Assembly (NCBI GenBank): GCA_017622875.1
Contig: JAGAQG010000041.1
Coordinates: forward strand, 1 to 55,859
Length of the DNA: 55,859 bases
Direction: 5' to 3'
Source: Lachnospiraceae bacterium
GTDB taxonomy: Bacteria > Bacillota > Clostridia > Lachnospirales > Lachnospiraceae
In this document: one piece after another, positions 1-55,859 of the stretch
Position numbering within the stretch: the first letter of the stretch is position 1
Layout of the letters: every line of letters begins with the position of its first letter
The notes under the pieces: generated by a model
Told to the model about the DNA's origin: nothing
Databases searched by the model: none
The model's input: only the letters and a program-made list of their open reading frames with translations
Program-made: the position numbers and the translations under genes

Positions 1-60
1 AAAAATAAAATATATTCAATCGGCTTCGCCGCAAATTTTTGGCGATTTGTCAAGCGATTT

Positions 61-89
61 TTGACAAAAAAGTGGGGGATTTCAATAAA
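61..89 (+). promoter_or_regulatory. Possible promoter of the opp operon
   Basis: A perfect -35 TTGACA at 61-66 is followed after 17 bases by a weak -10 (AATAAA, 84-89), about 75 bases ahead of the lipoprotein gene. The -35 is also the right arm of an inverted repeat (TTGTCAA at 47-53, TTGACAA at 61-67), and a small CGGC-TTC-GCCG hairpin lies at 21-31. The repeat over the -35 could be an operator. The weak -10 keeps confidence low. Confidence 0.4.
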
Positions 90-166
90 AACGGAATCTG
101 AAAACCTTATATTTACTGGCTTAAAGATTCCGAGAGATTATAAAAAATATAAAGGAGGAAAAAATT

Positions 167-2437
167 ATGGGAAAAAGCAAAAAATTCCTTGCCTTATTAT
201 TAGGCTTGGTAATGTGCGTAGGCACATTTGCAGGATGTGGCTCTAAAGAAGCTACAGAAACACCAGCAGCTACTGAAGAAACAGCAGCTACAGAAGAAGC
301 TGGTACATTGGTACTTTCTGCACAGGGATTTGAAAACAAATTCTCCCCATTCTTCGCAGCAAGCGTAGATGATCAGGACGTTGCAGATTTTACACAGCTT
401 TACATGATGTATAGTGACCGTGTTGCAAACCCGATTCTTAACGGTATTGAAGGTGAAACACGTTCCTACAATGGTACAGACTACACATACTATGGTCCGG
501 CTGACATCGTGATCACAGAAAATGAAGATGGTACAGTATACTATGACATGACAATGCGTGATGATTTAGTATTCTCTGATGGAACACCAGTTGATATCGA
601 TGACTTCATCTTCAGCTTATATGTTCTGCTTGACCCATCTTACGATGGCTCTTCAACACTGTATTCAACACCAATTCTTGGTCTTGAAGAATACCGTACA
701 GGTATGGACACACTGTTCAACCTGTTATGCGCAGCAGGCCGTGACAATACAGATTTCACATACTGGGATGAGGCTACTCAGACAGCATTCTGGGCAGACG
801 TTGACCAGGCAGGTGAAAAATTCGCACAGGAAATCGTTGACTACTGTGTGGCAGCAGGCTATGCAGAAGAAGGTGACGTAGCTACAGCAGCATCTATGTG
901 GTCATTTGATGGCCTCGAAGCAGACGCTACAGCAGCAGATTTCTTCGCTCTTATGGTTGAAGCATATGACGGAGATCTTATGACATTATCTTCTACAGAA
1001 ACAGCAGGTTCTGCTTTAACAGACTTAATGAATGACTATGCTACATACAGCGTAGGTATTCAGACAGGTGAATCAGCAGCTAACATCGAAGGTATCCAGC
1101 GTACAGGCGATTACAGCGTTCGTATCGTTGCAAGCCAGTTAGATGCTACAATGATTTACCAGATGGCTCAGCCAATCGCTCCACTTCACTACTATGGTGA
1201 TGAAGCGCTCTATGATTATGAAAATAACAGCTTTGGTTTTGTAAAAGGTGATCTTTCCGGCGTAAAAGAAAAAACTACTATGCCAATGGGCGCTGGTCCT
1301 TACAAATTCGTAGAAGTTTCTAACGGTGTTGTTCGTATGGAAGCTAACGAAAAATACTACCAGGGTGAACCAAAAACAAAATACGTAAATCTGATCGAAA
1401 CAAAAGAAGCTGATATGTTAAATGGTATCAGTACAGGTACAATCGATATCGCAACTCCATCTTACACTACAGTACTTGCAGATCAGATCGCAGAGATCAA
1501 TGGTGGAGATACATCCCTTGACGGAAGCGTTATCACAACAAAATTAATCGACTACCGTGGATACGGATACATTGGTATCGCAGCAAACAACGTAAAAGTT
1601 GGCGATGATCCGGCATCTGAAGAATCAAAAGCACTTCGTAAAGCACTTGGTACAGTTCTTGCAGCTTACCGTGAAGAAGGTGTTGACTCTTACTACGGAG
1701 ATACAGCATCTATCATCAACTATCCAATCTCTAACACATCCTGGGCAGCTCCTCAGGTTACAGATGACGGATACACAGTTGCCTACTCTGTAGATGTTGA
1801 AGGAAACCCAATCTACACAGCAGATATGGATACAGCAGCAAAATATGAAGCAGCATTAAACGCAGCTCTTGGTTACTTCGAAGCAGCTGGTTACACAGTA
1901 GAAGATGGAAAACTTACAGCAGCTCCAGCTGGTGCAAAACTTGAATACACAGTAAACATTGGTGCAGGCGGTGCTGGTGACCACCCATCCTTCTTAATCC
2001 TTAAGAACGCAGCAGATGCATTCGCTAAGATCGGTCTTACATTAACAGTAAACGACCTTGCAAACGCAGCAGACCTTTATGCTTCTTACCAGACAGGCGC
2101 AGCTGAACTCTGGTGTGCTGCATGGCAGTCATCCAGTGACCCTGATATGTACCAGTTATACCACAGCGAAGGTTCTACAAACTACTGCCAGATCGCTGAT
2201 GAAGACCTTGATACTCTGATCATGGATGCTCGTCAGTCTACAGAACAGTCTTACCGTAAAGGTCTCTACAAAGCAGCTATGGAAATTATCATGGACTGGG
2301 GTGTAGAAATTCCTGTTTACCAGCGTTCTGACGCATACATCGTTTCTACAGAACGTGTAGATGTTGATTCTCTGCCAACAGATATGACTCCATACTGGAA
2401 CTGGAAGAGTGAACTTGAAAATATCGTTGTAAAATAA
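167..2437 (+). CDS. Oligopeptide ABC transporter substrate-binding lipoprotein (SBP family 5)
   Basis: This is the extracytoplasmic binding protein of a peptide/nickel-type (Opp/Dpp) ABC importer. The 756-residue product starts with a lipoprotein signal peptide ending in the lipobox FAGC, with Cys about residue 23, followed by a Thr/Ala/Glu-rich linker. The mature domain has SBP_bac_5 features, such as [18 protein letters not shown] near residue 128 and the late [20 protein letters not shown] stretch. It is longer than typical family members (about 540 residues). The start is set by AAAGGAGG at 151-158. It heads an operon with two permeases and two ATPases. Binding specificity cannot be read from sequence; peptides are the usual substrate. 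Confidence 0.9.
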
Positions 2438-2471
2438 TGAATCATTAAGATACAAGGATACAATGAATTGG

Positions 2472-2496
2472 GAACCGCTTCAGTGCGAAGCGGTTC
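2472..2496 (+). terminator. Intercistronic hairpin between binding protein and permease
   Basis: A perfect 10-bp stem (GAACCGCTTC / GAAGCGGTTC) with loop AGTGC is followed by only TTAATT. It lies between the binding-protein gene and the permease genes. It is more likely a partial terminator or a 3' stabiliser that keeps binding-protein mRNA above permease mRNA than a full stop. Confidence 0.65.
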
Positions 2497-2538
2497 TTAA
2501 TTCAGCTTTCAGAGAAGTAGTAGAGAGGAAATCATCAT

Positions 2539-3525
2539 ATGCGAAAATACATTGGGAAAAGAATCGCAATTTCGGTTATGATTCTGTTTTGCACAACTTT
2601 AATTATTTATGCGCTTTTGCGCTGTCTGCCAGCTTCCTATGTAGAGAATATGGCGATGCAGCTTGCGTCAAAGCCGGGTGCAAAACCTTATGAGGAATGG
2701 CTGCTTCAGTTAAATGCGTCATATGGTTTGGATAAAGGCATTGTGCCGGGATTTTTCACATGGCTGGCTGGTGCCGTTCAGGGAAATTTTGGGGACAGCT
2801 GGAAATATACAGTTCCGGTACTTGAAAAATTTAACGAAGTTATCTGGTTATCATTTGCTATGGGTGCAATTGCATTTGTACTCGAGCTGATCATTGCAAT
2901 TCCACTTGGTGTGATTGCAGCAACAAAACAGTATTCAAAAACAGATTATGCAATCAGTGCAGGTGCGTTAGTAGGTATTTCACTGCCGACGTTCTTTTTT
3001 GCGACAATTTTAAAGCTTATCTTTTCCGTAAAGTTAGGCTGGTTTGATTTATATGGTCTTGTAGGCCGTAACTATGCACAGTTAGATGCAATGGGGCAGT
3101 TTTTAGATAAGGCAAACCATCTGGTTCTGCCGATCATTACGATCGTAATCGTTTCAGTAGGTTCTCTGATGCGTTATACACGTACGAATATGCTGGAAGT
3201 ATTAAATGCTGACTATATCCGTACAGCACGTGCAAAGGGATTATCTGAAAAGAAAGTTATTTACCAGCATGCTTTCAGAAACACCTTAATTCCGCTGGTA
3301 ACAATTGTTGGTGGTTCTCTGCCATCCTTATTCTCCGGTGCGCTGATCACAGAGACTTTATTCTCTATTCCAGGTATCGGTTATACGTCTTATCAGGCAA
3401 TGATTATTGGAGATATTCCATTCTCCATGTTCTATATGACGTTTTTGGCGATTTTGACATTATCAGGCAACCTGCTTTCTGATATTCTGTATGGCGTGGT
3501 AGACCCACGAGTACGCATTGCGTAG
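2539..3525 (+). CDS. Oligopeptide ABC transporter permease (OppB-like)
   Basis: First integral membrane subunit of the peptide importer, 328 residues, the usual length for OppB/DppB. The N-terminus (MRKYIGKRIAISVMILFCTT) is the typical first membrane helix. The periplasmic segment contains YGLDKG, and the cytoplasmic EAA loop reads RTARAKGLSEKKVIYQHAFR, which docks onto the ATPases. The C-terminus GVVDPRVRIA is the classical OppB ending. GAGAGGAAA precedes the ATG by about 8 bases. It forms a heterodimer with the following OppC-like permease. Confidence 0.93.
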   Translation: MRKYIGKRIAISVMILFCTTLIIYALLRCLPASYVENMAMQLASKPGAKPYEEWLLQLNASYGLDKGIVPGFFTWLAGAVQGNFGDSWKYTVPVLEKFNEVIWLSFAMGAIAFVLELIIAIPLGVIAATKQYSKTDYAISAGALVGISLPTFFFATILKLIFSVKLGWFDLYGLVGRNYAQLDAMGQFLDKANHLVLPIITIVIVSVGSLMRYTRTNMLEVLNADYIRTARAKGLSEKKVIYQHAFRNTLIPLVTIVGGSLPSLFSGALITETLFSIPGIGYTSYQAMIIGDIPFSMFYMTFLAILTLSGNLLSDILYGVVDPRVRIA

Positions 3526-3542
3526 GAAAGGAGGGTCCTGTT

Positions 3543-5087
3543 ATGAACGATAAAAATGTAGATGAAGTAACAAAAAATACGGAAACAGAATCCTATTCTC
3601 TGAACGATGACCGACGTGTCAAAGTCCTCTCACCGAGTGCTCTGGTCGTAAAGCGTTTCTTCCGTAACCGTCTGGCGGTAATCGGTATGATCATGCTGAT
3701 CGTGATGTTCGTGTTCTCCTTTATTGGAGGAATCATCACTCCTTATGGTCAGGATCAGCAGTTTTACCGTTATGAGAATCAGATGAAGGAATACGCCGGC
3801 GTTGTAAAAAATAGCGATTTCCGTTACATGTCTGCGGAAGGACAGAAGTTTGACAGTGTTCTGCAGGCAAAATTCCAGCTGGCTTACCAGAAGAAAGAAG
3901 CTTCCTTTGAATATAAGGATGTAACTTATGATCTTCTGGAAGAAGGCACAGATTTTTATTCCGTTTCTTCAAATGGAACGATGCTTGCCATTGCATATAA
4001 AGATATTGTGAATGGCGAAACTGTAGAGTTTACTTTTGCAGAAAAATACGCTGCATTGAAAGCATATACTGCTTCCGAAACAGAATTTTCTGCGGATGGA
4101 AAGGCATATACACTTGACGAAGATCACAACATTCTTCTGGATGGCCAGGTGGTAGGTTATATCAGCCGTCTGGTAGTATCTCCGGTGGAAAATGGTGTGG
4201 TATTATCACGTGAATTTAAGGAAGCACTGGAAGCAGCCATTGAGGACAATGTAGAGGAATTCCAGTATGCAGAAGGTGATGAGGAAGAACAGACCTATAA
4301 GCTTTCCTATGATGCAACCATGGAGAACTGGTCAGTCCGCAGAGGAAAAGAAACCTATGTTTATGATTCCTATGCGAAACCTTCCAAAGAGCATTGGCTG
4401 GGAACGGACTCCAATGGTATGGATATGCTGACCCGTCTGATGTATGGCGGACGAGTTTCTCTGATCATCGGATTTATCGTTGTATTTATTGAAGTAGTCA
4501 TTGGTGTTGTTTTAGGTGGTCTTGCCGGATACTTTGGAAAATGGGTAGACAACCTGATCATGCGAATTGTAGATATTTTCTATTGTATTCCATCCATGCC
4601 TTTGATTATCATCTTAGGTGCAGCAATGGATGCCATGAAAGTAGAGCCTATGACACGTATGTTCTACCTGATGCTGATTCTTGGTTTCTTAGGATGGCCT
4701 TCGATCGCACGTCTTGTACGTGGACAGATCTTATCCTTACGCGAACAGGAATTTATGACAGCAGCAGAAGCATGCGGTATTCGTGTCAGCCGTCGTATTT
4801 TCAGACATCTGATTCCAAACGTAATTCCACAGCTCATTGTTTCATGTACCATGAGCCTTGGTTCAACGATTATTATGGAAGCAACCTTATCATTCCTTGG
4901 TATTGGTGTAAAATTCCCATTTGCTTCATGGGGTAATATCATTACGGACGTAAATGATGCCTATGTTATGACACATTACTGGTTCGTATGGATTCCTGCC
5001 GGCATCTGTCTTTTGATCGCCGTGCTTGGCTTTAACTTTGTAGGTGACGGTCTGCGTGATGCGTTTGACCCGAAAATGAAACGGTAA
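3543..5087 (+). CDS. Oligopeptide ABC transporter permease (OppC-like) with large extracytoplasmic insertion
   Basis: Second permease subunit. The first membrane helix (about residues 44-66) and the block from residue 279 onward (KPSKEHWLGTDSNGMDMLTR, then EAACGIRVSRRIFRHLIPN as EAA loop) are standard OppC. Between them about 200 acidic and aromatic residues (70-278) replace the short loop found in most OppC proteins, giving 514 instead of about 300 residues. The insertion would sit outside the membrane next to the binding protein. An AGGAGG-type site precedes the start and the gene follows oppB by 17 bases. Confidence 0.92.
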   Translation: MNDKNVDEVTKNTETESYSLNDDRRVKVLSPSALVVKRFFRNRLAVIGMIMLIVMFVFSFIGGIITPYGQDQQFYRYENQMKEYAGVVKNSDFRYMSAEGQKFDSVLQAKFQLAYQKKEASFEYKDVTYDLLEEGTDFYSVSSNGTMLAIAYKDIVNGETVEFTFAEKYAALKAYTASETEFSADGKAYTLDEDHNILLDGQVVGYISRLVVSPVENGVVLSREFKEALEAAIEDNVEEFQYAEGDEEEQTYKLSYDATMENWSVRRGKETYVYDSYAKPSKEHWLGTDSNGMDMLTRLMYGGRVSLIIGFIVVFIEVVIGVVLGGLAGYFGKWVDNLIMRIVDIFYCIPSMPLIIILGAAMDAMKVEPMTRMFYLMLILGFLGWPSIARLVRGQILSLREQEFMTAAEACGIRVSRRIFRHLIPNVIPQLIVSCTMSLGSTIIMEATLSFLGIGVKFPFASWGNIITDVNDAYVMTHYWFVWIPAGICLLIAVLGFNFVGDGLRDAFDPKMKR

Positions 5088-5098
5088 GGAGGAAAACT

Positions 5099-6247
5099 AT
5101 GGCTAAGAAAAAAGCAGAAGGGTATCTTTCGGCGAAAGAATCCCGCCAGATTTCTAAACGAAACCGTAAGATCACCGATGAGTTGGAAAAGAAAAGAAAA
5201 CGTAAAAATGTACCTGAGTCTGAATATGTGACAAAGATGCATGATCCGAAAAATGCGGTAGAATTCGATAACCTTCATACTTATTTCTTTACAGATACAG
5301 GTACTGTAAAGAGTGTTGACGGTGTCAGCTTTGAAGTACCAATCGGAAAAACTGTTGGTATCGTAGGAGAATCAGGCTGTGGTAAATCTGTAACAAGCCT
5401 TTCTCTGATGCAGCTGCTCCAGAGACCACAGGGACAGATTGTAGAAGGTGAAATTCGTCTGAATTTGGGCGATAAAGTTTATGATATTGCAAAAACACCA
5501 CAGGAAAAGATGCAGAACATCCGTGGAAATATGGTATCTATGATCTTCCAGGAACCAATGACAAGTTTGAACCCTGTATTCCGTATCGGAAGACAGATTG
5601 AAGAAGTAATCGAACTTCATGATGGCGAAGGAAAATCCAAAGAAGATATCAAAGCACGTACCATTGAACTGTTAGAGATGGTAGGAATTGCAAACAGTGA
5701 GGGCGTTTACAAAATGTATCCTCATGAGCTTTCCGGCGGTATGCGTCAGCGTGTTATGATTGCCATTGCATTGGCTTGTAACCCAAGAATCATCATTGCG
5801 GACGAACCGACCACTGCGCTGGATGTAACAATTCAGGCACAGATTCTGGATCTGCTCCGCAACTTAAAAGATAAGATCAATTCTTCCATTATGCTGATCA
5901 CTCATGACCTGGGTGTAATCGCAGAAATGGCAGATTATATTGTAGTTATGTATGCCGGAAGAGTGGTAGAAAAAGGTACTGCGGAAGAAATCTTCGAACA
6001 TCCGTCACACCCATATACCATTGGTTTGATGGCATCCAAACCGGTAGTAGGCAAAAAGGTAGACAAGCTCTACTCTATCCCTGGCAAGGTACCAAACCCT
6101 GTCGATATGCCGAACTACTGTTACTTTAAAGACCGCTGCGAAATGTGCGTAGGACCATGTGCCGGGGATTATCCACCGGAAATCAGCCTTTCCGAAACAC
6201 ATAAAGTAAGCTGTTACCGATACTGTGAAGAAAAGGGGGAAAAATAA
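5099..6247 (+). CDS. Oligopeptide ABC transporter ATP-binding protein (OppD-like)
   Basis: Cytoplasmic ATPase of the peptide importer, 382 residues. A basic N-terminal extension of about 55 residues (lysine/arginine rich) precedes the ABC domain. Visible motifs are Walker A GESGCGKSVT, the Q-loop IFQEPMTSLNP, signature LSGGMRQR, Walker B IIIADEPTTALD and the H-loop THDLG. The C-terminal oligopeptide-transporter domain contains the cysteine cluster CYFKDRCEMCVGPC that binds an Fe-S cluster in some OppD/DppD proteins. AAGGAGG precedes the start; the gene follows oppC by 11 bases and abuts oppF. Confidence 0.94.
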   Translation: MAKKKAEGYLSAKESRQISKRNRKITDELEKKRKRKNVPESEYVTKMHDPKNAVEFDNLHTYFFTDTGTVKSVDGVSFEVPIGKTVGIVGESGCGKSVTSLSLMQLLQRPQGQIVEGEIRLNLGDKVYDIAKTPQEKMQNIRGNMVSMIFQEPMTSLNPVFRIGRQIEEVIELHDGEGKSKEDIKARTIELLEMVGIANSEGVYKMYPHELSGGMRQRVMIAIALACNPRIIIADEPTTALDVTIQAQILDLLRNLKDKINSSIMLITHDLGVIAEMADYIVVMYAGRVVEKGTAEEIFEHPSHPYTIGLMASKPVVGKKVDKLYSIPGKVPNPVDMPNYCYFKDRCEMCVGPCAGDYPPEISLSETHKVSCYRYCEEKGEK

Positions 6248-7273
6248 ATGGCAGCAAATAAGAAAATTATTACTCCGGATTTTGAACCTGTAACCTACGA
6301 TCCACAGTACATTTTGATGGTAAATCAGCTGAAAAAGTATTTCCCGATCAAAGACGGTATGCTTTCCAAGACGGTTGGTCATGTAAAAGCGGTAGATGGT
6401 GTTACTTTTAACCTGAAACGTGGTACGACCATGGGTCTTGTAGGGGAATCCGGCTGCGGTAAAACAACTACCGGCCGTACAATCTTACGTCTTGCAGGAG
6501 AAAAGACTTCCGGACAGGTACTCTTTAACGGTCAGGAAGTATATGATCTGAGCAATAAGGAAATGCGTTCTTTAAGAACAAAAATGCAGATCATTTTCCA
6601 GGATCCATTCTCCAGCTTATCACCACGTCTTCCGATCGGTGAGATCATCGGGGAAGCAGTACGAGAGCATAATCTGGTTTCGAAAGAAGAGTTTAATGAT
6701 TATATCGACAAGGTAATGGATGATTGTGGTCTGCAGCCATTCCATAAATCACGTTATCCACATGAATTCTCAGGTGGACAGCGTCAGCGTATCTGTATCG
6801 CACGTGCGCTGGCATTAAATCCGGAATTCGTGGTTTGTGACGAACCGGTATCTGCACTGGACGTTTCCATTCAGGCACAGATCATCAACCTGTTAAAAGA
6901 ATTACAGGAACAGCGTAACTTAACTTACCTGTTCATTTCTCATGACTTATCAGTTGTAGAACATATTTCTGATACCGTTGGTGTTATGTACCTTGGTAAT
7001 CTGGTAGAATACGGAGAAACAGGGGATATCTTTAAGAATCCTCTCCATCCTTATACAAAGGCGTTGTTCTCAGCGATTCCGATTCCGGATCCAAAGGTGA
7101 AAAAGGAACGTATTGTGCTGGAAGGCTCAATCCCTTCACCGGCAAACCCACCACAGGGATGTAAATTCCATACCCGTTGTGCACATTGTATGGAAAAATG
7201 TAAGCATGAAGCACCGGTGCAGAAGGAAATCGAACCGGGACATTATGTAGTCTGTCATCTGTATGATGAATAA
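6248..7273 (+). CDS. Oligopeptide ABC transporter ATP-binding protein (OppF-like)
   Basis: Second ATPase of the importer, 341 residues, usual length for OppF. Motifs: Walker [13 protein letters not shown]-loop [12 protein letters not shown], signature [12 protein letters not shown], Walker [13 protein letters not shown] and SHDLSVVEH. The C-terminal oligopeptide domain has [15 protein letters not shown], again a potential cluster-binding cysteine set. The ATG directly follows the oppD stop, so translation is probably coupled. OppD and OppF form a heterodimer that powers the two permeases. Confidence 0.94.
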
Positions 7274-7297
7274 AAGCCAAAAGAAAGGAGCAGCAGA

Positions 7298-7498
7298 GTG
7301 AGATATTCAGAGAAAGATGATTTTTATGAAGATCCGCAAGAGTTAGAAGAGGAACCTTTAGAGCCTGAGCTTAAGCTGTCAAAGCAGGAACAGCGTTGGA
7401 TTGTTTTTGGAGCGTTAAAAAGCGCATTGCTCATAGGAAGTGTTTATCTTGTGGGTGCAGCGCTGCTGATTTGGTTTTTATTAAAAATTTGGACATAA
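7298..7498 (+). CDS. Small single-pass membrane protein of unknown function
   Basis: A 66-residue ORF starting at GTG, with AAAGGAG ending 7 bases upstream. The first 40 residues are very acidic (EDPQELEEEPLEPELKLS) and presumably cytoplasmic. One hydrophobic helix follows (about residues 44-62, ending in LLKIWT). I recognise no family. It sits 24 bases after oppF and before the operon terminator, so it is probably co-transcribed; a role linked to the transporter is only inference. Confidence 0.7.
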   Translation: MRYSEKDDFYEDPQELEEEPLEPELKLSKQEQRWIVFGALKSALLIGSVYLVGAALLIWFLLKIWT

Positions 7499-7503
7499 AA
7501 TAA

Positions 7504-7548
7504 AGCCGTCGCATGAGGTGAAAATCACGGATGCGGCGGCTGCTTTTA
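7504..7548 (+). terminator. Intrinsic terminator of the opp operon
   Basis: An 11-bp stem (AGCCGTCGCAT / ATGCGGCGGCT, one G-T pair) with a 16-base loop is followed by GCTTTTAT. It lies just after the small membrane protein gene and before dus. Confidence 0.8.
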
Positions 7549-7593
7549 TATGCTATACTGATATCCATATACTGAAATGATTAGAGTGAGTTT

Positions 7594-8517
7594 ATGAATT
7601 ACTATTTTGCGCCTTTAGAGGGAATTACAGGGTTTATTTACAGAAATACTTATGAGAGACATTTCGGCGGAATTCAGAAATATTTTTCACCATTTATCAC
7701 AACGAATCAGCACTTTACGATTCAGAATCGTGAGAAGAAAGATATTTTGCCGGAAAATAACAAAGGAATCTATCTTGTTCCGCAGATTATGACAAACAAT
7801 GCGGAACAGTTTTATGATATGGCTAATAAGCTGGCAGATTTAGGGTACAAAGAAATTAATCTGAATCTTGGCTGTCCGTCAAAAACGGTGGTAACGAAAA
7901 AGAAGGGCTCCGGATTTTTGGCTTATCCAGAAGAACTAAATGTGTTTTTATCAGAAATCTTTTATAGATGCAGGGATATGGAAATTTCCATTAAGACCCG
8001 TATCGGGATGGAAGACCCGGAGGAATTTAAGCGTCTGATGCAGATTTATAATAAGTATCCGCTAAAGGAATTGATCATTCATCCGAGGCTGCAGACAGAT
8101 TATTATAAAAATCATCCGAATATGGAAGTTTTTAAGGAAAGCATTCAGCTTGCAAAGGCGCCACTCTGCTATAACGGAGATCTTTTTACAGTGGAGGATA
8201 TTGAAAATTTCAAAAAAGAATATCAGACCGTGGAAAATATTATGCTTGGAAGAGGCATTTTAAAGACACCGACATTGATGAAGGAACTTGAGGGAGAAGA
8301 AAGAGACTTAAATAAATGGTACGAGTTTCTCACGGAACTGTGCGAAGAATACGAAAAAGAGCTTTCCGGAGACACCAATGTACTATACAAAATGAAGGAA
8401 CACTGGTATTATTTATTTCAGAGTCTGCCGGGCAGTGAAAAGGCAGCAAAAGCGATGAAAAAAACGAGAAATCTGGATGACTACCGGATTCTGGTAAGAT
8501 CAATTTTGAGAGGGTAA
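7594..8517 (+). CDS. dus: tRNA-dihydrouridine synthase
   Basis: FMN-dependent reductase that converts uridine to dihydrouridine in tRNA D-loops. The 307-residue product begins YFAPLEGITG, matches the Dus TIM-barrel (substrate/FMN site NLGCPSKTVVTKKKGSGFL near residue 90 with the catalytic Cys, then SIKTRIGMEDPEEF, IIHPR and MLGRGIL). It is close to the usual 300-340 residues. The ATG lies behind GAGTGAG, a modest ribosome site. A likely extended -10 (TGCTATACT, 7551-7559) lies upstream. The next gene starts 3 bases after its stop. Confidence 0.92.
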   Translation: MNYYFAPLEGITGFIYRNTYERHFGGIQKYFSPFITTNQHFTIQNREKKDILPENNKGIYLVPQIMTNNAEQFYDMANKLADLGYKEINLNLGCPSKTVVTKKKGSGFLAYPEELNVFLSEIFYRCRDMEISIKTRIGMEDPEEFKRLMQIYNKYPLKELIIHPRLQTDYYKNHPNMEVFKESIQLAKAPLCYNGDLFTVEDIENFKKEYQTVENIMLGRGILKTPTLMKELEGEERDLNKWYEFLTELCEEYEKELSGDTNVLYKMKEHWYYLFQSLPGSEKAAKAMKKTRNLDDYRILVRSILRG

Positions 8518-8520
8518 AAT

Positions 8521-9966
8521 ATGAGCGTATTAGGAAATTTGGAACCAAAGAGTGTATTTGGATATTTTGAGGAGCTTTGTAAGATTCCTCATGGTTCTGG
8601 AAATATGGAAAAAATCAGTCAGTTCTGTGTGGATTTCGCGAAAGAACAGGGACTTGAATATATTCAGGATGACATGAAAAATGTCATTCTTATCAAAGAA
8701 GCAACGCCAGGTTATGAGATGTGCGAACCATTGATCATTCAGGGACATCTGGACATGGTGTGTGAAAAACGCCCGGATAAGGAAAAGGACTTTTTAACGG
8801 AAGGATTAGATTTGTGTACCGATGGAGAACTTATCTGGGCAGATGGAACCACTCTTGGCGGAGATGACGGAATTGCAGTGGCTTTCGGCCTTGCACTTCT
8901 GGCAGATAAAGAACTTTCGCATCCAAGACTGGAGGTTGTTCTGACGGTAGACGAGGAAACAGGCCTTTATGGTGCAGAGGCCATTGACCTTTCTATGTTA
9001 AAAGGAAAGAAACTCATCAATATCGATTCAGAAGATGAAGGTGTTTTCACTGTAGGATGTGCCGGTGGCCTGATGCTGGTATGCAAAATTCCAATGTTCA
9101 CAGAAGAAGTGGAAGGTACGGTTTATGAATTAAAAGTAACCGGTCTTCTTGGCGGCCATTCCGGAGCTGAAATTCACAAGGGACGTGCCAATGCCAATGT
9201 GGTTTTAGGGCGTGTGCTTCAGACACTGGATAAAAAAGTTGGTGTGGATATTATCAAAATGGAAGGCGGTTCAAAGGATAATGCCATTCCAAGATTTGCA
9301 TCCGCAGAAATTCTCATTTCCGCAGAGAATGCAGAAAAATTAGCAGAAGCAGTAAAAGCAGAAGAAGCAGTTCTGAAAAATGAGCTCCATGCCAGTGACG
9401 CAGGCGTTACTTTAGAACTGACAGCAAAAGGAAATAAAGCCGCAGAGGTGCTGGATGCCACATCTAAAATCACAGTGCTCCATGCGTTAAATAATATCCC
9501 GAATGGTATTCAGGCTTACAGCATGGATATTGAAGGACTTGTGGAAACATCTCTGAATATGGGAATTATGTCTCAGGACTGTGAAGAACTGAAAATGTCC
9601 TTTGCAGTACGAAGCTCTGTGGAATCCGCGAAATATTATCTGACAGAAAGAACAGCCCTGTTCGTGGAAATGCTTGGCGGAACGGTAGAAACTCAGGGAG
9701 ATTACCCAGGCTGGGCATACAGACCGGAATCTGCACTCAGAGACCGCTTTGTAGCAGTTTATGAGAGAATGTATGGCAAAAAGCCAGTGGTAGAAGCAAT
9801 CCATGCTGGTCTGGAATGCGGAATGTTCAGTAATAAAATCGAAGATCTGGACTGCATTTCCGTTGGGCCGAACATGCATAACGTCCATACCTCAGAAGAA
9901 ACACTGGAAGTAGCTTCCGTGCAGAGAGTCTGGGAATTCCTCTGCGAAGTGATCAAAGAGAAATAA
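8521..9966 (+). CDS. pepD: Aminoacyl-histidine dipeptidase (M20 family, PepD-like)
   Basis: Zinc dipeptidase of broad specificity that hydrolyses X-His and other dipeptides in the cytoplasm. 481 residues, the normal PepD length. Metal and catalytic motifs are visible: IQGHLDMVCEK (His/Asp), the DGTTLGGDDGIAVA block, TVDEETGLYGA (catalytic Glu), the lid-domain GGHSGAEIHKGRANA, and C-terminal AIHAGLECG and SVGPNMHNVHTSEE. It is cotranscribed with dus (3-base gap, GAGGG site). Next to a peptide importer it would process imported dipeptides, though a terminator separates the two transcripts. Confidence 0.94.
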   Translation: MSVLGNLEPKSVFGYFEELCKIPHGSGNMEKISQFCVDFAKEQGLEYIQDDMKNVILIKEATPGYEMCEPLIIQGHLDMVCEKRPDKEKDFLTEGLDLCTDGELIWADGTTLGGDDGIAVAFGLALLADKELSHPRLEVVLTVDEETGLYGAEAIDLSMLKGKKLINIDSEDEGVFTVGCAGGLMLVCKIPMFTEEVEGTVYELKVTGLLGGHSGAEIHKGRANANVVLGRVLQTLDKKVGVDIIKMEGGSKDNAIPRFASAEILISAENAEKLAEAVKAEEAVLKNELHASDAGVTLELTAKGNKAAEVLDATSKITVLHALNNIPNGIQAYSMDIEGLVETSLNMGIMSQDCEELKMSFAVRSSVESAKYYLTERTALFVEMLGGTVETQGDYPGWAYRPESALRDRFVAVYERMYGKKPVVEAIHAGLECGMFSNKIEDLDCISVGPNMHNVHTSEETLEVASVQRVWEFLCEVIKEK

Positions 9967-9983
9967 AGCCGCAAAACTAATAC

Positions 9984-10012
9984 TTGTAAACAAAAACGAA
10001 TTTTGGTAATAT
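9984..10012 (+). promoter_or_regulatory. Predicted promoter of glnS
   Basis: -35 TTGTAA (9984-9989), 17-base spacer, -10 TAATAT (10007-10012), about 40 bases before the glnS start codon. Confidence 0.55.
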
Positions 10013-10052
10013 AAATTATTATGCAATATACAATTCGGGAGGAATCCATCTT

Positions 10053-11717
10053 ATGGAAAACGAAGCAGTATCAAAAAATTTTATTGAACAGTTTATAGAT
10101 AAGGATCTGGAAGAAGGCGTTTATGACACTGTCCATACACGTTTCCCACCGGAACCAAACGGTTACCTGCACATTGGACATGCAAAATCCATCCTTTTAA
10201 ACTATGGATTGGCACAGAAATATAATGGTAAGTTCAACTTACGTTTCGATGATACAAACCCTACAAAGGAAAAAATCGAATTCGTTGAATCTATCAAAGC
10301 AGACGTAGAATGGCTCGGCGCAGATTACGAAGACCGTTTATTCTTTGCATCAAACTATTTCCAGCAGATGTATGAAGGTGCTGTAAAGCTGATCAAAAAA
10401 GGCAAAGCTTACGTCTGCGATTTAACAGCAGAAGAAATCCGTGCTTACAGAGGAACTTTAACAGAACCAGGTAAGAACAGCCCATACCGTGACAGAAGCG
10501 TAGAAGAAAACTTGCAGCTTTTCGAAAACATGAAAAACGGTATGTACGAAGACGGTGAAAAGGTGCTCCGTGCAAAAATCGACATGGCGTCACCAAACAT
10601 GAACATGCGTGACCCGGTAATTTACCGTGTGGCTCATATGACACACCATAACACGGGCGACCAGTGGTGTATTTATCCAATGTATGACTATGCTCATCCG
10701 GTAGAAGATGCGATTGAAGGCATCACACATTCTATCTGTACATTGGAATTCGAAGACCACAGACCACTGTATGACTGGGTAGTAAAAGAACTGGAATATG
10801 AAATGCCTCCACGCCAGATCGAATTCGCAAAATTATATCTGACAAATGTAGTTACAGGTAAGAGATATATCAAACGTCTTGTAGAAGAAGGTATCGTAGA
10901 CGGTTGGGATGATCCGCGTCTGGTATCCATCGCAGCACTCCGCCGCCGTGGATTTACACCGGAATCCATTAAGATGTTCGTAGAGCTCTGTGGCGTTTCC
11001 AAGAGCAACAGCTCTGTAGAATATCCAATGCTTGAATACTGCATCCGTGAAGACTTGAAACTTAAAAAGCCACGTCTTGCAGCAGTTTTAGATCCAATCA
11101 AGCTCATCATTGACAACTATCCGGAAGGACAGGTGGAATATTTAGATGCAGCAAATAATCTTGAAAATGAAGAATTAGGTACAAGAAAATTGCCATTCTG
11201 CCGTGAACTCTACATCGAAAGAGAAGACTTCATGGAAGAACCGCCTAAGAAATACTTCCGTCTGTTCCCAGGCAACGAAGTACGTCTCATGCACGCATAT
11301 TTTGTAAAATGTGAAAGCTTTGTAAAAGACGAAAACGGTAAGGTAATCGAAGTACATTGTACTTATGACCCGGAAACAAAAGCAGGCAGCGGCTTTACTG
11401 GCAGAAAAGTAAAAGGAACCATTCACTGGGTACCGGCTCCATATGCGATTGAAGCAGAAGTTCGTTTATATGAAAACATCATTGACGAAGAAAAAGGTGT
11501 TTACAACGAAGACGGCAGCCTGAATTTAAATCCAAACTCCTTACAGGTAGTGGAAAAAGCATATCTTGAACCAGCTTTTGAAGGTGCAAAAGCATATGAC
11601 AGCTTCCAGTTTGTAAGAAATGGATTCTACTGTGTAGATGCAAAAGACTCAACACCGGAAAAATTAGTATTCAACAGAATCGTTTCCTTAAAGAGTTCTT
11701 TCAAATTACCGAAATAA
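10053..11717 (+). CDS. glnS: Glutaminyl-tRNA synthetase
   Basis: Class I synthetase that charges tRNA-Gln with glutamine directly. 554 residues, the usual length. HIGH signature is HIGHAK near residue 43 after [11 protein letters not shown], a GlnRS-specific context, and the KMSKS equivalent is [12 protein letters not shown] near residue 322. The anticodon-binding beta-barrels form the C-terminal half. A GlnRS-specific DDTNPTKE motif separates it from GluRS. It starts after GGGAGGA at 10038-10044. Many Firmicutes use the GatCAB route, so presence of GlnRS is informative but common in Lachnospiraceae. Confidence 0.95.
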
Positions 11718-11733
11718 GAGATAAGATAAAGTC

Positions 11734-11762
11734 AAGAGCGTGTGGTTTCCACACGCTCTTTT
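11734..11762 (+). terminator. Intrinsic terminator after glnS
   Basis: A perfect 12-bp stem (AAGAGCGTGTGG / CCACACGCTCTT) with loop TTT and a short T tail. It lies just upstream of the MocR gene and argues against the longer reading of that gene from 11740. Confidence 0.85.
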
Positions 11763-11775
11763 CGGAGGTACATTT

Positions 11776-13188
11776 ATGGAATTGACCTTTTCTTTGGACA
11801 ATCATAGCAAAAGTCCGTTATATGAACAGATTTACAATTATATTAAGAATGAAATTCATTCAGGAAAGATGACGGCAGCATCCAAATTACCGTCTACCAG
11901 AGCATTGGCAGAGCATCTGCAGATCAGCAGAAGCACGGTGGAGCTTGCCTATGAGCAGCTGATTTCGGAAGGCTATGTAGAGACTGTGCCATGGAAGGGT
12001 TATTATGTCAGTGACCTTTTGGGAATGTATCATATTGAAAATACGGAAAATCAGAAAAATACAGAAAATCAGAAAATCGAGCAGACCTATCGCTATGACT
12101 TTACGCCAAATGGCATAGAACTGGATTACTTTCCCTATGCAACCTGGAGAAAGCTTACCAAAAAGGTACAGAATGAACAGGAAAGTGAAATCTTTCAGTT
12201 GGGAGATCAAAAAGGGGAGCGTATTTTCAGGGAAACTATCGCAAGCTATGTACATCAGGCACGCGGGGTAAACTGTGGTCCGGAACAGGTCATTGTGGGG
12301 GCTGGAAGTGATTATTTACTGCTGCTTTTGCAGTTTTTGCTTGGCAGCGGGCATACCATTGCCATGGAAACACCGGGATATCTGCATGGATACCGGATTT
12401 TATCCAACCTATTTGACGGAATCGTGACGGTAGAAGGCGATAAAAATGGAATGAGTGTGGATGCGCTTAGAAACACAGAGGCAGATATTGCGTACCTGAT
12501 GCCTTCCCATCAGTATCCGCTGGGAACAGTCATGCCAATTAAACGCAGAATAGAATTGCTCAACTGGGCATATGAAAGGGAAGGACGCTATATCATTGAG
12601 GATGACTATGACAGCGAATTCCGTTATAAGGGAAAGCCGATTCCGGCTCTGCAGGGAAATGACGGACAGGGAAAGGTGATCTATCTTGGAACCTTCAGTA
12701 AGGCTATCGCACCGTCTATCAGAATCAGTTATCTGATTCTGCCAAAAGAACTTTTGGCAGTTTATGAGAAAAAAGGAAGAGCACTTTCATCGACTGTTTC
12801 CAGAATTGACCAGATGCTCATCAATGAATTTATTACAGGGGGCTATATGGAACGCCACTTAAATAAGATGAGGGGAATCTATAAAATGAAGCATGATACC
12901 CTGATGAATGCGTTGAAAGTTTTTCCAAAATCCTGTAGGATAAAGGGAGAGAATGCAGGAGTGCATCTTCTCCTGGAACTTCCAAAGGACGCGAAGGAGC
13001 AGTGGTTCGTAGAGAAAGCCGCAGAGCTTGGTGTCCGGGTGCAGGGGCTTTCCCAGTGCTGCCTTGGAAGAACTGAGAATCCGCAGAATGCCACATTGAT
13101 CTTAGGGTATGCGGTATTAAAGGAAAAGGACATGGAAGCAGCGGTGAATATTTTGTTTGAGCTGTTTTGTGCAAGGAATGGAAAATAA
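11776..13188 (+). CDS. MocR/PdxR-type transcription regulator (GntR HTH plus aminotransferase-like domain)
   Basis: A 470-residue DNA-binding regulator. Residues 1-75 form a GntR winged helix (SPLYEQIYNYIKNEIHSGKM, LPSTRALAEHLQISRSTVEL). The rest resembles a fold-type I aminotransferase: IEDDYDSEFRY supplies the PLP-ring Asp/Tyr region and GTFSKAIAPSIRISY contains the PLP lysine. The start at 11776 follows CGGAGG; an in-frame ATG at 11740 would place a terminator inside the gene. The linker carries an imperfect tandem repeat (ENTENQKNTENQK). It is followed at once by a lipoprotein gene (1 base), so may lead or autoregulate the 11.8-19.0 kb operon. The effector is unknown. Confidence 0.9.
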   Translation: MELTFSLDNHSKSPLYEQIYNYIKNEIHSGKMTAASKLPSTRALAEHLQISRSTVELAYEQLISEGYVETVPWKGYYVSDLLGMYHIENTENQKNTENQKIEQTYRYDFTPNGIELDYFPYATWRKLTKKVQNEQESEIFQLGDQKGERIFRETIASYVHQARGVNCGPEQVIVGAGSDYLLLLLQFLLGSGHTIAMETPGYLHGYRILSNLFDGIVTVEGDKNGMSVDALRNTEADIAYLMPSHQYPLGTVMPIKRRIELLNWAYEREGRYIIEDDYDSEFRYKGKPIPALQGNDGQGKVIYLGTFSKAIAPSIRISYLILPKELLAVYEKKGRALSSTVSRIDQMLINEFITGGYMERHLNKMRGIYKMKHDTLMNALKVFPKSCRIKGENAGVHLLLELPKDAKEQWFVEKAAELGVRVQGLSQCCLGRTENPQNATLILGYAVLKEKDMEAAVNILFELFCARNGK

Positions 13189-13189
13189 A

Positions 13190-14110
13190 ATGAATTTAAA
13201 ATATATTACGAAGAAGATCGCAGCAGTCTGCCTGATCGCAGTGCTTTGCATGGGAGGGCTTACAGGCTGCGGAAATGATACGAAAATTGTATTTACTACC
13301 GGACTGTCCGGAAATCAGATTTTTAAGATTGGTTCTAAGACCTGTACCACACCGGAAATCATGATTTATCTGACTACTTTTTATAACCAGTATGTCAACA
13401 TTTATGGAGAGGAAATGTGGCATTATGACTTTGGCGGTGTCTCCTTAGAGGAGCATGTAAAAGATGTGGTTCTCTCGAAGATGGCTCAGATCAAAATTAT
13501 GAATCTGATGGCAGAGGAACAGGATATAAAATTAAGTGAGAAAGAAGAAAAACAGGTTTTAGCAGCGGCAGAATGCTATTATAGTAAGTTAGAGGATGAC
13601 CTGAAGAGCGAAGAGAATATTACAGAATCGATTGTACAAGAGGTTTACCGCGAATATGCGCTGGCAAACAAAGTGTATGCCACGATCACGGAGTCTGCGG
13701 ATATGGAAATCAGTGACGATGAGGCGAGAACGGTCACTGTTCAGGAAATCAGATGCAGTGATCAGAAAGAAACCATTAAAAACTATACCAGAGGAAGCAC
13801 AGACCCGGCCTATGAAGAACTGTTATTCTCTATGGATGAAGGGGATGTCAGCGATGTGATCGAGCTGGAAGATGGTTCTTATATTGTAAAATGTATCAGT
13901 ACAATGGACTATGAAGCGACCCAGGAAAACAAACTGGTACTTGCAGAGAAGAGAAAGCAGGAAGCATTTTCAAAAGCTTATACAGAGATTGCTGCAAATA
14001 CCCATTCTCAGTTTCGGGATAAGCAGTGGGAAAAGATTACTTTAAATGAAGAGATTCACAGTACAGAGGCGAATTTCTTCGATATTTATGACGAATATAT
14101 CAAACAGTAA
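13190..14110 (+). CDS. PrsA/SurA-like lipoprotein (degenerate parvulin-type foldase)
   Basis: 306-residue lipoprotein: basic N-terminus, hydrophobic core and lipobox LTGC (Cys about residue 27). The middle is an acidic helical segment like the SurA/PrsA N-domain. A short stretch (VTVQEIRCS, then LFSMDEGDVSDVIELEDGSY) resembles the edges of a PpiC-type rotamase, but the core between them is much shorter than a normal parvulin domain, so isomerase activity is doubtful. I chose 13190 because AAGGA at 13173-13177 suits it better than the upstream ATGs. It would act outside the membrane as a chaperone-like protein; clients are unknown. Confidence 0.75.
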   Translation: MNLKYITKKIAAVCLIAVLCMGGLTGCGNDTKIVFTTGLSGNQIFKIGSKTCTTPEIMIYLTTFYNQYVNIYGEEMWHYDFGGVSLEEHVKDVVLSKMAQIKIMNLMAEEQDIKLSEKEEKQVLAAAECYYSKLEDDLKSEENITESIVQEVYREYALANKVYATITESADMEISDDEARTVTVQEIRCSDQKETIKNYTRGSTDPAYEELLFSMDEGDVSDVIELEDGSYIVKCISTMDYEATQENKLVLAEKRKQEAFSKAYTEIAANTHSQFRDKQWEKITLNEEIHSTEANFFDIYDEYIKQ

Positions 14111-14120
14111 GGGTGAGTAT

Positions 14121-14501
14121 ATGAAAGAAAAAATGGAGCGGTTTGCGAGGGGAGAATTTGATGAGAACCTGCCAAAGATCGAGCTTCCAAAAGGACCTGT
14201 TTCCTGGGAAATGGAGCCGGAGGCTGCGTTTACGGGATATCTTCGTTTTCGCTCTGAAAACGGTATTCGCATCCGCGGCTATGTGCTTTGTACAGATGGA
14301 AATATGAAAATCATGAACCCACAATTTTTCGGGAAAAATATCAAGATTGAATTTACCTACAGCAGCAGAAATACTGAGGATGGGGATAAAAAACGGGGCA
14401 AATTGATCCTGATTACCAATGCAGGAGAGTTCCTTGTACCGTTTGTAGTTCAGATTCGAAAAAAATCGGCAGAGGAAGGAGAAAACTTCCATGAATCATG
14501 A
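14121..14501 (+). CDS. DUF5717-like N-terminal fragment (predicted beta-sandwich)
   Basis: 126-residue protein beginning MKEKMERFARGEFDENLP, which I recall as the typical start of much longer Lachnospiraceae DUF5717 proteins. The rest alternates short hydrophobic strands (AFTGYLRFRSENGIRIRGYV, GKLILITNAGEFLVPFVVQI) as in an Ig-like sandwich. It has no signal peptide. The next gene overlaps it by 11 bases in another frame and looks like the remainder of the same protein, so this is either natural fission with translational coupling or a frameshift. Family assignment is from memory of the N-terminal pattern, not a search. Confidence 0.6.
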   Translation: MKEKMERFARGEFDENLPKIELPKGPVSWEMEPEAAFTGYLRFRSENGIRIRGYVLCTDGNMKIMNPQFFGKNIKIEFTYSSRNTEDGDKKRGKLILITNAGEFLVPFVVQIRKKSAEEGENFHES

Positions 14502-17163
14502 AAATCTGTTGGAAAAAAGTCTGATCGTAGACTATTTAAAGGAATTTGAAGATTTTTGTTTTGGAAAAACAGATGCAAAAAGCTATTATGACAGAAATTT
14601 TCGAAGAGCGGAGAAGCTCTTTGAAATGTTTCCGGAAAATCCTCTTTATCATCTGATGCAGGCGGCGGTTCTGATTCGTGTTGGAAAGAAGGATGAGGGC
14701 GAACAGATTCTGAAAAAATATGAGCGCAACCGGGTGCTGCAGTTTAAAAATCCGGAATTTCGTGCCTGCTTTTTGTATCTGGCAGGGGAACTGACTGACG
14801 ATAAGATTCAGAGGAAGAACATTGTTATCCAGCTGCAGAAGCTTTATCAGAAAGATCAGCTGCAGCCTTCCCTTTACTGGTATCTGACACGTCTTGACGA
14901 GAGCTTCGCAAAGAATCCGGAAAAAAAGCTTGCTTTTTTAGAAAAGCAGTGGAAGCTTGGCTGCAAACAGAATCTTTTATACATAGAGGTGATCCGCACT
15001 TTGAGAGAATATCCGGAAGCTGCAGGCGAACTGGATGATTTTCTAATGCAGTGCTATATCTGGGCTCAGAGGCGCAAAGTCATCGTTAAGGAAATGGGTG
15101 CTCAGATTGCCAAAAGTGCTATGAAATTAAAGCGCTGTGATAAAAAATATGAGTATCTTTTAAGAGAATGCTATCGCATATTCTCTACAAAGGAACTTTT
15201 AGCGGCACTCTGCAGTCTTTATATCAGAGACGGCAGAACAGATAAAACTGCGGCAGAATACTATGCCAAAGGTGTTGAATTTGAGTTAAAGCTCAATAAT
15301 CTGTATGAATATTATATGATGGCTACCACGGAGCAGAAGAAAAAACTGCTTCCTGAGCAGGTGCTGTTGTATTTCTTATATCACGAGACCCTGACTTCCT
15401 CACAGAAGGTATTTTTGTATAAAAATCTGATCTGTTATGGAGACCGGGAGTCAGAAATTTACGAAAAATATATTGAAAAAATTGAACAATATACGGTAGA
15501 CAGCCTGTTGAAACGCCGAATCAGCCCGGAATATGCCTGCCTTTATGAGCATGTGCTCTATCCGCAGATATTTACCAGAGAAATGGCGGAAGCAATGACG
15601 GATTTAATGTTCCTTAGAAAAATTACCTGTACAGATGTACGTATTAAGGAAGTGGAAGTTTCCTATGAACAGTTCAAGGAAAAGAAACGTATTGTGTTAA
15701 AAAAGCAGCAGGCGTATGTTCCAATCTATACGCCGTCCGCAGTGATAACGTTGGTAGATGAGGTTGGAAATCTTTACAGAAATACCGTTTCCTATCAAAT
15801 GGAAAAGCTGTTGGATGAAAAGAAATATCTGGACATTTGCAAGCAGTATACCCAAAATCATGCAGGGTTATTGCTGCATTTATGTGGAAAGAAGGCAGAG
15901 CAGATAACGATTACGGTGGATAACGAAGCACTTTACAGGCAGATTCCGGACACGGAAGGGTTTACGGAAAACTACCGTAATGCAGTAATCTTAAAACTTC
16001 TGGAATATACCTGCACAAAGAAGAACTTTGAAGAAGTACCGGAGTCATGGTTTTACATGAGCGGAAAGTCCATGAACAGAGAGCAGAGAGGAAAGATGAT
16101 CACTTTCCTTGCCCGCGCCGAAAAATATGAGCAGGCCTTCGCATGGCTGGAAAGCTATGGTGCGGTACACGTTTCAGCCAATACGATCTTAAAGATACTG
16201 GCAGCGCTTTCAGATAAAAAAGAGGCAGAAAGTGAATTATATTACCGCCTGTGTTATGGATGCTTTCAGAATGGACAGATAAATTATACCAGCCTGAAAT
16301 ACCTGGCAGATTCTTTCCTTGGAACCTGCGCTCAGATGGCAGAGGTATGGAAGCAGGCAAAGGCATTTGGTGTGGAAACCTCCCAGATGGAAGAGCGGAT
16401 TCTTGTGCAGATGATGTTTACGGGAACTGATCTTGCGGATCATTTTGATATTTATCTTTCCTACAATCAGAGAGAGCCGGCAGAATATTTGAAAAAGGCC
16501 TATCTGACTTATATGTCCAGAGAGGCATTCGTGAAAAATAAAGAGCTGGATAACAGATTTTATTTTCTTTTAGAAGAAGAATTGCTAAATCATCAGGGAT
16601 ATGCGGAAATCTGTATTCTTGCATATTTGAAATATCTGTCAAAGAAGCAGACCTTATCTGTAAAACAGAAAAATGCGTCTACAGGATATTTAAAGGATTT
16701 CTTTGCAAGGAAATGCTATTTTGAATTTATGCAGGAATTTGGAAGAACCATTACCGAGGCACTTGTGTTGGAAGATAAGGTGTTTGTAGAATACTATGCA
16801 CCGGCTACATCGGAAGTCATTCTTCATTATATCATTGAAAAGGCGGATGAAGAAAAATACCGTTATACCACCTGTAAAATGTATCCTTCTTACGGAGGAG
16901 TGTATGTAAAGACCTTTACTTTGTTTGAAGGGGAAAAAATAACTTACTTTATCACAGAGAAAAAAGAAGATGGAAGTGAGAAATCAACACCTTCCATGAC
17001 CAAGGAGAAGGAAGTCTGCATTTTGGATTCAGGAACCAGATATGGCAGAATCAACAGTCTTCGGGAGCTTGAAAAGATGGGACAGAAAACACAGTCTGCA
17101 AAGGAAATGCAGGAATGCAGATTTTTGGAGATGGCAGCAGAGCAGTTGTTTGATGTCAAATAA
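14491..17163 (+). CDS. DUF5717-like large helical repeat protein
   Basis: 890-residue cytoplasmic protein with no signal peptide or membrane helix. The N-terminal third reads as TPR-like helical repeats (RRAEKLFEMFPENPLYHLMQ, AAVLIRVGKKDEGEQILKKY). The rest is predominantly helical and rich in Lys, Glu, Tyr and aromatic residues. The last 170 residues contain strands (EVILHYIIEKADEEKYRY, YGGVYVKTFTLFEGEKITYF). No catalytic motif is apparent. It overlaps the upstream 126-residue ORF by 11 bases and is followed after 12 bases by an Hsp70-like gene. I place it with DUF5717 by its context and N-terminal neighbour; function is unknown. Confidence 0.65.
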   Translation: MNHENLLEKSLIVDYLKEFEDFCFGKTDAKSYYDRNFRRAEKLFEMFPENPLYHLMQAAVLIRVGKKDEGEQILKKYERNRVLQFKNPEFRACFLYLAGELTDDKIQRKNIVIQLQKLYQKDQLQPSLYWYLTRLDESFAKNPEKKLAFLEKQWKLGCKQNLLYIEVIRTLREYPEAAGELDDFLMQCYIWAQRRKVIVKEMGAQIAKSAMKLKRCDKKYEYLLRECYRIFSTKELLAALCSLYIRDGRTDKTAAEYYAKGVEFELKLNNLYEYYMMATTEQKKKLLPEQVLLYFLYHETLTSSQKVFLYKNLICYGDRESEIYEKYIEKIEQYTVDSLLKRRISPEYACLYEHVLYPQIFTREMAEAMTDLMFLRKITCTDVRIKEVEVSYEQFKEKKRIVLKKQQAYVPIYTPSAVITLVDEVGNLYRNTVSYQMEKLLDEKKYLDICKQYTQNHAGLLLHLCGKKAEQITITVDNEALYRQIPDTEGFTENYRNAVILKLLEYTCTKKNFEEVPESWFYMSGKSMNREQRGKMITFLARAEKYEQAFAWLESYGAVHVSANTILKILAALSDKKEAESELYYRLCYGCFQNGQINYTSLKYLADSFLGTCAQMAEVWKQAKAFGVETSQMEERILVQMMFTGTDLADHFDIYLSYNQREPAEYLKKAYLTYMSREAFVKNKELDNRFYFLLEEELLNHQGYAEICILAYLKYLSKKQTLSVKQKNASTGYLKDFFARKCYFEFMQEFGRTITEALVLEDKVFVEYYAPATSEVILHYIIEKADEEKYRYTTCKMYPSYGGVYVKTFTLFEGEKITYFITEKKEDGSEKSTPSMTKEKEVCILDSGTRYGRINSLRELEKMGQKTQSAKEMQECRFLEMAAEQLFDVK

Positions 17164-17175
17164 AGGAAGAGAACT

Positions 17176-18222
17176 ATGGTAGCTGGAATTGAGTTGGGAA
17201 AAGAATATGTGCAGATCTGCGTAAAGACAGAGGGTATGAAAGAGCCGGAATCGGTGACAAAAGTGGCAGGATGTGAACATTACAGAATTCCTACAGAAGG
17301 GAACCTGGAAGAACGTTCAGAATTGCAGGAACTTTTTCACAGACTCTGGAGAATGATTACACCTTATGCGGGAAAAGAATCTTTGGAATATCTGGTATTT
17401 TGTCTGGAAAATAACTCTGAGAAGATGAGAGCACTTCTTCTGGACATTGCACAGATTTATAATATTTCTGTGGACAAGATTCGTTTTATGGACAAAGCAG
17501 AGTGCTTTTCTGCTTATGTTCTTCATCAGAGTGCGGAACTTTTGGCGCATAATTCTCTGTTGATTGAAAATCATGGTGGGGAAAAGACAAAATTTCTTCT
17601 GCATAAGAGGGCAAGAACTGCGCCGGTGGTAACGGAGGTAAGAAACATTTCTGAAAAGTCTTTAGAAGGAGCTTTTGCAGATCATGCAATTTCTTCTGTA
17701 TTTCTGGTAGGAGATGATTTTGAAGAAGAATGGATGCAGCAGAATCTGAAACTTTTAAAGACCGGAAGAAGAGTGTTCGCAGGAAAAAATCTTTATGTGA
17801 AGGGCGCCTGCTATCAGGGCGTGGATTTAAAAGACGGTGTGGAAACCTGCCTGTATCTGGGAGCTGAGAAGGTATGCTGTAATATTGCCCTGAAGGCAGA
17901 ATCAGAAGGCAGAATAGAATATGTGCCGATGGTGGAAGGCGGAAAGAACTGGTACGAGTCCAATAGGGCGGTGGAAGTGCTGCTGCTTGATGAACCGGAA
18001 CTTGAATTTGCCATTATTCCAATCAATGGGAAAGAAAAAAAGACGGTTCTCGTCGGTTTGAAAGATCTTCCCGCACGGCCGAAAAAGACTACAAGACTTC
18101 GGGTAGAGCTTGAATTTTCCGACCCGACACATGCAAAGCTTATGATAAAGGATTTGGGATTTGGAGAGCTTTTTCCTCAGTCTGATATGATCTATGAAGG
18201 AGAATTGCAATGGGAACAGTAA
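17176..18222 (+). CDS. DUF5716-like protein with Hsp70/actin-like N-terminal fold
   Basis: 348 residues. The start MVAGIELGKEYVQICV resembles the phosphate-1 hairpin of actin/Hsp70 ATPases (G-I-D-L-G-T), and LLIENHGGEKTKFLLHKR sits where a second phosphate loop would be. Residues such as Asp and Thr needed for ATP hydrolysis are not clearly kept, so it may be a pseudo-ATPase. The C-terminal 90 residues (VEVLLLDEPELEFAIIPING, DLPARPKKTTRLRVELEFSD) look like a beta-sandwich comparable to an Hsp70 substrate domain. It starts behind GGAAGAG and overlaps the next gene by 13 bases. I believe it belongs to the DUF5716 group, from memory. Confidence 0.6.
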   Translation: MVAGIELGKEYVQICVKTEGMKEPESVTKVAGCEHYRIPTEGNLEERSELQELFHRLWRMITPYAGKESLEYLVFCLENNSEKMRALLLDIAQIYNISVDKIRFMDKAECFSAYVLHQSAELLAHNSLLIENHGGEKTKFLLHKRARTAPVVTEVRNISEKSLEGAFADHAISSVFLVGDDFEEEWMQQNLKLLKTGRRVFAGKNLYVKGACYQGVDLKDGVETCLYLGAEKVCCNIALKAESEGRIEYVPMVEGGKNWYESNRAVEVLLLDEPELEFAIIPINGKEKKTVLVGLKDLPARPKKTTRLRVELEFSDPTHAKLMIKDLGFGELFPQSDMIYEGELQWEQ

Positions 18223-18986
18223 AACTATGCGTTCATGAAATGGCGAAGACTCCTTACTATGTGGAGGCAACAGGGATTCACTTATATTCTATCGAAGAAC
18301 TTGCCTATTATTTATATGAAAATATTTATCTGATTGATGATCACATCGTGGAGGAAAAGCTGTATTCCTGGATTGAAAAGGAACTTGGTATGTCTGCTCT
18401 GGCAGAGAAGCTTCGAGGCAGCAGAGGAACCGGAAATCACGTATATAATCAGGTTATGACAATTCTTCATGCTTCGGAATATTATTCAGAAGAAGAATTA
18501 AATCAATTGTCAGAAAAGATTAAGAAGATTTCAGCGCTTCAGGCCCAGGAGCGCATGAAGTATAAGGCGGATGAACTGCTTGAAAACGATAATTACTGGG
18601 CGGCAGTCACAGAATATGAGAGACTTTTGAGTATTCGGCAGAACAGCAGATTAACAGTGGATTTCTATGCAAAGGTCTGGAACAATCTTGGAACATGCTA
18701 TGCAAGACTGTTTTTGTTTGAAAAAGCGGCAGGCTGCTTTGAAAATGCGTATCAGTTTCAGAAGATTGCAGAATACAAGGAAAAGGCTTATTATGCGAGA
18801 AAACTGGCAAATTACGGTCAGGAAGAGGCCGAAGAACTGTTGGAAAACAATATTTCAGAGGAATTTATAAAAAAAGCAGAGAATCTTTTATCAGAACTGG
18901 AGGAGGCGAGCCGGACAGAGTGCAGGGAAGTATCTTTGGAGGAGTTTTTAAAGGTGCGAAAAAGAAAAATGGTATTGACTTCTTAA
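18210..18986 (+). CDS. TPR-type helical protein, partner of the Hsp70-like gene
   Basis: 258-residue soluble protein with no signal. Its first 120 residues are a helical domain of unknown family (YSIEELAYYLYENIYLIDDH). From residue about 110 come TPR-like helices, e.g. DELLENDNYWAAVTEYERLL and WNNLGTCYARLFLFEKAAGC, the second a good TPR consensus with W/LG/Y/A/F/A positions. The C-terminus is acidic and basic coiled helix. It overlaps the Hsp70-like gene by 13 bases, so the two are translationally coupled and probably interact. TPR proteins often bind chaperone C-termini, which fits the neighbour, but no client is known. Confidence 0.7.
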   Translation: MGTVKLCVHEMAKTPYYVEATGIHLYSIEELAYYLYENIYLIDDHIVEEKLYSWIEKELGMSALAEKLRGSRGTGNHVYNQVMTILHASEYYSEEELNQLSEKIKKISALQAQERMKYKADELLENDNYWAAVTEYERLLSIRQNSRLTVDFYAKVWNNLGTCYARLFLFEKAAGCFENAYQFQKIAEYKEKAYYARKLANYGQEEAEELLENNISEEFIKKAENLLSELEEASRTECREVSLEEFLKVRKRKMVLTS

Positions 18987-19003
18987 GACACCTGTGCTAT
19001 CTT
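18975..19003 (+). promoter_or_regulatory. Strong predicted promoter of the amino acid ABC operon
   Basis: -35 TTGACT (18975-18980), 17-base spacer, -10 TATCTT (18998-19003). The -35 and part of the spacer lie inside the last codons of the TPR gene, and no terminator separates the two units. Confidence 0.7.
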
Positions 19004-19018
19004 AAATACTGTCGTTAG

Positions 19019-19038
19019 CACTTTACCATGGTAGAGTG
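19019..19038 (+). promoter_or_regulatory. 20-bp palindrome downstream of promoter (candidate operator)
   Basis: CACTTTACCA / TGGTAGAGTG form a 20-bp dyad with a single imperfect (G-T) pair and no loop. It covers about +9 to +28 of the predicted transcript, a typical position for a roadblock repressor. It could also form an RNA hairpin, but the lack of a loop favours a DNA operator. Confidence 0.5.
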
Positions 19039-19071
19039 AAAACGAACTAAAGTGACTGGAAGGTGTAGATT

Positions 19072-19917
19072 ATGAAAAAACTTATCGCGTTATTGTTAGC
19101 AGGATGTATGAGCGCAGCATTACTTACCGGCTGTGGAAGCAAAGAAGAAACAGCAGATGCTCCAGCAGAGGAAGCTGTAGAAGCAGAAGTGGAAGAAGAG
19201 GCTGAAGCAGAAAGTGATCTTGCTTATGTAAAAGAAAAAGGAACATTGGTTGTTGGTATTACAGACTTCGCACCAATGGATTATAAAGACGAAAATGGTG
19301 AATGGATCGGATTTGACGCTGACATGGCAAAAGGATTTGCTGAAAAGCTTGGCGTAGCAGTGGAATTCGTTGAAATTGACTGGGACAATAAGATTTTAGA
19401 ACTTGATGGAAAAACGATCGACTGTGTATGGAATGGTATGACATTAACAGATGAAGTAAAATCTGCAATGGATTGTTCCAATGCATACTGCAACAACGCA
19501 CAGATCGTAATCGTACCGGCTGACAAAGCAGACGATTATCAGACAGTAGAAAGCCTTGAAGGACTTTCCTTTGCAGTAGAAGCAGGAAGTGCCGGAGAAG
19601 CGGCAGTGACAGAACTTGGTCTTGACTGTACACCAGTAAAAGCACAGTCAGATGCATTAATGGAAGTTGCAGCAGGAACTTCTGATGCAGCAGTCATTGA
19701 CTCTCTGATGGCAGCAGCTATGGTAGGCGAAGGTACAGGATATGACACTTTAACTTATACAGTAGGTCTTACAACTGAAGAATATGGTGTAGGTTTCCGT
19801 AAAGGTTCTGATTTAGCAGCTGAATTAAATGCATATTTTGTAGAAGCTTATGCAGCAGGAACTATGCAGGAATGTGCAGCAACTTATGGAGTAGATGCAG
19901 CACTGGTATCTCAGTAG
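19072..19917 (+). CDS. Polar amino acid ABC transporter substrate-binding lipoprotein
   Basis: 281-residue SBP family 3 protein. The signal peptide ends in lipobox LTGC (Cys about residue 22), followed by an Ala/Glu-rich acidic linker to residue 48. The binding domain opens with KEKGTLVVGITDFAPMDYKD and contains GFDADMAKGFAEKLG and the hinge-region SLEGLSFAVEAGSAGE, characteristic of amino acid binding proteins. GGAAGG precedes the start by 7 bases. It is followed by a hairpin, then the permease and ATPase. The exact amino acid is not deducible. Confidence 0.92.
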   Translation: MKKLIALLLAGCMSAALLTGCGSKEETADAPAEEAVEAEVEEEAEAESDLAYVKEKGTLVVGITDFAPMDYKDENGEWIGFDADMAKGFAEKLGVAVEFVEIDWDNKILELDGKTIDCVWNGMTLTDEVKSAMDCSNAYCNNAQIVIVPADKADDYQTVESLEGLSFAVEAGSAGEAAVTELGLDCTPVKAQSDALMEVAAGTSDAAVIDSLMAAAMVGEGTGYDTLTYTVGLTTEEYGVGFRKGSDLAAELNAYFVEAYAAGTMQECAATYGVDAALVSQ

Positions 19918-19950
19918 GAGTTTTACTGAAAACATTTTAAGAAATTACAT

Positions 19951-19979
19951 AGAGGGCGGATGATCCGCCCTCTCTTTTA
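19951..19979 (+). terminator. Intercistronic terminator/attenuator after the binding protein
   Basis: A perfect 10-bp GC-rich stem (AGAGGGCGGA / TCCGCCCTCT), loop TGA, then CTTTTAT. It precedes the permease gene by about 28 bases, so probably limits read-through and favours binding-protein excess. Confidence 0.8.
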
Positions 19980-20006
19980 TCGTAATAGAAAGTAGGATAG
20001 AAATCA

Positions 20007-20693
20007 ATGGAACTGATTCTTGAACAGATGCCGATCGTTTTACCGGCATTGAATGCGGGCTTTTTACAGACATTAAAACTGTTTGCAGTTACCTTGGTGG
20101 GGGCACTCCCTCTGGGACTGATCATCGCCTTTGGAGCAATGTCTAAATTTAAGCCATTAAGTCTTTTTACAAAATTAGTGATCTGGGTGGTTCGAGGAAC
20201 GCCTTTGATGATTCAGCTGCTCATTATTTACTATTTCCCGGGACTGGTACTGAAAAATCCAATTTGGGGAAGTGGAGAAAGCGGAAGATTCTTGGCAGCA
20301 TCAGTGGCATTTATTTTTAATTATGCCTGCTATTTTGCGGAAATTTACCGTGGCGGCATCCAGAGTGTGCCGGTAGGACAGGAAGAGGCAGGTCTTGTGC
20401 TTGGCATGACAAAGACACAGATCTTCTTTAAGGTAAAGCTTCTTCAGATGATTAAACGAATCGTGCCGCCGGTTTCCAATGAAATTATTACATTGGTAAA
20501 GGATACTTCTCTGTCTCGTATCATTGCCTTACAGGAAGTCATCTGGGCGGGGCAGGCATTTATGAAAGGAACACAGGAAATTTCAGGTGCTATCTGGCCT
20601 CTGTTCTTTACAGCAGTATATTATTTGATCTTTAGCGGTATTCTGACGGTTCTTTTGACAAAACTGGAACAGAAGCTGGATTATTTTAGATAG
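20007..20693 (+). CDS. Amino acid ABC transporter permease (HisM/GlnP family)
   Basis: 228-residue membrane subunit with five or so helices, typical for polar amino acid permeases. The family signature is present: LVIWVVRGTPLMIQLLIIYY, YFAEIYRGGIQSVPVGQEEA and the EAA loop AGLVLGMTKTQIFFKVKLLQ. The start has only a modest ribosome site (GTAGGATAG). It pairs with the ATPase 12 bases downstream. Confidence 0.93.
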   Translation: MELILEQMPIVLPALNAGFLQTLKLFAVTLVGALPLGLIIAFGAMSKFKPLSLFTKLVIWVVRGTPLMIQLLIIYYFPGLVLKNPIWGSGESGRFLAASVAFIFNYACYFAEIYRGGIQSVPVGQEEAGLVLGMTKTQIFFKVKLLQMIKRIVPPVSNEIITLVKDTSLSRIIALQEVIWAGQAFMKGTQEISGAIWPLFFTAVYYLIFSGILTVLLTKLEQKLDYFR

Positions 20694-20705
20694 GAGGAAA
20701 GAGAG

Positions 20706-21491
20706 ATGTCTATTTTAGAAGTAAAGCATATTAGTAAATCCTTTGGAAATACAGAAGTTTTAAAAGATGTCAGCTTTTCTCTGGAAGAGGGAGAGGTTGT
20801 ATCGATCATCGGTTCTTCGGGAAGTGGTAAGACAACACTGCTTCGATGCTTAAATTTCCTTGAAACACCAGATGAGGGTGTCATTAAAGTCATGGATGAG
20901 GTTCTTTTGGATGCAAAAGATCCCACAACCTTAAAAGAGTCGGAAATACGCAAGAAAAGACTTCGCTTTGGTCTGGTATTTCAGAACTTCAACCTTTTTC
21001 CACAATATACGGCACTGGAAAATGTAATGCTGGCGAAGGAGCTGCTGGCAAAGGAAAAGCCGGATTATAAGGCAAGAAAAAAAGAGATTCATGAGGAAAT
21101 TAAGAATTTGGCCGAAGAGCTGTTAAAGCAGATGGGACTGGGAGACAGAATGAATAATTATCCTCATCAGCTTTCCGGCGGACAGTGCCAGCGAGTGGCG
21201 ATTGCAAGAGCATTGGCACTGCGACCTGATATTTTATGTTTCGATGAACCGACTTCTGCGCTGGACCCTGAACTTACAGGGGAAGTCCTTCGCGTTATTA
21301 AGGAGCTGGCAGATCAGCATACGACGATGATTATTGTTACTCATGAGATGGCTTTTGCCAGAGATGTGGCAAATAAGGTAATCTTTATGGATGACGGGGT
21401 TATTTTGGAACAGGGCGATCCGCATGAAGTGTTTGAAAATCCGAAAGAAGAACGTACCAAACAGTTCTTATCAAGATTTACACAGGGATGA
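20706..21491 (+). CDS. Amino acid ABC transporter ATP-binding protein (GlnQ family)
   Basis: 261-residue ABC ATPase. Walker A GSSGSGKTTLLRCLNFLE, Q-loop VFQNFNLFPQYTALENVML, signature LSGGQCQRVAIARALA, Walker B ILCFDEPTSALDPEL and H-loop VTHEMAFARDVANKV are all intact and of the polar amino acid subfamily. The LSGGQCQR variant (Cys for Gln/Arg) is seen in many Firmicute homologues. It starts behind TAGGAGG and is the last gene before a strong terminator. Confidence 0.95.
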   Translation: MSILEVKHISKSFGNTEVLKDVSFSLEEGEVVSIIGSSGSGKTTLLRCLNFLETPDEGVIKVMDEVLLDAKDPTTLKESEIRKKRLRFGLVFQNFNLFPQYTALENVMLAKELLAKEKPDYKARKKEIHEEIKNLAEELLKQMGLGDRMNNYPHQLSGGQCQRVAIARALALRPDILCFDEPTSALDPELTGEVLRVIKELADQHTTMIIVTHEMAFARDVANKVIFMDDGVILEQGDPHEVFENPKEERTKQFLSRFTQG

Positions 21492-21518
21492 GCTGAAACG
21501 TAATTAATAGAAGTCTAA

Positions 21519-21553
21519 AAGGCGTATAGAAGTGATTCTATGCGTCTTTTTTT
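21519..21553 (+). terminator. Intrinsic terminator of the amino acid ABC operon
   Basis: A 13-bp stem (AAGGCGTATAGAA / TTCTATGCGTCTT, two G-T pairs), loop GTGA, then a run of T. Confidence 0.9.
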
Positions 21554-21691
21554 GAAAAGCAACTGCTGGTTGCGGGATTTCAAAGGGAAATTGGTAGTCT
21601 GCAACTACAAAATCAGCTATGATAGAACCATCTTAAGAGAAACGATATCGTGAAAAATAAGAAGAAGGAAAAGCGATAGAGGAGGACAGCT

Positions 21692-22684
21692 ATGATTTTA
21701 GCAGAAAAAATTATGAAATTAAGAAAACAAAATGGATGGTCGCAGGAGGACTTGGCAGCACGTTTAAATGTGTCGAGACAGTCTGTATCAAAATGGGAGA
21801 GCATGGCATCAATTCCTGATTTGGAAAAAATCGTAAAGATGAGCCAGATATTTGGTGTGAGTACAGATTACCTATTAAAAGATGAAATTGAAGAGGATAC
21901 TTCTTTTAACATTGATGAGGTGATGCCGGAACAGGAAGAATTAAATGTATGTCATGTAACGATGAAAGAAGCTACAGAATATATGGATTGTGTGGAGAAA
22001 GTTTCACTCCGGATTGCACTGGGGGTCGCAATCTGTATTCTTTCACCGGTCGTTTCAATCCTTCTGAGTGGAATGCAGGAATGTCAGGTAATTCAGATGA
22101 CGGAAGACGCAGCGGCGGGAATCGGGATCATTGTTCTTCTGTTGATGGTTGCTTGTGCGGTTGCTTTATTTGTTATCAATGGGATGAAGCTTGAGAAGTA
22201 TGAATATCTGGAAAAAGAAAAATTGTCTTTAGAATATGGGATAGCCGGAATTGTGGAGAGAAAAAAGGAAATTTTTACTCCAAAATTTCAAAAAGACATT
22301 GCCCTCGGTGTGTGTCTTTGCATTTTATGCGTTGTTCCGCTGATGATTGGTGTGGCTATGGGCGGCGAAGAAATTACAATTATCTATTGTCTTGGATTTC
22401 TGCTTGCTATGGTTGCTGCAGCGGTATTTCTTTTCGTAAAAGATGGAATGGTTCATGGATCATATCAAAAGCTGTTGGAAGAAGGGGACTATACGAGGGA
22501 GAAAAAAGAGTTCAACAAAAAGAACGGAGCCGCAGCAACCATTTATTGGTGCGTGGTGACTGCGATTTATCTGGGAATCAGTTTCGTCACAATGCGCTGG
22601 GACAGAACCTGGATCATCTGGCCAGTGGTGGGGGTACTGTTTGGCGCTGTGGAAGCAGTGCTGGCAGTAAGACAGAAAAAGTAA
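21692..22684 (+). CDS. XRE-family regulator with C-terminal membrane domain
   Basis: 330 residues. Residues 1-65 are a Cro/CI-type helix-turn-helix ([28 protein letters not shown]), followed by the common clostridial block [16 protein letters not shown]. From about residue 105 there are four hydrophobic helices ([39 protein letters not shown], a third near 210 and a fourth near 240) and two more at the C-terminus, so it is a membrane-anchored DNA-binding protein. GGAGGA precedes the start by 9 bases. Such proteins are frequent in Clostridia; signal and targets are unknown. Confidence 0.88.
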
Positions 22685-22706
22685 GAAATTTAGTTAAAAG
22701 ACTGAG

Positions 22707-22736
22707 AAAGAGAACTTGCAAAAGTTCTCTTTTTTT
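22707..22736 (+). terminator. Intrinsic terminator after the XRE gene
   Basis: An 11-bp stem (AAAGAGAACTT / AAGTTCTCTTT), loop GCAA, followed by T residues. Confidence 0.88.
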
Positions 22737-22764
22737 GTACAATACAAAGATAAGGAGGCGGCAT

Positions 22765-24027
22765 ATGAGCAGGATAATTTTTCATATTGATGTAAATTCC
22801 GCGTTTCTCAGCTGGACAGCGGTAGAAAAATTGAAAAATGGTTCGGACGTGGATATCCGTGAGATTCCTGCCATCATTGGTGGAGATGAAGCCAGCCGCC
22901 ATGGAATCGTGTTGGCAAAGTCGGTGTCTGCAAAAAAGTATGGTGTTACCACAGGGGAACCTATTGCTCAGGCACTTCGCAAATGTGCCAGTCTTGTGAT
23001 GGAGCCGCCAAATCATAAGATGTATCGGGAATACAGCAGACAGCTGATGGATTACTTTCGGACCTATACGCCGGATATCGAGCAGCTGTCGGTGGATGAG
23101 TGTTTCCTGGACTATACACCAATCGCTCATTTATATGGCGAGCCAGTAGCTTTTGCGAATCGACTAAGAAATGAAGTGAAAGAAAAATTTGGTTTTACGG
23201 TCAATGTGGGAATTTCAGAAGTCAAAATTCTTGCCAAAATGGCCAGTGATTTTGAAAAACCGGATAAGGTACATACACTCTGGAAATCGGAGATTCATAA
23301 GAAGATGTGGCCGCTTCCGGTTTCAGAGCTTTATATGGTGGGAAAATCCTCTCTGCCAAAACTTCGAAACTTAGGAATCCACACCATCGGAGATCTGGCC
23401 AAGATGAATCCGGAAATTCTGGAAGCACATTTTAAAAGCTTTGGAAAAATGATCTGGGAAAATGCCAATGGAATCGGCAGCGATGTGGTAGAGTCAGAAT
23501 CCGCAGCAGCCAAGGGTGTGGGGAATTCGACGACTTTGAGCGAAGATTTAACAGATACGGCCAATGCAAAGAAAGTATTACTGACCTTGGCAGAATCCGT
23601 GTCCGGCAGACTGCGAAAGCAGGAGTTTCTGGCAGGGAATGTGACGGTGGAGATCAAATATTCAGATTTCTCAAAATGTTCTCACCAATCACCGCTTTTG
23701 ACACCGACAAATTCTACAGCAAAGATCTATGAATTATCCTGTCAGTTATTTGACGAGTTATGGAATGGTGCACCGATACGTTTACTTGGAATCAGAACTT
23801 CGAAATTGCAGGATGTTTCAGAGCCGGTACAGATGTCGCTGTTTGATATGGAGTTTCCAGAAGAAATAAAAGAGAAAAAGCGGACAAATAAGGGACCTTC
23901 TGGGGAAAAGCTGGAAAAACTGGATAAGGCAATGGATGCCATCAAAAAACGATATGGTGACGGTGCGATCATGAGGGGAAGTTTCCTGATGAAAGACAAG
24001 CAGCCGCCATCAGCTCAGGAAGAATAG
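22765..24027 (+). CDS. dinB: DNA polymerase IV (Y-family, DinB/UmuC-like)
   Basis: Error-prone lesion-bypass polymerase, 420 residues. The palm opens with IIFHIDVNSAFLSW (first catalytic Asp), and the second acidic pair is in QLSVDECFLDYTP near residue 111. The little-finger domain follows the helix-hairpin region LPKLRNLGIHTIGDLAKMNP. A C-terminal extension (about 50 residues, LDKAMDAIKKRYGDGAIMRG) and a possible clamp-binding MSLFDME (QMSLFDM near 355) are seen. The start at 22765 follows AAGGAGGCGG; the longer reading overlaps the XRE gene and is a shadow. Confidence 0.93.
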   Translation: MSRIIFHIDVNSAFLSWTAVEKLKNGSDVDIREIPAIIGGDEASRHGIVLAKSVSAKKYGVTTGEPIAQALRKCASLVMEPPNHKMYREYSRQLMDYFRTYTPDIEQLSVDECFLDYTPIAHLYGEPVAFANRLRNEVKEKFGFTVNVGISEVKILAKMASDFEKPDKVHTLWKSEIHKKMWPLPVSELYMVGKSSLPKLRNLGIHTIGDLAKMNPEILEAHFKSFGKMIWENANGIGSDVVESESAAAKGVGNSTTLSEDLTDTANAKKVLLTLAESVSGRLRKQEFLAGNVTVEIKYSDFSKCSHQSPLLTPTNSTAKIYELSCQLFDELWNGAPIRLLGIRTSKLQDVSEPVQMSLFDMEFPEEIKEKKRTNKGPSGEKLEKLDKAMDAIKKRYGDGAIMRGSFLMKDKQPPSAQEE

Positions 24028-24037
24028 GAAAAACCTG

Positions 24038-24066
24038 TTGAAGGAACATTTCAATAGTGTTAAATT
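24038..24066 (+). promoter_or_regulatory. Possible promoter of the DUF815 gene
   Basis: -35 TTGAAG (24038-24043), 17-base spacer, -10 TAAATT (24061-24066), about 47 bases before the start codon. Confidence 0.45.
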
Positions 24067-24112
24067 ATAGGGTAATGAAAAGCTTATGGATTACAGAAAA
24101 GAGGAAGAAACT

Positions 24113-25426
24113 ATGTACAGAGAGGTAGCGAAATTAATTTTATACAGAGATTTGGGAGAGGACAGCATCCTTTTGAAGCTTGCCGGAATTTTTGAGGATT
24201 TTGAAACAGGAAATGCATCAAAAGCAAATCTGACTACAAGAATTTATGAACAGATGAAGGCTCTTTTGGATACTGCCACAGTTTATGGATTTGACAAAAA
24301 TTTATGGCACAATTATCTGACGTTCATTTTATTGACAAATGAAAACTCTTTCTCCATGACAAGTGAGAAGGTAGGGGCAAATGATGGCACAGTGAATCAT
24401 TTTGCAAAGGGAGATTTCAAAGTATTTAAGAACCTGTTTGATTATGATTTTTCAAAGATTGAGGAAGCATTGGATATTGACTGCTTTTCAACCATCTGCA
24501 ACTACAAAGCAATCGGCAAAAAAGAACGTATGTACAATAAAAATGTCAGTGAAAAGGTACAGGCAGTCAGCGAAAAGATTGAACAGGCAAAAGATGAGAA
24601 CGAAATTTTTAATATCGTGACAGATTTTTACAAAGCATACGGTGTAGGAATGTTTGGTCTTAATAAAGCATTCCGTATTAAGAGCATTCCAGGTGGCGTA
24701 GAATTCCTTCCGATTAACAATACAGAAAAAGTCATGTTAAATGACCTGGTAGGTTATGAAATCCAGAAGCAGAAGCTGATTGATAACACAGAAGCTTTCG
24801 TGGAAGGCAGAGCGGCAAACAACTGTCTGTTATTTGGTGACAGCGGTACAGGTAAATCCACAAGTATCAAGGCAATCCTAAATGAATATTATGACCGCGG
24901 ACTGCGTATGATTGAAATTTATAAGCACCAGTTTCAGGATTTATCAAACATCATTGCTCAGATCAAGAACAGAAACTATCGCTTCATTATTTACATGGAT
25001 GATTTATCTTTTGAAGAATTCGAAATTGAATACAAATTCTTAAAGGCAGTCATTGAAGGCGGTATGGAAACAAAACCGGACAATGTATTGATCTATGCGA
25101 CATCCAACAGACGTCACCTGATCAGAGAAACATGGAGTGACCGTTCTGATATGTCTCAGGACGAATTACACCGTTCCGACACAATGCAGGAAAAACTGTC
25201 TCTGGTAGCGAGATTTGGTGTGACCATCAACTACTCAAAACCGACCAAGAAGGAATTCAACAATATTGTTGTGGAACTGGCAAAGAGATATCCGGAAATC
25301 ACATTGACAGAAGAAGAACTGATGGCAAAGGCAAATATGTGGGAAATGAGTCATGGCGGCGTGTCAGGACGTACCGCTCAGCAGTTCATCAATTATCTGG
25401 CAGGAAAGACCCCATTGGCAGAATAA
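24113..25426 (+). CDS. AAA+ ATPase of the DUF815 family
   Basis: 437-residue cytoplasmic protein. The C-terminal 250 residues are a DUF815-type AAA+ domain: Walker [19 protein letters not shown] near residue 237, Walker [15 protein letters not shown], sensor-1 [12 protein letters not shown] and the basic [19 protein letters not shown]. The N-terminal 200 residues are helical and unassigned. I placed the start at 24113 behind GAGGAAG; the ATG at 24086 lacks a ribosome site. The family is widespread in bacteria with no established role. It is followed at 15 bases by nfo. Confidence 0.9.
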
Positions 25427-25441
25427 GAGGAGGAAACAGCT

Positions 25442-26311
25442 ATTTTAAAATTAGGTTCTCATGTAGGAATGAGCGGCAAAAAGATGATGTTAGGATCTGC
25501 CTTGGAAGCATTGTCTTACGGTGCAAATACATTTATGATCTATACCGGTGCGCCGCAGAATACAAAACGAAAAGAATTATCGGAATTAAATATAGAAGCA
25601 GCGAGAAAATGTATGGCAGAGAATGGAATTGAAGAATTTATCGTTCATGCGCCATATATTATCAACCTCGGAAATACGATTAAACCGGAAACTTACGAAA
25701 TTGCGGAACAGTTTCTTGCATTGGAAATCGAGCGTACCATTGCCATGGGAAGTCATGTGCTGGTGCTTCATCCGGGGGCACATGTAGGAGCCGGAGTAGA
25801 AGCAGGTGTTGCCTCCATCGTAAAAGGAATTAACAATGTGCTGACAGCTGATACAGACTGTTACATTGCACTGGAGACCATGGCTGGAAAAGGTTCTGAG
25901 ATTGGAAGGACTTTTGAAGAACTGGCAATGATTTATGACGGTGTGAAATATAATGACAAGCTTCGTGTCTGTTTTGATACCTGTCATACCCATGATGCAG
26001 GTTATGATATCGTTCACGATTTTAACGGAGTCATTGACAAATTTGACCGTATCATTGGAAAGGATCAGATTGCAGTCTTCCATATCAATGACAGTAAAAA
26101 TGTATTCGGTGCAGGAAAAGACCGTCATGCAAATTTAGGACAGGGAGAGATCGGATTTGAAGCATTGAAAAATGTAGTGTACCATCCGGACTTTATGGAC
26201 GTGCCAAAGATTCTGGAAACTCCGTGGATTCCTGCAAATGATGGTACAAAGAACAGCTTCCCACCATATAAAGAGGAAATTGCACGACTCAGAGCAGCAG
26301 GCAATGATTGA
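25442..26311 (+). CDS. nfo: Endonuclease IV (apurinic site repair) with apparent ATT start
   Basis: Zinc-dependent AP endonuclease of base excision repair. From the first ATG (25469) the product is 280 residues, but the conserved family start (LKLGSHVGM) lies upstream, and the only codon between the in-frame stop at 25424 and that motif which suits the AAGAGGAGG site (25425-25433, 8-base spacing) is ATT at 25442. No ATG, GTG or TTG is available. Zn ligands are visible in [46 protein letters not shown] and LETPW. The reading from 25442 gives 289 residues, normal for the family. Confidence 0.85.
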
Positions 26312-26336
26312 AATTATATGGAAAAAGTGATATAAT
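26308..26336 (+). promoter_or_regulatory. Predicted promoter of argS
   Basis: -35 TTGAAA (26308-26313, overlapping the nfo stop), 17-base spacer, consensus -10 TATAAT (26331-26336). Confidence 0.7.
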
Positions 26337-26379
26337 ATTTCGGTTAATTAGTAACTCACATACAAAGAGAGGAAAACGT

Positions 26380-28146
26380 ATGAAAAAAATTATAGATTTA
26401 ATTGAAGCTGAGGTTGTAAAGGCCTTCGAAACGGCAGAAATTGATACCAAATTTGCAAAAGTATCCTTATCAAACCGTCCTGACCTTTGCGAATATCAGT
26501 GTAACGGTGCTATGGCTGCTGCAAAACAGTACCACAAAGCGCCAATCATGATCGCAAACGCAGTTGTAGAAAAATTACAGGAAAGCGAATGCTTTGCAGA
26601 AGTAACAGCAGTCAATCCTGGATTTATCAATATCAAGCTCTCACCTGCGTATCTTTCAGAATACTTAAACGGTATGCAGGAAGATGAACGCCTTGGATGT
26701 GACAAGGTGGAAAAACCTGAAACCATCGTCATCGACTATGGCGGACCAAACGTTGCAAAACCACTTCACGTAGGACATTTACGTTCTGCGATCATCGGGG
26801 AAAGTGTAAAACGCATTAGCAAATTTATGGGCCACAATGTCATCGGTGATGTTCATTTGGGAGACTGGGGACTTCAGCTGGGCTTAATCATTACAGAGCT
26901 TCGTGAGAGAAAACCGGATCTTGTATATTATGATGAAAGCTTTGAAGGTGAATATCCGGAAGAAGCACCATTTACAATTTCCGAACTGGAAGAAATCTAT
27001 CCGACAGCCAGTGGAAAATCCAAAGTGGATGAAGCGTACAAAGAAGCTGCTATGCAGGCAACACACGAACTGCAGCAGGGTAGAAGAGGCTACCGTGCAT
27101 TATTACAGCACATTTTAAATGTATCAGTCACAGACCTTAAGAAAAACTATGCAAACTTAAATGTATCCTTCGATTTATGGAAAGGTGAATCTGACGCACA
27201 GCCTTACATTCCAGCAATGGTTGAAAAAATGAAAAATGAAGGATTTGCTTACATGAGCGAAGGAGCTTTAGTCGTAGATGTTAAAGAAGAAACAGATACG
27301 AAGGAAATTCCTCCATGTATGATTTTAAAATCAGACGGAGCAAGCCTTTATACAACTACAGACCTTGCAACACTGGTTCAGCGTGAAGAAGATTTCCATC
27401 CGGACGAAGTGCTCTACATCGTAGACAAACGTCAGGAAATGCACTTCATTCAGGTATTCCGTTGTGCGAAAAAGACTGGTATTGTAGGTGAAAATACAAG
27501 CTTAAAATTCTTAGGCTTCGGTACGATGAACGGAAAAGATGGAAAGCCATTCAAAACTCGTGATGGCGGCGTTATGAGACTGGAAACACTGATCTCTGAT
27601 ATTAATGAACAGATGTACCAGAAAATCATGGAACGTGGCGAAATGACAGAAGAAGAAGCAAGAGCAACAGCGAAGATCGTAGGCCTTTCTGCTGTAAAAT
27701 ATGGTGATTTGTCAAATCAGGCTTCCAAAGATTATATTTTCGATATCGACAGATTTACTTCTTCTGAAGGTGATACAGGCCCATACATCCTTTATACAAT
27801 CGCCCGTATTAAATCAATTTTAAGAAAATACGAAGAAGTAAAGGGTGGTGTAAACAGCCTGACCATTGGTGAAGCAACAAATGACAGTGAAAAAGCACTG
27901 ATGTTAGAGCTCACAAAATTCAATGCAATGATGGAAAACGCATGTGAAGAACATGCACCACATAAAGTTTGTGCATTTATCTATGACCTGGCAAATGCAT
28001 TTAACAAGTTCTACCATGAAACAAAAATCATGGGAGAAGAGGATGAAAAGAAACAGGCATCTTATATTGCCCTTCTTGTTCTCACTAGAAAAGTATTAGA
28101 AACATGTATCGACGTGCTGGGATTTGAAGCACCAGAGAGAATGTAA
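26380..28146 (+). CDS. argS: Arginyl-tRNA synthetase
   Basis: Class I synthetase, 588 residues, normal length. Residues 1-85 form the Add1 N-domain. The HIGH motif is PLHVGHLRSA in DYGGPNVAKPLHVGHLRSAI, diagnostic of ArgRS; the KMSKS-like loop reads GKPFKTRDGGVMRL, the KMSKS-less type of many ArgRS. The C-terminal anticodon-binding DALR domain ends with GFEAPERM. The start is fixed by AGAGAGGAAAACGT; an upstream in-frame TTG at 26308 is not needed. Followed by a strong terminator. Confidence 0.95.
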   Translation: MKKIIDLIEAEVVKAFETAEIDTKFAKVSLSNRPDLCEYQCNGAMAAAKQYHKAPIMIANAVVEKLQESECFAEVTAVNPGFINIKLSPAYLSEYLNGMQEDERLGCDKVEKPETIVIDYGGPNVAKPLHVGHLRSAIIGESVKRISKFMGHNVIGDVHLGDWGLQLGLIITELRERKPDLVYYDESFEGEYPEEAPFTISELEEIYPTASGKSKVDEAYKEAAMQATHELQQGRRGYRALLQHILNVSVTDLKKNYANLNVSFDLWKGESDAQPYIPAMVEKMKNEGFAYMSEGALVVDVKEETDTKEIPPCMILKSDGASLYTTTDLATLVQREEDFHPDEVLYIVDKRQEMHFIQVFRCAKKTGIVGENTSLKFLGFGTMNGKDGKPFKTRDGGVMRLETLISDINEQMYQKIMERGEMTEEEARATAKIVGLSAVKYGDLSNQASKDYIFDIDRFTSSEGDTGPYILYTIARIKSILRKYEEVKGGVNSLTIGEATNDSEKALMLELTKFNAMMENACEEHAPHKVCAFIYDLANAFNKFYHETKIMGEEDEKKQASYIALLVLTRKVLETCIDVLGFEAPERM

Positions 28147-28154
28147 GAGAAGAC

Positions 28155-28217
28155 AAAAAACATCTATATTCGAGAGACGCTGTACGAAGTGCGTTCTCGA
28201 GGGTATAGATGTTTTTT
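28155..28217 (+). terminator. Long intrinsic terminator after argS
   Basis: A two-part stem: AAAAAACATCTATA pairs with TATAGATGTTTTTT at the base, and CGAGAGACGC pairs with GCGTTCTCG above it. The base stem with A and T runs could work in either direction. Confidence 0.85.
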
Positions 28218-28249
28218 GATTTTATTTTTACGCTTCTTTAGTGGCGTTT

Positions 28250-28278
28250 TTGCAAATTTTAGGTTATACTGATACTAT
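28250..28278 (+). promoter_or_regulatory. Possible promoter of the acetylesterase-like gene
   Basis: -35 TTGCAA (28250-28255), 17-base spacer, -10 TACTAT (28273-28278); an overlapping TATACT at 28265 is an alternative -10. Confidence 0.4.
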
Positions 28279-28304
28279 CTATTGATTTCTAAAGGAACAC
28301 AAAA

Positions 28305-29171
28305 ATGTTAAAGAATAAATGGTCCAGACTTCTGACAGTGATCCTTGTGATCTGTATGGCTGTGGGAACTGGCATCTTTCTATATCATGACTATTATACA
28401 TTGAAAGAAGCAGACCTGATCCTGTTCATGGGACAGAGCAATATGAGCGGTGCCGGCGGAAATGCAGAAGGGGCTCCGGAACTTATCAAGGGCGCAGGCT
28501 ATGAATATCGTGCCATCACTCAGCCGGAGGAGCTTTGCATTCTGTCTGAGCCATTTGGAGAAAACGAACATAAAGAAGGCTTTTTGGATGACCGTGAGCT
28601 GATCCCAAGAGGAGGGTCACTGGTAACAGCTTTTGTCAATGCGTATTATAAAGAAACAAAGCAACGAGTGGTCGCAGTTTCGGCGTCCCGTGGATCGGCC
28701 CAGATTAGTTCCTTTAATAATTATCTGGTGGAAGATGTAATCGAGAGACTGGAAAATGCAAAGCGTGTAATGATGGAACAGCAGGTCAATATCAGACACA
28801 TTTATATGGTCTGGTTTCAGGGAGAGACAGATGCTTATCTGGCAACCACCTCTGATCAGTACATAGGCGGTATGCAGCAGCTTCTTTATACGCTGCAGCC
28901 TTATGGCGTGGAGAAATGTTTTGTAATCCAGATTGGGAACGTGATCATGGGAGAGGAAGTTATTGACACCTCCTATATTCAGTCAGTACAGGAAAACCTT
29001 TGTGAGACGGACGAAAATTTTATAATGGCATCTACGATCGCCAAAACGATCAGTGAGCCGCCTTACATGGAAGATGGAATTCATTTTACCCAGCAGGGGC
29101 TGAATTTGATCGGGGAGGATGCAGGAAGAAATACCGGGAATTATATTAAAACTGTAGTAGAAGGAAGGTAA
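28305..29171 (+). CDS. Membrane-anchored SGNH-type esterase (sialate O-acetylesterase domain)
   Basis: 288 residues. An N-terminal signal anchor (LLTVILVICMAVGTGIFLYH, residues 10-29) exports the protein. The catalytic domain has ILFMGQSNMSG (nucleophile Ser block of the DUF303/SASA family), VVAVSASRGSAQIS, the VWFQGETDAY block and a C-terminal DGIHFTQQG providing the His/Asp pair. Known relatives remove O-acetyl groups from sugars such as sialic acid or xylan; the actual substrate here is unknown and no glycosidase genes are nearby. It is followed after 4 bases by a CPBP protease gene. Confidence 0.8.
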   Translation: MLKNKWSRLLTVILVICMAVGTGIFLYHDYYTLKEADLILFMGQSNMSGAGGNAEGAPELIKGAGYEYRAITQPEELCILSEPFGENEHKEGFLDDRELIPRGGSLVTAFVNAYYKETKQRVVAVSASRGSAQISSFNNYLVEDVIERLENAKRVMMEQQVNIRHIYMVWFQGETDAYLATTSDQYIGGMQQLLYTLQPYGVEKCFVIQIGNVIMGEEVIDTSYIQSVQENLCETDENFIMASTIAKTISEPPYMEDGIHFTQQGLNLIGEDAGRNTGNYIKTVVEGR

Positions 29172-29175
29172 TGGA

Positions 29176-30102
29176 TTGAGAAAAGAATCCTTATTAGTAA
29201 AAATCTGGAATGTATTATGGCCATTGGTCATTTATCTGATTGCACAGAATGTGGTTTCTATTTTTGGCACCATGGTGCTTAGCATTGTAAGCAGCCTGAC
29301 TCATGCGGATGAAAGAGGAATGGTAAGTACAGACACCATTACAAATGGTGTGATGGACATGTATTATGAATATGCGGTAGGCTTTATTCTGGTTTCAGCT
29401 CTGATCTGCATTCCAATTTATTATCGAATGTATAAAAAAGACTGCGAAAAAGCAGGGGAAGTGAAGAAAAACATTCCAATATCGGTCAAAGACTATCTGG
29501 CGATTATTGTTTCCGGCGCAGCTTTGGCACTTGCCATGAATAATATTATTTCATTGACACCGCTTCCGATCATTTTTACGGGCTATGAAGATACCAATGA
29601 GGTGCTTTATGGAGGAGGATTGATTCTTCAGATTTTAAGTGCCGGGATTTTTGCCTGCATCGTAGAGGAAGTCAGCATGCGCGGAGTTACATACCTTCGA
29701 ATGAAACGCTATTGGGGAAAGAAAAAAGCGATGATCTTTAGTGCGCTGGTATTTGGAATCTATCATCTGAATGTGGTTCAGGCAGTGTATGCGTTTTTCC
29801 TGGGATTATTCTTTGCGTGGCTGTATGAGCGCTACGATTCTTTATGGGCACCATGTATTGCGCATATGTCAGCAAATCTTTTTGTAATTTTACTGTCAGA
29901 AAGCAGAGTGTTTGAACATATCTTAAACAGCCTGGTAGGTTATTGTCTTGCGACCTGTATTTCAATCATTCTGTTTTATTATGGATGGCATTGGATGAAG
30001 CAGACCAATCCGGTAGTAGAGTTGGAATTTGTTGAAAAAGAGCCGGATACCTTAAAACGGCTTGCACAGGAATATAAAGAACAGGAAAGAGAGGAAGAAT
30101 AG
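29176..30102 (+). CDS. CPBP family intramembrane metalloprotease
   Basis: 308-residue multi-pass membrane protein of the CAAX-protease/bacteriocin-processing (Abi) family. Motif 1 is CIVEEVSMRGVTY (EExxxR near residue 160), motif 2 FGIYHLN (FxxxH near residue 195) and motif 3 HMSANL (HxxxN). The start codon is TTG, behind GGAAGGTAATGG. It lies between the acetylesterase gene (4 bases) and the AI-2E family gene (3 bases), an apparent three-gene operon. Substrates of housekeeping CPBP proteins are mostly unknown. Confidence 0.88.
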   Translation: MRKESLLVKIWNVLWPLVIYLIAQNVVSIFGTMVLSIVSSLTHADERGMVSTDTITNGVMDMYYEYAVGFILVSALICIPIYYRMYKKDCEKAGEVKKNIPISVKDYLAIIVSGAALALAMNNIISLTPLPIIFTGYEDTNEVLYGGGLILQILSAGIFACIVEEVSMRGVTYLRMKRYWGKKKAMIFSALVFGIYHLNVVQAVYAFFLGLFFAWLYERYDSLWAPCIAHMSANLFVILLSESRVFEHILNSLVGYCLATCISIILFYYGWHWMKQTNPVVELEFVEKEPDTLKRLAQEYKEQEREEE

Positions 30103-30105
30103 CTT

Positions 30106-31395
30106 TTGAAAAAACAGGAGTTTGGCAAATATTTATATCTAATGATTGCAGGATTTGGGGCGATTTCCCTAAGTATCCTCTTTTTCTTCTTTTTATTTAA
30201 ATTGGATGTAGTAGGAAATTATTTAAAAGCGGCTGCAAATACGTTGATGCCATTTATCATTGGCTGTGTCATGGCTTATTTAATCTACCCAATCAGTCAG
30301 GCAATTACAGCGTATCTGGACAAAATGACCGGAGACAGATTTAAGAGGGTTACCAATTCTGTTGGTATTTTTGCAGGGCTGATCATATTTGGCATCGCAA
30401 TTTATCTGCTTTTGTGGATGCTGCTTCCACAGTTGGTAGACAGTATCACTTCTATCGTCATCGGAATGCCGGGGATGGTAGAGAGCCTCTCTGAATGGAT
30501 TGGAACGATCTTAAGTGATAATCCAAAGCTTCAGCAGGCAGCAGGTGTGGCACTGGAAAATTCTTCAACTCAGTTACAGAACTGGTTTACCCAGACCTTG
30601 ATTCCGAAAGCGCAGGAAATCATTACAAGCCTTTCTGCCAGTGTAATTTCGGTTTTCTGGTTTTTGTTTGATTTTGTCATCGGAATCATCGTATGTATCT
30701 ATGTGCTTAGTTCTGTAGATAAATTAAAACGTCAGGCAAAAATGATCGTCAGAGCAGTTGCACCACAGAAATATGTGGATACGATCTTTGAGATTACTTA
30801 TGAGATGGATCAGTGTTTCGGTGGATTTATCAGAGGAAAACTGGTGGATTCTTTGATTATTGGTATTCTGTGCTTTATCTGCGTTTCTCTGATGGATATG
30901 CCATATCCGGTACTGATCAGTACGATTGTAGGTGTAACGAATATCATTCCATTTTTCGGTCCGTTTATCGGAGCAATACCGAGTGCAATCCTGATTTTAA
31001 CGGTAAGTCCGATTCAGGCATTGTATTTTGTGATCTTTATCTTTATTTTACAGCAGTTTGATGGAAATATTTTGGGACCTACGATTCTCGGACAGAGTAC
31101 AGGCCTTGGAAGTATCTGGGTGCTGTTCTCAATCCTTGTGTTTGGAGATTTATTTGGATTTGTGGGAATGATCATCGGAGTTCCGACATTTGCGGTCATT
31201 TATTATTTGATCAGCAAGTATGTGTTTAAGAAGCTGAAGGAAAGAGAAATGGAAAACGTGGTGGAAGACTATCGTCACAGATATCCGGATAAACGAGTAG
31301 AGCGTGATGCCAAAACGGTCCAGAAAAATCTGGGAAAGGTCGAAAGACTGGAAAAATGGGGAGCGTTTATTAAGAAATTTAAACGAAAGAAATAA
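30106..31395 (+). CDS. AI-2E family transporter (PerM-like membrane protein)
   Basis: 429 residues, a TTG start behind GAGAGGAAG overlapping the previous gene's end. Eight or so hydrophobic segments and the family-typical blocks GGFIRGKLVDSLIIGILCFI, YPVLISTIVGVTNIIPFFGP and NILGPTILGQSTGLGSIWVL near residue 330 place it with the AI-2E/PerM family. A basic C-terminal tail (KFKRKK) is cytoplasmic. Members have been linked to quorum-signal export or sodium/proton antiport, so the transported species here is open. Confidence 0.88.
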   Translation: MKKQEFGKYLYLMIAGFGAISLSILFFFFLFKLDVVGNYLKAAANTLMPFIIGCVMAYLIYPISQAITAYLDKMTGDRFKRVTNSVGIFAGLIIFGIAIYLLLWMLLPQLVDSITSIVIGMPGMVESLSEWIGTILSDNPKLQQAAGVALENSSTQLQNWFTQTLIPKAQEIITSLSASVISVFWFLFDFVIGIIVCIYVLSSVDKLKRQAKMIVRAVAPQKYVDTIFEITYEMDQCFGGFIRGKLVDSLIIGILCFICVSLMDMPYPVLISTIVGVTNIIPFFGPFIGAIPSAILILTVSPIQALYFVIFIFILQQFDGNILGPTILGQSTGLGSIWVLFSILVFGDLFGFVGMIIGVPTFAVIYYLISKYVFKKLKEREMENVVEDYRHRYPDKRVERDAKTVQKNLGKVERLEKWGAFIKKFKRKK

Positions 31396-31427
31396 TTAAT
31401 GGGGCGGATTTTCCGCCCCATTAATTA
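31393..31427. terminator. Bidirectional terminator between the AI-2E gene and coaX
   Basis: Perfect arms (AATTAATGGGGCGGA / TCCGCCCCATTAATT) around loop TTT. Both convergent stop codons (TAA of each gene) fall inside or at the edge of the hairpin, so it ends both transcripts. Confidence 0.92.
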
Positions 31428-32192
31428 TTTGTTCTTTTCGTAGATTAAGCGTAAGCCTTTTAACAAAAGTTCGTTATCGTAAATAATCTTTTCTTCACAG
31501 TAAGGAATGATAACTTTTGATAGTCCGCCGGTTGCGATGACCGTTACATCTTCACGACCCAATTCCTTTTTGATTCTTCGGATCATTCCGTCTACACAGG
31601 AAGCATTTCCGTAGATCATACCGCTCTTCATACAGTCAATGGTGTTTCGACCGATGAGCCTCTTTGGCGGCTCTACACTGATATGCGGAAGCTGTGCAGT
31701 TCGGGCGGTCAAGGAATCCATGGAAACACGGATGCCCGGCAGAATCATACCGCCACGGTAACGTTTTTCCTCGTCAACTACAGAAATGGTCGTAGCGGTT
31801 CCCATATCCACAAAGATCAATGGGACTGGATATTCATGGATGGCAGCGACCGCATCGACGATCAGATCGCTTCCCACAGAAGCAGGATTGTCCATTAAGA
31901 TATTTAAACCTGTTTTTACACCTGGGCCCACCACGAGAACATCACCAGTAATGATCTTTTCAGCAGAAGCTTTTAATACATTGGTCAGTGGAGGAACAAC
32001 GGAAGAGATGATACCGCCTTCCACCTGCTTTGGATGGATGCCGTAAATTTCCAGCACGTTCTTTAGGCTGATGGCATATTCCAGCTCTGTTTTTGTATGG
32101 TCAGTAGAAACGCGTTCTACAAACAATACATCATCTTTATCAAAACATCCTACAACGATGTTCGTATTTCCAATATCAATTGCTAAAATCAT
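31425..32192 (-). CDS. coaX: Type III pantothenate kinase
   Basis: First step of CoA synthesis (pantothenate to 4'-phosphopantothenate). 255 residues, normal for CoaX. The ASKHA-fold start MILAIDIGNTNIVVGCFD has the P-loop, and FVDMGTATTISVVDE (second phosphate motif), GGMILPGIRVSMDSL and ATGGLS are present. Ribosome site GGAGGAAGA lies 5' on the minus strand. It is divergent from coaBC, the later CoA pathway enzyme. Confidence 0.95.
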   Translation of the reverse strand: MILAIDIGNTNIVVGCFDKDDVLFVERVSTDHTKTELEYAISLKNVLEIYGIHPKQVEGGIISSVVPPLTNVLKASAEKIITGDVLVVGPGVKTGLNILMDNPASVGSDLIVDAVAAIHEYPVPLIFVDMGTATTISVVDEEKRYRGGMILPGIRVSMDSLTARTAQLPHISVEPPKRLIGRNTIDCMKSGMIYGNASCVDGMIRRIKKELGREDVTVIATGGLSKVIIPYCEEKIIYDNELLLKGLRLIYEKNK

Positions 32193-32245
32193 AATCTTCC
32201 TCCGATTTCACATTGGTTTTGCTAGGTTTAGTTTAACACTTGACC

Positions 32246-32274
32246 TTGTAAAAAGCAACGCACTTTGCTATACT
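32246..32274 (+). promoter_or_regulatory. Predicted promoter of coaBC
   Basis: -35 TTGTAA (32246-32251), 17-base spacer, -10 TATACT (32269-32274), in the coaX/coaBC divergent intergenic region. Confidence 0.65.
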
Positions 32275-32330
32275 CAGTTTAATAGGTGAAGTATGCCCGA
32301 AAATGGGTTTTTATAAAAGAGGATAAAACA

Positions 32331-33530
32331 ATGTTAAAAGGAAAAACAGTTATTTTAGGAGTCAGCGGAAGTATCGCTGCATATAAGATCGCAAGTCTCG
32401 CAAGTGCACTGGTAAAGCTGCATTGTGATGTACATGTAATCATGACAAAAAATGCGACGAATTTCATTCATCCGATTACATTTGAAACATTAACTGGAAA
32501 TAAGTGTCTTGTAGATACCTTTGATAGAAATTTTGAGTTCAGTGTGGAACATGTATCTATCGCGAAGAAAGCAGATGTGGCGTTGATAGCGCCGGCGTCA
32601 GCAAATGTGATTGCGAAAATGGCTCATGGACTGGCTGATGATATGTTGACAACTACAATTTTGGCTTGTCAGTGTCCAAAAATCGTGGCACCAGCCATGA
32701 ATACAAGAATGTTCAGAAATTCTATTGTTCAGGATAATATTAAGCTTTTAAAATGCTATGGTATGGAAGTGATCGATCCAGCCAGCGGATATTTGGCATG
32801 TGGTGACACAGGTGAAGGAAAAATGCCGGAACCGGAACTTTTGTTACAATATATTTTAAAAGCGCTGGTAACTGAAAAGGATTTAGAAGGGGTCAATGTG
32901 CTGGTAACAGCAGGCCCTACCCGGGAAGCAATCGATCCTGTCAGATACATTACAAACCATTCTACTGGAAAAATGGGCTATGCAGTAGCAAAAGCAGCAG
33001 CGATGAGAGGGGCCAATGTCACACTTGTCAGCGGACCGACAGAGCTTCCGGCGCCGCCATTTGTAGAGGTGGTAGATGCAGTAAGCGCAGAAGATATGTT
33101 CCAGGCGGTAACAACACGCGCGGCAAAACAGGATATCATTATTAAAACTGCAGCAGTTGCGGATTACAGACCGGCAGTGGTTGCCACAGAAAAAGTGAAG
33201 AAAAAGGATGGCGATCTGAGCATTGCATTGGAACGCACAAAGGACATTTTGGCATATCTTGGGGAGCATAAAAGAGAAGGACAGTTCCTCTGTGGATTTT
33301 CTATGGAAACAGAAAACATGCTGGAAAACTCCATCACAAAGCTTGTGAAAAAGAATCTGGATATGGTCATTGCAAATAATTTAAAGGTGGAAGGCGCCGG
33401 ATTTGGAACCAATACCAATGTGGTGACAGTCATTACAAGAAAAGGCGGAGAGCAGCTTCCATTAATGAGTAAAGACGATGTGGCAGATAAGATTTTAGAC
33501 GCGATTCTGAAAGAAAGAACAGCGAAATAA
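32331..33530 (+). CDS. coaBC: Phosphopantothenoylcysteine decarboxylase / synthetase
   Basis: Bifunctional CoA enzyme, 399 residues. The N-terminal flavoprotein decarboxylase (CoaC) has VSGSIAAYK, the catalytic His region VEHVSIAKKADVALIAPASA, PAMNTRMF and the CG loop GYLACGDTGEGKMPEP. The C-terminal synthetase (CoaB) has VTAGPTREAIDPVRYITNHS and KVKKKDGDLSIALERTKDIL. The start at 32331 follows GAGGATAAAACA. The next gene overlaps by one base. Confidence 0.95.
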   Translation: MLKGKTVILGVSGSIAAYKIASLASALVKLHCDVHVIMTKNATNFIHPITFETLTGNKCLVDTFDRNFEFSVEHVSIAKKADVALIAPASANVIAKMAHGLADDMLTTTILACQCPKIVAPAMNTRMFRNSIVQDNIKLLKCYGMEVIDPASGYLACGDTGEGKMPEPELLLQYILKALVTEKDLEGVNVLVTAGPTREAIDPVRYITNHSTGKMGYAVAKAAAMRGANVTLVSGPTELPAPPFVEVVDAVSAEDMFQAVTTRAAKQDIIIKTAAVADYRPAVVATEKVKKKDGDLSIALERTKDILAYLGEHKREGQFLCGFSMETENMLENSITKLVKKNLDMVIANNLKVEGAGFGTNTNVVTVITRKGGEQLPLMSKDDVADKILDAILKERTAK

Positions 33531-33550
33531 TGAGTCGAGGGGAAGGTACA

Positions 33551-34174
33551 GTGAACGAAAAACTGATCTATAAGGTGGTAATTACAGGTGGTCCATGTGC
33601 AGGAAAGACAACCGCTCTGGCATATATTAAGGATGCATTGGAAGAAAAGGGATATACCCCGATCTTCTGTCCGGAGACAGCTACAGAATTGATTTCCGGT
33701 GGGGTCGCTCCGTGGACATGCATTACCAATGTGGATTATCAGTTCTGCCAGTTAAGACTTCAGTATGCGAAAGAACAGATTTTTATAGAGGCAGCAAATC
33801 GTATGCCGCAGAAAAAAATGGTCATCATTTTTGACAGAGGTTTCCTTGACAATAAGGTCTATATGACAGACGAAGAATTTGCAATGCTGTTGGATGGTAT
33901 GGAATTTTCGGAAGAAAAGACAAGAAACTGGTATGATGCTGTTTTTCATCTGGAAACTGCTGCGAAAGGCGAAGAGGATGCTTATACGCTCTCTAATAAC
34001 GGGGCAAGAATTGAAACGCTGGAGCAGGCGAGAGAGCTGGATGATAAACTGATCAAGGCATGGAAAGGCCATCCCCATCATAGGATCATTGATCATGAGC
34101 AGGACTTTGAAGTAAAAATGGAACATTTGACCAGAGAGCTGCATTCATTTATTGATGAAAAAGAAAATGTTTAA
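33551..34174 (+). CDS. P-loop NTPase of the AAA_28 / NadR-kinase-like type
   Basis: About 207 residues from GTG at 33551, which lies behind GAGGGGAAGG; an in-frame ATG at 33530 overlapping the coaBC stop is the alternative (214 residues). Walker A is ITGGPCAGKTTALAYI and a Walker B-like IIFDRGFLDNKVYM follows near residue 100, with ETATELISGG between them as in nucleoside/nucleotide-like kinases. Its place directly after coaBC hints at a cofactor-related role, but the family has mixed functions (NMN/ribosylnicotinamide-type kinases and unknowns). Confidence 0.75.
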   Translation: MNEKLIYKVVITGGPCAGKTTALAYIKDALEEKGYTPIFCPETATELISGGVAPWTCITNVDYQFCQLRLQYAKEQIFIEAANRMPQKKMVIIFDRGFLDNKVYMTDEEFAMLLDGMEFSEEKTRNWYDAVFHLETAAKGEEDAYTLSNNGARIETLEQARELDDKLIKAWKGHPHHRIIDHEQDFEVKMEHLTRELHSFIDEKENV

Positions 34175-34202
34175 GCTTATTTTAAATAATCGAAAGTATC
34201 AT

Positions 34203-34246
34203 AAAAGCTTCTAAGAACTATTAAAGAAAAGTTCTAAGAAGCTTTT
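34203..34246. terminator. Bidirectional terminator between convergent genes
   Basis: Long inverted repeat: AAAAGCTTCTAAGAAC pairs with GTTCTAAGAAGCTTTT with one mismatch around a 12-base loop. It separates the P-loop NTPase gene from the convergent ECF gene. Confidence 0.88.
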
Positions 34247-34259
34247 GTTATTGAAAAAA

Positions 34260-34865
34260 TTATCGTTTTAATGCTTTCGCCAGTGTAGAGGAAATAATAC
34301 TTGATAAAATACCGCATACACCTGCTTCGATGAGTCCCTGAATTCCTACCAGAGCGACAATGAATGTCAGGGGATTGGACACGTTCAAGGATGTTACCAG
34401 ATTCTGAATATATTCTGTCTGATAAAAGATAGCCACTAAAGTTCCCATAAAAAATACGGTATTTAAGATCGGGCAGGAAAAACCTGCAATGTAATAAGCA
34501 GTCTTTTTCAGGTTTGCTTTTCGTAATACCTTGAAAATCAGTCCGCATAAAAAACCTTCTAAAATACGAGGTACAAAGCATAAAAATGCGGTTCCAAGGG
34601 GACTTGCCTGAAGTAAAAAGGCACTCATTCCGCTTCCGGACAATGCCTGGGCAAAGCTTGTAGCACCAAATACTGCTCCTAAAATCGCGCCTCCTTTTGG
34701 TCCAAGGACGATTGCTCCTACAGCCACAGGAATTGTAAGCAGGGTAATGGAGAGGAAAGGTGTCTTTAAATATCCAAGCGGGGTCATAGCCATAACAATG
34801 ACGATTGCTGACATTAAGGCAAGTTCTACCATACCACGGGTGCCTTTTGTTGTTTTGTTTTCCAT
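34260..34865 (-). CDS. ECF transporter S component (candidate pantothenate/vitamin uptake)
   Basis: 201 residues with six predicted membrane helices, the S-component (EcfS) fold. Family-like features: N-terminal GMVELALMSAIVIVMAMTPL, then GPKGGAILGAVFGATSFAQA and a cytosolic basic loop KVLRKANLKKTA. The start at 34865 has AAGGAG 9 bases before it; a longer upstream reading has no support. It lies beside coaX and coaBC, so pantothenate (PanT-like) is the best guess, inferred from context only. The shared EcfA/A/T module is not in this window. Confidence 0.78.
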   Translation of the reverse strand: MENKTTKGTRGMVELALMSAIVIVMAMTPLGYLKTPFLSITLLTIPVAVGAIVLGPKGGAILGAVFGATSFAQALSGSGMSAFLLQASPLGTAFLCFVPRILEGFLCGLIFKVLRKANLKKTAYYIAGFSCPILNTVFFMGTLVAIFYQTEYIQNLVTSLNVSNPLTFIVALVGIQGLIEAGVCGILSSIISSTLAKALKR

Positions 34866-34923
34866 ATTTAATTCTCCTTGTCTGATAAAACGGCAAAATC
34901 TGCCTGTCGTTCTGACAGATAAT

Positions 34924-34952
34924 ACTATATCACTGAAAAAATATTTATACAA
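34924..34952 (-). promoter_or_regulatory. Predicted promoter of the ECF S-component gene
   Basis: On the minus strand: -35 TTGTAT (34947-34952), 17-base spacer, -10 TATAGT (34924-34929). The 5' leader contains a CTGTC-AGAAC-GACAG hairpin and a GGCA/TGCC hairpin; I recognise no known riboswitch. Confidence 0.55.
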
Positions 34953-35009
34953 GAGCTTTGTAAAATTCGAGTTTTGAGCAAGCGTTTTCTGGCAATAAAT
35001 ACTTGCATA

Positions 35010-35027
35010 TCGATAATATGTTATTGA
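35010..35027 (+). promoter_or_regulatory. Candidate Rex-type dyad over the hydrogenase 1 -35
   Basis: TCGATAA-TATG-TTATTGA is an imperfect 7-4-7 dyad, the geometry of clostridial Rex operators (TTGTTAA-N4-TTAACAA) with the same TT/AA-rich half-sites but several differences. It overlaps the -35 box at 35024. A rex gene ends each hydrogenase cluster here, which makes Rex control plausible. Confidence 0.35.
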
Positions 35028-35052
35028 TATTTTTGCACGGAAATAGTATAAT
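35024..35052 (+). promoter_or_regulatory. Predicted promoter of hydrogenase operon 1
   Basis: -35 TTGATA (35024-35029), 17-base spacer, consensus -10 TATAAT (35047-35052). Expected start of transcription is about 35059, about 50 bases before the first gene. Confidence 0.7.
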
Positions 35053-35108
35053 TTAAAACAAAAATATGTGCAAAGCGCACAAATAAAATAATAAGGAGGG
35101 AACCAAAT

Positions 35109-35585
35109 ATGCTGGATAAGTCTTATTACGACAAAACAGACGAGATTATTGAGCATTATGGACGAAAAGCCAGTTCGTTAATTCCTATCATGCAGGACAT
35201 TCAGGCAGAATACCGCTATCTGCCGGGAGAACTCCTCACTTACGTAGCTAAAGAAATTGGTATTACTGAAACAAAAGCTTACAGTGTTGCGACTTTCTAT
35301 GAAAACTTTTCCTTCGAGGCAAAAGGAAAATATGTCATTAAAGTTTGTGACGGAACAGCTTGCCACGTACGTAAATCCACACCGGTTCTGGAAGCTCTTT
35401 GGAAAGAACTTGGACTTAGCAAAAAGAAACATACGACAGATGACATGTTATTCACTGTTGAAACAGTTTCCTGTCTTGGAGCCTGCGGACTTGCACCAAC
35501 CATGATGGTCAACGAGGACGTATATCCTGCCATGACTCCGGAAAAAGCACTTGCAGTAATTGAAGAATTGAGAGGTAAGGGCTGA
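35109..35585 (+). CDS. Hydrogenase-associated NuoE-like [2Fe-2S] subunit, copy 1 (HydC-like)
   Basis: 158-residue thioredoxin-like ferredoxin of the NADH dehydrogenase 24-kDa family, usual length. Cluster ligands: CDGTACHVRKS (first two Cys) and SCLGACGLAPTMMVNEDVYP (last two). N-terminal helices match NuoE (IPIMQDIQAEYRYLPGELLT). It passes electrons between the NuoF-like subunit and the hydrogenase in trimeric, probably electron-bifurcating complexes. It starts behind AAGGAGGG and overlaps the next gene by one base. Confidence 0.93.
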   Translation: MLDKSYYDKTDEIIEHYGRKASSLIPIMQDIQAEYRYLPGELLTYVAKEIGITETKAYSVATFYENFSFEAKGKYVIKVCDGTACHVRKSTPVLEALWKELGLSKKKHTTDDMLFTVETVSCLGACGLAPTMMVNEDVYPAMTPEKALAVIEELRGKG

Positions 35586-37471
35586 TGATTAAAACGAAAG
35601 AAGAATTGTTAGATATCAGAAAATCGGCAGAAGAAGAACTTGCTTCTTATGATTGCCGCATTTTAGTCTGTTCAGGTACAGGTTGTATTGCAACAGGTTC
35701 CAATAAAATTCATGAAATTTTCCAGGAACTGACAGCTGGACTGGACGGAATCAAATTAGAATTTGCGCCTCATGACAAACATGAACACGACAAAGTGGGC
35801 GTAAAGAAAACAGGATGTCAGGGTTTCTGTGAACTTGGACCTCTGGTTCGTATTCAGAAAGGTGATCAGGTTGTTCAGTACGTGAAAGTTCAGCCGGAAG
35901 ATTGCCGTGAAATTTTCGAACAGACTGTCCTTGGTGATACAGTCATCCAGAGACTTTTATATTCTAAAGGGGATACACATTATACAAGTCCGGACGAAAT
36001 CCCATTTATCGCAAAACAGACAAGAATCGTTTTGGAAAACTGCGGTAAGGTTGATGCAGAATCCTTAGATGAATACCTGGCAGCAGGTGGATTCAGAGCA
36101 CTGACAAAAGCAATGTTTGATATGACCAGAGATGAAGTCATTGATGAAGTTGATAAATCCGGTCTTCGCGGACGTGGAGGCGGCGGCTTCCCATGCGGAA
36201 GAAAATGGAAACAGGTTGCGCGTCAGAAAGAAACAGAACGTTTTGTTGTATGTAACGGTGATGAAGGTGACCCGGGTGCATTTATGGATGGTTCCGTAAT
36301 GGAAGGTGACCCATTCAAACTGATCGAAGGTATGATGATTGCCGGCTATGCAGTAAAAGCAGAACACGGTTACATTTACGTTCGTGCAGAATATCCAAAC
36401 TCCGTTACAAGACTTCGCGGAGCAATTGCCCAGCTGGAAGAAAAAGGCCTTTTAGGCGACAATATTTTAGGAACAGATTTTAATTTCCATTTACATATTA
36501 ACCGTGGTGCAGGTGCATTTGTATGTGGTGAAGGTTCTGCTCTGACAGCATCTATCGAAGGTAACCGTGGTATGCCACGAGTAAAACCGCCTCGTACAGT
36601 AGAAAAAGGTCTGTGGGAAAAACCAACTGTATTAAATAACGTTGAAACTTATGCAAACGTTCCAAAGATTATTCTTGATGGTGCTGACTGGTTCCGCTCT
36701 ATCGGTACAGCAGGAAGCCCTGGATGTAAGACATTCTCCTTAACCGGTGCTATTGAAAACACAGGTCTGATTGAAGTTCCGATGGGATCTACTTTACGAG
36801 AAATCATTTTCGATATCGGCGGCGGCTTAAAAGACGGTGCAGAATTTAAGGCTGTTCAGATTGGTGGACCATCCGGCGGATGTTTAACTGAAAAACATTT
36901 AGACGAGCCACTTGATTTTGATTCTGTTAAGAAATTCAACGCCATCGTTGGTTCCGGCGGTATGGTAGTTATGGACAAGAATACCTGTATGGTAGAAGTT
37001 GCCCGTTTCTTCATGAGCTTCACTCAGAGAGAATCCTGTGGAAAATGTGTTCCATGTCGTGAAGGTACAAAGAGAATGCTTGACATTCTTGAAAAGATCG
37101 TTAACGGCAATGGTGAAATGGAAGATTTAGATAAACTGGAAGAACTTGCAACCATGATCCAGAGCATGGCTCTTTGCGGATTAGGTAAGAGTGCTCCGCT
37201 TCCGGTACTTAGTACATTAAGTACATTCCGTGACGAATACATTGAACATATCGTAGATAAGAAATGTAGAGCGAAGACTTGTACAGCACTTCGTAAATAT
37301 GTGATCAACCCTGAACTTTGTAAGGGCTGCAGCAAATGTGCGAAGAACTGTCCTGTAAATGCAATTTCCGGTAAAGTGAAAGAACCATTTACAATTGACA
37401 GTACAAAATGTATCAAGTGTGGTGCATGTAAAGATAACTGTGCATTTGGCGCAATCTACGTGGAAGCATAG
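35585..37471 (+). CDS. Hydrogenase-associated NuoF-like flavoprotein, copy 1 (HydB-like, divergent NAD(P) site)
   Basis: 628 residues: an N-terminal thioredoxin-like [2Fe-2S] domain (CSGTGC, KKTGCQGFCELGP), a NuoF FMN/NAD(P)H domain, SLBB, a 4Fe-4S site (ESCGKCVPCREG) and two C-terminal [4Fe-4S] ferredoxin motifs (CKGCSKCAKNCP, CIKCGACKDNCA). This is the NAD(P)H-oxidoreducing, flavin subunit. Compared with its second copy, the glycine-rich loop is GRGGGGFPCGRKW (residues 196-208, usual GRGGAGFPTG) and the nucleotide motif is CGEGSALTASIEG (Gly317, Ser318) instead of CGEETALL. The Glu missing at 317 is conserved in NADH-linked NuoF. Confidence 0.93.
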   Translation: MIKTKEELLDIRKSAEEELASYDCRILVCSGTGCIATGSNKIHEIFQELTAGLDGIKLEFAPHDKHEHDKVGVKKTGCQGFCELGPLVRIQKGDQVVQYVKVQPEDCREIFEQTVLGDTVIQRLLYSKGDTHYTSPDEIPFIAKQTRIVLENCGKVDAESLDEYLAAGGFRALTKAMFDMTRDEVIDEVDKSGLRGRGGGGFPCGRKWKQVARQKETERFVVCNGDEGDPGAFMDGSVMEGDPFKLIEGMMIAGYAVKAEHGYIYVRAEYPNSVTRLRGAIAQLEEKGLLGDNILGTDFNFHLHINRGAGAFVCGEGSALTASIEGNRGMPRVKPPRTVEKGLWEKPTVLNNVETYANVPKIILDGADWFRSIGTAGSPGCKTFSLTGAIENTGLIEVPMGSTLREIIFDIGGGLKDGAEFKAVQIGGPSGGCLTEKHLDEPLDFDSVKKFNAIVGSGGMVVMDKNTCMVEVARFFMSFTQRESCGKCVPCREGTKRMLDILEKIVNGNGEMEDLDKLEELATMIQSMALCGLGKSAPLPVLSTLSTFRDEYIEHIVDKKCRAKTCTALRKYVINPELCKGCSKCAKNCPVNAISGKVKEPFTIDSTKCIKCGACKDNCAFGAIYVEA

Positions 37472-37482
37472 GAGGGTGACTT

Positions 37483-39168
37483 ATGGGATATATGACAATT
37501 AACGGTAAAAAAGTTGAATTTACCGATGAAAAAAATGTATTAAGTATTATCCGAAAAGCCGGTATTGACATCCCTACACTGTGCTATCATTCGGAATTAT
37601 CTACATTCGGTGCATGCCGTCTTTGTACTGTAGAAGATGACAGAGGAAGATTATTTGCATCCTGTTCAGAAGAACCAAGAGATGGAATGGTCATCTACAC
37701 ACATACAGAAAGACTTCGTAAGCATCGTAAATTAATCGTGGAACTGCTTCTTGCAGCTCACTGCAGAGACTGTACAACATGTGTAAAGAGCGGCGAATGT
37801 AAATTACAGGAACTTGCTCACAGCATGGGTGTATTAAAAGTTCGTTATGATAACTATAATGAAATCCGTCCAGTCGATTACAGCTCTCCTGCAATCGTAC
37901 GTGACCCTAACAAATGTATTTTATGCGGTAACTGTGTTCGCGTCTGTTCAGAATTACAGGGTCTTGGCGTTTTAGGCTTTGCAAATCGTGGTACAGAAGC
38001 AACCGTTACTCCTGCATTTGAAAAGAAATTATCAGCAACTGACTGTGTAAGCTGTGGTCAGTGCCGTGTATTCTGTCCAACAGGTGCTCTTACAATCCGT
38101 ACACATATGGATGAAGTTTGGGAAGCGCTTGGTGATAAGAATACAAGAGTAGTTGCTCAGATTGCTCCGGCTGTTCGAGTTGCAGTTGGCGATGCATTCG
38201 GCATGAAAAATGGCGAAAATGTAATGGGCAAGATCGTAGCTTCTTTACATGCAATGGGCTTTGATGAAGTTTACGATACAACTTATACAGCTGACCTTAC
38301 TATCATGGAAGAAAGTGCTGAATTCCTCGACAGAGTGAAAAATGGCGGAAAATTACCACTTCTTACATCCTGCTGTCCTGCATGGGTAAAATTTGTTGGT
38401 GATCAGTTCCCTGATATGAAAGAAAATGTTTCTACATGCCGTTCTCCACAGCAGATGTTCTCAGCTGTCTTAAAAGAATGGTACAGAGATCCTGAACATG
38501 CAGAAGGTAAGAAAACATTTGTAGTTTCTATCATGCCATGTACAGCGAAGAAGATGGAAGCAGTCAGAGAAGACAGTTATACAAAAGGCGAAAAAGATAC
38601 AGATGCTGTTATTACAACAACAGAACTTATCCGTATGATCAAAAACGCCGGTATTGCATTCGATAAGATTGAATCAGAAAGCTGCGATATGCCGTTTGGT
38701 ATCGGTTCCGGCGCAGGTGTGATCTTTGGTGTAACCGGTGGTGTAACAGAAGCGGTTCTTAGAAGACTGGCAGATGGACATGATACAGCAACATTGGACG
38801 CAATCGCAAAATGCGGTATCCGTGGAGAAGAAGGTATCAAAGAAACAGTGGTTCCTTACAATGGAATGGACGTTAAGATCTGCGTAGTCAGTGGTCTTGC
38901 AAATGCCCGCAAGGTTATGGAACAGGTTCAGAATGGTGAAAAAGAATATCATCTGATCGAAGTTATGGCATGTCGCCGTGGATGTATCATGGGTGGCGGT
39001 CAGCCAATTCCTGCTGGTCCTCGTCATAAAGCTGCAAGAGCTGCAGGTCTTTACTCAGCAGATGGTGCAATGGTAATTAAGAAATCTGATGAAAACCCAT
39101 TGATGGATGTATTCTACAATGGATATTTCAAAGGAAAAGCTCACGAATTATTACATAATCACAGATAA
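37483..39168 (+). CDS. [FeFe] hydrogenase catalytic subunit, copy 1
   Basis: 561 residues: N-terminal plant-type [2Fe-2S] domain (CYHSELSTFGACRLC), the His-ligated 4Fe site (HCRDCTTCVKSGEC), two [4Fe-4S] motifs (CILCGNCVRVC, CVSCGQCRVFCP) and the H-cluster domain. H-cluster motifs: TSCCPAW (residues 295-301, with the proton-relay Cys298), IMPCTAKKMEA and EVMACRRGCIMGGGQP. It ends with the small-subunit-like tail KAHELLHNH. It makes or oxidises H2. It starts 12 bases after the flavoprotein gene behind GGAGGGTG. Confidence 0.95.
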   Translation: MGYMTINGKKVEFTDEKNVLSIIRKAGIDIPTLCYHSELSTFGACRLCTVEDDRGRLFASCSEEPRDGMVIYTHTERLRKHRKLIVELLLAAHCRDCTTCVKSGECKLQELAHSMGVLKVRYDNYNEIRPVDYSSPAIVRDPNKCILCGNCVRVCSELQGLGVLGFANRGTEATVTPAFEKKLSATDCVSCGQCRVFCPTGALTIRTHMDEVWEALGDKNTRVVAQIAPAVRVAVGDAFGMKNGENVMGKIVASLHAMGFDEVYDTTYTADLTIMEESAEFLDRVKNGGKLPLLTSCCPAWVKFVGDQFPDMKENVSTCRSPQQMFSAVLKEWYRDPEHAEGKKTFVVSIMPCTAKKMEAVREDSYTKGEKDTDAVITTTELIRMIKNAGIAFDKIESESCDMPFGIGSGAGVIFGVTGGVTEAVLRRLADGHDTATLDAIAKCGIRGEEGIKETVVPYNGMDVKICVVSGLANARKVMEQVQNGEKEYHLIEVMACRRGCIMGGGQPIPAGPRHKAARAAGLYSADGAMVIKKSDENPLMDVFYNGYFKGKAHELLHNHR

Positions 39169-39177
39169 AATACGACG

Positions 39178-39213
39178 AAAAGGAGAAAGGTGATGAGCCT
39201 TTCTTCTTTTTTT
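39178..39213 (+). terminator. Intrinsic terminator of hydrogenase operon 1
   Basis: An 11-bp stem (AAGGAGAAAGG / CCTTTCTTCTT, one G-T), loop TGATGAG, then a T run. It separates hydrogenase 1 from rex1. Confidence 0.85.
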
Positions 39214-39219
39214 GTGCAA

Positions 39220-39242
39220 ATCTATAGTTTAAAACTATAGAT
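39220..39242 (+). promoter_or_regulatory. LysR-type binding site upstream of rex1 (ATAG-N7-CTAT)
   Basis: Perfect 11-bp inverted repeat (ATCTATAGTTT / AAACTATAGAT) around a central A. The core, ATAG-TTTAAAA-CTAT at 39224-39238, fits the OxyR-type LysR consensus ATAGnTnnnAnCTAT. It is centred at 39231, 52 bases before the -10 start and about -64 from the expected transcript start, a classic LysR activator position. Confidence 0.65.
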
Positions 39243-39259
39243 AAACTTTTGAAAACCTA

Positions 39260-39288
39260 TTGGTTTCGTGGTAAAACGAAAATATAAT
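39260..39288 (+). promoter_or_regulatory. Predicted promoter of rex1
   Basis: -35 TTGGTT (39260-39265), 17-base spacer, consensus -10 TATAAT (39283-39288), with the LysR-type site centred 52 bases before the -10. Confidence 0.65.
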
Positions 39289-39350
39289 AATAGGGATGAA
39301 AAAATAAGAGTTTGTTTGGGAATTAGGGAAAGAATCATAAGGAGAAAAAA

Positions 39351-39983
39351 ATGGAGTCGAAGAAGATTTCGAATAATATGCTTGCCAGAATGCCGATTTA
39401 TCTGAATTATATTAAGGCACTTCCGGAAAGCACGAAAAACATATCTGCAACGAAGATAGCAAGTGCATTGGGCTTAGGAGAAGTTTCCGTGCGAAAAGAT
39501 CTTGCAAAGGTTTCTGACGGTGGAAGATGTAAGCTGGGTTATCCTTGCGAAGAATTGATCAATGATATCGAATCATTTTTAGGTGTGAAAAGTACAATCA
39601 ATGCTGTTGTGGCAGGAAAAGGTGAAATGCTGCAGCTTTTACTTTCCTATGGAGGATTTGAATCATCAGGATTACATATTGTTGGTGGATTTGATATGAA
39701 CTGCGCTAAGAAACGCAATGTTGAAGACAAAACCATTTATCCGATCAATCAATTGGAAAAAGTCTGTGAAGAACATCAGGTGCAGATTGGAATCGTGATG
39801 GTTCCGGCTGAGAATGCGCAGAAGGTTTGTGATCAGTTAGTATCTACGGGGGTAGAAGGAATCTGGAATTTTACACCGGTACATTTAAATGTTCCGGATC
39901 ATGTGGTGCTTCAGAATGAGAGCTTTGCAGCATCCATTACGAAGCTTCGAATGCAGATGAAAGACAGAAGCGAAGCTTCATAA
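39351..39983 (+). CDS. rex: Redox-sensing repressor Rex, copy 1 (divergent NAD-binding motif)
   Basis: 210 residues. The N-terminal winged helix is typical (KISNNMLARMPIYLNYIKAL, ISATKIASALGLGEVSVRKD, VSDGGRCKLGY). The C-terminal Rossmann domain normally begins with GxGxxG; here it reads VVAGKGEMLQLL, so the third Gly is Leu. Later conserved blocks remain (IGIVMVPAENAQKVCDQLV, GIWNFTPVHLNVP). It may sense NADH poorly or not at all. The start follows AAGGAGAAA. It lies alone between a terminator and the convergent lysR gene. Confidence 0.9.
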   Translation: MESKKISNNMLARMPIYLNYIKALPESTKNISATKIASALGLGEVSVRKDLAKVSDGGRCKLGYPCEELINDIESFLGVKSTINAVVAGKGEMLQLLLSYGGFESSGLHIVGGFDMNCAKKRNVEDKTIYPINQLEKVCEEHQVQIGIVMVPAENAQKVCDQLVSTGVEGIWNFTPVHLNVPDHVVLQNESFAASITKLRMQMKDRSEAS

Positions 39984-40019
39984 AATATTGTTATCTAAGC
40001 ACATGAATATATAAATAGG

Positions 40020-40057
40020 AAAGCGGAGATACACTTGGGAAGTGTTTCTCCGCTTTT
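40020..40057. terminator. Bidirectional terminator between rex1 and lysR
   Basis: AAGCGGAGA / TCTCCGCTT plus inner ACACTT / AAGTGT with one mismatch, loop GGG, then TTTT. It lies between the two convergent genes. Confidence 0.85.
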
Positions 40058-40065
40058 GCGTTGTG

Positions 40066-40950
40066 TTATTTTTGAGGAAAAGAGCTTCGGATGGCATTCA
40101 TAACATTTTCACGGAACTGCCAGATGGATGGTTCCAGCCATTTATCATACAGAATGCACATGTAAAGTGCCTGGTGCCAGTTGTCCAGGAGAATATATCG
40201 GATGTTTTCATGTTCACGAACACAGGAGTCCGGGATGAAAGCAATACCTACCCCTGCAGCTACCATATCCAGAGCGGATTGAGCAGTGTCTACCTGACAG
40301 ACAACATTTTCATCACTTGGTGAGCCTGTAGCCCATTCCTTGAAGCTATTCCCAAGGTCATAATTAAATACGACCTGTGGTAACTGGAATATTTCCTCAG
40401 GGTAAATAATTTCTTTTTCAGCAAGAGGATGCGATTTTGGCAGAGCAATGTAGAAGCTTCGTTTGCCCAAAATACGGAAATGGAAGCTGGGATCTCTGGA
40501 AGTGGAATCTACAATGGCCATATCCAGTTTTTCCTGTCGTAAAAGAGACATCAGATTTTCAGCAGAGCTTTCAGTAATCTGAAGTCGGATACGTTTGTTT
40601 TCCTCTATGTATTTTGCAATGATATCTGCGGCTGCACTGGATAGTGTTCCGGATACAACTCCTAGTCGAATGACAATAGGAGCATCGTCTTTACTGTTTC
40701 GGAGGATGAGAGATGCAGAATGAAGTTCTTTTAATGCGGCATCTACTTTTTGCTGGTAAAAACGTCCGTGATCGGTCAGACGGATATTTCTTCCCACTTT
40801 TTCAAATAGTTTGGCTCCTCCAAGTTCATTCTCCAGATTGTGAATGGCGCTGCTAAGAGACGGCTGGGAAATACCCAGACGGGCAGCAGCCTGTGTGTAG
40901 TGTTCCGTTTCGGCAAGAACGGAAAAATAAAGTAAATAGTTGTAGTTCAT
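40066..40950 (-). CDS. LysR-family transcription regulator
   Basis: 294 residues, normal LysR length. The N-terminal winged helix reads MNYNYLLYFSVLAETEHYTQ, AAARLGISQPSLSSAIHNLE and FEKVGRNIRLTDHGR. The effector-binding half has the fold markers IRLGVVSGTLSSAAAD and MVAAGVGIAFIPDSCV. It lies between the two hydrogenase modules, divergent from module 2. Two matching ATAG-N7-CTAT sites (39224 and 40983) are likely its targets, the second also positioned to control its own promoter. The effector is unknown; Cys residues in VVCQVD, PDSCV and YMCIL could sense redox, but that is speculation. Confidence 0.92.
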   Translation of the reverse strand: MNYNYLLYFSVLAETEHYTQAAARLGISQPSLSSAIHNLENELGGAKLFEKVGRNIRLTDHGRFYQQKVDAALKELHSASLILRNSKDDAPIVIRLGVVSGTLSSAAADIIAKYIEENKRIRLQITESSAENLMSLLRQEKLDMAIVDSTSRDPSFHFRILGKRSFYIALPKSHPLAEKEIIYPEEIFQLPQVVFNYDLGNSFKEWATGSPSDENVVCQVDTAQSALDMVAAGVGIAFIPDSCVREHENIRYILLDNWHQALYMCILYDKWLEPSIWQFRENVMNAIRSSFPQK

Positions 40951-40982
40951 ATAGATATTCCTTTATTGATATTGAAATATTA

Positions 40983-40997
40983 ATAGATTAAAACTAT
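40983..40997 (+). promoter_or_regulatory. LysR-type binding site upstream of hydrogenase operon 2
   Basis: ATAG-ATTAAAA-CTAT, again matching ATAGnTnnnAnCTAT, centred at 40990. It lies 52 bases before the -10 start of the rightward promoter, exactly as at rex1, and 40 bases beyond the lysR start codon (40950). Confidence 0.65.
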
Positions 40998-41018
40998 AGA
41001 TATTTTAACATATTTTTA

Positions 41019-41047
41019 TTGTTTTTTGCAAGAGTGATGGATATAAT
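41019..41047 (+). promoter_or_regulatory. Predicted promoter of hydrogenase operon 2
   Basis: -35 TTGTTT (41019-41024), 17-base spacer, consensus -10 TATAAT (41042-41047). Transcription from about 41054 would run through a short ORF and a strong hairpin before the first gene. Confidence 0.7.
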
Positions 41048-41077
41048 AAGCAGGATAAAATGAACGGAGACATAAGA

Positions 41078-41140
41078 TGTTTACATTATGTAAAAAAAGA
41101 AAACTACATATGTCTATAAATTTGGGCATCCCCGAATAGG
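41078..41140 (+). CDS. Possible 20-codon leader peptide of hydrogenase operon 2
   Basis: ATG behind CGGAGACATAAG, reading MFTLCKKRKLHMSINLGIPE then TAG. The stop lies in the loop of the downstream terminator-like hairpin, so ribosomes reaching the end would disrupt it. It is rich in Lys/Arg but shows no clear codon run. Expression is unproven. Confidence 0.35.
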
Positions 41141-41160
41141 GGGGTGCCCAAATTTTTTTT
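41116..41160 (+). terminator. Strong terminator-like hairpin in the leader of hydrogenase operon 2
   Basis: AAATTTGGGCATCCCC pairs with GGGG-GTGCCCAAATTT (bulged G) around GAATA, followed by eight T. It stands between the predicted promoter and the first gene (41224), so read-through or antitermination would be needed for expression from that promoter. A small GATACC-TT-GGTATC hairpin follows at 41163. Confidence 0.85.
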
Positions 41161-41223
41161 AACGATACCTTGGTATCAATAAAACTTTTATCAATAAATT
41201 TCTATTTAATAAGGAGGCTAATT

Positions 41224-41712
41224 ATGGGTCATATCAGTGAAGCAGGTGTAAAGAAGATTTGCGAAATCTGTGACAGATACGTAAACGAAAAAACACCACT
41301 TATGATGATCTTAAGTGACATCCAGAATGAATACGGATATATTCCGTTGGATGTACAGCAAATCGTATCCGAGAAGACTGGCATTTCCGTAGCTGAAATC
41401 TATGGTGTTGTAACATTTTATTCATTCTTCTCTTTAGAACCAAAAGGAAAATATGTCATTGGATGCTGTTTAGGAACTGCATGCTATGTAAAAGGTGCTC
41501 AGCAGATTATTGATAAATTCTCAGAAATTCTTGGCGTTGCTCCAGGCGAAACAACTGCTGATGGATTATTTACAATTGATGCACTTCGCTGCATCGGTGC
41601 ATGTGGGATTGCTCCGGCAGTTTCTATTAACGGCAAAGTATATCCAAAGATGACAGTGGACATGGTTGCATCCGTTGTAGAAGAATATCGCGGGATGGGA
41701 GGTAACAACTAA
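41224..41712 (+). CDS. Hydrogenase-associated NuoE-like [2Fe-2S] subunit, copy 2 (HydC-like)
   Basis: 162 residues, same family as the first copy. Ligands: CCLGTACYVKGAQ and RCIGACGIAPAVSINGKVYP. The start at 41224 follows AAGGAGG; an earlier in-frame ATG at 41170 would add residues outside the family pattern. It overlaps the following flavoprotein gene by one base. Two copies of TATCAATAAA lie just upstream (around 41174 and 41189), possibly regulatory. Confidence 0.93.
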   Translation: MGHISEAGVKKICEICDRYVNEKTPLMMILSDIQNEYGYIPLDVQQIVSEKTGISVAEIYGVVTFYSFFSLEPKGKYVIGCCLGTACYVKGAQQIIDKFSEILGVAPGETTADGLFTIDALRCIGACGIAPAVSINGKVYPKMTVDMVASVVEEYRGMGGNN

Positions 41713-43592
41713 TGAAAAACTTTAATGAATTAGATGCTAAAATCTGTAGCTGTACAGATGCCCTGAATGCAAAATTAGATGGCTCTAACGGAAAACGTGC
41801 CATTTTACTTTGCGGTGGTACAGGATGTCTTTCTTCTAACTCTATGGACATCAAATCAGCTTTTGAAGAATTAGTTGCAAAAAATAATATGGAAGATAAA
41901 GTGACAGTCAACATCGTTGGATGTTTTGGTTTCTGTTCTCAGGGTCCTTTCGTAAAGATTTATCCGGAAGACACACTTTACCGTCTCGTAAAACCGGAAG
42001 ACGTGGAAGAAATCTTTGAAAAAGACATTATTGGTGGAGAAATCGTAGAAAGACTTCTCTATATTGAACCATTAACAGGTGAAAAAGTAGCAAAACAGGA
42101 AGATATTAACTTCTATAAAAAACAGCGCAGAATCGCTCTTCACGGCGGCGGTGTTATCAATCCTGAAAATATTGAAGAAGCAATGGGCTATGGTGCATTC
42201 CAGGGCTTAAAACGTGCTCTTACTATGGAACCAAAGGAAGTTATCGATGAAGTATTAGCAGCAGGACTTCGCGGCCGTGGTGGTGCAGGTTTCCCAACAG
42301 GTCGTAAATGGTCTTTCGCATATGCAAACGAAGCAGATCAGAAATACGTTGTATGTAATGGTGACGAAGGTGACCCAGGTGCATTCATGGACCGTTCTAT
42401 CTTAGAAGGTAATCCATACGCAGTTATCGAAGGTATGATGATCGCTGGTTATGCAATCGGTGCTACAGAAGGTTACTTCTACGTTCGTGCAGAATATCCA
42501 ATCGCTGTAAATCGTCTCCAGAATGCGATCAATCAGATGAATGAAGCAGGTATCCTTGGTGAAAACATCATGGGTTCAGGATTCAGCTTCCAGGCTCATA
42601 TTCGTCTTGGTGCCGGTGCGTTCGTATGTGGTGAAGAAACAGCACTCTTAAACTCTATCGAAGGTAAGAGAGGTATGCCACGTCCACGTCCACCTTTCCC
42701 AGCAGTGAAAGGTCTTTGGGGCAAACCAACTATCGTAAATAACGTAGAAACACTTGCATGTGTTCCATACATTTTAAGAGAAGGCGCAGGCGAATTTGCA
42801 AACTGCGGTACAGAAAGATCCAAAGGAACAAAAGTATTTGCTCTTGGTGGTAAAGTAAATAACGTTGGTCTTGTAGAAATTCCTATGGGAACAACACTTC
42901 GTGAATTAATCTATGATATCGGTGGCGGTATTCCAGATGGTAAAGAATTCAAGGCTATCCAGACAGGTGGTCCTTCAGGCGGATGCTTAACAGCAGCTGA
43001 CTTAGATGAAGCAATCGACTTTGATAACCTTGTTGCACGCGGATCTATGATGGGTTCCGGTGGTGCCATCGTTATGGACGAAGATAACTGTATGGTTGAC
43101 GTTGCAAAATTCTACATGGAATTCATTTGTGATGAATCCTGTGGTAAATGTACACCATGCCGTATCGGTACAAAACGTATGTTAGAAATCCTTACACGTA
43201 TCACAGAAGGTAATGGTACAATGCAGGATTTAGAAGAATTAGAAGAACTTGGAAGAGCAGTTCAGGCAAACTCCTTATGTGCTCTTGGACAGACAGCAGC
43301 AAATCCAATTATCTCTACAATGACACATTTCCGTGATGAATACATTGCACACATCGTTGACAAGAAATGTCCTGCAAAAGTTTGTAAGAATCTTATGAAC
43401 TATGTAATCGAACAGGACAACTGTGTAGGTTGTGGCAGATGTGCGAAAGCATGTCCGGCAGATGCAATTCAGAAAACTGATTATATTGCACCTGGCAAGA
43501 AACTTCCTTCTTACCAGATCGATACTACAAAATGTGTGAAATGTGGTGCTTGTATGGCAACATGCCGTCCAAAAGCAATCACAAAGAAATAA
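41712..43592 (+). CDS. Hydrogenase-associated NuoF-like flavoprotein, copy 2 (HydB-like, canonical)
   Basis: 626 residues with the same domain order as copy 1: N-terminal [2Fe-2S] (CGGTGC, NIVGCFGFCSQGP), NuoF FMN/NADH domain, SLBB, ESCGKCTPCRIG and two ferredoxin motifs (CVGCGRCAKACP, CVKCGACMATCR). Here the cofactor motifs are canonical: GRGGAGFPTGRKW and CGEETALLNSIEGKRGMPRP (Glu309). This fits NADH as partner. It is followed after 16 bases by the catalytic subunit. Confidence 0.94.
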   Translation: MKNFNELDAKICSCTDALNAKLDGSNGKRAILLCGGTGCLSSNSMDIKSAFEELVAKNNMEDKVTVNIVGCFGFCSQGPFVKIYPEDTLYRLVKPEDVEEIFEKDIIGGEIVERLLYIEPLTGEKVAKQEDINFYKKQRRIALHGGGVINPENIEEAMGYGAFQGLKRALTMEPKEVIDEVLAAGLRGRGGAGFPTGRKWSFAYANEADQKYVVCNGDEGDPGAFMDRSILEGNPYAVIEGMMIAGYAIGATEGYFYVRAEYPIAVNRLQNAINQMNEAGILGENIMGSGFSFQAHIRLGAGAFVCGEETALLNSIEGKRGMPRPRPPFPAVKGLWGKPTIVNNVETLACVPYILREGAGEFANCGTERSKGTKVFALGGKVNNVGLVEIPMGTTLRELIYDIGGGIPDGKEFKAIQTGGPSGGCLTAADLDEAIDFDNLVARGSMMGSGGAIVMDEDNCMVDVAKFYMEFICDESCGKCTPCRIGTKRMLEILTRITEGNGTMQDLEELEELGRAVQANSLCALGQTAANPIISTMTHFRDEYIAHIVDKKCPAKVCKNLMNYVIEQDNCVGCGRCAKACPADAIQKTDYIAPGKKLPSYQIDTTKCVKCGACMATCRPKAITKK

Positions 43593-43608
43593 GTGGGAGG
43601 ACTAGAAA

Positions 43609-45375
43609 ATGGCTAAAGTGAATATCAAAATTGAAGGCGTAGCCTATCAGGTAGAAGAAGGTTTAACCATTCTTGAAGCAGCAAAAGCCTGTGGTTATGA
43701 AATCCCTTCTTTATGTGCATTTAATCACGGAGAATGCTCCAATGGTTCTTGCCGCGTATGTCTTGTTGAAGTCAAAGGCGCAAGAGGCCTTGTAGCTTCC
43801 TGTGTTTACCCGGTAAATGAAGGAATGGAAATTACAATTTCCAGTCCAAAAGCAGCAGAAGCACGTCGTGTATCTGTAGAATTATTACTTTCAAATCACA
43901 ATCAGAACTGTCAGCAGTGTGATAAAAATGGTCAGTGTGAACTTCTTCATGTAGCAAGCATTACAGGCGCTCGTGAAGGACGTTACCAGGGTGTAAAAAC
44001 TCCTGTAACTGTAGATGAACTGACACCATCTATCATTCGTGATACATCCAAATGTATCCTTTGCGGACGTTGTGTTGCAAGATGTCAGAATGCTCACGGC
44101 ATGGGGATCTTAGGATTTGAAAACCGTGGATTTAAAACAATTGTTGCACCGGCTGAAAACCGCTCTATGGCAAACTCTCCATGTATCTTATGCGGACAGT
44201 GTGTAAGCGTATGTCCAACAGGTGCATTAATGGAAAAATCTGAAATCGGAAAAGTTGATGCCGCTATGAAAGCCGGCAAACATGTAGTTGTTCAGACTGC
44301 ACCTGCAGTTCGTGCAGCACTTGGCGAAGAATTCGGTATGCCGGTTGGAACAGCTGTTACTGGTAAAATGGTTGCAGCATTAAAACGCCTTGGCTTCGAC
44401 AAAGTTTACGATACAAACTTCGCAGCTGACCTTACAATCATGGAAGAAGGTACAGAATTATTAGGACGTATCCAGAATGGCGGTACACTTCCAATGATCA
44501 CATCCTGCTCACCAGGCTGGATCAACTATGCAGAATACAACTATGGCGATTTACTTGGACATTTATCATCTTGTAAATCACCGCACCAGATGCAGGGTGC
44601 AATTATCAAATCTTACTATGCTGAAAAGAATGGCCTTGATCCAAAAGATATCTTTGTTGTATCTATCATGCCATGTACAGCGAAAAAAGATGAAAAAGAA
44701 CGTGATCAGATGCAGGTAGATGGCATCAAAGATGTAGATGCAGTTCTTACTACAAGAGAACTTGCCCGCATGATCAAACGTGCAGGTATTATCTTCAATC
44801 GCCTTCCAGACGAAGAATTCGATCAGGATCTGATGGGAGATTATACAGGTGCAGGTGTTATTTTCGGTGTTACAGGTGGTGTTATGGAAGCAGCGCTCCG
44901 TACAGTTTACTTTGTATTAACAGGAAAAGAACACGAAGCAATTAAATTTGAAGCAGTTCGTGGATTCGAAGGAATTCGTGAAGCTTCCCTTGAAATCAAT
45001 GATATGACTGTAAATGTAGCGATTGCTCATGGTATGAAGAATGCAAAAGTTCTTTTAGATGAAATTCGCGAGGGTAAGTCAAAATATCACTTTATCGAAG
45101 TAATGGGATGTCCTGGAGGATGTATCGCAGGCGGTGGCCAGCCTATCATTCGCTCATGCTTCTTACCAAATGAAGATGACGACATTCTTGACACATATAA
45201 AGAAAAGAGAGCAAATGCTTTATACAGTGAAGATGAAAGACAGACACTTCGTCAGTCTCATAAGAATCCTCAGGTACAGAAACTGTACGAAGATTTCTTA
45301 GGAAAACCAAATTCACATAAAGCGCATGAATTACTGCATACTACTTATGAGGCGAGAGTTGGTTATAACGACTAA
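43609..45375 (+). CDS. [FeFe] hydrogenase catalytic subunit, copy 2
   Basis: 588 residues. [2Fe-2S] domain CAFNHGECSNGSCRVC, His-ligated site HNQNCQQCDKNGQC, ferredoxin motifs CILCGRCVARCQ and CILCGQCVSVCP, then the H-cluster: TSCSPGW (residues 298-304; Ser301 where copy 1 has the proton-relay Cys), IMPCTAKKDEKE and EVMGCPGGCIAGGGQP. The C-terminus carries a longer tail ending KAHELLHTTYEARVGYND. The Ser variant of the first motif occurs in other multimeric hydrogenases as far as I recall, so it is not evidence of inactivity. Confidence 0.95.
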   Translation: MAKVNIKIEGVAYQVEEGLTILEAAKACGYEIPSLCAFNHGECSNGSCRVCLVEVKGARGLVASCVYPVNEGMEITISSPKAAEARRVSVELLLSNHNQNCQQCDKNGQCELLHVASITGAREGRYQGVKTPVTVDELTPSIIRDTSKCILCGRCVARCQNAHGMGILGFENRGFKTIVAPAENRSMANSPCILCGQCVSVCPTGALMEKSEIGKVDAAMKAGKHVVVQTAPAVRAALGEEFGMPVGTAVTGKMVAALKRLGFDKVYDTNFAADLTIMEEGTELLGRIQNGGTLPMITSCSPGWINYAEYNYGDLLGHLSSCKSPHQMQGAIIKSYYAEKNGLDPKDIFVVSIMPCTAKKDEKERDQMQVDGIKDVDAVLTTRELARMIKRAGIIFNRLPDEEFDQDLMGDYTGAGVIFGVTGGVMEAALRTVYFVLTGKEHEAIKFEAVRGFEGIREASLEINDMTVNVAIAHGMKNAKVLLDEIREGKSKYHFIEVMGCPGGCIAGGGQPIIRSCFLPNEDDDILDTYKEKRANALYSEDERQTLRQSHKNPQVQKLYEDFLGKPNSHKAHELLHTTYEARVGYND

Positions 45376-45386
45376 TCAATGCCTGA

Positions 45387-45444
45387 CAGAGGGGGGGTGC
45401 CTCATTCCCCCTCTGATTTAGAGTGTTTCCGGGGGGAGGAACAC
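45387..45444 (+). terminator. Two hairpins between hydrogenase 2 and rex2
   Basis: First hairpin CAGAGGGGG / CCCCCTCTG (45387-45415) without a long T run; second GTGTTTCC / GGAACAC around a G-rich loop (45423-45444), just before the rex2 ribosome site. They may attenuate rather than stop read-through into rex2. Confidence 0.55.
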
Positions 45445-45456
45445 AAAGGAGATAAA

Positions 45457-46104
45457 ATGGAATCAACAAACTTATCTAAAAAGCTGCTTATAAGGCTGCC
45501 GATTTATTTGAATTATCTGAAATCATTACCGGATACTGTGGAAAATATATCTGCGACCCAAATTGCAAAAGCGCTGGATTTGGGAGATGTTCTGGTGCGC
45601 AAGGATTTGGCAAAAGTATCTGATGGTGGTCGCCGCAAATTGGGGTATTTGCGTGAAGATCTGATTGAAGATATTGAAGACTTTTTAGACATTAACAGTA
45701 CCGTCAATGCGGTAGTGGTTGGTGTTGGCAGTCTGGGAGAAGCTTTATTAAATTATAATGGATTTGAAGCATCCGGTATGAATGTACTGGCAGGATTTGA
45801 CTTATATCCTGAAGAATTTCAGACTAATAAAGGGAAAAAGATTTATCCTATGTCCAAATTGGAACAATTTTGCAGGAAAAATCATGTTCGTATCGGTATT
45901 ATTACAGTTCCGGCATCAAAAGCACAGACAGTTTGCAATCAGCTGGTGTCTTGTGGTGTAGGTGCAATCTGGAATTATGCGCCGACACATTTGATCGTGC
46001 CGGAGGGCATTGTAGTACAGAGTGAAAATCTGGCTGCTTCTTTAACAACATTGCGCATGCATATGAAACGCAAGCATGAACATAAAAATCGGGAAGACGA
46101 TTAA
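45457..46104 (+). CDS. rex: Redox-sensing repressor Rex, copy 2 (canonical)
   Basis: 215 residues. DNA-binding half (NLSKKLLIRLPIYLNYLKSL, ISATQIAKALDLGDVLVRKD, VSDGGRRKLGYLRE) and a complete Rossmann motif VVVGVGSLGEALL (GxGxxG), then LAGFD and GAIWNYAPTHLIVP. It should bind NAD(H) and release DNA when NADH rises. The start follows AAAGGAG. It is downstream of hydrogenase 2, mirroring rex1. Confidence 0.93.
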   Translation: MESTNLSKKLLIRLPIYLNYLKSLPDTVENISATQIAKALDLGDVLVRKDLAKVSDGGRRKLGYLREDLIEDIEDFLDINSTVNAVVVGVGSLGEALLNYNGFEASGMNVLAGFDLYPEEFQTNKGKKIYPMSKLEQFCRKNHVRIGIITVPASKAQTVCNQLVSCGVGAIWNYAPTHLIVPEGIVVQSENLAASLTTLRMHMKRKHEHKNREDD

Positions 46105-46120
46105 GTCCTCCCGATTTTTT
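46083..46120 (+). terminator. Intrinsic terminator after rex2
   Basis: AAAAATCGGGAAGAC pairs with GTCCTCCCGATTTTTT with one mismatch around the rex2 stop region, ending in T6; it also serves the convergent DUF436 gene. Confidence 0.85.
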
Positions 46121-46122
46121 AC

Positions 46123-46680
46123 TTACAGTTTTGATTCGTCATAGTTGGCACGGATGCCGCCAATAAATTTTGCTCTTGTACGGGCACAGGTTACATGTGC
46201 TTCACCGATTGTTTTATGACTGATTCTCACCGGCACTGCCACATCTTTTAAATGCATTCCAATGAGTGTATCACCAATATCCATTCCGGCATGAGCCTTG
46301 ATATGTTCAACTGCAACAGGTTCTTTGAAAGTGTGGTATGCAGCAGTTGAGAAAGAACCGCCGGCTTTTGGTTGTGGAACCACATTAACTTCTTCATAGC
46401 CGAATTTGTCAGCAGCTTCTGCTTCCATGATCAGTGCGCGGTTTAAGTGTTCACAGCACTGAGTTGCAAGATAAATGTCATGTTCTTTCGCTGCACGATA
46501 AATTCCTGCAAAGACAGCGTTAGCAGTTTCTGGGCTTGATGCGGTACCGATCTTTCCACCAATGACTTCGCTGGTAGAACATCCTACAACAAATAAATTC
46601 CCTTTTTTTAATTTCGCAATTTCTAATATTTCGCAGGCTGCTTCGTAAGCTTCCTGTTCTAATTTCTGCAATGTTTCCAT
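46123..46680 (-). CDS. DUF436 / TIGR01440 family protein
   Basis: 185 residues, the normal length of this small conserved Firmicute family. Typical stretches are FVVGCSTSEVIGGKIGTASS, LATQCCEHLNRALI, VVPQPKAGGSFSTAAY and HAGMDIGDTLIGMHLK. The function is not known. It starts with a AAGGAG-type site on the minus strand and is divergent from ispF. Confidence 0.92.
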   Translation of the reverse strand: METLQKLEQEAYEAACEILEIAKLKKGNLFVVGCSTSEVIGGKIGTASSPETANAVFAGIYRAAKEHDIYLATQCCEHLNRALIMEAEAADKFGYEEVNVVPQPKAGGSFSTAAYHTFKEPVAVEHIKAHAGMDIGDTLIGMHLKDVAVPVRISHKTIGEAHVTCARTRAKFIGGIRANYDESKL

Positions 46681-46774
46681 AAAGAACTCCTTCTATTATA
46701 AAAAGTTGATAGGTTTTTTCACTATAATATAGTATAATACTTTTAAGTTTATCAAAATGCAAGGAGGATTTATC

Positions 46775-47335
46775 ATGCGCGTTGGTATGGGATATGATGT
46801 ACACAAATTGGTGGAAGGCCGAGACCTGATCATGGGAGGTGTGAAAATAGATTATGAAAAAGGGCTGCTTGGACATTCGGATGCAGATGTTTTATTACAT
46901 GCAATTTCGGATGCATTGCTTGGAGCAGCAGCACTTGGAGATATTGGAAAGCATTTTCCTGACACAGATCCAAAATATAAAGGGGCAGACAGCTTAAAGC
47001 TTTTGGAACATGTGGTAGAGCTTTTGGAAGAAAACAGTTTTTTGGTTGGAAATGTGGATGCGACGATCATCGCGCAGAGACCGAAAATGGCTCCGCATAT
47101 TCCGCAGATGAGAGAAAACATTGCGAAAGCATTAAAGGTACCGGTAAGCAGAGTCAATGTAAAGGCTACGACAGAGGAAGGACTTGGCTTTACAGGTGCT
47201 GGAGAAGGAATTTCTGCACAGGCAGTTTGTCTGTTAGAAACTGTGGCAAATTATGCATATGATGAAGATATGATGGTGGAAAGACAGTGCGGCGGATGCC
47301 CGGGCTGTGCTAAACAGCAGGAGGAAGCATCATGA
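46775..47335 (+). CDS. ispF: 2-C-methyl-D-erythritol 2,4-cyclodiphosphate synthase with Cys-rich tail
   Basis: Enzyme of the MEP isoprenoid pathway. The core (about 157 residues) has [11 protein letters not shown], the metal-site [33 protein letters not shown] and the final [19 protein letters not shown]. The product is 186 residues because of a C-terminal extension ending in [17 protein letters not shown] (three Cys as CxxCxxC). The start at 46775 follows AAGGAGGA. The next gene overlaps by 4 bases. Confidence 0.94.
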
Positions 47336-48195
47336 TTCGCTATCTTGAAGATAACGAAAAAGGAATTTCAGAAGCACTTTACAGAGAAGCATTCCCGGAG
47401 GATAAGGACGCATTTGTAGAGTACTATTATTCTTATGTGACGAAAAACAATCGAATTTTGGTCATGGAACAGGCAGAAAAGGTCTGTTCCATGTTGCATT
47501 TAAATCCATACAGATTATCGGTGAATGGAACGGAAGTGGATGCATATTATTATGTAGCAGTTGCAACCAGCGAAGAATGCCGCCATCAGGGAATGATGCG
47601 AAAGCTGTTACATAAATCACTGAATGATATTCATGAGGAAGGCCATCCATTTACTTATTTAATGCCTGCAAACAGGGCAATCTACGAGCCATTTGATTTT
47701 CGCATCGTATACCAGCAGAAAAAGGTGGAGCTGCCATTAGAACCGGGAAAAGCAAATGAAAAGATGGCAGAGATGTTTGATGTATACACACTTCGGGATG
47801 ACTGGTATGTGGAAAAGATGCTGGAGGAAGAGCGGGTATGTGCAGGAGATCCTCCATTTGAAATCGTGCCGTATATTATGACAAGAATCACGCATGTGGA
47901 AAAAATGCTGGGGCTTCTTAGCAGTGAAAAGTCATTAAATGTGGTGCTGAACGTGGAAGATAAGATCATCCCACAAAATCAGGGTACATTTCTGTGGGAG
48001 ATTTCGACATCAGAAAGCTTCTGCAGAAAGCTGACAGAGACGGAAAACGGTATGCGGGACAAATACACGAACGACATTTTGCAGATTTCTACGAACATTG
48101 AGGAGCTTACAGAGTTTGTATTTGGCAAACAAAAGATCGAAGGACTGGGAGATGTTAAAGTCCTTGATAGAATTTGTATCAATGAAGCAGTTTAG
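47332..48195 (+). CDS. Two-domain GNAT-family acetyltransferase
   Basis: 287 residues. The N-terminal GNAT domain has the acetyl-CoA loop [20 protein letters not shown] near residue 80. The C-terminal part (residues 150-287) contains [20 protein letters not shown]-type strands and resembles the sterol-carrier-like domain of Eis-type N-acetyltransferases. The ATG overlaps the ispF stop (ATGA), so translation is coupled. The acceptor is unknown. Confidence 0.82.
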
Positions 48196-48209
48196 GAGTA
48201 AGGTAAAAT

Positions 48210-49181
48210 ATGAAAATTGCAGATATGCATGGAGATACCATTTTTTTGTTACGGGAAAAAAGAAGAGAGGGAATCCCGTGTGAACTTTTGAAAAACGATC
48301 TGCATGTGGATCTTGAAAAAATGAAAAAGGCAGATTATCTGGTACAGAATTTTGCTCTTTTTGTGGAACAGGGAAGCTGTGAAAATCCATATGAAGAAGC
48401 TATGGCGGAATATAAAATCTTTGCAGAAGAAATGGAGAAAAACAAAGATTACATTTCTCAGGTGTTTTGTTATGAAGATATCCTGAAAAATCAGGAAAAT
48501 GGGAAATTATCAGCTCTTCTGACATTAGAAGAAGGTGAAATTTGTCTCGGAGAAGTAAAAAAACTGGAAGAATTCTATTCTTACGGTGCCAGAATGATGG
48601 CTCTGACCTGGAATTATGACAACTCTTTATGCACTGCAAATGCAAATAAGATACCTTGGAAAAGAAATTATTCAGGAAACCGTGCGGGACTGACAGAAAC
48701 AGGTATTGAATTTGTGGAACGCATGGAAGAACTGGGTATGATTCCGGATGTTTCCCATATGTCTGATGAGGGAATCGAGGATATGCTGCAGATTACGAAA
48801 AAGCCGTTTGCAGCGAGTCATTCCAATGCAAGAAGCCTTTGTAACCATCCAAGAAACCTGACAGATGATTTCTTAAAACGTATGGGAGAAAAAGGCTGTG
48901 TGATCGGAACGAATTTCTGCAGTGGATTTTTAAAAGAAGGCACAGAATATAGTAAAAATGAGTGGATTGCGGATCATATCCTCTATATGGTAAATATGGC
49001 AGGTATTGAAAGTGTTGGATTTGGTACAGACTTTGATGGTATCAGTTGCGGACTGGAAATAGAGAATTGCTCCAATATGCAGACATTGGCAGAGATACTG
49101 AAAATCCGTGGCATGTCGGAGAGCCAGATTGAGAAAATTTTTTATAAAAATGTGTTAAGACTTTATAAGGAACTGCTATAG
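48210..49181 (+). CDS. Membrane dipeptidase family (M19) peptidase
   Basis: 323 residues, usual length for renal-dipeptidase-like enzymes. Zn motifs: DMHGDT at residues 4-9 (HxD), Glu in LLTLEEGEI near 115, IPDVSHMSDEG and PFAASHSNARSLCNHPRN (two His), and SVGFGTDFDGISC. No signal peptide, so cytoplasmic despite the family name. It follows the GNAT gene by 14 bases with TAGGAG as ribosome site. Confidence 0.92.
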   Translation: MKIADMHGDTIFLLREKRREGIPCELLKNDLHVDLEKMKKADYLVQNFALFVEQGSCENPYEEAMAEYKIFAEEMEKNKDYISQVFCYEDILKNQENGKLSALLTLEEGEICLGEVKKLEEFYSYGARMMALTWNYDNSLCTANANKIPWKRNYSGNRAGLTETGIEFVERMEELGMIPDVSHMSDEGIEDMLQITKKPFAASHSNARSLCNHPRNLTDDFLKRMGEKGCVIGTNFCSGFLKEGTEYSKNEWIADHILYMVNMAGIESVGFGTDFDGISCGLEIENCSNMQTLAEILKIRGMSESQIEKIFYKNVLRLYKELL

Positions 49182-49197
49182 GTGCAGTTCCTTTTTT
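49167..49197 (+). terminator. Intrinsic terminator overlapping the M19 stop codon
   Basis: AAGGAACTGC / GCAGTTCCTT with loop TATAGGT, then TTTTT. The gene's TAG lies in the loop. Confidence 0.85.
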
Positions 49198-49200
49198 GTG

Positions 49201-49238
49201 TTGCAAAGAAAATAAATTATGGTATAATTATACCATAA
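49201..49238 (+). promoter_or_regulatory. Toxin-antitoxin promoter with palindromic operator
   Basis: -35 TTGCAA (49201-49206), 16-base spacer, -10 TATAAT (49223-49228). The -10 sits inside a perfect 22-bp palindrome at 49217-49238 (arm TTATGGTATAA). This is the expected operator for autorepression by the antitoxin or the complex. Confidence 0.8.
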
Positions 49239-49255
49239 TAAGGAGAAAAGATAAT

Positions 49256-49516
49256 ATGCCGCAGATTATTCCAATTAAAGATTTAAAGAACACAGCAGAA
49301 ATTTCGGAACTATGCAATAAGTCGGATGAGCCGATTTATATAACAAAAAATGGATATGGAGACATGGTAATTATGAGTATGAAAGTGTACGAGGATATGC
49401 AGAAACGCTTTGAATTTTACAAGTCTTTAGAAATTTCAGAGCAACAGATCCAAGAAGGAAAAGTAAAAGATGCAAGAGCCTCCTTAGCGGAATTAAGGAG
49501 GAAGTATGGCTTATAA
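49256..49516 (+). CDS. Type II antitoxin (Phd/YefM-like)
   Basis: 86 residues from ATG behind AAGGAGAAAAG. N-terminal PQIIPIKDLKNTAEISELC, then EPIYITKNGYGDMVIMS is the Phd/YefM DNA-binding pattern. The charged C-terminus (EGKVKDARASLAELRRKYG) would bind the toxin. It overlaps the toxin gene by 11 bases. Confidence 0.88.
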   Translation: MPQIIPIKDLKNTAEISELCNKSDEPIYITKNGYGDMVIMSMKVYEDMQKRFEFYKSLEISEQQIQEGKVKDARASLAELRRKYGL

Positions 49517-49817
49517 TTTGATTATTACGGACGAGGCAGAGGACAGGCTGATAAAAGCAACAAATTATATATTATTTGAGTTGAAAAATTATAAGGCTGC
49601 AATGCACTTATATGATGAAGTAGAAAACATCTATGATAGGCTTGAAACTAATCCATGGCAGTTTCCTTTATGCCAAAGTGAAACTCTTTCAGAACGAAAG
49701 TTTCGGCAAGCAGTGTTGCCTAATATGAACTACAGGCTCATTTTTAAAATAATAGAACAACAGGTATATGTCATCGGTATTTTCCATGACTCGGAAAATT
49801 ACAGTGATAAATTATAA
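49506..49817 (+). CDS. Type II toxin (ParE/RelE superfamily)
   Basis: 103 residues: AYNLIITDEAEDRLIKATNY at the start, then YDEVENIYDRLETNPWQFPL and the strands RKFRQAVLPNMNYRLIFKII and VYVIGIFHDSENY, all typical of ParE/RelE folds. Whether it hits gyrase or ribosomal mRNA is not decidable from sequence. The paired antitoxin is immediately upstream. Confidence 0.88.
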   Translation: MAYNLIITDEAEDRLIKATNYILFELKNYKAAMHLYDEVENIYDRLETNPWQFPLCQSETLSERKFRQAVLPNMNYRLIFKIIEQQVYVIGIFHDSENYSDKL

Positions 49818-49914
49818 TCTAAATAATCTTTTTCGGAGATTCATTCGAAAATTCCCATAATCAGTAAAAAAGAATACATAGAGACAAAGAATCAGAGAAA
49901 ACAGCAGTCTTTCC

Positions 49915-49943
49915 TTGACAAATTTGCCTTTATCGCATATCCT
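49915..49943 (+). promoter_or_regulatory. Predicted promoter of the cys T-box operon
   Basis: Perfect -35 TTGACA (49915-49920), 17-base spacer, -10 TATCCT (49938-49943). Confidence 0.75.
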
Positions 49944-49949
49944 AAACAG

Positions 49950-50234
49950 TAGGTAAAAAGATAAAGGCTTTGAACGGAAAAGTACTTTATATGGAAGCTT
50001 CAGAGAGAGACCGTCGCCGGCTGAAAGCGGTTTTAGTGGAAGTGTAAAGGAAGTGCATCCGGGAGCTGATTCGGTGAAGCGTAAGGCGTCTAGCCGGATA
50101 CGATTCGCACTCGTTACGTGCTTCGAGTGAAGGCATTAGCCTTTATTAGAGTGGAACCGCGGATAACTTCGTCTCTAAATAGAATCAATGTGTGCAAAGC
50201 ACATGTTGATTGAGTATAGGGATGAAGTTTTTTT
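49950..50234 (+). ncRNA. T-box leader, cysteine-type
   Basis: The T-box core AGAGTGGAACCGCGG is at 50148-50162, and TGGA in its bulge would pair with an acceptor end with discriminator U, as in tRNA-Cys. A TGC (Cys codon) at 50054-50056 followed by A lies in a plausible specifier loop (GGAAGTGCATCC). Stem I has the AGAGAGAGA purine stretch near 50011. The leader ends in a terminator (AACTTCGTCTCT at 50165-50176 pairs with AGGGATGAAGTT at 50218-50229, then T run). The next gene is cysE. Confidence 0.9.
50165..50234 (+). terminator. T-box-controlled terminator
   Basis: Outer stem 50165-50176 / 50218-50229 with an inner stem (ATCAATGTGTGC / GCACATGTTGAT), then T8. The T-box segment can form the competing antiterminator when uncharged tRNA binds. 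Confidence 0.85.
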
Positions 50235-50269
50235 ATTTTGTGAGTACCACATGTGAGGGGGAGAATATT

Positions 50270-50923
50270 ATGGGATTTGTCAGCCGAATCAAAGAAGAGG
50301 TCAATGTTATATATGAACGTGACCCGGCCATCAAAAGTCCGATGGAGGTTCTTTTGTATCCGAGTTTTCAGGTAATGCTTCGTTACAGAATTGCACATAA
50401 ATTATATTTAAAGAAACATTATTTCCTGGCACGATGGATTTCCCAGAAGGCAGCCAGAAAGACCGGTATCGAAATTCATCCGGGTGCGACCATTGGAAAA
50501 GGTCTTTTTATTGACCATGGTTCAGGGGTGATCATCGGTGAAACAGCGATTATCGGAGACAATGTAACGCTGTATCAGGGCGTGACTCTTGGTGGTACGG
50601 GAAAGGAAACAGGAAAACGTCATCCAACTCTGGAGGACAATGTCATGGTCAGCGCTGGTGCAAAGATATTAGGGTCGTTTACCATTGGGGAAAACTCAAA
50701 AATCGGTGCAGGTTCGGTCGTTTTAAAACCAGTTCCACCAAACTGTACAGTGGTTGGTGTTCCGGGACGTATCGTAAAGAGGGATAACAAAAAGCCCCGC
50801 ATGGATTTAGACCAGGTCAATTTACCTGACCCGGTACTGGATGCAATCATCGAATTGCAGAAGGAAAATCGTGAATTGAAGAAAATTGTAGCAAGATTAC
50901 AAAGGGAGATAGAACATGATTAA
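50270..50923 (+). CDS. cysE: Serine O-acetyltransferase
   Basis: 217 residues, the short form found in Gram-positives. The left-handed beta-helix repeats start at [20 protein letters not shown] and continue with [40 protein letters not shown] and [20 protein letters not shown]. It makes O-acetylserine for cysteine synthesis. The start at 50270 follows GAGGGGGAG. It overlaps cysS by 8 bases. Confidence 0.95.
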
Positions 50924-52325
50924 AATTTATAACACAGAAACAAAGAGAAAAGAAGAATTTGTACCTATCGAAGAAGGCAAAGTAAGAATGTATGTCTGCG
51001 GACCTACTGTTTACAACTTCATTCACATTGGTAACGCAAGACCAATGATCGTATTCGATACAGTACGTCGTTACTTTGAATACAAAGGCTATGACGTGAA
51101 CTTTGTATCAAACTTTACAGACGTGGATGATAAGATCATCAAAAAAGCTATTGAAGAAGGCGTTTCTGCAGATGAAATCTCACAGAGATATATTGCAGAA
51201 TGCAAAAAAGATATGGCAGGCATGAACATTAAACCAGCTACAACTCATCCATTGGCAACTCAGGAAATCGATGGCATGATCGAAATGATCAGTGACCTGA
51301 TCGAGAAAGGTTATGCTTACCCTGTAAACGGAACAGTTTACTTCCGTACAAGAAAATTTGATTCTTACGGAAAATTATCTCATAAAAATCTGGATGATTT
51401 AAGAGCAGGTAACAGAACACTTTTAGTATCCGGGGAAGATGAAAAAGAAGATCCATTGGATTTCGTACTCTGGAAACCGAAAAAAGAAGGCGAACCTGCA
51501 TGGGTATCTCCATGGGGCGAAGGAAGACCAGGCTGGCATATTGAATGCTCAGTGATGTCTAAAAAATATTTAGGCGAACAGATCGATATCCATGGAGGCG
51601 GGGAAGACCTTGTATTCCCACACCATGAAAATGAGATCGCACAGAGTGAAGCTTGCTGCGGAAAAGTATTTACAAGATATTGGATGCACAATGCATTCCT
51701 AAACATTGACAATAAGAAAATGTCTAAATCTTTAGGAAACTTCTTTACAGTACGTGAGATCAGCGAAAAATATGATCTTCAGATTCTTCGTTTCTTCATG
51801 CTTCAGGCACATTACAGAAGTCCATTGAACTTCAGTGCCGAACTGATGGAAGCTTCTAAGAACAGCTTGGATCGTATTGTGACAGCTGCTGAAAACTTAA
51901 AACATTTCATTGGTAACAGTGCAGAAAAAGAAATGACAGCAGAAGAAACAGCTTCTTTAGAAGAAGTAAAAGCATTTGTACAGAAGTTTGAAGAAGCAAT
52001 GGACGATGACTTCAATACAGCAGATGCAATCTCAGCAGTATTTGAACTTGTAAAATATGCAAATACTCATGCATCCGCAGACAATGCAAAATCATATCTT
52101 GAAACATTGAGAAAGACTTTAACAGATCTTTGCGATATTTTAGGTGTGATCGTTGAAAAAGAAGAAGAGCTTCTTGATGCAGATATCGAAAACCTCATTG
52201 CAGAAAGACAGGCTGCAAGAAAAGCGAAAGATTTTGCAAGAGCAGATGAAATTCGTAACGAGCTTCTGGAAAAGGGTATCATTTTAAAAGATACACGTGA
52301 AGGAGTACAATGGAAAAGAGCTTAA
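50916..52325 (+). CDS. cysS: Cysteinyl-tRNA synthetase
   Basis: 469 residues. Zn-site Cys in [20 protein letters not shown] (also the HIGH motif HIGN), later Zn ligands in WHIECSVMS and [11 protein letters not shown], and [14 protein letters not shown] as KMSKS. The C-terminal DALR domain ends [12 protein letters not shown]. It overlaps mrnC at its 3' end. Confidence 0.96.
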
Positions 52326-52750
52326 TGTTAAAGGAAACGTTCATGAATGAGTTTGGGCTGGAGGAGCAGGACTTAAGGACCTACTCCCCGCTGACTCTTG
52401 CCTATATCGGAGATGCAATCTTTGAACTGGTGGTACGTACCGTGCTGGTAGAGCGCAAAAACACTCAGCCGGAAAAGCTTCATAAGGCGGCGACAAAGAT
52501 TGTAAAAGCAGAAACACAGGCTTTAATGATCGAGGCACTGAAAGAAGATCTGACAGATGAGGAACTGGCAGTTTATAAGCGTGGCCGCAATGCGAAGGCA
52601 GTGACCAGAGCGAAGAATGCGACCATGTCAGAATACCGCAGAGCCACAGGATTTGAAGCATTGATGGGATACCTTTACTTAAAGGGTGATATGGAACGAA
52701 TGGTAAAACTCATTCATTTGGGAGTAGAAAGAGCAGAGGTAACATTATGA
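52310..52750 (+). CDS. mrnC: Mini-ribonuclease III
   Basis: 146 residues, RNase III catalytic domain without a dsRNA-binding domain. The active-site region is [20 protein letters not shown], and [20 protein letters not shown] is the conserved basic block. It matures 23S rRNA ends in Bacillus. It overlaps cysS (16 bases) and rlmB (4 bases). A shorter start at 52325 is possible. Confidence 0.93.
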
Positions 52751-53487
52751 GATACGAAGAGTTAACAATCGAAGGACGAAATGCTGTTATCGAAGCCTTT
52801 CGTTCCGGAAAAACAATTGATAAAGTATTTATTCTGGACGGATGCCAGGATGGCCCGATTCAGACAATCAAAAGAGAAGCAAAGAAACATGACTGCATTG
52901 TTCAGTTCGTAAAGAAAGAACGCCTTGACCAGTTATCAGAGACAGGTCATCATCAGGGAGTTGTTGCTTTTGCGGCAGCTTATGAATATGCAGAAGTAGA
53001 AGATATTTTAGCACTGGCAAGAGAAAAAAATGAGCCGCCATTTATCTTCATTTTGGACAACATTGAAGATCCACATAACCTTGGCGCGATTATTCGTACT
53101 GCAAATCTTGCAGGTGCTCATGGAGTGATCATTCCAAAGAGAAGAGCAGCTGGTTTGACAGCAACTGTGGCAAGAACTTCCGCAGGTGCATTGAACTATA
53201 CACCGGTTGCGAAGGTTACAAACATTGCAAATACGATTGAAGACCTGAAAAAAGAAGGACTCTGGTTCGTATGCGCGGACATGGGTGGCGAGGTAATGTA
53301 CAATCTGAACTTAAAGGGTGCCATTGGTCTGGTAATCGGAAATGAAGGAGAAGGCGTCAGCCGACTTGTTCGTGAAAAATGCGATTACATTGCTTCCATC
53401 CCGATGAAGGGTGACATTGATTCTTTGAACGCTTCTGTGGCAGCAGGCGTTCTTGCTTATGAAATTGTTCGACAGAGAATGAACTAA
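52747..53487 (+). CDS. rlmB: 23S rRNA 2'-O-ribose methyltransferase, SpoU family (RlmB-like)
   Basis: 246 residues with an N-terminal L30e-like substrate domain and a C-terminal SPOUT knot. Motifs: DNIEDPHNLGAIIRTANLAG, VIGNEGEGVSRLVREKCD and SLNASVAAGVLAYEI. It overlaps mrnC by 4 bases and sigH by 1. Confidence 0.94.
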   Translation: MRYEELTIEGRNAVIEAFRSGKTIDKVFILDGCQDGPIQTIKREAKKHDCIVQFVKKERLDQLSETGHHQGVVAFAAAYEYAEVEDILALAREKNEPPFIFILDNIEDPHNLGAIIRTANLAGAHGVIIPKRRAAGLTATVARTSAGALNYTPVAKVTNIANTIEDLKKEGLWFVCADMGGEVMYNLNLKGAIGLVIGNEGEGVSRLVREKCDYIASIPMKGDIDSLNASVAAGVLAYEIVRQRMN

Positions 53488-54050
53488 TGAATGATTTGAA
53501 AAATTATAGCGATGAAGAACTGATTCGCCGGCTGCGTGCCGGCGAACAAAATATTGAAGATTATTTGCTGGAAAAGTATAAGCCTTTTGTAAAGAGTCGC
53601 TGTCGTGTGCTGTTTTTGGTAGGCGGTGACAGAGAGGATCTGATTCAGGAGGGAATGATCGGGCTTTTTAAGGCAATCAGAGATTTTGATTTTGAGAATG
53701 GGACTCCATTTGCGGCATTTGCAAAGCTTTGCGTGGAGCGTCAGCTCTACACTGCCATTGAAGCAGCAGGAAGATTAAAAAATGCGCCTTTAAATGGTTA
53801 TATTTCTCTTTCGGAAGAGGCAGAAAATCTGATGGATTCGGGCATTGAAGAGGCTGTTATCGAAAAGACAAGCTTTCAGCAGATATACAGAAAAGCGCAG
53901 GAGCATTTGAGCACGATGGAGAAAATGGTGCTGGATCTGTATTTAGAGGGTAAAGATTATACGGAAATTGCAAAGATTCTTGGAAAACCGGATAAATCCA
54001 TCGATAACGCACTGCAGAGGATTAAGGCGAAGTTTAAAAAGCTGCTTTAA
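53487..54050 (+). CDS. sigH: RNA polymerase sigma factor, SigH-like
   Basis: 187 residues of the sigma-70 family. Region 2 has GGDREDLIQEGMIGLFKAIR and DFDFENGTPFAAFAKLCVER; region 4 is LDLYLEGKDYTEIAKILGKP-DKSIDNALQRIKAKF. The order cysE-cysS-mrnC-rlmB-sigH is the usual clostridial arrangement for the post-exponential/sporulation sigma H. It is the last gene of the T-box operon. Confidence 0.9.
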   Translation: MNDLKNYSDEELIRRLRAGEQNIEDYLLEKYKPFVKSRCRVLFLVGGDREDLIQEGMIGLFKAIRDFDFENGTPFAAFAKLCVERQLYTAIEAAGRLKNAPLNGYISLSEEAENLMDSGIEEAVIEKTSFQQIYRKAQEHLSTMEKMVLDLYLEGKDYTEIAKILGKPDKSIDNALQRIKAKFKKLL

Positions 54051-54093
54051 TGTAGATAGATATTAAAATAATCTAAAAATTGAAAATTTTGGC

Positions 54094-54122
54094 TTGCAAA
54101 AACGTTTGTCTAGTACTATAAT
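54094..54122 (+). promoter_or_regulatory. Promoter of tRNA-Glu
   Basis: -35 TTGCAA (54094-54099), 17-base spacer, consensus -10 TATAAT (54117-54122). Confidence 0.8.
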
Positions 54123-54132
54123 GTGCAAGTAC

Positions 54133-54204
54133 GGTCCGTTGGTCAAGCGGTCAAGACGCCGCCCTCTCACGGCGGAAACACGGGTTCGATTCCCGTACGG
54201 ACTG
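54133..54204 (+). tRNA. tRNA-Glu (anticodon CTC)
   Basis: 72-nt cloverleaf: acceptor GGTCCGT / ACGGACT (first pair G-T), anticodon stem CCGCC / GGCGG with loop CTCTCAC (anticodon CTC), T-arm ACGGG-TTCGATT-CCCGT and discriminator G. CCA is not encoded. It decodes GAG. Confidence 0.95.
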
Positions 54205-54619
54205 CTAAATTCCCGTACGTATCTGTGTGGATATGTTCGGGAGAGTGCAGTATTTCCAAGGTTTTTGGGGATTTTGGTTATCCACATTTTTTTAGAACCA
54301 ATCAAGCTAAAAAAGTAGAACCAATCAAACAACCAATCAGAATTTTATAACGTAAAAGTATTGAGACTATTTGCTATTTGGGTAAGTGGTCTTTTTTTGC
54401 GTGCAAAAAAGGAGAAAAAATGCAGTATAAAGATTTTTTGGAAAATCTTGCTGAGGATCTGCGAGAAGAATTACTATCGGACGAATTACCAGAACGGGAT
54501 TTCCCCCTTTAGTTTATATAACAATACATGCTGGGCATGTCGACAACAGGAGAGGAGTCCCGCCTGTAGAAAATCGGTGAAACTGAATCTCAGTTATCGA
54601 ACTATATTTTTTATGAAAT
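54205..54619. other. Degenerate accessory stretch downstream of tRNA-Glu
   Basis: No intact gene. It opens with a copy of the tRNA 3' portion (ATTCCCGTACG at 54189-54199 and again at 54209-54219). TGTGGATA / TATCCACA arms at 54226 and 54279 followed by T7 could terminate the tRNA transcript. AACCAATCA occurs three times between 54296 and 54340. A 30-codon ORF follows. This looks like the scar of past insertions. Confidence 0.6.
54420..54512 (+). pseudogene. 30-codon gene remnant
   Basis: ATG behind AAAGGAGAAAA, reading MQYKDFLENLAEDLREEL at its start, then a stop after 30 codons. The good ribosome site and this N-terminus resemble the beginnings of Lachnospiraceae DUF5688-type proteins, so it is probably the truncated head of a lost gene. 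Identification is weak. Confidence 0.4.
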
Positions 54620-55306
54620 TTAAGTAGTAGGATATTCTTTTTGGTATAAACGCTTTAAATAATTTTTCCTGAAATCACTTTCTTTACCCCAAAAAGCTAA
54701 TTCATGTTTTGAAAGAATTTTATTATCCATTTTTAAACGAATTAACTCTAGTGTACAAATCAAATCTGCAACTTGGAACAAACGATATTCGGAAGGAAGA
54801 ACCTTTCTGAACTCAACCTCTGGAAGAAGGGCGTTTAACACAGAAGAAAGAATTCGTGTAAGCTCAATCTGTCCGTTATCATAATATACTTTGATGGTAT
54901 CATAGGAAAGAAATTCATCATAATGCTCACGAATAAATGTGGCAAGTTGCTTGGAGAGTTTTCCGGAAGCCTCGACAGTGTCTGCAATATGCTTCTTTTC
55001 GATATGAAAACATTTAAAGGAAATGTTCAGCTGACGAGTAAATGCTACCATTTTATTGAAAATTCTGCGTCGCTCTTTTATATCCATATACTCGTAAGGG
55101 GGTTCTCGACGGATAATAGGACCATTGTGAACACAATGATTTGGTTCAAAGCCAAGCAATGAAAGTTCGTTATTAAATTTATTGATTTCTTCAGAAATAT
55201 CATTTGTCTGATCATGAAAAACCATTGTTATAATGTAATATGGTGAGTGATGATTATATTCACCAAAATCACCACTTTCATCTACGAAAATGCTTAATTC
55301 TTTCAT
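54620..55306 (-). CDS. DUF3800 domain protein
   Basis: 228 residues from the ATG at 55306, set by GGAG (55316-55319) on the minus strand; the longer ORF reads through a terminator. DUF3800 hallmarks are MKELSIFVDESGDFG at the start (Asp10, Asp14), VYYDNGQ in the middle and FQVADLICTLE near the C-terminus. These acidic residues suggest an RNase H-like nuclease fold. DUF3800 genes are often found in defence islands and with upstream structured RNAs (DUF3800 RNA motifs, recalled). Here a promoter, a compact RNA and a terminator precede it. Confidence 0.88.
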   Translation of the reverse strand: MKELSIFVDESGDFGEYNHHSPYYIITMVFHDQTNDISEEINKFNNELSLLGFEPNHCVHNGPIIRREPPYEYMDIKERRRIFNKMVAFTRQLNISFKCFHIEKKHIADTVEASGKLSKQLATFIREHYDEFLSYDTIKVYYDNGQIELTRILSSVLNALLPEVEFRKVLPSEYRLFQVADLICTLELIRLKMDNKILSKHELAFWGKESDFRKNYLKRLYQKEYPTT

Positions 55307-55319
55307 ATGTAAAATCTCC

Positions 55320-55404
55320 AAAAAAAGTGGCAGGGAACTTCCCTGCCGATAGATGGACCAGGGTCTTTCGACCAGCCCTAACAGCAATATTGCTGATTTA
55401 TTAT
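55320..55404 (-). ncRNA. Structured leader/small RNA upstream of DUF3800 with intrinsic terminator
   Basis: On the minus strand from about 55404: a CAGCAATATTGCTG palindrome (55382-55395), GGTC-GAAA-GACC hairpin (55362-55373) within CTGGTC direct repeats, then a GC-rich stem (GGCAGGGAA / TTCCCTGCC, 55329-55347) and T7 (55320-55326). The ribosome site of DUF3800 begins right after the T run. Hence most transcripts should end as an RNA of about 80-85 nt, and only read-through makes protein. It fits the class of DUF3800-associated RNA motifs; which subtype I cannot say. Confidence 0.7.
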
Positions 55405-55410
55405 ATGTTT

Positions 55411-55439
55411 ATTATATAGGAAATATTCTGGATAGTCAA
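55411..55439 (-). promoter_or_regulatory. Strong promoter of the DUF3800 RNA/gene
   Basis: Minus strand -35 TTGACT (55434-55439), 17-base spacer, consensus -10 TATAAT (55411-55416). Confidence 0.8.
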
Positions 55440-55556
55440 ATGAAATATATGAGCAGGATAGAGGTAAAGAAGGAATTACGTTGGCTGCAATTTTACTGTT
55501 TGGTAAAGATAATGCAAAGAGAAAGTCAAGCCCTAGGAATATATGATAGTTTTTAG
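55440..55556 (+). CDS. Possible 38-residue ORF, unknown
   Basis: ATG at 55440 reading MKYMSRIEVKKELRWLQFYC in its first half, stop at 55556. There is no good ribosome site (CTGGATAG). The strand is opposite to DUF3800 and the start abuts its -35. A hairpin follows. It may be spurious or a remnant; I recognise no family. Confidence 0.25.
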   Translation: MKYMSRIEVKKELRWLQFYCLVKIMQRESQALGIYDSF

Positions 55557-55583
55557 CAGGACAGGCGTTTTCGTCTGCCCTGT
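55557..55583 (+). terminator. Hairpin after the 38-residue ORF
   Basis: CAGGCG-TTTT-CGTCTG with an outer GCAGG / CCTGT extension (one mismatch), followed by GTTTATGC rather than a clean T run. Weak terminator candidate. Confidence 0.4.
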
Positions 55584-55773
55584 GTTTATGCTATTTTCCA
55601 TCTTTCCCCATATATCATTTTTGAAAAAATCATTATAATGAATTTGAAACGTAAAATTTTGGAATATTTCGTAAATTTGTCGGATTTTGCATATTTTACA
55701 TTTTTTATATAATAAAGAAGCTTCCTGTATAATTCAAATATAAGGAATTCCGAGAAAGAAGGTTGAGAAAAAA
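55584..55773. other. AT-rich upstream region of the window-end gene
   Basis: No ORF. Contains TATAAT-like elements at about 55706 and 55733 without a clear partner -35, the latter inside an imperfect CCTGTATA / TATAAGG dyad. Probably promoter DNA for the gene starting at 55850. Confidence 0.4.
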
Positions 55774-55844
55774 ATACCTCAGTGTAGAATAAGATTACTG
55801 ACTTTGGAACGGTTAGTAAAAAATCTTATTGAACAGAGAGGTAT
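55774..55844 (+). promoter_or_regulatory. Long leader hairpin burying a ribosome site
   Basis: Three stacked stems: ATACCTC (55774) / GAGGTAT (55838), AATAAGATT (55788) / AATCTTATT (55822), ACTGAC (55797) / GTTAGT (55812), terminal loop TTTGGAACG. The basal stem includes the ribosome site AGAGAGG (55835-55841) of the gene at 55850, so folding would block translation. It matches no class I recognise. Confidence 0.6.
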
Positions 55845-55849
55845 CTGAA

Positions 55850-55859
55850 ATGAAGTATA
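55850..55859 (+). CDS. Start of a gene cut by the window end
   Basis: ATG at 55850, 8 bases after AGAGAGG, reading MKY before the window ends. Identity cannot be told. Confidence 0.45.

What the first reader, a model, noticed from the sequence alone, without database searches (positions are those of the whole stretch)
54620..55439. DUF3800 gene behind its own structured RNA and terminator: RNA-antitoxin-like architecture
Directly seen: consensus promoter, about 80-nt RNA with two or three hairpins, a perfect GC-rich terminator with T7, then at once the ribosome site and ORF of a DUF3800 protein with VDESGD and later acidic residues. Promoter-RNA-terminator-toxin is the layout of type III (ToxIN) and AbiF-like systems. 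DUF3800 RNA motifs are known as predicted structures, but to my knowledge their function is not settled. The setting, next to a tRNA and decayed DNA, is typical of defence or mobile cargo. Inference: the RNA binds and restrains a nuclease.
Basis: partly seen in the sequence, partly recalled or inferred. Interest (0 to 1): 0.78.

Follow-up and report, generated by a model that had tools for sequence, protein, structure and literature searches.

The report
RNA-nuclease pair with phage RNA copies
A bacterium carries a small folded RNA in front of a nuclease-like gene, and the same kind of RNA turns up alone, without that gene, in viruses of bacteria, which suggests that the RNA normally holds the nuclease in check and that viruses carry copies to disarm it.

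Summary
Window 55332-55379(-) is Rfam DUF3800-XI RNA (RF02975, 56.1 bits), behind a near-consensus promoter and ahead of a terminator, ribosome site and PF12686 (DUF3800) gene. RNA and protein families are known; I found no functional report.

Best reading (0.5): a type III-like RNA-antitoxin/RNase-toxin pair, with phage copies as decoy antitoxins, like pseudo-ToxI. Toxicity, binding and defence are untested; phage hosts are unknown; 50,697 named phage records gave no blastn match to a 48-nt core. Not a proven member of any toxin-antitoxin type.

The parts
55434..55439 (-). -35 box TTGACT
   Evidence: a promoter is found in 60.7% of 84 coupled loci
55411..55416 (-). -10 box TATAAT, 17-nt spacer; transcription start inferred near 55404
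55382..55395 (-). 5' hairpin CAGCA-ATAT-TGCTG of the RNA
   Evidence: such a hairpin is common in coupled loci, not in phage solo copies
55332..55379 (-). DUF3800-XI RNA core as matched by Rfam RF02975 (hairpin 1 is 55354-55379)
   Evidence: 56.1 bits, gathering score 37.8; helix support
55329..55347 (-). hairpin 2: covarying RNA helix that here is also the intrinsic terminator stem
   Evidence: covariation
55320..55326 (-). T7 tract of the terminator
55316..55319 (-). ribosome binding site GGAG
   Evidence: read directly
54620..55306 (-). DUF3800 gene, 228 aa, RNase H-like fold; invariant D9, E10, D13, E68, D143, D181 in 45 relatives

Best explanation
The locus is a two-part module. A strong promoter makes an RNA of about 80 nt (5' hairpin, core hairpin with a 2-nt 3' bulge, conserved linker, terminator hairpin) in excess. 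Occasional read-through of the terminator gives the mRNA of a DUF3800 protein, an RNase HII-like nuclease with a probable D9-E10-D143-D181 metal site. The RNA binds and holds the nuclease (inferred, as in type III toxin-antitoxin pairs and AbiF/RCd22). When phage takeover stops RNA synthesis or destroys the RNA, the nuclease is freed and stops the infection (inferred). Some large phages carry solitary copies of the core RNA in tRNA arrays and at a small-RNA cargo site before the terminase; these are decoy antitoxins that keep the nuclease bound (inferred, as pseudo-ToxI of phage PhiTE). Shown here: anatomy, conservation, covariation, one-sided dependence of protein on RNA, phage solo copies with their gain and loss, and the predicted fold. 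Not shown: toxicity, binding, defence, decoy action.
For: Anatomy and conserved promoter. Covariation score 0.183 against 0.087 shuffled in 67 coupled RNAs and 0.211 against 0.098 in 39 RNAs with no DUF3800 found after them, 0 of 500 shuffles as high in either; helix 1 is re-paired in diverged bacterial and phage copies. One-sidedness: of 391 class genomes, 6 of 6 DUF3800 matches of at least 250 bits have the RNA directly upstream, yet 8 of 16 RNAs lack DUF3800. Bacterial pattern set: 58 intact, 17 broken or partial, 31 none of 106 judged. Viral: 28 of 35 RNA-bearing records have no PF12686 and fall in 12 flank clusters. Control pattern 0 matches against 19. Coming and going at one site that holds tRNA genes in relatives. 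tRNA within 600 nt in 5 of 12 solo clusters against 1 of 97 chance-match loci. RNase H-like model. Precedents: PMC3475682 (abstract), PMC12373285 (abstract), PMC10651486 (abstract start in a listing).
Against: No direct evidence of toxicity, binding or phage inhibition. No host is known for the phages, so none is shown to meet this module. Many solo copies are bacterial (31 of 106; two of these, in L034 and L132, lie beside a coupled copy), and some are visibly remnants of a lost gene (L030, L081, L099, L137 by eye), so gene loss alone makes part of the asymmetry. Phage solo copies mostly lack a close promoter: 2 of 20, and one of these two (L341) later proved coupled, which leaves 1 of 19. 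The core letters are so alike in phage and host that a shared host partner is as easy to argue. 50,697 named phage records gave no blastn match to a 48-nt core (an insensitive query). 40 of 55 terminase loci with the site lack a detected RNA. 3 of 12 solo clusters (L018, L026, L152) are not in a secure phage setting; L196, L252, L274 and L291 score weakly. PADLOC has no match.
Confidence: 0.5

Rival explanations
1. The RNA is not an inhibitor but a cofactor: it binds the DUF3800 nuclease and makes it active or tells it where to cut, and the solitary copies are remnants or competitors.
For: RNase H-fold nucleases that work with an RNA partner are known (Argonaute/PIWI rows), and DUF3800 proteins also accompany Cas12 systems (PMC10910872, passages seen). 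Conserved letters outside the covarying pairs.
Against: There is no variable, guide-like stretch: the core ends at a covarying hairpin and most of it is paired or conserved. Solo copies in phages without the protein would have no use except as competitors, which comes close to the main reading.
Confidence: 0.17
2. The RNA is a small RNA with a task of its own in phages and bacteria, for example binding a host RNase or ribosomal factor; the DUF3800 protein was recruited to it and may act as its processing enzyme or as a guard.
For: Solo copies in tRNA arrays, two of them together with ROOL RNA and one beside a drum RNA; near-identical core in hosts and phages; bacterial solo copies in 31 of 106 judged loci.
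Against: Gain and loss between phages with 90-93% identical terminases speaks for dispensable cargo; 6 of 6 close DUF3800 relatives in the class sample keep the RNA directly upstream, and spacing in intact loci is narrow.
Confidence: 0.2
3. The RNA is only a cis-acting leader or attenuator that sets expression of the DUF3800 gene by termination.
For: Terminator directly before the ribosome site; core-to-start spacing 58-179 nt, mostly 66-108.
Against: Many copies have no DUF3800 after them; in several phage copies hairpin 2 is kept by compensation though the T tract is gone.
Confidence: 0.08
4. Solitary phage copies are mis-called bacterial DNA or chance matches.
For: IMG/VR calls are automatic; the broad gapped pattern brought mostly chance matches; L026 lies beside genes that look bacterial (my reading).
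Against: 20 of 20 first records exceed the Rfam cut-off; the control pattern gave 0; neighbours tested in three terminase-site groups include terminase, exonuclease or PhoH genes; the same site holds tRNA genes in relatives.
Confidence: 0.05

Closest known systems
Rfam RF02975 DUF3800-XI RNA (one of the DUF3800 motifs; Weinberg et al. 2017 recalled, not held)
   Same: Core sequence and hairpin 1; position before a DUF3800 gene; score above the family cut-off.
   Different: The Rfam match pairs only hairpin 1; here hairpin 2 is shown to covary and a 5' hairpin to be common, and solitary copies in virus records are described.
Type III toxin-antitoxin ToxIN and phage pseudo-ToxI (PMC3475682, abstract)
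   Same: Promoter, structured RNA, terminator, nuclease gene (ToxIN layout recalled); phage-encoded copies of the RNA motif without the toxin.
   Different: No tandem repeats of the RNA at the locus; the protein has an RNase H-like fold and matches no other Pfam family; inhibition untested.
AbiF/RCd22 of Clostridioides difficile (PMC12373285, abstract)
   Same: Non-coding RNA with conserved motifs linked to a protein; there the RNA binds and neutralises a toxic protein.
   Different: AbiF is an Abi_2 protein with links to Cas13 ancestors; this one is DUF3800 with an RNase HII-like fold, and nothing is measured.
[not shown]
   Same: Fold, and order of acidic residues: D-E at the end of strand 1, D after a later strand, D in a following helix (site of RNase HII recalled).
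   Different: 10% identity, no other Pfam match at E up to 1, and a dedicated RNA.
RNA anti-CRISPRs, Racr (PMC10651486, abstract start in a search listing)
   Same: Solitary copy of a defence RNA element in a viral genome.
   Different: Mimics a CRISPR repeat; here a DUF3800-linked RNA, with no inhibition test.

Membership tests
Rfam RF02975 DUF3800-XI RNA | Covariance score above the gathering score | tested here: met
   56.1 bits against 37.8
Rfam RF02975 DUF3800-XI RNA | Upstream of a DUF3800 gene | tested here: met
   core starts 72 nt before the ATG
Pfam PF12686 DUF3800 | Score above the curated cut-off | tested here: met
   46.9 bits against 21
Type III toxin-antitoxin | Structured RNA gene, terminator, then nuclease gene behind one promoter (recalled) | tested here: met
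   sequence layout only; transcripts not tested
Type III toxin-antitoxin | Antitoxin RNA made of tandem repeats (recalled) | tested here: not met
   a single core copy upstream of the gene
Type III toxin-antitoxin | Toxin related to ToxN, CptN or TenpN | tested here: inconclusive
   only DUF3800 in Pfam, nothing in PADLOC or NCBIfam; whether these libraries hold all three toxin families was not checked
Type III toxin-antitoxin | RNA binds and neutralises a toxic protein | not testable with these tools
   needs expression and co-purification
AbiF (Abi_2) | Protein matches Abi_2 PF07751 | tested here: not met
   only PF12686 at E up to 1
RNase H-like nuclease | RNase H fold with conserved acidic residues | tested here: met
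   [not shown]
RNase H-like nuclease | Nuclease activity | not testable with these tools
   needs an enzyme assay
Phage-borne antitoxin mimic (pseudo-ToxI-like) | Phage copy of the RNA without the toxin gene | tested here: met
   28 of 35 virus records, 12 flank clusters; records may be fragments; phage genes tested only at the terminase site
Phage-borne antitoxin mimic (pseudo-ToxI-like) | Suppresses the toxin during infection | not testable with these tools
   needs infection assays

The most novel reading that the evidence does not exclude
DUF3800 modules are RNA-restrained RNase HII-like defence toxins, and large, so far unnamed phages carry, gain and lose solitary DUF3800-XI RNAs in their tRNA islands and at a cargo site before the terminase as dedicated RNA antidotes: a hidden class of RNA counter-defence, of which only ToxIN and CRISPR mimics were known to me.
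Probability: 0.42. Interest if true: 0.87.

Novelty: new variant of a known kind. Interest (0 to 1): 0.72.

Why it matters
Rfam holds several DUF3800-linked RNA families (I, IX and XI seen), and in the papers opened here none assigns them a function. Solitary phage copies in tRNA arrays give a direct, cheap test: does the phage-type RNA silence the protein? If so, phage tRNA islands hold RNA antidotes besides tRNAs, and solitary copies of other orphan RNA motifs in phages would point to further hidden defence systems.

Tried and rejected
Rejected: cis-only leader (the RNA often lacks a following gene); guide RNA (no variable stretch); tRNA-integrated island (no direct repeat of 14 nt or more in 54050-55859). 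Led nowhere: sequence searches of solved structures (six matches, best E 0.34; none at E up to 1); NCBIfam and PADLOC (none); PHROGs (one match, E 0.12); protein search of phages and plasmids (one record each); blastn of a 48-nt core in 50,697 phage records (none) and in plasmids (one 25-nt match, E 0.8, ignored); a terminase and a tRNA-array locus against named phages (none), so hosts stay unknown. Pfam and PHROG scans of 103 neighbours of bacterial solo copies gave a mixed setting (AAA_21 4, integrase 3, Abi_2 1), no clear prophage signal. Alignment A7 places gaps badly in a few rows, so helix 1 was counted by a script instead (the L012 row was fitted wrongly there and L355 pairs in only 4 of 6 lower positions). 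Distant DUF3800 proteins G094, G353 and G247 show no such RNA upstream, so the rule holds for the near clade only.

Rows dropped before counts: one search left out L002 (a second copy of the window) and seven class loci without the exact core (L006, L007, L011, L012, L013, L016, L017); 11 'too short' and 4 'cut by contig end' bacterial loci were not judged. A3 used 67 of 70 listed coupled references (L102, L130, L135 left out for odd hairpin-2 limits). A4 used 39 of 50 listed references (left out: L026, L030, L034, L039, L065, L079, L084, L085, L101, L108, L138; L091 and L144 were trimmed; L036, L073 and L100 lie in stretches too short to judge, so they are not proven solo). A6 used 103 of 106 listed ORFs, and ORFs over 700 aa had been skipped. 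L281, L285 and L324 repeat records already counted, by their coordinates and, for L324, the tally.

Full report
1. What is in the window. On the minus strand, 55439 to 54620, lie a TTGACT-17-TATAAT promoter (11 of 12), a small RNA with three hairpins, a terminator stem of 8 pairs with T7, GGAG and the ATG of a 228-aa ORF. The 84 nt from 55405 to 55322 fold at -33 kcal/mol, z -4.25, with 0 of 200 shuffles as good. Rfam names 55332-55379 DUF3800-XI RNA, RF02975, 56.1 bits against a cut-off of 37.8. Pfam names the protein DUF3800, PF12686, 46.9 bits against 21; NCBIfam and PADLOC give nothing. The genome has one match to each.

2. Relatives. A search of 391 genomes of the class found RF02975 in 12 (16 copies, one of them below the Rfam cut-off). 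Of 121 pattern copies in genomes, 58 have an intact DUF3800 gene after them, 17 a broken or partial one, 31 none; 11 stretches were too short and 4 cut by a contig end, so 106 were judged. Two of the 31 (second copies in L034 and L132) lie beside a coupled copy. In 65 intact loci of all sets the protein starts 58-179 nt after the core start, mostly 66-108. Hosts named in the listing (80 of the 119 shown) range over Lachnospiraceae, Treponema, Fibrobacter, Propionibacteriaceae, Alphaproteobacteria and Parasutterella, a patchy spread that suggests transfer (inference).

3. The RNA is structured. In 67 coupled RNAs (A3) hairpin 2 has changes on both sides in 7 of 8 pairs; for the whole structure the covariation score is 0.183 against a shuffled mean of 0.087, 0 of 500 as high. 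In 39 RNAs with no DUF3800 found after them (A4) it is 0.211 against 0.098, 0 of 500; the count of pairs changed on both sides was reached in 4 of 500. These shuffles do not keep relatedness; the slid controls, which do, stay at or below 0.080. Hairpin 1 hardly varies in these sets because the search pattern fixed it. In 24 copies chosen for divergence it does vary: the upper stem occurs as GGUC/GACC, GGAC/GUCC, GGUA/UACC, GGCU/AGCC, GAGC/GCUC and GGUGUA/UACACC, and the lower stem of one copy next to a broken gene is UGAUCU/GGAUCA (the L012 row was fitted wrongly). The Rfam alignment draws only hairpin 1 as paired. In several phage copies hairpin 2 is kept without a T tract, so it is part of the RNA and not just a terminator.

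4. The promoter belongs to the module. In 84 distinct coupled loci 60.7% have a promoter of at least 10/12 within 100 nt of the core (shuffled 3.6%); in 35 bacterial solo copies 28.6% (shuffled 3.1%); in 20 copies run as phage solo 10% (shuffled 2.2%), but one of those two hits, L341, later proved to be coupled, which leaves 1 of 19. The 5' hairpin of at least 6 bp is in 62%, 43% and 5% (shuffled 18%, 17%, 11%). Phage copies thus keep the core but mostly not the host promoter; those in tRNA arrays may be cut from long transcripts (inference).

5. The protein comes with the RNA, not the reverse. Searching the same 391 genomes with the protein profile A5 gave matches in 16 genomes. All 6 matches of at least 250 bits (one with a stop codon inside) have the RNA directly upstream. 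Three broken copies have a diverged or low-scoring RNA at the right place: the second locus of G241 27.3 bits, G077 21.9 bits, G223 36.8 bits, just under the Rfam cut-off; their upstream sequences fold into like hairpins. Broken G367 has a full-scoring RNA. The more distant or fragmentary matches (G094, G353, G247, G245, G037, G331, G268) gave no RNA (upstream of the first four read). Of the 16 RNAs, 8 have DUF3800 next to them and 8 do not. This is the asymmetry expected of toxin and antitoxin, but loss of the gene with the RNA left behind would also make some of it: remnants are visible by eye at L030, L081, L099 and L137.

6. Solitary RNAs in virus records. All 20 first records exceed the Rfam cut-off; 5 of 20 have PF12686 in the held record, one of them under the Pfam cut-off at a contig end, and one more has a partial copy by my own profile. 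R1, a covariance model built from coupled RNAs only, found further copies among relatives of the phage terminases and in a broad gapped-pattern scan whose matches were mostly chance. Of 15 further records, 14 have no PF12686; each of 16 records searched whole with R1 has one copy. Together 28 of 35 records are solo, in 12 flank-similarity clusters, against 7 coupled records in one cluster. Records may be fragments, but five solo ones are 138-170 kb. A pattern with one stem pair swapped gave 0 matches against 19. Set sizes are biased: the terminase search added solo records; in the pattern-found set alone 14 of 20 are solo.

7. Where they sit. (a) tRNA arrays: L019 and L027 (12 and 20 tRNAs, one cluster), L150 (2), L276 (8) and L339 (9; one cluster), L293 (22). 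L276 and L293 also carry ROOL RNA, and a drum RNA touches the copy in L276; ROOL is reported in phages and prophages, often near tRNA islands (PMC12286853, passages seen). A tRNA lies within 600 nt in 5 of 12 solo clusters (7 of 28 records; the fifth cluster is L291 with one tRNA) against 1 of 97 chance-match loci of the broad scan, Fisher p = 3.8e-5 by cluster. (b) Between an exonuclease gene (phrog_284) and genes leading to the terminase, in three phage groups whose proteins there are 21-35% identical between groups. Of 80 terminase loci 15 have the RNA; of 55 with both genes found, 15 have it and 40 do not (my count from that output). L200 has the RNA; L184, terminase 90.8% identical, has an empty site; L196 (weak score), L153 and L208 have it while L211, 90-93% identical, does not. 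In relatives the same gap holds tRNA genes (L218, L230 and, without a clear anticodon, L228). The RNA is therefore optional cargo. (c) L018, L026 and L152 are of unclear setting, and L274 has tRNAs about 1.6 kb away.

9. Mechanism. The simplest account is an RNA-restrained nuclease with phage decoys. Precedents: PhiTE escapes ToxIN with pseudo-ToxI RNA (PMC3475682, abstract); AbiF is neutralised by RCd22 (PMC12373285, abstract); Racrs are solitary CRISPR-repeat mimics in viral genomes (PMC10651486, abstract start in listing). Shown: anatomy, covariation, one-sided dependence, solo copies that come and go, fold. Inferred: toxicity, binding, release on infection, decoy action.

10. Known or new. 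The RNA family and the protein family are known. Eleven held papers use the word DUF3800, ten listed; I saw the passages of eight and not those of PMC6302515 and PMC7811196. None of the eight assigns a function to the RNAs; one suggests an immunity role for a DUF3800 protein in a plantazolicin cluster (PMC7617318, passage), and one lists a DUF3800 gene beside a TIR protein and a reverse transcriptase (PMC6722718, table passage). The 2017 motif paper is not held, and the library omits most subscription papers. Searches for phage-borne RNA mimics and related terms listed none with DUF3800 in title or abstract start. I therefore did not see the solitary phage copies and their tRNA-array setting in print; the searches were limited.

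Noticed in passing
window 49961-50179 (+): T-box leader (117 bits) ahead of frames 50210-50923 and 50916-52325, which look like cysE and cysS (my reading, not searched).
   Followed up: no
window 54420-54512 (+): Short reading frame MQYKDFLENLAEDLRE... behind a ribosome-site-like stretch, stopped after about 30 codons; looks like the head of a decayed gene next to the DUF3800 end (read by eye).
   Followed up: no
L276 2988-3134 (-): A drum RNA (RF02958) directly abuts the DUF3800-XI-type RNA in a phage tRNA array that also carries ROOL RNA.
   Followed up: no
L067, L082, L109, L119: Coupled RNAs in which hairpin 2 is followed by ATTGGCGGGT..., apparently a further stem before the gene.
   Followed up: no
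L034 and L132: Two RNA copies in one stretch: in L034 on opposite strands, in L132 on one strand with a DUF3800 gene between them.
   Followed up: no
L153 5113-5430 (+): Group I intron match overlapping the end of the phage terminase frame.
   Followed up: no
L036 with L144; L077 with L084 and L141: RNAs without a DUF3800 gene found after them that share downstream sequence between different stretches, as if the solo RNA sat in a conserved cassette.
   Followed up: no
L021 and L153: Terminases 77% identical but exonucleases upstream of the RNA only 24% identical, which suggests recombination at the RNA site.
   Followed up: no
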